Below, one piece after another: positions 1 through 24,940 of a stretch of 24,940 nt of DNA. Origin of the DNA: a virus. How positions within the stretch are numbered: the stretch's first letter is position 1; each line of letters begins with the position of its first letter. Both the position numbers and the translations under genes were made by a program. Under the pieces are notes generated by a model. That model made no database searches, had not been told where the DNA came from, and was given only the letters and a program-made list of their open reading frames with translations. The stretch is taken from positions 1 to 24,940 of IMG/VR virus record IMGVR_UViG_3300006080_000169. One strand, given 5' to 3'.

Positions 1-42
1 AGTGCTGATAATAGCACTCTTATACTTCAGTGGTGTACCTAG
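1..42 (+). CDS. Possible 3' end of an upstream virion gene (partial)
   Basis: Frame 1 is open from the left edge to a TAG at 40-42 and reads SADNSTLILQWCT. The short beta-strand-like end would suit a tail or fibre protein. The alternative is frame 2, open from base 2 to a TAA at 122-124, which would overlap the next start by 11 nt. Nothing else distinguishes the two, so this is a weak call based only on open frame and context. Bases 1-18 also form a 6-bp inverted repeat (AGTGCT/AGCACT) with a 6-nt loop and no clear T-run. Confidence 0.3.
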   Translation, partial: SADNSTLILQWCT

Positions 43-113
43 CTACGAAGAAAGGCAGTGGGCTAAGCACCAAATTATTATTAACAGTAAACAAATTAAA
101 GGAGCAGTACAGC

Positions 114-725
114 ATGACGATTAAGAAGGTAATACGTCCAGAGAACTTGGGTAAGGAATTCGACATAGGTGTTGAGGAAACGTCGAAGATACACGTAAAA
201 GTAGACGGTATCACTATAGTCAAGGACGCTGAAGGCAAGTTGAAAGTTGACACTACTGCAACTGATCAGATTATAGTTAGTGCAGATGCAGACCAAATAC
301 TTGTTGCAGGTACAGACGGCGGAGCTTTACTAGCTAAGGAGACTTTTCAAGACCTAGTAGGTGCAATGGTATTGAATGCGACCGATGGACTTGAGTACGA
401 TGATGCCATAGGTGCTTTGACTGCCGCTGTGGCATCGACTTTGGGTACAAGTTCAGACGGCGTAGCAGTAACAAGTACGTTGGTAGACGGTGTACTCTCT
501 CTTGGAGTTACTCTTACTGTAGACCCTAGTGCTGACAACTTGCTTACTAATGGAGTTGACGGCTTGATGTTGTCTAAGACAGCTATCAATACTGCTACCA
601 CTCACACACATGGGCTTGTTTCAGGCGACACTTTCACCACCACTGTTAATGGTAAAGATGCTGTGACTAATGTGGTTGAGCTTCAAGATGCGTTCGGTGT
701 ACACATGGGTGAGATTCTAGCTTAG
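114..725 (+). CDS. Tail-fibre-like virion protein (203 aa)
   Basis: The ATG at 114 is chosen because AAAGGAG lies at 98-104, a normal distance upstream. An in-frame GTG at 30 would add 28 residues without a ribosome binding site. The product is Thr/Val/Asp/Gly-rich with alternating beta-strand-type repeats, typical of trimeric fibre shafts. A His-Thr-His motif at residues 164-166 resembles the HxH motifs that bind metal in fibre tips such as T4 gp37. The first 28 or so residues carry a motif (KK-V/I-I, NLG, F, SKIHVK) repeated in the next gene, probably a docking segment. The TAG stop is embedded in the next gene's Shine-Dalgarno. The exact role (adhesin, collar or minor tail protein) is not known; fibre or structural is inferred from composition and position. 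Confidence 0.6.
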   Translation: MTIKKVIRPENLGKEFDIGVEETSKIHVKVDGITIVKDAEGKLKVDTTATDQIIVSADADQILVAGTDGGALLAKETFQDLVGAMVLNATDGLEYDDAIGALTAAVASTLGTSSDGVAVTSTLVDGVLSLGVTLTVDPSADNLLTNGVDGLMLSKTAINTATTHTHGLVSGDTFTTTVNGKDAVTNVVELQDAFGVHMGEILA

Positions 726-736
726 GAGATATAGGT

Positions 737-1180
737 ATGAGCTTTAAGAAGATAATAGCACTGCTCAACCTAGGTACTGGCTTTGAACTAGATACCCCCA
801 ACTCCAAGATTCATGTAAAGGAGCAAGTGGAGGCGGTAACTGTTAACGTCATGCACTTTGGGGGAAGGAGTCAAAACGGAGTTAGCGTGTCTTACGCGAG
901 AAATTGTACAGTGACTCGTGTTGCTACAGGACTATGGAATGTAGCTTTTGCAACACCTCACCCTCTTGGAGTTAATTATCACCCCTCGTTAGTTGTAGAG
1001 GAACAGGCTGACATAGCTGACCCTGCAACTGCGGTGGTAGTTCAGGGTACTCAACTGGCTACAGGATTTCAGGTTAGGTTGTACGTGAGAGACAATGTAG
1101 GTATAAAGGACATTCCAACTAACGTACCTTGGTCGTTTGAAGCGAGTGTTCCAGTTAACCTAGCTATAGTTAAGCCTTAA
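737..1180 (+). CDS. Small tail-fibre or decoration protein (147 aa)
   Basis: The ATG at 737 follows AGGAG at 724-728, which overlaps the preceding stop codon. The N-terminus repeats the upstream gene's pattern: KKII, then NLG, a Phe, and SKIHVK at about residues 22-27. The rest (residues 35-147) is a compact beta-rich domain with no recognisable catalytic motif; strands such as NGVSVSYARNCTVTRV and FQVRLYVRD alternate with turns. The shared N-terminus followed by an unrelated C-terminal domain suggests both proteins dock on the same virion site and present different distal domains. I do not recognise the C-terminal domain. A receptor-binding or accessory fibre role is inferred from position between two fibre-like genes. 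Confidence 0.55.
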   Translation: MSFKKIIALLNLGTGFELDTPNSKIHVKEQVEAVTVNVMHFGGRSQNGVSVSYARNCTVTRVATGLWNVAFATPHPLGVNYHPSLVVEEQADIADPATAVVVQGTQLATGFQVRLYVRDNVGIKDIPTNVPWSFEASVPVNLAIVKP

Positions 1181-1192
1181 AGGGGTAGTTGA

Positions 1193-1939
1193 ATGGATAA
1201 GATATGGAGCAGAACAGGTGCGTTCTTTGAAGGTACTAGAAAAAGAAAGTTAGAGAGGTTTAATAAGAATAAAGTCATAGACTCTTTGATACACCCATCT
1301 GACTGGGTAGCATTACCCGTAGGTACTCCTGCTGGAAGTTACCCCGAAGGTTGGAGGTCGTTAAATGGTGGGGGGCATGAGAACCTCATAGAGGCTAGAG
1401 AGTTACCTGATGGAGAGCAAGGCTTGGTATGGGTGGCAAGGACTGATGGCAAGTATGACCAATCTGGTGGTTTTATCTCAAAGTTTGTTAGTGTGGATGC
1501 GCACAGGACTTATAGAATATCTGTGTGGGTTAAGAAGAAAGGTACAGCAGCTGGTACTACCTACGTAGGCTTATATGCAAGGAATGAAGCAGGTACAGGG
1601 ATAAAGATAAAAGATCATCTTGGTGCTGCTACTGGTAATTTCTACTTGTACCTGTCTGATACGCCTGAAGATGTATGGACTCTGGTGTATGGTTACATAA
1701 GACCAGTAGATAGTCCTAACTTCACAAGGAAGGGTAAGACAGTAGAAAGATTTGGTACTAACGAGGGGGATACTTATAAGGATGGTAAGTTCTTATCTGG
1801 TACTGATACACTGGCTATGAGAGTGTATGACTTCTATGACAGTGTGGTTGGTAACGAGTTAGAGATATGGCAACCTAGACTTGACCTAGTGGGAGACTGT
1901 CCTTCGATAGACGATCTCACTGGCAAAGGCATATGGTAA
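1193..1939 (+). CDS. Tail protein with carbohydrate-binding-type jelly-roll domain (248 aa)
   Basis: The ATG at 1193 follows AAGGGG at about 1180-1185. A basic N-terminal segment (KRKLERFNKNK, residues 17-27) precedes a domain from about residue 54 to 240. It looks like the CBM-like beta-sandwiches common in phage tail proteins: an early W-R-S-L-N-G-G-G stretch, a strand FVSVDAHRTYRISVWVKKKG near residues 98-117, then YVGLYAR and a closing strand LEIWQPRLDL. These domains usually bind cell-surface glycans. No hydrolase residues can be identified, so binding rather than depolymerase activity is the better reading. The gene ends just before a structured intergenic region, closing the fibre gene group. 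Confidence 0.6.
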   Translation: MDKIWSRTGAFFEGTRKRKLERFNKNKVIDSLIHPSDWVALPVGTPAGSYPEGWRSLNGGGHENLIEARELPDGEQGLVWVARTDGKYDQSGGFISKFVSVDAHRTYRISVWVKKKGTAAGTTYVGLYARNEAGTGIKIKDHLGAATGNFYLYLSDTPEDVWTLVYGYIRPVDSPNFTRKGKTVERFGTNEGDTYKDGKFLSGTDTLAMRVYDFYDSVVGNELEIWQPRLDLVGDCPSIDDLTGKGIW

Positions 1940-1948
1940 GATTATAAT
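1920..1948 (+). promoter_or_regulatory. Putative sigma70-type promoter
   Basis: A perfect -10 hexamer TATAAT lies at 1943-1948. Exactly 17 nt upstream is CTGGCA (1920-1925), matching the -35 consensus at 4 of 6 positions and lying inside the end of the preceding gene. Predicted transcription would start near 1955, at the run GGGTGG. It could drive the internal-core operon or a short RNA ending at the terminator at 2013-2052. Supported by pattern only. Confidence 0.4.
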
Positions 1949-1954
1949 AATTAA

Positions 1955-2050
1955 GGGTGGTGTCTGTTGCACCATCAGGACTGCCTTCTATGGGGGTAGT
2001 GGTAGTTCATTAGGCGAGGTAGGAGTTTATACTCTCCTCGCCATTTTTAT
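1955..2050 (+). ncRNA. Candidate small structured RNA (promoter-to-terminator transcript)
   Basis: The predicted transcript from the TATAAT promoter to the terminator is about 95 nt and contains no plausible ORF. It would fold into a first hairpin (GGTGGTGT at 1956-1963 with GCACCATC at 1969-1976, 8 bp with two GU pairs). A second, weaker pairing (ACTGCC with GGTAGT, about 1980-2003) and the terminator stem follow. It may instead be an attenuating leader in front of the internal-core genes. Confidence 0.3.
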
Positions 2051-2052
2051 TT
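2013..2052 (+). terminator. Rho-independent terminator between fibre and internal-core genes
   Basis: GGCGAGG (2013-2019) pairs perfectly with CCTCGCC (2036-2042), with a further GAGT/ACTC pairing inside the loop. The stem is followed by ATTTTTATTT (2043-2052). It sits directly before the Shine-Dalgarno AAGGAG (2053-2058) of the next gene, so that gene is expressed by readthrough or by RNA entering past this point. Confidence 0.8.
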
Positions 2053-2064
2053 AAGGAGTTTATA

Positions 2065-3228
2065 ATGGCAGAGATATTGGGTTCAATAGCCGCAAGTATG
2101 TTGGGGGGTCTCTTTGGCGGGGATTCTAAAGATTCAGGAGGAGGGGGAGGACAGGTAGTGCAAGCTACTCCAACTGACATGAGTTCTTTCATGGGTACGG
2201 TGCTTGACCACTTTGCTAAGGTAGAGACTTGGGACAAGGGTACTGTGATTAGGGGGATAGATTCTGATAGGACTAAGATCACAGGGTTGATACAAGCTCT
2301 AGGTCTACAGTCCCCAAGGTTTACTAAGGTACTTGCCCAGTCAGACTCTCAAGAGGCTGTACAGGAAGTTATAGACAATGCCGCCACAGCCTTTGGATTG
2401 CAGATGAAGAAGGTGGCTAACTACGAGATACCTAGACTAGCTACGGCTTTGGAAGCATCAGGTAGTTATGAAAGTACATGTGCCCAGTTATTGGAATGTG
2501 ATGTTGCTAGTAGTATAGACCTATCAGGAGTTGTGAATGATGCGGCTATGGTTAAGTTAAGGACTGTGGAAGCCTATGCTAAAATAGATAAAGACTATGC
2601 AGGTGCTATGACGGATTCCCTTGGTAGAGCTTTAGAGTCTACAGAGACAAGGGACTTGAAGAAGACTGTAGAGAATGGTCTTGCCATTGACAACGTAGGG
2701 GACATAGCTGGAATGTTGGCTATCCAGACTATTATGGGTTGGGCAATGACTAACTTGTGGTCTCCTTTCTTACCTAAAGGTTCAAGTGGAGGTAGTTTCT
2801 TGGACTCTATACTAGGGGGAACTGGTGGAATAGCAGGTGCAGGAGTAGCTGCTTTCATGGGAGCTATACTACCTAGCATTAGTGATAGTCTTAACAACTC
2901 AGATAAATTTGGAGACCTCCCTAAAATACCTCCTCTGTATGGGGTAGACCCTCTTTCTGCGTTGCACCCTAGTGGGCCTACCTTCAAGACTGAGCAGGAG
3001 ATGTTACAGGAGATGCTACCTAAATTCGAGGCTGATATGGAAAGCTGTAACGACCCTGCTATTAACAAGACCATAGATGACCTAAGAAAAGAGAGGAGAG
3101 TTGATAACTCTGAGGCTATGCAGTACTTGGCATACTTGAAGCTTCATACTGTAGATGCAGACCAGCTAGTACACATAGATTCGTTGATAGCGAAGATAGA
3201 AGATAACACATGTGACCCCGAAGCATAG
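2065..3228 (+). CDS. Internal virion protein, gp14-like position (387 aa)
   Basis: The ATG at 2065 follows AAGGAG at 2053-2058. The N-terminus (residues 1-20) is a short Gly/Ala/Leu helix followed by a Gly-rich linker (residues 25-29 are all Gly). A second hydrophobic, Gly-zipper-like stretch lies at about residues 251-275 (GGTGGIAGAGVAAFMGAI). The remainder is mostly helical and soluble. T7 internal-core genes occur in the order gp14, gp15, gp16, with small, medium and very large products; the 387-860-1575 aa series here reproduces that order. A part in the ejectosome that crosses the cell envelope is inferred from order and hydrophobicity, not from a sequence match. T7 gp14 is shorter (about 196 aa). 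Confidence 0.55.
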   Translation: MAEILGSIAASMLGGLFGGDSKDSGGGGGQVVQATPTDMSSFMGTVLDHFAKVETWDKGTVIRGIDSDRTKITGLIQALGLQSPRFTKVLAQSDSQEAVQEVIDNAATAFGLQMKKVANYEIPRLATALEASGSYESTCAQLLECDVASSIDLSGVVNDAAMVKLRTVEAYAKIDKDYAGAMTDSLGRALESTETRDLKKTVENGLAIDNVGDIAGMLAIQTIMGWAMTNLWSPFLPKGSSGGSFLDSILGGTGGIAGAGVAAFMGAILPSISDSLNNSDKFGDLPKIPPLYGVDPLSALHPSGPTFKTEQEMLQEMLPKFEADMESCNDPAINKTIDDLRKERRVDNSEAMQYLAYLKLHTVDADQLVHIDSLIAKIEDNTCDPEA

Positions 3229-3239
3229 GAGATTTAAAG

Positions 3240-5822
3240 ATGACACTAAGAAGTAGAGAAGAAGAGAAGACATTTCAAGACGCACTAGAGGTGGGAAGTT
3301 TGTCGCCTGAAGAGGAGGACAAGTTGGACGTGGAACTTGATAGGTTCGGAGAAGTTAAGAACGCCCCACTTGAGGCAGAATTAGAAGCTGCCAAAGAGAG
3401 GGCGCGACTTCTTGAGGTGCAACATAAAAATGTAGTTGGGGTACTTAAAGACTCAGGAGTTAGTGTGACCGACAGTGACTCTCTCTTGAGGACTCTTCCT
3501 TCTACTTTAAAAGGTCAGGTTGCAGAGTATAAGGAACTTGTAGAGTTACAGAAGAAGGCTAGTGCAGATAATAGCTTCGTAGGTGCTATAAGAAAGAACG
3601 TTGGGGGCTTCTTTGGAGTCAACCCTCTTAAAGATCGTATGGATATAGTAAGAGCTGAGATAGTCAATGATAGAAGTTTCCTAACTATGGCTGTCAAAGA
3701 TAGAGCTATACTTGCTAAGTCTGTGGAGGCAGAAGACCCTGCCACTATACATGCCCAGCAAGCTAAGATTCTTCAAGACGTAGCTGGAACTGCCCCAAAG
3801 AGACAGGCACAAGTTCTTGAGAATGAAGCTAATACAAGTGCAATTGCTGGCTTGGTGGCTAATTACAAGGAGGAGCATCCAGAGAAGGTACAAGGTCTGG
3901 ATGACAAAGAGGTACAAGCTCTGGCTATAGCAGCTAGGGTTAAGTCAGAGGGGGACTACAAAGCAGATACTCTGAAGTATAAGAATGAAGAGTTGAAAGT
4001 TCGGAAACTAGAGTCTCAGGGAAGGACGGAAAGACTGAAGCAGGAATCTCAGGATCGTAAGGAAGGTAGGGTTATAACTAAAGAGCGTAATGACCTTGCT
4101 AGACAAGAGATAGAGCTAAAGAGAATTGAGCTGTCTAAAGGTGGTAGTTCTACTAAAGCTATGAAGGTGAGAAAGAAGACTGCTGAGACTGTAAGGGTTG
4201 CCGCACAGACTGCCGTAGCTACAGCGGATGCAGAAGGTATACCTGTGTCACCTTCTTTGAGAGCTATATCTGAAGGTAAGACTCCTATTCATCTCAATAC
4301 GCCCGAAGAACTTGCTAACTCTGATAACATCGCTAGACACTCCCCCATGTTGAAGCTTATAAGAAAGGGGGAAGCTAATGGCGAAGAACCCTACGAATCT
4401 TGGGCGCACAATAGAGTACCTAAAGGATTCAAAGGAAGACCTACTACAACTACTATTAAATCTCTATGGGGTTCTATCCAAGGTAACAAGCACGCAGTAG
4501 GTGGCTACCAGTTCCAAGCAGATGCTCTTAAAGAGAGTGCAGAGAGATTGATTATTTTCAATGACAGTACCTTCTTCACACCAGAAGTACAGGACTTGTT
4601 AGCTATTGACTACATGGAGTTCCACGGTAAGATTGGCAAGTACATGGAAGGTGGTAGGACTGAGAAGGACATGGATGATGTTCAGTTAAGACTGTCTAAG
4701 AAGTGGTGTGCCATAGCTAACCCTGAGACTGGTAAGACTTCTTGTAAGGGTGATAACGGTTCGAGCATACAAGTACCAGAGTTTAGAAGTATGCTCAAGG
4801 AGCTAGAAGACTCTTGGGAGATCATAGACAGTGATGGTGCTAAGAGTGTGGAGGATGCGCGCGCAGAAGTACTTAGGGAAAGTGCATTAATAAGTACTGA
4901 GGTAAAGAATAAGAATACTCAGGGGGTAGAAGATAGAGCGCAACTTAGGAAGGAAGATACTCGGACGTACAATGAGAAGAAGTTAGCAGAGAAGGAAGCT
5001 AAGCTAAGAGACACTCCTGAGTATAGAGCCAAGGAAGCTATGGTCAAGGAAGTAGAAGACTCTAAGGCTTTCTCTTTGAAAGTTACTGATGGTAAGTCTG
5101 ATCAGTTGACACCACTAGAAGGTTACAGCTATGTGAGGGTTACTGAAGATGGTAAGTATAAAGGTAGCCGAGGAGAAGCCCTAGATACTTTGAGTCTCAA
5201 CTTGGGGGAAAGTATAACTTCAAGTACCCTAGACCCTAAGTTGTACAAAGGTGCTAAGTTCTTAGTTGAGGACTATGCCAATACCACAGCCACCATAGCT
5301 GGTAAGAAAGGTTATAAGACCTCTTTGTATAAGACAGAGTTGACGTATAGAACGCGCCCGTTGCATGAGGACGAAAGAATAGTCATGCATCGTTGGAATC
5401 CTAAAGGGGTGACTACTGGAAAAGATGATTGGGATAGCTTTGTAGATTCCAAGTCCAAGGGTGTCACATTCGGGGAATTGGTAATGTTCTCTGTGAGTAA
5501 AGGTGGCAATCGTCTGGAGCAAGTTAGGGACTTGCAGGATTACCTCATAGCTAGTAGTGCCGCAAGACAAGCTGACCCTATTAGAAAGTTCATAGGTGAG
5601 ACTCAGAACCCTAATGACCCTAGAGAGAAGTTCATGGTACAGGTAGAAGGTTGGATGACAGTGTTCAGTGGTGTTACGTTGAAGCCGTTCGATGCACTTG
5701 ACCCCCAGAATATTGATAAGTTGCTTATAGCCTACGAGAGAATAGATACTGGTATGAGAATGCACATAGAGATAGGTGACAGTATCAAAGGTGAAGTACA
5801 AAAAAGTTTGAGAGGTAGATAA
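3240..5822 (+). CDS. Internal virion protein with lysozyme/transglycosylase-like domain (860 aa)
   Basis: The ATG at 3240 follows TAGGAGA, which includes the previous stop codon. Residues 1-230 are helical and charged. Residues 234-302 are a Lys/Glu/Arg-rich likely coiled coil. A compact domain at about 368-525 has a Glu in LIRKGEANGEEPY (E378, candidate catalytic acid), AVGGYQF (419-425) and a later PEVQDLLAIDYM segment. This resembles the E...(A)xGxYQF...QD pattern of phage muramidases/transglycosylases (GH104-like). A second charged helix (about 560-610) and a beta-containing C-terminal region follow. The likely job is local cell-wall opening during DNA ejection. In T7 this activity sits in gp16; here it is in the middle core protein. 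Catalysis is inferred. Confidence 0.65.
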   Translation: MTLRSREEEKTFQDALEVGSLSPEEEDKLDVELDRFGEVKNAPLEAELEAAKERARLLEVQHKNVVGVLKDSGVSVTDSDSLLRTLPSTLKGQVAEYKELVELQKKASADNSFVGAIRKNVGGFFGVNPLKDRMDIVRAEIVNDRSFLTMAVKDRAILAKSVEAEDPATIHAQQAKILQDVAGTAPKRQAQVLENEANTSAIAGLVANYKEEHPEKVQGLDDKEVQALAIAARVKSEGDYKADTLKYKNEELKVRKLESQGRTERLKQESQDRKEGRVITKERNDLARQEIELKRIELSKGGSSTKAMKVRKKTAETVRVAAQTAVATADAEGIPVSPSLRAISEGKTPIHLNTPEELANSDNIARHSPMLKLIRKGEANGEEPYESWAHNRVPKGFKGRPTTTTIKSLWGSIQGNKHAVGGYQFQADALKESAERLIIFNDSTFFTPEVQDLLAIDYMEFHGKIGKYMEGGRTEKDMDDVQLRLSKKWCAIANPETGKTSCKGDNGSSIQVPEFRSMLKELEDSWEIIDSDGAKSVEDARAEVLRESALISTEVKNKNTQGVEDRAQLRKEDTRTYNEKKLAEKEAKLRDTPEYRAKEAMVKEVEDSKAFSLKVTDGKSDQLTPLEGYSYVRVTEDGKYKGSRGEALDTLSLNLGESITSSTLDPKLYKGAKFLVEDYANTTATIAGKKGYKTSLYKTELTYRTRPLHEDERIVMHRWNPKGVTTGKDDWDSFVDSKSKGVTFGELVMFSVSKGGNRLEQVRDLQDYLIASSAARQADPIRKFIGETQNPNDPREKFMVQVEGWMTVFSGVTLKPFDALDPQNIDKLLIAYERIDTGMRMHIEIGDSIKGEVQKSLRGR

Positions 5823-5823
5823 C

Positions 5824-8800
5824 ATGAGTAAGTATTTAGTAGATAGTCTCCTATCGAGAGACTTCACAGCAAGTAAAAAGAACCAAGTGTCGTACCTAGA
5901 CAGAGTGACAACAGGAGCGGTAGAAGCAGATGAAGACTTCTTCCTTACTGATATTGCCCAAGTACTAGGTATAACTGCTGTGTCCTCAGTAAGTAGTTTT
6001 ATTAACTCGGGTATCGCTATAGGAAACTACTTTGGTAGCGACATTAGCGACATGGAAGTAGAGGACTGGATACCTGACTCCTTTGAGGACGACTATGAAA
6101 GGAGCAAGAGGGGGTATGACTTGGCAGGGGACATTGCCGCCTCTTTGGTACCAGGAACTGGTGCTGTTATGGCGGCTAGGAAAGTGGCTAAAGGAAGTAA
6201 GTACCTAAGTCATTTGTACGATACTAGGCAAGTAAAGAAGCTACATAACTCTAAGGTCAGAGAAGCCCTAAAGGAATTTGCAGATACAGGTAGCTTCAAT
6301 AAGCGCGCATTCTTTGGTAACATCTTTGGAAGGAGTGCTTTGGTAGGTGCTGTAGAAGGGGCTACCTTTGAACTAGGTGCTTATGCAGGTACTCAGTTAT
6401 TCAAAGACTTGGATAAAGATGACCTAGACTACATGGATATTATAGACAGGGCAGCCACAGGGGCAATAGTAGGTGGTGGTATCAATGCGGCATTCCATGG
6501 CTTAGGCTCTTATATAGGTGTTAATAAGAAATTAAATAAAAGGTTGAAGAAGGCTGAAGACCCGCTCGAAGTAGGGGGACTACTGAAGGCTTCTGGAGAG
6601 GGTAACAGAGTAGTTCACCACAAGCATAACATGGAGAAGATCACTGAGTCTGTACCTAGTTCTCATGCAGTAGAGAGTATGCTTACTGTTGAGAGAGTGT
6701 CTATAGACGAGAGTCTAAGGAAGTTGGTAGAACACAGTGATACGGATAAGAGCTTATTCGATCAGGTGAGTATTGCTGTAAAGAACTTGTCATACGAGTA
6801 CACTAGAAACCTACTGTCTGGGCATACTAGTATAGGTAGAGTTGCCAAAAGAACTACTGGGGCTAATTTGGCTGTCAAAGAGCGGGCGCTTTTACCTATA
6901 CCTAAGCAGGTTTTACAGTACATGGATGATATGGCTGATGAAATAGGTAACCCTTTAGCGTTATTAATTCAGAAGGCAAGTACCGAGCCAGAGTTGCTAC
7001 CAAAGAGAGTTTTGAACTTTGTCACTAAGAACGAGTCGGACTTGAAGAGGAACATTAAGACCGAGTCATACGTGAACCTAGATACTGGTGCAAGGTATGA
7101 AGAGCTACTAGAACCTTTCTTAGCTGACTTTGGCATCAAGACTGTACGACTTGGTAAAGATGTTACTAAGGGTACTGTTGAGCTTATGGATGGGGAGATT
7201 CTAAAGTGGGGTAAGTCCCCTCAGATCAATAGAGTGATTGCACAGGCGTTAATTAAGAAGGCTATTAGTGAGAAGAAGGGAGCTTCAGGTATGTTGGGTA
7301 CTAAGGCTAAGGTACTTGACGAGAAGACATTGGAAGAGTATGAAGCCTTGAGTGAGATAATTACGTTAGGTAGGGTAGTGCAGGATGACATAGTTTATCC
7401 CGTAGGAATCCATACCAAAGAGGAGCTTTATGAAGGGGTGAAGAAGCTCAAAATGGAGTTGCTAGGAAAGGCACTTAAAGAAGGTCATAGCTCTGATAAG
7501 ATACTTCAAGACCTAGGTGTGAGAGTTGAGCACACGGTGGTCAAGGCTGAGGGGGACAAGTGGGTGACTCTAGCACAGGGGGACTTGCAACGGGCAACTC
7601 ATGTACGGGCTGTATCGTCTCCTACTACGTTCTCCTTAGATGCGAAAGAGGCTTTCCTATGGGATAAAATGGCGTACTCCCAACTAGAAGATTTTGCACT
7701 TGTTACAGGTACTGGAGTTTTAGGTTTGAGTATTGATAGCTTGCCACAGTTCCCTAAGTATCTATTGAAAGGAGTTATAGACTCTGGAGCTTCTCTTCTT
7801 TCTAGTGCTGCTGTGAAAGGTGGGTACTTAGGAACAGAGCAGACTTTGAGTAATATAGGTGTTATAACTCATAATGTCACTAAGAGAAAGTCCTATGAAG
7901 CGTTGGAAAGCTTAGACCCCTCCTTTGCCCAGATGAAGATAGAGCAACATGGGGTAGAAGAATGGGGCAAGGTTAGAATGTGGTATGATAACCTAAGCTC
8001 TAAGCATAGAGTGCAACTAGGTAACTTCAATAATGGTCAGACGTACTTGGCTACTAAGAAGGTTGCAGATGAAATGCGCGACCTAGATGCCCTACCTGCA
8101 AATGGGATAAGTGGGGTAGACTACATTTTGATTAAGAACGTAGCTACTGCAAGGTGGTTGAATGAGTGGCAATCTACACATGCCCCCATCGCAAAAGAGA
8201 AGTTGGCTACACTAAAGGCGGAAGGTTATCACCCCAAATATGGACACGAGGACTTCTACTTGCCACCAGAGCCTATCAAGTTTGGAGCTATAGTTTATAA
8301 GTCTGGAGGCTTAAAGGGTGTCACTAAGGTAGGTATGCTAAGGGCTGAGAATGCAGAGCATCTTAAAGCTCTTATGGCTAACATTAAAGCTAGTGAGGAG
8401 GAGTACACTGTAAGAGCTATCTCTGACATAGATGACTACTACAATGCAGTAGGTCAGTATGATGTAAGTAGAAGCTTCTCTAAGAAGTATGATTCAGAGT
8501 TCAATAGTAAGAAAGGTGAGGGGGCTAACGTGCATCCTAACTTGAATGGGGGAGTTATAGCTGAACAGTTACAGGCTTATGTACACTCGGCTATCTCTAA
8601 GAATACAAGAAGGGCTGTTAGGTTGGTATACTCTAAGGAGTACTCGATACTAGAGTCTCTAAGAGAAAGACAAGTTGACCTTCAACAGTCGGCTAAGAAG
8701 GGGCAAGGTTTAAGTCTCTTTGATGCTAAGGTAACTCCTGCTGGCAATGCAATAAAGACCATGTTGGATGTACCTCCTGACCAAGCTATAGAGGCTTTAA

Positions 8801-10551
8801 GTACCCTAGGTAATACCGTAGACTCTGTAATATCTGGGTACTTGACTAAGGCTACGGAGTTATTTAAGACTTCTACAGGTAAGAGAGATAGATCCTTGTT
8901 AGTTGATAAGGCTAACCTAGGCGATACCATGGAGAGGTTGAATGACTTGTATGAGGAACTAGGGGGTACTCAGTTTAAGACTGCCTCCGATGTTATCCTT
9001 AACTCAAGACCCGACTTAAACAAGAGGTACTTGCAGAAGTTTCTCAGTACCCTCAATAACTGGTCTGCTATAGGTATGCTTAAAATGGATGGCATAGATG
9101 GTTTAGTTAATAACATGACTTCTGCAATCTTAGGTAGCATGGAGTTCAAAGAGATTTACAAGTCCTTACCTAAGGAGAATCAGGAGATTATGCTTAAATA
9201 CTTCTCTCTTCAAGGGGCTGGGCAGAAAGAGCTTAGTGCTATAAATAGTACCCTAAGTGGTATGAGGGTATATGCCGACAGAAGTACTGGTGGTGCGTAT
9301 GAAAAGTTTGTTGATAAGTGGAAAGCTAGGGGTGGCGGATTATGGATAGATGCAGATGAAGCTTTCAATAGAACTGGTGCAGTGTTGGCTGATACTATCA
9401 ATGGTAACTTTAAGAATCTCAAGAAGGCTAATAGTGCGCTTCGTAAGTTGGGTAGAATGACATTTTTTATCAGTGATAACCTGAACGATCATGCACAGCT
9501 ACAGGTTCTACATATGGTAGATAACATAGCAGAGATTGCGGGGCTTAATGAGAGGCAGATTGTTAGCCTAGCTTCTACATTGAAGAACAGGGTACTTGGA
9601 CACAATATCCCGTCTCAGAAGCCTACCCTCTTTCATGGAGTTATAGGTACACCTATCAGCTTATACCAGAACTATAACTTGAATATTCTCAACATGATGT
9701 TCAAGTACGCTGGGGACAAGAAGTCGTTACTTAGATTCGGAGCTATGCAGACAGGGGTATTTGGATTACAAGGTACCCCTGGTTTCCACCACCTCAATGA
9801 AGCAGTACATACTATCTATGGCAAAGAAGAGGGGCATGATATAAAGTCCATAGTCGATGACATAGGAGGTATGGCTACTACTAAGTGGTTGATGTATGGC
9901 AGTGGCTCTGTTGCAGTAGATGGTGCTTTGTATTCCAGAGGAGACTTGAACCAAAGGAATCAGTTTATTATACCTACTACCGCCGAAGAGATACCTACAG
10001 TAAGAGCGATCACACAAGTGTATAACTCTTTCAGACAGGGAGTTACCGATGTGGCAAATGGTGTACCTGTGTTCGATGCATCCTTAGATGCCCTAGCACA
10101 TAGCCAAATTAATAGACCGCTAACTGGAATTATTGATGCGTATAGGTCTTACAGTACCAGCCAGAAAGGTAACTTAGCAGGTAGGACTCTAGCAGAAGCT
10201 ACGTCATGGAGAGGTAATGTTGCAAGGATACTAGGAGCAAGACCTTTTGAGGAAGCCCTAATAAGAGAGAGGCAATGGAGGTTGGGTAGTTATCAGGCAG
10301 ATAGCCAGAAGGAAGTAGGAAGGTTAGGTCAGAGCTTGAATAGATTGCTACTGTCTAAGGATGGGAACTTGTCTCAGGAAGAGTTAGATACCTTCAGGAA
10401 TAAGTACATGAAGGAGGGTAAGACTGTGGAACAGTTTGAGAAGTGGTTTAATAATAAGGTGAAACACTGGGATGAAGATGCCGTCGATAGACTAGAACGT
10501 AAGGTAAAAGGAACTAGGTACGAAGACACCTTCATGCAGTACTTTAGGTAA
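5824..10551 (+). CDS. Giant internal virion / DNA-ejection protein, gp16-like position (1575 aa)
   Basis: The ATG at 5824 is one base after the preceding TAA, with GAGAGGT just upstream, so the two are translationally linked. The N-terminal third has several Gly/Ala-rich hydrophobic helices (LAGDIAASLVPGTGAVMAAR near residues 98-118; IDRAATGAIVGGGINAAFHG near 207-227), as seen in core proteins that insert into membranes during ejection. The rest is long, mostly helical and without recognised enzymatic motifs. Size (T7 gp16 is 1318 aa) and last place in the three-gene core set support an ejection protein. No transglycosylase motif is visible at its N-terminus, consistent with that domain having moved to the upstream gene. 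The stop codon overlaps the converging - strand gene by 8 nt. Confidence 0.6.
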   Translation: MSKYLVDSLLSRDFTASKKNQVSYLDRVTTGAVEADEDFFLTDIAQVLGITAVSSVSSFINSGIAIGNYFGSDISDMEVEDWIPDSFEDDYERSKRGYDLAGDIAASLVPGTGAVMAARKVAKGSKYLSHLYDTRQVKKLHNSKVREALKEFADTGSFNKRAFFGNIFGRSALVGAVEGATFELGAYAGTQLFKDLDKDDLDYMDIIDRAATGAIVGGGINAAFHGLGSYIGVNKKLNKRLKKAEDPLEVGGLLKASGEGNRVVHHKHNMEKITESVPSSHAVESMLTVERVSIDESLRKLVEHSDTDKSLFDQVSIAVKNLSYEYTRNLLSGHTSIGRVAKRTTGANLAVKERALLPIPKQVLQYMDDMADEIGNPLALLIQKASTEPELLPKRVLNFVTKNESDLKRNIKTESYVNLDTGARYEELLEPFLADFGIKTVRLGKDVTKGTVELMDGEILKWGKSPQINRVIAQALIKKAISEKKGASGMLGTKAKVLDEKTLEEYEALSEIITLGRVVQDDIVYPVGIHTKEELYEGVKKLKMELLGKALKEGHSSDKILQDLGVRVEHTVVKAEGDKWVTLAQGDLQRATHVRAVSSPTTFSLDAKEAFLWDKMAYSQLEDFALVTGTGVLGLSIDSLPQFPKYLLKGVIDSGASLLSSAAVKGGYLGTEQTLSNIGVITHNVTKRKSYEALESLDPSFAQMKIEQHGVEEWGKVRMWYDNLSSKHRVQLGNFNNGQTYLATKKVADEMRDLDALPANGISGVDYILIKNVATARWLNEWQSTHAPIAKEKLATLKAEGYHPKYGHEDFYLPPEPIKFGAIVYKSGGLKGVTKVGMLRAENAEHLKALMANIKASEEEYTVRAISDIDDYYNAVGQYDVSRSFSKKYDSEFNSKKGEGANVHPNLNGGVIAEQLQAYVHSAISKNTRRAVRLVYSKEYSILESLRERQVDLQQSAKKGQGLSLFDAKVTPAGNAIKTMLDVPPDQAIEALSTLGNTVDSVISGYLTKATELFKTSTGKRDRSLLVDKANLGDTMERLNDLYEELGGTQFKTASDVILNSRPDLNKRYLQKFLSTLNNWSAIGMLKMDGIDGLVNNMTSAILGSMEFKEIYKSLPKENQEIMLKYFSLQGAGQKELSAINSTLSGMRVYADRSTGGAYEKFVDKWKARGGGLWIDADEAFNRTGAVLADTINGNFKNLKKANSALRKLGRMTFFISDNLNDHAQLQVLHMVDNIAEIAGLNERQIVSLASTLKNRVLGHNIPSQKPTLFHGVIGTPISLYQNYNLNILNMMFKYAGDKKSLLRFGAMQTGVFGLQGTPGFHHLNEAVHTIYGKEEGHDIKSIVDDIGGMATTKWLMYGSGSVAVDGALYSRGDLNQRNQFIIPTTAEEIPTVRAITQVYNSFRQGVTDVANGVPVFDASLDALAHSQINRPLTGIIDAYRSYSTSQKGNLAGRTLAEATSWRGNVARILGARPFEEALIRERQWRLGSYQADSQKEVGRLGQSLNRLLLSKDGNLSQEELDTFRNKYMKEGKTVEQFEKWFNNKVKHWDEDAVDRLERKVKGTRYEDTFMQYFR

Positions 10552-11179
10552 GAGAGTTTAGGTACATTACCCAAGCTGTCAGTATGAGAAGTCCTACTGC
10601 GGTGATTCCCATTGCCCATAAGGCTATAGCTATAAGAGGAGTTTTACCCTTTTGATTCATGTCCTCTATGAGTTCCTTATACTTTGGGGTTAAGTTCTTT
10701 GGATCTAGTAGGGCTGTTTTAACTGCAAGTTCATGCTCCTCCCTAGCTAAGTCAGTGGAACCTTCTTCCTTTACAGCCTCCTTAGTTGGGGGCTTTTTAG
10801 GTTGTGGGTCTTCCACCTCAACTTTGGGTGCAGACTTAGTTGGTGGCACAGGCGTACCCTTATTAGCTTCACGCTTATCCAAAGCCCCCCTTATCTCCAA
10901 GACTTTATATACCAGTTCAGGATTCTTTAGTAGAACCGTGTTAAGTCTAGTAAGTACAGAGGTAGGTGAACGACTTAGTATGCCTGCTACTTTACTTACA
11001 TAGGCTCTATGACCTACTAAGTCTAGTAGCCTAGTTACTTCATCTTCACTCCATCGTCTACCGTTCTTAGAGACGTCGGTAGACTTATACCCCATAGTCT
11101 TAACGTGTGCCCTTATCTTGTTTCTTGCGTTCTTACTCTCAAGGGGGAATAGTAACCCCGCGTATTTAACCTGTTTCAT
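10544..11179 (-). CDS. Myb/SANT-like DNA-binding protein with C-terminal membrane anchor (211 aa)
   Basis: The ATG at 11177-11179 follows AAAGGAG with an 8-nt spacer and overlaps the preceding gene by ATGA. Residues 41-80 (RRWSEDEVTRLLDLVG then VAGILSRSPTSVLTRL) match the Trp-anchored, three-helix pattern of Myb/SANT-type helix-turn-helix domains, preceded by a basic region. A Pro/Lys-rich linker (108-135) and charged helix (140-175) lead to one hydrophobic segment at about 181-206, five residues from the end. The protein would be tail-anchored with the DNA-binding head in the cytoplasm. A comparable logic is known for phi29 p16.7, which tethers replicating DNA to the membrane with the anchor at the other end. 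Function here is inferred. It is the last gene of the early arm. Confidence 0.65.
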   Translation of the reverse strand: MKQVKYAGLLFPLESKNARNKIRAHVKTMGYKSTDVSKNGRRWSEDEVTRLLDLVGHRAYVSKVAGILSRSPTSVLTRLNTVLLKNPELVYKVLEIRGALDKREANKGTPVPPTKSAPKVEVEDPQPKKPPTKEAVKEEGSTDLAREEHELAVKTALLDPKNLTPKYKELIEDMNQKGKTPLIAIALWAMGITAVGLLILTAWVMYLNSLT

Positions 11180-11421
11180 TGTATAACTCCTTTCTCTTTA
11201 AGTTTACGTAGCTCTATTGTCGCCCACTCTACAGGGTTCACATCACAACTACACTGGTCGCCTTCTAATGTCCACTCTGACTTAGGTAATACCCTAGTAG
11301 CCAGTACTGTGTTACCTTTACTTAGGATTAACTTCAAGTCGCCCGAAGTAGTAGGTACAGCCATTACATTTGGTCTGTCGTCTACTCCGATCTTACGTCT
11401 TTCCCCTAGTCTTATTACCAT
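11176..11421 (-). CDS. Unknown small protein (81 aa)
   Basis: The ATG at 11419-11421 lies inside the end of the exonuclease gene (7-nt overlap) and the stop forms an ATGA with the next start, so it is embedded in a coupled operon. The protein is basic at the N-terminus (RLGERRK) with beta-strand-like middle segments and a helical end (ATIELRKLKEKG). Two cysteines lie close together (CSC) without a full metal-site pattern. I do not recognise a family. Confidence 0.7.
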   Translation of the reverse strand: MVIRLGERRKIGVDDRPNVMAVPTTSGDLKLILSKGNTVLATRVLPKSEWTLEGDQCSCDVNPVEWATIELRKLKEKGVIQ

Positions 11422-11972
11422 GAGAACCCTGCCTTCTGTAACTTTTTTAAAGCTAGTAGTACTAAGCTTGCCTCATGCTTTGCATCCCATAAGGCGTGGT
11501 GCTCTATGCCCTCGAAGCTTAGTGCAGTCTTCTTATTCACACTAGCCATATCAAGTACAGTTCTCACATCACGTATGTTGTAGAACTTCCAAGGAGGTGG
11601 TACTTCAATCTGGCGATAAGCATTCTCAAGTAGTATCATATCAAACACACTACCGTTGCCCCAAGGTCTTACCTTATTGAGGGAGCAGTTAGCACGTACC
11701 CATTCCTTGAATCTTTTGAGGGTGGTTTCTAAATCCTCCTCTCCTGACCATGCTTCATCTTTTGCTTCTACAGGGGCTACCTTCTCCCACCATCGCATGG
11801 TCGAGCTATCAGTAGTACGTACAGAGTTAGCCCCATACTCAGAGTCCATTTTGTCGTAGAACTCATTTCCCATAATACCTGTACGTCTGTCGATGAAGAC
11901 AGCACCTATTGATATGATCTTAGCATCGGGTGCTGTTCCTGCTGTCTCTATGTCTATTATTAAGTCTTCCAT
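11415..11972 (-). CDS. DnaQ-fold 3'-5' exonuclease, DexA / Rv2179c-like (185 aa)
   Basis: The three DEDDh exonuclease motifs are present: DIET (D7, E9), SVFD (D111) and HHALWDA (H158, D163). The segment KFYNIRDVRT around residues 129-138 resembles the corresponding part of T4 DexA (FWNQRDIRT), and WWEKVAP matches its WW-x-x-x-x-P segment. The family (3'-5' exoribonuclease Rv2179c-like) degrades single-stranded DNA or RNA from the 3' end using two metal ions. At 185 aa it is a stand-alone exonuclease domain. A role in end processing, recombination or nucleotide recycling is likely, beside the polymerase that has its own proofreading domain. The ATG at 11970-11972 follows GGAAGG. Confidence 0.85.
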   Translation of the reverse strand: MEDLIIDIETAGTAPDAKIISIGAVFIDRRTGIMGNEFYDKMDSEYGANSVRTTDSSTMRWWEKVAPVEAKDEAWSGEEDLETTLKRFKEWVRANCSLNKVRPWGNGSVFDMILLENAYRQIEVPPPWKFYNIRDVRTVLDMASVNKKTALSFEGIEHHALWDAKHEASLVLLALKKLQKAGFSW

Positions 11973-12043
11973 ATTCTACCTTCCCATTGTAGGTACTCTT
12001 CCCAACACTCTAGTGCTTCTGTGTAATATAGTTTATACATCAT
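11960..12043 (-). CDS. Very small ORF (27 aa) with a strong ribosome binding site
   Basis: AAAGGAG (12049-12055) stands just before an ATGATG (12038-12043). The frame reads 26-27 codons to a TAA at 11960-11962, overlapping the exonuclease start by 13 nt. The product is Tyr/Trp/Glu-rich (begins MMYKLYYTEALECWEEYLQW). The TGA of the upstream 55-aa ORF overlaps the start, the same coupling used throughout this arm. Either it is a true microprotein or a leader whose translation delivers ribosomes to the exonuclease gene. Confidence 0.5.
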   Translation of the reverse strand: MMYKLYYTEALECWEEYLQWEGRIWKT

Positions 12044-12207
12044 ACAAGCTCCTTTAAGCTTAGAAGGGTAAGTACCCCTAGTATTGTCATGGCAGGAACA
12101 CCCCACCAATCAGTTAAATGGTACGTCCAAACGTACCCCATCCCTAGTATCGTAGGCATCCACAATGTTACTTGTATGAATGGTACGACTAGGCTAAGAA
12201 TTCTCAT
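12040..12207 (-). CDS. Small membrane protein (55 aa)
   Basis: This ORF starts at an ATG (12205-12207) within the end of the helicase gene and ends in a TGA overlapping the next start. It fills what would otherwise be the largest gap of the arm. Nearly the whole protein is hydrophobic: a first segment at about residues 3-27 (ILSLVVPFIQVTLWMPTILGMG) and a second at about 34-50 (WGVPAMTILGVLTLLSL), suggesting two membrane helices. A GAGAGG lies 8 nt upstream of the ATG. Size and topology would suit a holin-like or membrane-modifying protein, but its place in the replication arm argues against a late lysis role. No family is recognised. Confidence 0.6.
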   Translation of the reverse strand: MRILSLVVPFIQVTLWMPTILGMGYVWTYHLTDWWGVPAMTILGVLTLLSLKELV

Positions 12208-13444
12208 AGTCTAACCTCTCTTCTTTAGTTAAGAAATCCAAGTTAAGGTACTTGTCTAAGACTTTATCCCTGCCCTTCTTTACGAGTAGGTATGTACCAT
12301 TACTAGCTTTCATTATTTCGTTCTGTATAACAAGGGTATCTAGTGCAGTTATCACATGACTCCACTTTGGGCATTGTACCTTGACTAGGTTGTATAGCTT
12401 CAAAGCACTTATACCTTCTGGTGAATTGAGTAGTACATCTAGTATGACTGACCTTAGTAGGGACTGCTCTGCATTGTCGAATATGCTTACGAATGCAGTA
12501 GCCATTTTGCGCTCATTAGTTGCTAGGATTGTATTCGCATTTATGACTATGGAAGCTGTAACTACAAGAGTGTCCTCAATGGCAGAGAAGATAGCACATA
12601 GCTTTAGAAGGTGAACGTAGCGCCTCTCAACATACTGTTCCATGTGTATGGGGGTAGGTATCTTCCAGTTCTCATATATGTCTGCTAGTATTACCATAGC
12701 TTCATCTGTGTACTTTACAGTACCCTCTACCTTTGCTACCTTTTTAAATACCTCAAGTATCTTCTTATTCTTCTCAGGGTCTGCCCTCTCAGGAAATGCT
12801 ATCTTCTGTCTAGTCTCATGCCAAGGTATGATAAGGAATCTAGTTAGTATGCCTTGATTTAACGAAGCACCTTTGAACTTTAGTCTGAAGCCAGAGGGGG
12901 TGTTACCACTTAGGATAAACACATAGGGCTTTCTTATAGCACTAGCTCCCTTCTGCAACCACTTGTCATACACATCTGGTGTGTCGTATAGCTCTGATAG
13001 TATCTCTAGGAATTCGTCAAACGTAGTACCTAGGAAAGCATTGAATTCATCAGCCGCTATAAGTATATCAGAAGCTTTGCTATCTTCTAACCCAAACACG
13101 TCATCGGTATCTTCTAAGTCTGGCAACTCTAATTCCTTAACACCTGATAGCTTAGATAGGAACGCTTCCTTGGAACACCTCTTAGGTGCGAATGATGTAT
13201 ACCCCGCATCTTTAAGTAGGTCTACTGCAATTTTAATAGCACTGGACTTTCTACACCCTGACTTGCCAATGATCTGCAAGTACATATTTGTATAGAGGGT
13301 CAAGTGTCCCAGCGGTATCGTCACCTTCCTAGCTAACAAAGTACCTACTGCTCCTATAGCAGACCATCTATGGTAGACGAATGCACTCTCTGTGTTCTTG
13401 TCAACGTACTCGAAGTACAGCTTAAAGAACTCCTCTACGGGCAT
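12194..13444 (-). CDS. DUF3987-like P-loop ATPase, likely replicative helicase (416 aa)
   Basis: The Walker A-like motif GKSGCRKSS is at residues 60-68, with Arg where a second Gly is usual. A Walker B follows at 126-133 (DILIAADE), then a sensor Asn in LSGNTPSG (N181) and a probable arginine finger in GILTRFL (R202). This order is characteristic of DUF3987-type ATPases found in phage replication modules, thought to act as helicases. Residues 330-400 resemble a winged-helix tail. There is no primase domain in this gene. The ATG overlaps the preceding stop (TGATG). Placed between polymerase and exonuclease genes, it is the best candidate for the replication-fork helicase; the other helicase in the window is SF1. 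Helicase activity is inferred. Confidence 0.7.
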   Translation of the reverse strand: MPVEEFFKLYFEYVDKNTESAFVYHRWSAIGAVGTLLARKVTIPLGHLTLYTNMYLQIIGKSGCRKSSAIKIAVDLLKDAGYTSFAPKRCSKEAFLSKLSGVKELELPDLEDTDDVFGLEDSKASDILIAADEFNAFLGTTFDEFLEILSELYDTPDVYDKWLQKGASAIRKPYVFILSGNTPSGFRLKFKGASLNQGILTRFLIIPWHETRQKIAFPERADPEKNKKILEVFKKVAKVEGTVKYTDEAMVILADIYENWKIPTPIHMEQYVERRYVHLLKLCAIFSAIEDTLVVTASIVINANTILATNERKMATAFVSIFDNAEQSLLRSVILDVLLNSPEGISALKLYNLVKVQCPKWSHVITALDTLVIQNEIMKASNGTYLLVKKGRDKVLDKYLNLDFLTKEERLDYENS

Positions 13445-13839
13445 CAGTCGCGCACCAACTTAGGGTGTCTACTTCTTAGTATACCAAGTTGAACATTGAT
13501 CGAGTCTATTAAGGCTCTCGTACACTCCATGTCCTGCTGTAGGGTTTTATAAGGTACAGTTCTCTTGCACTTACCTTTGCACCTAAGTTCCTCACATTGA
13601 ATGGTATACTCTAATATGTCCACTATGTCCATAGCAGGTCTGAACTCTAAGCCCAATACTTGTGGTATTGAGAACTTCCATGACTCTAAGCCTGCCAAGT
13701 TATGTTGGTGCTTGATCATACCATAAGGGTATTCTTCACATGGAGTGGTAGGAGATACCTTGCAACCTAGTGACTTCAATGTATCCATTGTCACATCACT
13801 TCCTGTGGATACTACCACTAATCGCCAAAACTTGTTCAT
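13444..13839 (-). CDS. Unknown cysteine-rich protein (131 aa)
   Basis: The ATG at 13837-13839 is preferred over one 42 nt upstream because it forms ATGA with the preceding stop and has AAAGGTGG at a suitable distance. Cysteines at 26, 34, 82, 87, 91 and 106 include a C-x4-C-x3-C cluster (CEELRCKGKC), which could bind zinc but does not match a finger I can name. The end is helical and basic. The stop overlaps the helicase start by one base, so the two are probably made together; an accessory factor for the helicase is possible but unproven. Confidence 0.65.
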   Translation of the reverse strand: MNKFWRLVVVSTGSDVTMDTLKSLGCKVSPTTPCEEYPYGMIKHQHNLAGLESWKFSIPQVLGLEFRPAMDIVDILEYTIQCEELRCKGKCKRTVPYKTLQQDMECTRALIDSINVQLGILRSRHPKLVRD

Positions 13840-14180
13840 CGCATTACCACCTTTAAGTTTAATTCTTCTAAGGTATACCAAGTCAGGTATCCTTTAGGTA
13901 CACGTACTTGGAATTCTATAGTGTTACCATTCTTATGGCGCGACTGTACTACCTCCCCATTATTCACCTTGTCACCTATATACAATGTAGTCATGTCTGC
14001 ATGTACCACCTTTAAATTACTTGCTTCCATTAAATCTTCCCCTCTTATTATATGTATCAAAGCCCAGCTACAAAATACCACCCACCCACTAGGAGTAAAG
14101 ACTCCTATACCATGTAGGTGTAACGTGAGCAGTATGATTGCTACTAGGGCTACTTGTAGTATGTCTTTAAGTTGGCTCAT
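13836..14180 (-). CDS. Membrane protein with soluble C-terminal domain (114 aa)
   Basis: Residues 7-22 (ILQVALVAIILLTLHL) and 31-46 (SGWVVFCSWALIHIIR) are hydrophobic and likely form two membrane helices. Residues 51-114 are a small soluble beta-rich domain (TTLYIGDKV, NTIEFQVRV, YLTWYTLEEL) reminiscent of short SH3-like folds. The first ATG (14178-14180), inside the preceding gene, has only a weak ribosome binding site. A much better one (GAGGGG, 14039-14044) precedes the internal Met51 codon (14028-14030), so a separate 64-aa soluble form may also be made. No family recognised. Confidence 0.6.
   Translation of the reverse strand: MSQLKDILQVALVAIILLTLHLHGIGVFTPSGWVVFCSWALIHIIRGEDLMEASNLKVVHADMTTLYIGDKVNNGEVVQSRHKNGNTIEFQVRVPKGYLTWYTLEELNLKVVMR
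14039..14044 (-). promoter_or_regulatory. Internal ribosome binding site within the 114-aa gene
   Basis: GAGGGG on the - strand stands 8 nt before an in-frame ATG at 14028-14030 and is stronger than the site at the annotated start. It may yield a soluble C-terminal product. Confidence 0.45.
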
Positions 14181-14430
14181 TACTAGCGTTCAAATCCTTT
14201 ATCCTGTCTGATAACTTCCTTGAGGTATGGTAGGTTACGTTCAATCTGGATTCTAGTATCTCTAGTTGTGTCTTCAACTTATCAGTTAGGAACATAACCC
14301 CCTCATCTTCTTCATGCTCCGTAGGTGTAGTCTTGAACTTTTCCTCGGTAGCTTCAAACAGTGCTAGTGTTACCTTGCAGGCTCTGCTTATATTATTAAG
14401 TTGTGCGCTGTATATTTGTCTCTTGCTCAT
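14167..14430 (-). CDS. Unknown small helical protein (87 aa)
   Basis: The ATG at 14428-14430 follows AAAGGGGT. The product is charged and predominantly helical, with an acidic break (EHEEDEG, about residues 38-44) between two helices; the second (LTDKLKTQLEILESRLNV) has heptad-like Leu spacing that could form a coiled coil. It overlaps the following gene by 14 nt and follows the polymerase by 20 nt. No family recognised. Confidence 0.7.
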   Translation of the reverse strand: MSKRQIYSAQLNNISRACKVTLALFEATEEKFKTTPTEHEEDEGVMFLTDKLKTQLEILESRLNVTYHTSRKLSDRIKDLNASNEPT

Positions 14431-14450
14431 GTGTACCCCTTTAGTTATTA

Positions 14451-16718
14451 TTAATGTATCTGTGTCCAGACTTCCCCGAACTGAGGAGGGTCTGGTACTA
14501 TGGTAAAGTCTCTTCCATTTATTACATAGGTCTGTGTGAGTGCCGACACCACTTGGTCTGACACTTCATCCTTTATAGAGGGTAGGCATTGAAAGAGTAT
14601 TTCGTCGTGGATAGGGCATAGTATTTCAAACACCCCTTCCTTTGTATGCTTCTCCTCTAATATGTCTAGTCCTCTATGCAAGTACTCTGAACTCATGTTC
14701 TGTGGCTTGGAACTGATGACAGTGTTTAAGGTAGGCTTGTGTGAGGCAGGGTTGTTAAACACTTGTTTTGTCCACCCCCATGGTGTAGTTATTTTACCTG
14801 TAAGTAGTACTTCTTTTATCAAGTCCTTGTACCAACCTTCCATAGAGATTCTAGGGTAGGTTCTTCTGAATTGCTTTAGTAGGTGCATCGCCACTTGAAT
14901 AGGTTGCCATGCTGTAGGTAGGGCAAGTAAGATTTGCGCCCTTATGATGTTATCAACACCCATAGTCTGTAGTAGTATGAATGCCCCCATGTTATAGTTA
15001 GCACCGTGGTTGACTGGCTTTGCTAGTTGCCTTAGAGCCTTGGTTACTTCTTCATAAGGAACACCGAAGAACTTGGATGCGTTGTTCTTATGAAAGTCTA
15101 GGTCTGATTCTACTGCTTCTATGAGTGCCTCGTCCTCTGATATGTACCCTGTGAAGCGTGACTCAGACTGGGGCAAGTCACATGAACCCATTATCATACC
15201 TTCATCTGGTACGATGAATGAACGTGCTGAAGGTAGTGGGTCTTCATCGCCAGTGTTCCTAGTGAATACCATTACAGCTTGACCTAGCTTTGGAGAATTC
15301 TTTAACTTCTTGCCTGACTTTCCCACCACTGGAGATGCCCACAAGTCGGAAGTATTAGATGCCCACCTATCAGATGTAGTTCCTAGTACATTAAGTCCAT
15401 AAAGAAGTCTCCCATTATCTGTGAGTTCCGCTTCTAGGTATGTTCCTATGAGCTTATTAGCACGTCGTACTTCTGTTATTAGTTCTATGATCTTGTGATT
15501 GAATGTACTTAGTCTGGATACTTTGTCCAGTACGTCTGCATCTGCATTAGTTACCTTCATCTGCTTGTAAGTTAGTACCTTCATAAGTTGAAGAGACTGC
15601 TTGGGGGATGCAGGATTGAAGTCTTCAGAGCCTAGGGATGTTCGCAATTCTAAGAGTAGGGCATCCCTATGAGGTACAGCCATATCAAGTGCATCTTGCA
15701 ACCTCTTGGCAGAAGTGTTCATACCTCGTAGTCCGTACTTAACAGCATGGTGTCCACGTTTCATTTTGTATACGGATGCTTCCTTAGCCCATGAGGGAGT
15801 ATGCCTAATAAGGAATAGAAATGATAGTGCTGTGTAGTACACGTCTCTTGCATTGTACTGTATCTTATCTGTTCTGTTGGTAGACTTCCTACCTTCCTTC
15901 CAGTACTTGGAGTCTCGTACACAGAAGGCAGTCACATGTCCTAGAGTCTTTCTCATGTCATGAAACCATGAGTGGAATAGTACCATAGTGTCGAAGGTGT
16001 ATGCCCTAGGTGGTAGCCCCCACTTTAAAAGTAACGTAGAGTCATACCTTCCACCGTGCATTATCTTGGGGGTATCTGATGCGAGCAAGTCTCTACATAT
16101 CTCCCATTGCTCTATAGTCTCTAATGGAACTACGAAGGTTGACAAGGATAAGTCTTTCTTTATGTAAGAGAAGCCTATCATTGTTATGAGGTTAGTCTCC
16201 TCTGAGTGATCTGTGTGAGGTATAGTCTCTATATCTACTGCTACTGCTATAGGGTCGGAAGGGACTAGGGGTACAAGTGCGTCTTTGTACTTGACCTCAA
16301 TGTAAGACAGTGGACTTTGGGGAGGAAAGATTTCGGGTCTAGTCAACTTGGCAATGTACTGAGAAGTCAACACGCAATACTTCACATCATAAGGTGCATA
16401 CTTAATAGTGTCTATTATTAATATGGTAGCACCCTTGTACTTAAAGACACTACCTGCATAAGTGAAAGGTGTAGCCTTATGGTCTTTAGTTAGGAACTTT
16501 AGTATGTCCGCCCTAGTGGTTATAATAACCTTGTGGTTCTTAACTACCTTAGATAGGGTCGGCATAGGGTACTTGGTATAAGTCGCCGCTATACTTGAGG
16601 GGGCTATATTGTTTATGAAGCTGGTATAGTTCTTTTCATATACATTGAGCAACCAAAGAATCCTAGTAGACTCCTTGTTGTTAGATACGTTAGTACCTAC
16701 GTCTGACATTAGGCTCAC
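14451..16718 (-). CDS. Family A DNA polymerase with 3'-5' exonuclease domain (755 aa)
   Basis: This copies the phage genome. The proofreading domain shows Exo I DIET (D162, E164), Exo II GGRYDS (D226) and Exo III YNARD (Y288, D292). The polymerase domain shows the T-x-D-R-W-x-S element (447-454), motif A CDLPQSESR (D514, E519, R521), motif B RQLAKPVNHGANY (R563, K567, Y575) and motif C HDE (704-706). All catalytic residues are present. There is no 5'-nuclease domain. His571 occupies the position equivalent to E. coli Pol I Phe762, where Phe, Tyr or Leu is usual. The start is a GTG (16716-16718) with GAGGA 7 nt upstream and a GTGA overlap with the preceding stop; an ATG at 16707-16709 is the alternative. 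Confidence 0.95.
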   Translation of the reverse strand: MSLMSDVGTNVSNNKESTRILWLLNVYEKNYTSFINNIAPSSIAATYTKYPMPTLSKVVKNHKVIITTRADILKFLTKDHKATPFTYAGSVFKYKGATILIIDTIKYAPYDVKYCVLTSQYIAKLTRPEIFPPQSPLSYIEVKYKDALVPLVPSDPIAVAVDIETIPHTDHSEETNLITMIGFSYIKKDLSLSTFVVPLETIEQWEICRDLLASDTPKIMHGGRYDSTLLLKWGLPPRAYTFDTMVLFHSWFHDMRKTLGHVTAFCVRDSKYWKEGRKSTNRTDKIQYNARDVYYTALSFLFLIRHTPSWAKEASVYKMKRGHHAVKYGLRGMNTSAKRLQDALDMAVPHRDALLLELRTSLGSEDFNPASPKQSLQLMKVLTYKQMKVTNADADVLDKVSRLSTFNHKIIELITEVRRANKLIGTYLEAELTDNGRLLYGLNVLGTTSDRWASNTSDLWASPVVGKSGKKLKNSPKLGQAVMVFTRNTGDEDPLPSARSFIVPDEGMIMGSCDLPQSESRFTGYISEDEALIEAVESDLDFHKNNASKFFGVPYEEVTKALRQLAKPVNHGANYNMGAFILLQTMGVDNIIRAQILLALPTAWQPIQVAMHLLKQFRRTYPRISMEGWYKDLIKEVLLTGKITTPWGWTKQVFNNPASHKPTLNTVISSKPQNMSSEYLHRGLDILEEKHTKEGVFEILCPIHDEILFQCLPSIKDEVSDQVVSALTQTYVINGRDFTIVPDPPQFGEVWTQIH

Positions 16719-17005
16719 TTCTTAATCCTCTTTAAGGTATGGAAGTCTACGAGTCTACCCTTCCAGTCCATTAGCCTACCACCGTCTCTATGGTAGTAAC
16801 CCTTCCTATTCTGTGGGGTGTCTTTAATGTAGTACTTTCTTAGAGACTTTAGTTTCTCCTTCTCCTCTAAGTACAGTAATAAGGTTGACTCCCTGATCTC
16901 GTAGTTAGAAGGTCTTATCCACTCAGTTCTATATAGCTTAGTGACTTCTGTTTGTACTTCTAGCGGTGACTTGTACCTGAAAAAATCTAGTATAGCTTGT
17001 AGCAT
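16715..17005 (-). CDS. Unknown basic protein upstream of the polymerase (96 aa)
   Basis: The first gene after the terminator at 17031-17066, with AGGGG 8 nt before its ATG (17003-17005). It is rich in Lys/Arg/Tyr, mostly helical in residues 1-60 (LLLYLEEKEKLKSLRKYY), and ends in a basic segment with Trp/His. Its stop overlaps the polymerase GTG by 4 nt, so translation is coupled and a polymerase-accessory role is possible. No family recognised. Confidence 0.7.
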   Translation of the reverse strand: MLQAILDFFRYKSPLEVQTEVTKLYRTEWIRPSNYEIRESTLLLYLEEKEKLKSLRKYYIKDTPQNRKGYYHRDGGRLMDWKGRLVDFHTLKRIKK

Positions 17006-17022
17006 TTTAAATACCCCTATGT

Positions 17023-17031
17023 GTTATACCA
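17023..17031 (-). promoter_or_regulatory. Putative extended -10 promoter for the polymerase operon
   Basis: On the - strand TGG-TATAAC fits the extended -10 form TGnTATAAT, with no good -35. It lies immediately after the terminator T-run and about 20 nt before the first gene of the next block, the place where a new promoter would be needed. Confidence 0.35.
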
Positions 17032-17066
17032 AAAAAGGGAGTGCAAGGAATTACCCCTACACTCCC
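17031..17066 (-). terminator. Rho-independent terminator after the SSB-like gene
   Basis: On the - strand GGGAGTG (17060-17066) pairs with CACTCCC (17037-17043), with extra pairing possible inside the 16-nt loop, followed by six Ts (17031-17036). Upstream, between the SSB stop and this stem, is another small inverted repeat (CCTCAA/TTGAGG, 17072-17085). The element separates the recombination block from the polymerase block. Confidence 0.85.
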
Positions 17067-17111
17067 AGATGCCTCAAGGTTGAGGACTTTCTCTTACAGG
17101 ATTAGTTACCC

Positions 17112-17642
17112 TTAGTCTAATTCAGCATTGTTGATGAACGAGTTTACATAAGGCTCACCTGCATCATTAGTGGCTGAAGACTCTTTGGTTACAATGTCAC
17201 AGTTGAAAGTAACACCTTCACCTAGTTGCTCTGCAATCTCCTTGGGGGAAGTAGTATCGAGCATATCTCCGAAGTCTTTGACCAGCTTGGTGAAGCCTCC
17301 GAAGTCTCTTGCTGTACCGCTAGGGGTAGTGTGCTTGCCATGACATGCGTACTCTTCCTTGGTGTCCTTGTCAGTACGGATAATGTCATAGGTGAACTCC
17401 ATAGTGTCACCTTCTTTGGGTTCTTTATCATCGTCTGATGTAAGATCAATGATAGTGTCTGATGACACAGACAGCTTAACCGATGCAAACTTCCAAAGTC
17501 CGTCACCCTTCTTACCCACAGTCTTAACTTCTAGTACTGCCTCTAGGTTCTTATATTCGCCAGAAGGGAAGGGGGAGAAAGAAGGCATAGTACCTAGTTC
17601 CGCTTCGTCAACTTCAAATATGTCTAGTTCTAAATCACTCAT
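17112..17642 (-). CDS. Putative single-stranded DNA-binding protein (176 aa)
   Basis: The ATG at 17640-17642 follows AGGAG. The protein is strongly acidic at both ends (MSDLELDIFEVDEAEL; ending NNAELD) with a beta-rich centre (EAVLEVKTVG, LWKFASVKLSV, MEFTYDIIRTD), as expected of an OB-fold SSB with an acidic protein-interaction tail. In many phages a protein of this type lies next to the Sak4-like ATPase, as it does here. It has an isolated position with its own terminator, consistent with high expression. There is no decisive motif, so SSB is inferred from context, size and charge pattern. Confidence 0.55.
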   Translation of the reverse strand: MSDLELDIFEVDEAELGTMPSFSPFPSGEYKNLEAVLEVKTVGKKGDGLWKFASVKLSVSSDTIIDLTSDDDKEPKEGDTMEFTYDIIRTDKDTKEEYACHGKHTTPSGTARDFGGFTKLVKDFGDMLDTTSPKEIAEQLGEGVTFNCDIVTKESSATNDAGEPYVNSFINNAELD

Positions 17643-17666
17643 GTTAGTATCTCCTGATACTTGGTT

Positions 17667-17693
17667 GCACTGTTAGAAAAGGGGGAACAGTGC
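17667..17693 (-). repeat. Perfect 8-bp inverted repeat in the leader of the SSB-like gene
   Basis: GCACTGTT (17667-17674) and AACAGTGC (17686-17693) flank an 11-nt purine-rich loop (on the + strand). It lies in the 67-nt gap between the ATPase stop and the SSB-like start. No T-run follows on the - strand, so it is not a standard terminator. An operator or an mRNA-processing/stabilising hairpin is possible. Confidence 0.5.
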
Positions 17694-17709
17694 TTATACC
17701 CCATATAAA

Positions 17710-18498
17710 TTATTTAAGTAGTAGGTGTAGTTCGTCCATTTCTATCTTACCCACACCTGCTCTGTTCTTAGCTACAGCCTTGGAGTCTACGGCAGTTATG
17801 TCTATGCCATACTTGCGATTCCTAGAGTGCATGTGAACTACTGTTGAGAAGTACTTGGCAAAGGTGTTGGCATAGGAACGTGTACCTAGTGCAGGGAACA
17901 CAGAGTCCCCATCCTTAGCCTCATCTTCATGGAATATCATTACTACCTTCAGAGGTATGAGGGAGGCTACTTGAATCTTAGTACCTATGATGTCCCAGAT
18001 ACCCCTGATCTGATTCCACTGATCGAAGGTAGCTTTCTGGTTAGACTTCCATGCACCCTTAGAAGTACCGTAGACCATAGACCTTATGGATACGTCTATC
18101 TGTGAGCCAGAGTCGAATATCACTATGGTGTCCTTAGGTAGCTTAGCAAGGTTATAGGTAGTCTCTTCTCCCTCTTTGTCCTTACATACTGAGCACTTAG
18201 TCTTGCCATGTGTATGACATAGGGTAACGTCCTTTAAATCAAAGAGGTCACGTATAACTGTCCATGCTCTAGGGTCGTCAACTGTGTCGAAGATAGGTTG
18301 GTAGTCTATGTTGTCAGGGTTTAGGAACTCTCTGTTACCTTCTGCAACTAGGGTAGAGCCACCATTCTCTAGGTCAAAGTACAGCAGCTTGTAGTGCTTA
18401 GATAGAGTACCAGCTAGTCTTGTCTTGCCACAACCTGATGCTCCGTATAAGAGGACTGATGATGCCTCTGTTGATCTTGATTCTAGTAGCTTAGGCAT
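17710..18498 (-). CDS. Sak4/RecA-like recombination ATPase (262 aa)
   Basis: A single P-loop domain: Walker A GASGCGKT at residues 19-26, an acidic strand LLYFDLENG at about 38-46, and Walker B TIVIFDSG (D129). The size and the short RecA-core layout fit Sak4-type (AAA_24) phage proteins, which promote single-strand annealing together with the phage SSB. Between the strands sits a Cys/His cluster (C94, H95, H97, C102, C105) of zinc-knuckle type. The ATG at 18496-18498 follows AAAGGAG with a 7-nt spacer. The gene lies directly upstream of the SSB-like gene and near a Cas4-like nuclease, forming a recombination set. The fold is secure; the exact role is inferred. Confidence 0.8.
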   Translation of the reverse strand: MPKLLESRSTEASSVLLYGASGCGKTRLAGTLSKHYKLLYFDLENGGSTLVAEGNREFLNPDNIDYQPIFDTVDDPRAWTVIRDLFDLKDVTLCHTHGKTKCSVCKDKEGEETTYNLAKLPKDTIVIFDSGSQIDVSIRSMVYGTSKGAWKSNQKATFDQWNQIRGIWDIIGTKIQVASLIPLKVVMIFHEDEAKDGDSVFPALGTRSYANTFAKYFSTVVHMHSRNRKYGIDITAVDSKAVAKNRAGVGKIEMDELHLLLK

Positions 18499-18748
18499 GT
18501 AGTACTCCTTTATTCATGGTTTCTTTGATCTCTTTAACGTATGCTAGTAGCATTTCAACTGAGGCTTCATCCTGTTTTAGTACTTCAGCAGTCTCCTCTG
18601 TCTTAGGGTTAGCTTCTATATTAGAACCCATTAGGTTGAAACCTGCAACGAAGGCTATGGCTACTGCCGTCTTTCTAAAGGGGTCTTCTACCTCCTCACA
18701 TAGCTTTCGCATTTCTGTTTCTAGGTCTAGGGGTTTGTTGATTTTCAT
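18491..18748 (-). CDS. Unknown small protein (85 aa)
   Basis: The ATG at 18746-18748 has AGAAGG upstream; the end overlaps the ATPase start by 8 nt. The sequence is acidic and helical with a moderately hydrophobic middle (TAVAIAFVAGFNLMGS, about residues 27-42) that is short for a membrane span. It sits between the nuclease and the recombination ATPase and is likely co-expressed with both. No family recognised. Confidence 0.65.
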   Translation of the reverse strand: MKINKPLDLETEMRKLCEEVEDPFRKTAVAIAFVAGFNLMGSNIEANPKTEETAEVLKQDEASVEMLLAYVKEIKETMNKGVLHA

Positions 18749-18760
18749 ACTTGATACCTT

Positions 18761-19621
18761 CTATAATTCGAGCACAATGTCGTACTCTTTGGGGGGTACA
18801 TCACCTAAGTCTCTCTTAGGGATGCTCTTGTGACAATCTCCATAGGCAGGGCATAGGAAGCTATAACTCATACAGCTTCTACCGTTCCTAGGGAAAGTGT
18901 TGTAGTCGTCCATTAGTCTTATAGACTGGAACGAAATTAGTAGGGAGTTGTAGAACTCCTCGAAGTCCTTCTCTGTTCTTTCATAGACACTATAGTGCCA
19001 CGATGAACCACTTGCTGTAGCACTTAATACGGGGTAGAACACCTCACTCTCGAAGTTGTCTAGTGTCTTGGCTACTGCTAAGTACCCTACGTCTTGCTTA
19101 GAGTTCATGAACTTAGCAGGGTGGAATGAAGCTCCCATTGTCTTACACTCTACTACCATGAATCGCCCAGACTCAGGGTGCATCATGATAACATCAATGT
19201 ACCCTACGTAGTGTCCGTAGTTTGGCAGTATGACTTTGAATGATACTTCTGAGGCAGGCTTACCATTGATCGAGGCTATTACCCAACCTGAATCTCGAAG
19301 TTGCCTAGCCTTTATTTGGAACTCCTCTAGTGCAGAGAAAGCTCCTACTAGGGACTTACCTCTGTAGCCTTCGTATAGGGGTATCTCTCCAGATGGAGAC
19401 CATGTTCTAAATGCTACGTCATATGCGCCTGTTAGGTCGTCAGGGTGGTGCATCAAGTATGCAACTCCATCACCTATGGCTGAGCCGAACGTAGTGTGTA
19501 TAGTGTCATGTCGTTCTTGAAGTGGTTGGTAGTTTAGTAACTTATACAGCTCATACTTCCTTGCACAATTTACAAGTAGAGAGTCTGATGAATAACTAAG
19601 GGGGTAGTCTGTTTGTTTCAT
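18761..19621 (-). CDS. RecB/Cas4-like PD-(D/E)XK nuclease, probable Fe-S protein (286 aa)
   Basis: The nuclease motifs appear in order: a Gly-rich helix FGSAIGDG (45-52), motif II GYIDV (D143), motif III VECK (E158, K160) and the Q-x3-Y element (Q176, Y180) diagnostic of the RecB/Cas4 group. One N-terminal cysteine (C19) and three C-terminal cysteines (C250, C257, C263) are spaced like the 4Fe-4S ligands of Cas4, AddB and related enzymes. Such enzymes process DNA ends, often with a helicase. The 1-nt overlap with the preceding gene and the nearby Sak4-like ATPase and SSB-like protein point to phage recombination or end resection. No cas1/cas2 or CRISPR array is present, so it is not an adaptation module. 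Confidence 0.85.
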   Translation of the reverse strand: MKQTDYPLSYSSDSLLVNCARKYELYKLLNYQPLQERHDTIHTTFGSAIGDGVAYLMHHPDDLTGAYDVAFRTWSPSGEIPLYEGYRGKSLVGAFSALEEFQIKARQLRDSGWVIASINGKPASEVSFKVILPNYGHYVGYIDVIMMHPESGRFMVVECKTMGASFHPAKFMNSKQDVGYLAVAKTLDNFESEVFYPVLSATASGSSWHYSVYERTEKDFEEFYNSLLISFQSIRLMDDYNTFPRNGRSCMSYSFLCPAYGDCHKSIPKRDLGDVPPKEYDIVLEL

Positions 19622-19959
19622 TAGAAGTGTTCCTCTTTTGCTTCGTCATCGTCCTCGTAAGTACTAGGGGGTTCTACTCCCCAGTGTCTCCATGAGGTTC
19701 TTTTTGCTGTGAACATTAGGGTATTTATTTCTGAATCTAATACAGTCTGATGAAGAGGTGAGACTACCACAAGATCAACTTCCGAATAGTTCCCCTCTTC
19801 AGGTGCAACATGTACAACGTCTAACATGTAGATACCATGTTGCTTGTTTACAGACTGTAGTACCCCATAGTATAGTTCTTTGTTAAAGGATATTAATGCT
19901 TCTTCCTTTAGTACTGTTAGGTTAGTTTCAGTCCTAAGTGTTGTGTATTCATCACTCAT
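19621..19959 (-). CDS. Unknown acidic protein (112 aa)
   Basis: The ATG at 19957-19959 forms ATGA with the preceding stop, and the end shares one base with the nuclease start (TAATG). The core has beta-strand-like segments (GVLQSVNKQHGIYMLDVVHV, VDLVVVSPL), and the last 15 residues are very acidic (STYEDDDEAKEEHF). I do not recognise a family. Position suggests an accessory to the nuclease or an early host-directed protein. Confidence 0.65.
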   Translation of the reverse strand: MSDEYTTLRTETNLTVLKEEALISFNKELYYGVLQSVNKQHGIYMLDVVHVAPEEGNYSEVDLVVVSPLHQTVLDSEINTLMFTAKRTSWRHWGVEPPSTYEDDDEAKEEHF

Positions 19960-20306
19960 ATCAAGCCACCTAAGTCTGGCAAGTGTTCTTTCTTAGTCTT
20001 CTTAGGTGTTTTCTTCTTGGTAACTACATCATCTAAGAACGTACCAGCTAGAAGTTCCAAACCTTTGAAGTACTTAGCCCTTGCTTCTGGTGTTAGGATT
20101 ACTACTATGCGAGGGTCGTCGCTGAATGACTTGTGTAGGTTGTGCATATAGTCTTTGAGCTTACCCAGAGAGCCTGCATCATAGTTCTCTATCAAGTCCG
20201 CTTGCTCTCTTATCATAGCTTCAACTTCTTCGTAGTTCTTAGCTTGGGATTCGGGAACTTCCTCGTTCATAGGTAGGTCGAATATTTTTAAATCAATGTT
20301 AGCCAT
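19956..20306 (-). CDS. Unknown protein with basic C-terminus (116 aa)
   Basis: The ATG at 20304-20306 follows GAGGA with an 8-nt spacer. The N-terminal half is acidic and helical (EEVEAMIREQADLIENYD); a strand RIVVILTPEARAKYF lies near residues 66-80; and a Lys/Thr-rich segment (VTKKKTPKKTKKEH) precedes the end, perhaps contacting nucleic acid. No family recognised. Confidence 0.65.
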   Translation of the reverse strand: MANIDLKIFDLPMNEEVPESQAKNYEEVEAMIREQADLIENYDAGSLGKLKDYMHNLHKSFSDDPRIVVILTPEARAKYFKGLELLAGTFLDDVVTKKKTPKKTKKEHLPDLGGLI

Positions 20307-20307
20307 G

Positions 20308-20628
20308 TTATAAATCCTCTAATGGGGGTAAGTCTTCTAATAAGTTCAATGAGTTATCTGGTTCTATGCAGTTACCTGATACTGCTAGTACTAGGACTGT
20401 TCTTAATTTTGCTACTAGGGTACTGGTGTCTTTGTCTTCTGTGAAGCATAGAGAGCCTAGGTGCTTCTTGGTCGCTAAGCTCTCTCTGTTATACTTGTTT
20501 CTTAGGGAGGTCTTTATGTACTTAAAGTGCTTAGGTGCTACCTTGAAAGATAGGAAGGCATCCTCCCCCTCTAAGGCTTTGTCTCTAAGTGCCCTCCAGT
20601 AAGTGCTACTTAGTCTCATTAGACTCAT
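20308..20628 (-). CDS. Unknown protein, possible paralogue of the gene at 20992 (106 aa)
   Basis: Two near ATGs (20626-20628 and 20617-20619) lie inside the preceding gene and neither has a good ribosome binding site, so translation is probably coupled. Residues 9-60 contain T-x-W, F-x-F-x-V and L-R-x-K-Y spacings also seen in the protein at 20992-21513, suggesting a shared domain. The C-terminus is acidic and Leu-rich (NLLEDLPPLEDL). Function unknown. Confidence 0.6.
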   Translation of the reverse strand: MSLMRLSSTYWRALRDKALEGEDAFLSFKVAPKHFKYIKTSLRNKYNRESLATKKHLGSLCFTEDKDTSTLVAKLRTVLVLAVSGNCIEPDNSLNLLEDLPPLEDL

Positions 20629-20995
20629 TAGCTATAGTCTTTAACTCTTCAAGCTGAGACTCTGAGAATGCCACTGTTCCTAGGTAGCCTTCCTTTTGGA
20701 CTATGGACTTGAAGATGAAGTCGGTATATGTCTCGTATGGAATGACGGCTTTTGTAATACCCCCACTCTTTAATTCTAAGACTTCCCTATCTCCATAGGC
20801 GTACACATCGAAGGTCACGTCCTTGTGGGTATCAGTCCTCTGTTGTCTCTCCTCCTTCTTCTTTTGAAGGTGCTTTAGGTACGGAGTTTCAGGGGTATGT
20901 CCCATATCAACTATGATGGCAACTATTTCTGGCGTACTCTTACCTTCAAACAAGGATAGGAGTTCTGCTGTTGCCTCTGCCTTGGTGTCTCTCAT
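20606..20995 (-). CDS. Unknown protein (129 aa)
   Basis: The ATG at 20993-20995 forms ATGA with the preceding stop. The first 60 residues are helical and end in a strongly basic run (KHLQKKKEERQQR), perhaps a small DNA-binding helical unit; the second half is mixed alpha/beta with strands VTFDVYAYG and REVLELKSGG. It overlaps the next gene by 23 nt. No family recognised. Confidence 0.65.
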   Translation of the reverse strand: MRDTKAEATAELLSLFEGKSTPEIVAIIVDMGHTPETPYLKHLQKKKEERQQRTDTHKDVTFDVYAYGDREVLELKSGGITKAVIPYETYTDFIFKSIVQKEGYLGTVAFSESQLEELKTIANESNETK

Positions 20996-21513
20996 TCTTC
21001 TAAGTCCTCTTGTATGAAGGTTACACCTGTAAGTGTTAGGGGGTAGTCCTCATCTTTTATGTATTCCATTTCAGCTTGGTACAGCCATAGTTCTTTAGGA
21101 GGTAGGTCTAGTTTTACTCTAAGAAGGTATGCCCTACTTCTTGCCGTATTTCTATTACAAGGCTTCCAGTAGTATGTGATAGGTTCTTGGTTAGGCTTTG
21201 ATAGCATGGTAGTTACTTCCATAGACAGTTGCTCTATTGTCATTGGAAGTTGCACTACTATGACTTCTATTTGTGTAGGGTCGTCTGCTGAAGTCTTTAG
21301 TAGTATGTGCATACCATCGCCAGAGTACTTAGACCTAAAGTGTCGCCTTAGAGAGTCGAACCTATTGTGGGCTTTTACCTTAGAGGTAAAGGAAAAAGGC
21401 TCTTGCCCTTTAGGTAGGTTGGCACACACCTCCCCCCATATAGTTTCCGCATCGTCATGAAACACACTTATAGGCTCTTCAGGTGTTGCCATCCAGTCGT
21501 CCATAGTGTTCAT
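20992..21513 (-). CDS. Unknown protein (173 aa), related to the gene at 20308
   Basis: The ATG at 21511-21513 overlaps the preceding TGA (ATGA). Residues 25-75 show T-x-W, F-x-F, KV, then FRSKY, in the same order as in the 106-aa protein downstream, suggesting duplication or a common domain. The remainder has beta-strand segments (IEVIVVQL, ITYYWKP, AYLLRVKLDL) and an acidic end. No catalytic pattern seen and no family recognised. Confidence 0.65.
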   Translation of the reverse strand: MNTMDDWMATPEEPISVFHDDAETIWGEVCANLPKGQEPFSFTSKVKAHNRFDSLRRHFRSKYSGDGMHILLKTSADDPTQIEVIVVQLPMTIEQLSMEVTTMLSKPNQEPITYYWKPCNRNTARSRAYLLRVKLDLPPKELWLYQAEMEYIKDEDYPLTLTGVTFIQEDLEE

Positions 21514-21731
21514 CGTTTTATAGATAGGCGGTATGTATTAACCCCCTCTTCCTTTATCCGTATCATCACTCTGTTGTTAGTACCAAAGCCTGATGACTCT
21601 AGGGAGTATATGTAGGACTCGAAGTTAGGGTACTCTTCTTTTGATACGAAGAGTAGGACTTCCCCACCTTTGGATAGTAGGTCTACTTCTTCCGCTGTCA
21701 TTACAGGGTTGTTATCGTCTGCTGTTATCAT
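21510..21731 (-). CDS. Unknown small protein (73 aa)
   Basis: AAAGGA stands about 8 nt before the ATG at 21729-21731. The short protein alternates helix and strand (TAEEVDLLSKGG, EVLLFVSKEE, NRVMIRIKEEG, YRLSIKR) and looks like a compact globular domain. It is the first of a run of coupled genes. No family recognised. Confidence 0.65.
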   Translation of the reverse strand: MITADDNNPVMTAEEVDLLSKGGEVLLFVSKEEYPNFESYIYSLESSGFGTNNRVMIRIKEEGVNTYRLSIKR

Positions 21732-21742
21732 TGAGTCGTCCT

Positions 21743-22354
21743 TTATGCTAAGTCTGGCAAGTCTGATAGGTCTACTGATTCGGACTTCTTTATCTTACCA
21801 TGTTGATTTTTAACTTGTACCCACTTTACTTTTCCAACTAGGTGAGGCATCCCTTCGGGGTAGAAGCCTAAGTCGTATCGTTCTAAGGCGTTAGGGTTCT
21901 TATAGCCTGTGTAAGATACGTCGAATACTTCCCCCTCTTCATTGACTAGGTTGTATATGCCACCTTTTAAATGTCTAGGTATTAGTGGGTTCTTTAAAGA
22001 GTATGGTGAGAAGCCATAGTCCTTGATAGTCTGTGCATGAGGTTGTAGAAGAAGCTCCTCTGTTAGTGGGGAGTCTAGTACTACATGCTGGAAGTACACC
22101 TTCAAGGTAGAGTCTATTAGTTCCCCTAGTGTTAGGGAGTTCAATAGGTTCTCTGGTACTAGTATAAGTGAGTGTTCTGGTGTGAACTTGTAACCTATTT
22201 CAGACCTTTCAGTATCAGGGCATATGGTAACTGTTACAGTGTCTCCTCCCCTCCTACTTTGCAACGCGGTGACTATAGCTTGCAAGGCATTGAGAGTATC
22301 TATGGCTACATCAGAGGTATATACCCCCTCTCTTGTGAATTTATTTGAAAGCAC
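21743..22354 (-). CDS. Unknown protein starting with GTG (203 aa)
   Basis: The only workable start is GTG (22352-22354), because no other Met codon occurs near the N-terminus; it is supported by AAGGAG at 22361-22366 with a 6-nt spacer. The N-terminal 40 residues are helical, followed by strands (DTVTVTIC, HSLILVPENLL), and a second half rich in Tyr, Pro and Gly (KGGIYNLVNEEGEVFDVSY). No recognisable motif. It overlaps the previous gene by 14 nt. Confidence 0.65.
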   Translation of the reverse strand: MLSNKFTREGVYTSDVAIDTLNALQAIVTALQSRRGGDTVTVTICPDTERSEIGYKFTPEHSLILVPENLLNSLTLGELIDSTLKVYFQHVVLDSPLTEELLLQPHAQTIKDYGFSPYSLKNPLIPRHLKGGIYNLVNEEGEVFDVSYTGYKNPNALERYDLGFYPEGMPHLVGKVKWVQVKNQHGKIKKSESVDLSDLPDLA

Positions 22355-22592
22355 TTGGCGCTCCTTGGTCGTAAAAGGCTTGTGTGTCGGAGTCCTTTAT
22401 GATGTAGGACTTACCTTCTAAGTGTATAGTTGTTAGCTTATGCCTCTCTTCGTCGTTAGAGGTTATCAAAGTGACACCTCCCATTTGTGGCTTACTGAAG
22501 GCGGGGTTCAAGGTAGACGACTGGTGGTCTTTTATGTACTCACCTTCTTGGTATACTCTTATGTTGCCTATGAATGCGAATTCTTTACTCAT
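22341..22592 (-). CDS. Unknown small protein (83 aa)
   Basis: The ATG at 22590-22592 follows AAAAGGA. Beta-rich short protein (FAFIGNIRVYQEGEY, GVTLITSND, TTIHLEGKSYIIKDSD) without catalytic residues. The 32-nt gap upstream holds only its ribosome binding site. No family recognised. Confidence 0.65.
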   Translation of the reverse strand: MSKEFAFIGNIRVYQEGEYIKDHQSSTLNPAFSKPQMGGVTLITSNDEERHKLTTIHLEGKSYIIKDSDTQAFYDQGAPSAFK

Positions 22593-22624
22593 TGGATTGA
22601 TTCCTTTTGATTTGGGGGGAGTGT

Positions 22625-22963
22625 TTAAAGTTCTTTTAATACTATAGGTACTGCATACCTAAATACCGCTTCTTTTGTACGATAAGGGTAGTTAGAACCA
22701 GCTCTGTAATCTATGAGCCTTGTCACTATCAAACCTTCTATTGAAGCTATAGGTTCATCTGAAACGGCTACCCATATAACCTCCTTGTCACAGTTATCAG
22801 ACCAGTGTGGTTCAGGCTTTACCCTGTATGTAATGTCGGGGGAATCCCATGCAGGTTCTATTGCCGACCATTGAAGGTCTCCTTTCGCTTGCACCTCTAT
22901 GGTCTTACCTTCTAACCATGCTAGAAATGTAGGCATGTTGGCACTTATTACTTCTCTCTTCAT
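22625..22963 (-). CDS. Unknown phage protein with W...YRVKP motif (112 aa)
   Basis: ATG at 22961-22963 is chosen because AAGGTG lies 9 nt upstream; an in-frame GTG at 22973-22975 lies within that ribosome binding site. The first half (TFLAWLEGKTIEVQ, WSAIEPAWDSP, ITYRVKP) follows a pattern common in small hypothetical phage proteins: an amphipathic start, a W-containing middle and a Y-R-x-K-P close. The second half has strands (EVIWVAVSD, GLIVTRLIDY). Function unknown. Confidence 0.65.
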   Translation of the reverse strand: MKREVISANMPTFLAWLEGKTIEVQAKGDLQWSAIEPAWDSPDITYRVKPEPHWSDNCDKEVIWVAVSDEPIASIEGLIVTRLIDYRAGSNYPYRTKEAVFRYAVPIVLKEL

Positions 22964-22988
22964 TTTCGTTTTCACCTTGGGGGTATCC

Positions 22989-23486
22989 TTAAATTAATGG
23001 TAACTTGGGTAAATTAGGGTCTTCATACTTAGGGTTAGGTATTAACACACAACCTAGTTCCCCTTTGTACATGTGTCTTGATACGTCTACCTTTATCTTG
23101 AAACCCCCTAGTATCTTGTTAGGGTAATTAGGGTGTACTAAGATATACTTTATAGAAGGTGAGTCTCTGTCTATGGCGGAGGTAGCCAAAGGAGTTGCAC
23201 CTACTAGCTTAGCCTTCTCCCTCCATATAGAGCCATGACCATCATGAGGTGCTAGAAGGTGGGCAACCTCATGGGCAACCGTATCGAACGATACTGTAAG
23301 AGGCTCATGTAAAGATTCTATGTATAGGGGGTTAAGCTCTATTGCTTTATTACCAACGTGTGAACGTCCCATAGTGGTTGATGGTAGCTCAGGGTTAATA
23401 ACTATGGTGGCATCTACAGAATGCTCTTTGAGTAGTAGTCTGCCATAGGCTAGGACTAACTCAATCCGCTCTCTTTGAATGTTCAT
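22989..23486 (-). CDS. SprT-like zinc metalloprotease (165 aa)
   Basis: The zinc site AHEVAHLLAPHDGHGSIW gives H72, E73 and H76, with H84 as the likely third ligand, followed by a helix with WREKAKLVGATP, as in SprT-like proteins. SprT family members include SPRTN/Wss1, which digest proteins crosslinked to DNA; phage homologues are poorly understood. There is no C-terminal zinc ribbon. ATG at 23484-23486 is chosen because it overlaps the helicase TGA (ATGA); a GTG two codons upstream is the alternative. Coupling to a helicase suggests action on DNA-bound proteins, but the substrate is inferred. Confidence 0.75.
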   Translation of the reverse strand: MNIQRERIELVLAYGRLLLKEHSVDATIVINPELPSTTMGRSHVGNKAIELNPLYIESLHEPLTVSFDTVAHEVAHLLAPHDGHGSIWREKAKLVGATPLATSAIDRDSPSIKYILVHPNYPNKILGGFKIKVDVSRHMYKGELGCVLIPNPKYEDPNLPKLPLI

Positions 23487-24940
23487 ACCCACGTCTCCAG
23501 ATCATCGTCATCTTCTGGGGGTATCCACTCTTCTACAGGGTTATCATGCAACCAGTCTAGCTTCTCTGGTATAGAGTTCCCCTTGATGGACTGTCTGTTC
23601 TTTGTGATGGTGAAGGTAGTAGGCTCAATTTGTAGGTATACCTCTCTCTCTGTACGAGAAAGCATAGTGAACATCATTTCTCTATCTAGGGACTTGTGAG
23701 AGTTATGGTGGAATATGAATACCTTATCCCACTGTCTTCCTTGTGCCTTGTAGGAGGTGATACAGTGCGCACCTATTAGCTTAGATATAGCACCTTGTGA
23801 AGATAGAGAGTATTCTAAGTCTAATTCTGTATCGTATAGGTTGATAGTATGAGATACAGACCTTTGAACGAACGAATCGTCTTTTTGTGCTTCAAGAAAG
23901 GGGTTCTTCTCTAGTTCATCTAGGTCTATCTCTATACCTTCCGATGTAGGTCTACCCCTTTCCATGCCTATCTCAGCTTCCTTGTATACTCTTCCTTCAT
24001 GTGAGTGTAGGGGTTCTACTGAAGTGACTATGCAAGGGCGATTCTCGTGTAGGACTGAATCACCTTCTGCAAAGTACTTATACTCATACCCTGATACTAC
24101 CTCATGCGTCTCCTTTTGATTCTTGAGAGACCAGTAGGCATTGATATGTTTGTTTATTAAGGTAGTACCAAATTGTTTATTATAAGGTATGAGTATAATA
24201 TCGCCATATTGCGACCAGTTGTATTTCTCTATGAATGAGGTGGCTACGTCTTTGGTATCCCATAGGAAGTTGATAGCCTCATAGGGTAGCTTCTTTGAGA
24301 AGTAGTTAATATGTAAAGCACCAGACTCATTAGAGTCCTCATACTTCTTCTTGAACCCCTCTGGTGAGGCATTGACTACTTTACCTTCAACTAGGTCATG
24401 CAATAGCTTCAATACAGGTGACTCAGCCTTCTGTCTATAAGTCTCTGTTAGAAGTACACTCTCTATCCTTGTGGCTTGGTACTCTAATACACTTCTACCA
24501 AAGGGGGGTCTCTGCTGATTCAAGTCACCTATGAATATAATCTGACACTCAGGAGGGAGGGCTTGAGATAGGTGGTAGTATAGTTCCATATTAGGTAGGG
24601 TAGATTCATCTATAAATACTACCTTAAGTCCTGTAAGCGGATTCTCTTCATTTCTTTGTGGCTCGAATCTTGAGGTAGGTATCAGTTCACCATTCTCCCC
24701 TACCTTCACACCTTCAACTAGGGTATACTCTAAGAGCTTATGGATAGTCATATAGTGCTTTCTATCTTCCTCCTTGGCTCTATTCTTCGCATTATTAAGA
24801 GCAGAGTTCGTATAAGCTACCACTACCACGGCAGGCGCATCTTCAGGGAAGTACTTATGAGTAGAGCCTAAGTAGATATGAGGTACAGTAACTAAGCAAT
24901 CAGCTACACAGTCAACTGTAACCTCTGTCTTACCACTACA
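23483..24940 (-). CDS. RecD/Dda-like SF1 helicase (5' end beyond window; 485 aa visible)
   Basis: The frame stays open to the right edge, where the first visible residues are CSGKT, the end of a Walker A motif; so the true start lies outside and GTG at 24827-24829 is not the start. Counting from that GTG, Walker B VVFIDES lies at 70-76, motif III FIGDLNQQRPP at 99-109 and TETYRQ at 128-133. The C-terminal motifs TSYKAQGRQWD and MLSRTEREVYL complete the SF1B (RecD/Pif1/Dda) set. Such helicases move 5'-3' and help origin opening, recombination or strip proteins from DNA. The acidic C-terminal end (EEWIPPEDDDDLETW) may bind a partner. Its stop overlaps the SprT-like start. Confidence 0.9.
   Translation of the reverse strand, partial: CSGKTEVTVDCVADCLVTVPHIYLGSTHKYFPEDAPAVVVVAYTNSALNNAKNRAKEEDRKHYMTIHKLLEYTLVEGVKVGENGELIPTSRFEPQRNEENPLTGLKVVFIDESTLPNMELYYHLSQALPPECQIIFIGDLNQQRPPFGRSVLEYQATRIESVLLTETYRQKAESPVLKLLHDLVEGKVVNASPEGFKKKYEDSNESGALHINYFSKKLPYEAINFLWDTKDVATSFIEKYNWSQYGDIILIPYNKQFGTTLINKHINAYWSLKNQKETHEVVSGYEYKYFAEGDSVLHENRPCIVTSVEPLHSHEGRVYKEAEIGMERGRPTSEGIEIDLDELEKNPFLEAQKDDSFVQRSVSHTINLYDTELDLEYSLSSQGAISKLIGAHCITSYKAQGRQWDKVFIFHHNSHKSLDREMMFTMLSRTEREVYLQIEPTTFTITKNRQSIKGNSIPEKLDWLHDNPVEEWIPPEDDDDLETWV

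Follow-up and report, generated by a model that had tools for sequence, protein, structure and literature searches.

A predicted tail-anchored DNA-binding protein with a Myb/D5-like head in a phage replication gene cluster

Our analysis points to a phage protein of 211 amino acids that is, with a probability of about three in four, a tail-anchored DNA-binding protein. The profile, fold and hydropathy results support an architecture of a helix-turn-helix (HTH) head, a flexible linker and a C-terminal tail anchor. The gene lies on an IMG/VR record whose entire length of 24,940 bases is referred to as the window. The phage genome is probably larger than this record, as related complete-looking records have 42-47 kb. 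The gene, its parts and its neighbours are as follows.

10544-11179, minus strand: gene for the 211-aa Myb/D5-like protein with a predicted tail anchor (open frame, ribosome-binding site, codon usage)
11075-11179, minus strand: basic N-terminal segment, residues 1-35, with a helix at 16-28 (models and D5 alignment)
10922-11059, minus strand: three-helix Myb/SANT-type HTH, residues about 41-86 (profiles, alignment, AlphaFold2 model, fold matches)
10760-10864, minus strand: Pro/Lys/Glu-rich linker of low pLDDT, residues 106-140 (model and composition)
10640-10759, minus strand: mixed-charge juxtamembrane helical part, residues 141-180 (model and composition)
10562-10639, minus strand: uncharged hydrophobic segment and predicted membrane anchor, residues 181-206, with five residues after it (hydropathy)
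11176-11421, minus strand: upstream 81-aa gene of unassigned function, overlapping the start of the 211-aa gene by 4 bases
5824-10551, plus strand: convergent 1575-aa gene, putative internal virion protein (role from position and size)

The open reading frame placed at 10544-11179 by an earlier, sequence-only reading is present there on the minus strand and looks coding by its codon usage, a strong AAAGGAG ribosome-binding site ahead of the ATG and the 4-base overlap with its upstream neighbour. Specifically, its codon log-likelihood is 0.258 per codon versus 0.025 for the overlapping antisense frame, and its codon usage agrees with that of the other genes of the phage, whereas that of the antisense frame does not. 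The 4-base overlap likely couples translation of the 81-aa and 211-aa genes. At its 3′ end the gene overlaps by 8 bases with the end of the convergent 1575-aa gene, which, judged by position and size, probably encodes an internal virion protein. Apparent virion genes occupy the plus strand in the left part of the window. The minus strand of the right part encodes a family A DNA polymerase, a DUF3987 primase/helicase-like protein and an Rv2179c-like exonuclease, together with a Sak4-like AAA protein, a PD-(D/E)XK nuclease and a Dda-like helicase. The 211-aa gene is the final gene of this replication cluster, downstream of the polymerase, DUF3987 helicase and exonuclease genes. It had been described as the last early gene: it is the last on its strand, while its early status is suggested by the replication genes upstream and not by a promoter.

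Some further features of the window were recorded. A strong terminator-like hairpin (17066-17037, minus strand; 13 pairs followed by a T run) is located between the genes for a 176-aa and a 96-aa protein, before the polymerase. It possibly splits the minus-strand cluster into two transcription units, so that the polymerase part may form a transcript of its own. A 55-aa frame (12040-12207, minus strand) with two hydrophobic stretches and weakly coding-like codon usage fills the space from the helicase gene to the exonuclease gene and could encode a small holin-like membrane protein. A further membrane protein of the cluster, 114 aa long and lacking a family match, is encoded at 13836-14180 (minus strand); its N-terminal part is hydrophobic and its C-terminal part soluble. 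A gene of the SprT-like metallopeptidase family (Pfam E 8.5e-8) was found amid the replication genes at 22989-23492 (minus strand). Searches of the window revealed no tRNA or Rfam family, no clustered repeats pointing to an origin or operator and no conspicuous cluster of candidate binding sites.

The better-supported kinship of the head is with the D5-like (T5) family of phage DNA-binding proteins, which the earlier reading had not named. The best PHROGs match of the protein was phrog_323 'D5-like' (E 1.8e-4, residues 20-82), covering 63 of 319 profile positions, and the top PHROGs matches, which fall on residues 20-95, were D5-like and other HTH families. One of these families, phrog_31591 'HTH DNA binding protein', matched with E 0.004 for the full protein and 5.7e-4 for the isolated domain. 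Among Pfam families the isolated domain was best matched by Myb_DNA-binding (PF00249) at 14.0 bits, which is under the curated cut-off of 24.4 bits. The tryptophan conserved at the start of Myb helix 1 is present as W43, and by inspection the head is basic, with about 15 Lys/Arg versus 6 Asp/Glu in residues 13-86. For a more direct comparison a profile of the second D5 repeat was built from D5 proteins of T5-like phages and related environmental phages (IMG/VR). Residues 15 onward align without gaps to the last helix and linker that precede the second Myb-like repeat of the D5 family. Over residues 15-85 this gapless alignment scored 8.8 bits versus a best of 7.6 in 2000 shuffles of the N-terminal 105 residues, and the score exceeds that of every open reading frame of the related loci except a relative in the locus L002. 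The score is modest and the resemblance to the D5 repeat would be a distant one. The 211-aa protein carries a D5-like domain and is not filed here as a D5 protein. A small hand-made Myb model built without the window sequence did not find the protein (E 3.9), and the evidence therefore rests on the larger families. Matches of P22 Abc1 to residues 42-96 were at chance level (E about 1) and were discarded.

Structure models agree with the profiles. AlphaFold2 without an alignment placed helices at residues 45-54, 58-67 and 72-85 with low confidence, and with a 21-row alignment at 45-56, 61-67 and 72-85, with block means of pLDDT 80-85 over residues 41-80. The alignment was built from D5 sequences and the second model is thus partly guided by D5, while the single-sequence model is independent of the D5 hypothesis. 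Fold matches included the Myb domain of CDC5 in spliceosome entries such as 7qtt (Z 7.2, 1.1 Å over 48 residues), Myb 1h8a (1.3 Å over 45 residues) and bacterial HTH proteins such as SpoIIID (Z 7.4), and GcrA-annotated viral proteins were also among them (E 0.035 and 0.13). The HTH matches have Z values in the range of 6-7.4, and a Z below 8 may by itself reflect merely a common arrangement; nearly all matches listed are Myb/SANT or HTH domains. The suggestion of an HTH-like head beginning at W43 is therefore borne out by PHROGs, the sub-cut-off Pfam Myb match, the single-sequence helices and the alignment-based model, with the domain extending to about residue 85, and the structure prediction and profile search proposed for it yielded a three-helix HTH fold at 1.1-1.3 Å to Myb domains with D5-like as the top profile. 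The single-sequence model of the full-length protein was too poor (pLDDT 51) to serve as a query and was dropped from the fold search. Ahead of helix 16-28, in residues 1-15 (11135-11179, minus strand), the model made with the alignment shows two short strands of low confidence.

The Pro/Lys linker noticed in the sequence is evident in residues 106-140, which contain 8 Pro and 7 Lys/Arg in 35 residues. The tail holds the sole hydrophobic segment of the protein, and hydropathy gave no N-terminal hydrophobic signal. Residues 181-206, read from the sequence as a single C-terminal hydrophobic segment, are uncharged and are flagged by hydropathy as a membrane-type segment. The peak Kyte-Doolittle value of 2.52 over 19 residues was equalled by only 24 of 20,000 shuffles of the protein, a run of 28 residues is free of D, E, K, R, N, Q and H, and the single-sequence AlphaFold2 model spans the tail with a continuous helix (165-210). 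By hydropathy, the protein thus has a single transmembrane segment within about 30 residues of its C-terminus (181-206 of 211), as is required of a tail anchor. Lysines directly precede the segment, no charge follows it and the end is short, so that the positive-inside rule predicts a head in the cytoplasm, and an N-inside tail anchor at residues 181-206 would be expected. The window and related loci together have 1316 open reading frames with 120 aa or more, and a looser tail criterion returned a couple of dozen others among them, by inspection mostly antisense or non-coding-looking frames, with none standing out as a comparable gene. A match of the tail to DUF7420/phrog_2313 (E 0.007-0.08) was set aside as an effect of the transmembrane helix; it was absent in the related records searched.

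A polymerase-based search provided 80 related loci at 30-35% identity. Many of them share a common order of polymerase, helicase of ~420 aa, variable small genes and a convergent gene of ~1500-1800 aa, and the 211-aa gene occupies the variable slot of these related podoviruses, which do without a tail-anchored protein there. Since the relatives manage without such a gene at the slot, it is regarded as accessory. Searches with the 1575-aa virion protein and with the helicase found no close relatives of either. Full-length homologues of the 211-aa protein were not found in 50,697 phage records, IMG/VR patterns, GTDB genomes or plasmids, nor in 49 related viral records and phage P5, although the latter search lacked a positive control and carries little weight, and near relatives of the record may be absent from the collections searched. 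A phrog_323 search of 50 records, the window included, gave three matches, namely the window, L002 and L025; with only three matching records, D5-like domains appear to be occasional accessories of these phages. The protein that L025 encodes in the same slot (14701-15378) has 225 aa and joins two Myb-like repeats, which match phrog_323 with E 7.4e-9, to an XRE-type HTH. That of L002 has 297 aa and a single D5-like domain, and its gene lies upstream of the polymerase gene. Neither protein has a transmembrane segment in the same hydropathy scan, and among the D5-like proteins of these phages the pairing of an HTH with a membrane anchor is seen in the window protein alone.

The computations establish the open reading frame, the order of its domains, the HTH fold and the hydrophobic tail; from these we infer that the tail inserts with the N-terminus inside, that the head binds DNA and of which kind, and that the protein acts as a tether. 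A single Myb/SANT-type (D5-like) HTH domain would face the cytoplasm, with the flexible Pro/Lys linker and a short helical stretch setting it about 95 residues apart from the single C-terminal transmembrane helix. The head might bind phage DNA by way of its basic surface or with a weak preference for certain sequences, and once anchored it could retain genomes at the inner membrane during or just after their replication. Of the single roles that we can assign, holding phage DNA at the membrane is the likeliest, at somewhat less than even odds, because the gene lies among replication genes and T5 D5 is annotated as DNA-binding and as needed for both DNA replication and late transcription. For the HTH of D5, contact with DNA was reported from an AF3 model (PMC13405049). 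The pairing of HTH and anchor is kept in no relative, and conservation thus lends the tethering role no support. It also counts against a tether that related podoviruses do without such a gene at the slot, that no cluster of candidate binding sites stands out in the window, that SANT domains can bind protein instead of DNA and that a lone Myb repeat is often weak in DNA binding.

The head could instead act on phage (late or middle) or host promoters, with the anchor placing or gating a transcription regulator at the membrane. The filing of phrog_323 under transcription regulation, the requirement of late transcription for T5 D5, the joining of D5-like repeats to an XRE-type HTH in the slot protein of L025 and the existence of membrane-bound HTH activators such as CadC (PMC5430869) all speak for this. 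However, only five residues lie beyond the anchor, leaving no periplasmic sensor as in CadC/ToxR, and operator-like repeats near genes were not found in the window, so that we consider such a regulator unlikely. A protein acting in host takeover or exclusion, with no part in phage replication, is rather unlikely as well; it would draw host DNA towards the membrane, or interfere with the membrane or with the DNA entry of other phages. It would suit a slot between helicase and convergent virion gene that varies among related phages like accessory genes do, the nearby genes for small membrane proteins (12040-12207 and 13836-14180) and the toxicity of some overexpressed phage HTH and membrane proteins (PMC11797047), but no match to a host-takeover or exclusion family was found in PHROGs, NCBIfam or Pfam. 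The regulator and host-takeover readings stay live beside the tether, and the present results favour none of them decisively. Both functions offered by the earlier reading, a tether for replicating DNA or a membrane-bound regulator, are compatible with the results.

Two further readings concern the tail. The protein might be soluble, with a head that binds DNA and a hydrophobic C-terminus that packs on a partner protein, a reading supported by the lack of transmembrane segments in the D5-like proteins of L025 and L002; given 28 residues free of D, E, K, R, N, Q and H and a mean hydropathy typical of membrane helices, this is improbable. A lysis-related membrane protein (holin, antiholin or spanin-like) with an unusual N-terminal domain appears more improbable still. 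Its tail is a single hydrophobic helix with a weak DUF7420/phrog_2313 match, and Aeromonas phage P5 has an M15 peptidase in the equivalent stretch, showing that the slot can hold lysis genes. Against this, the weak match is expected from any transmembrane helix, no endolysin gene adjoins the 211-aa gene, and a basic cytoplasmic part of 180 residues with an HTH matches no holin or spanin class known to us.

Dedicated phage proteins that tie the replication of tailed phages to the membrane have been little explored outside phi29. A DNA-binding head with a membrane tail in a podovirus replication cluster would open membrane-tied replication to testing, and it points to a D5-like DNA-binding module that lends itself to re-use with a membrane anchor.

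Several known systems share parts of this architecture. GcrA-like phage regulators have a similar type of three-helix HTH, but the window protein gives no significant profile match to them and, to our knowledge, they have no membrane anchor. The activators ToxR and CadC likewise combine an N-terminal cytoplasmic HTH with one transmembrane helix, but theirs is a winged HTH, and they carry a periplasmic sensor where the window protein ends five residues past the helix. Mycobacteriophage Amelie gp65, with a predicted HTH and membrane helices, inhibits growth on overexpression (PMC11797047); being already on record, it makes an HTH with a membrane helix in a phage protein not unprecedented, although its four helices are N-terminal and its HTH is near the C-terminus. 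T5 D5 shares the Myb/SANT-like HTH and a gene position among replication genes. It differs in being 255 aa long, in having more than one such unit and in showing no obvious membrane segment, whereas in the window protein a single full unit is followed by a linker and a tail anchor. Accordingly, D5 matches nearly the whole phrog_323 profile (E 1.2e-71) and the window protein about a fifth of it, without the tandem units.

Like phi29 p16.7, the window protein is a small phage protein that would pair a DNA-binding domain with one membrane helix. In p16.7 the anchor comes first and is followed by a domain of homeodomain-like fold, and phi29 is a protein-primed phage. The comparison in reverse order had already been drawn from the sequence and is fair as an analogy, the only hydrophobic segment of the window protein being C-terminal. 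Solved structures exist for p16.7, and a phmmer search of all PDB chains, p16.7 included, gave no sequence relation to the window protein at E up to 10, a search that distant homology could escape; its chains were absent among the fold matches listed, which excludes nothing. A role of p16.7 at the membrane and in replication has been described (PMC4974454, PMC11476376), and the protein is the best functional analogy, with an independent origin of the window protein being plausible. That a D5/Myb head and a C-terminal anchor evolved independently into a replication tether, doing a p16.7-like job in a polymerase-A podovirus with the reverse domain order, is a more doubtful proposition than tethering as such and may be regarded as a tentative extension of it.
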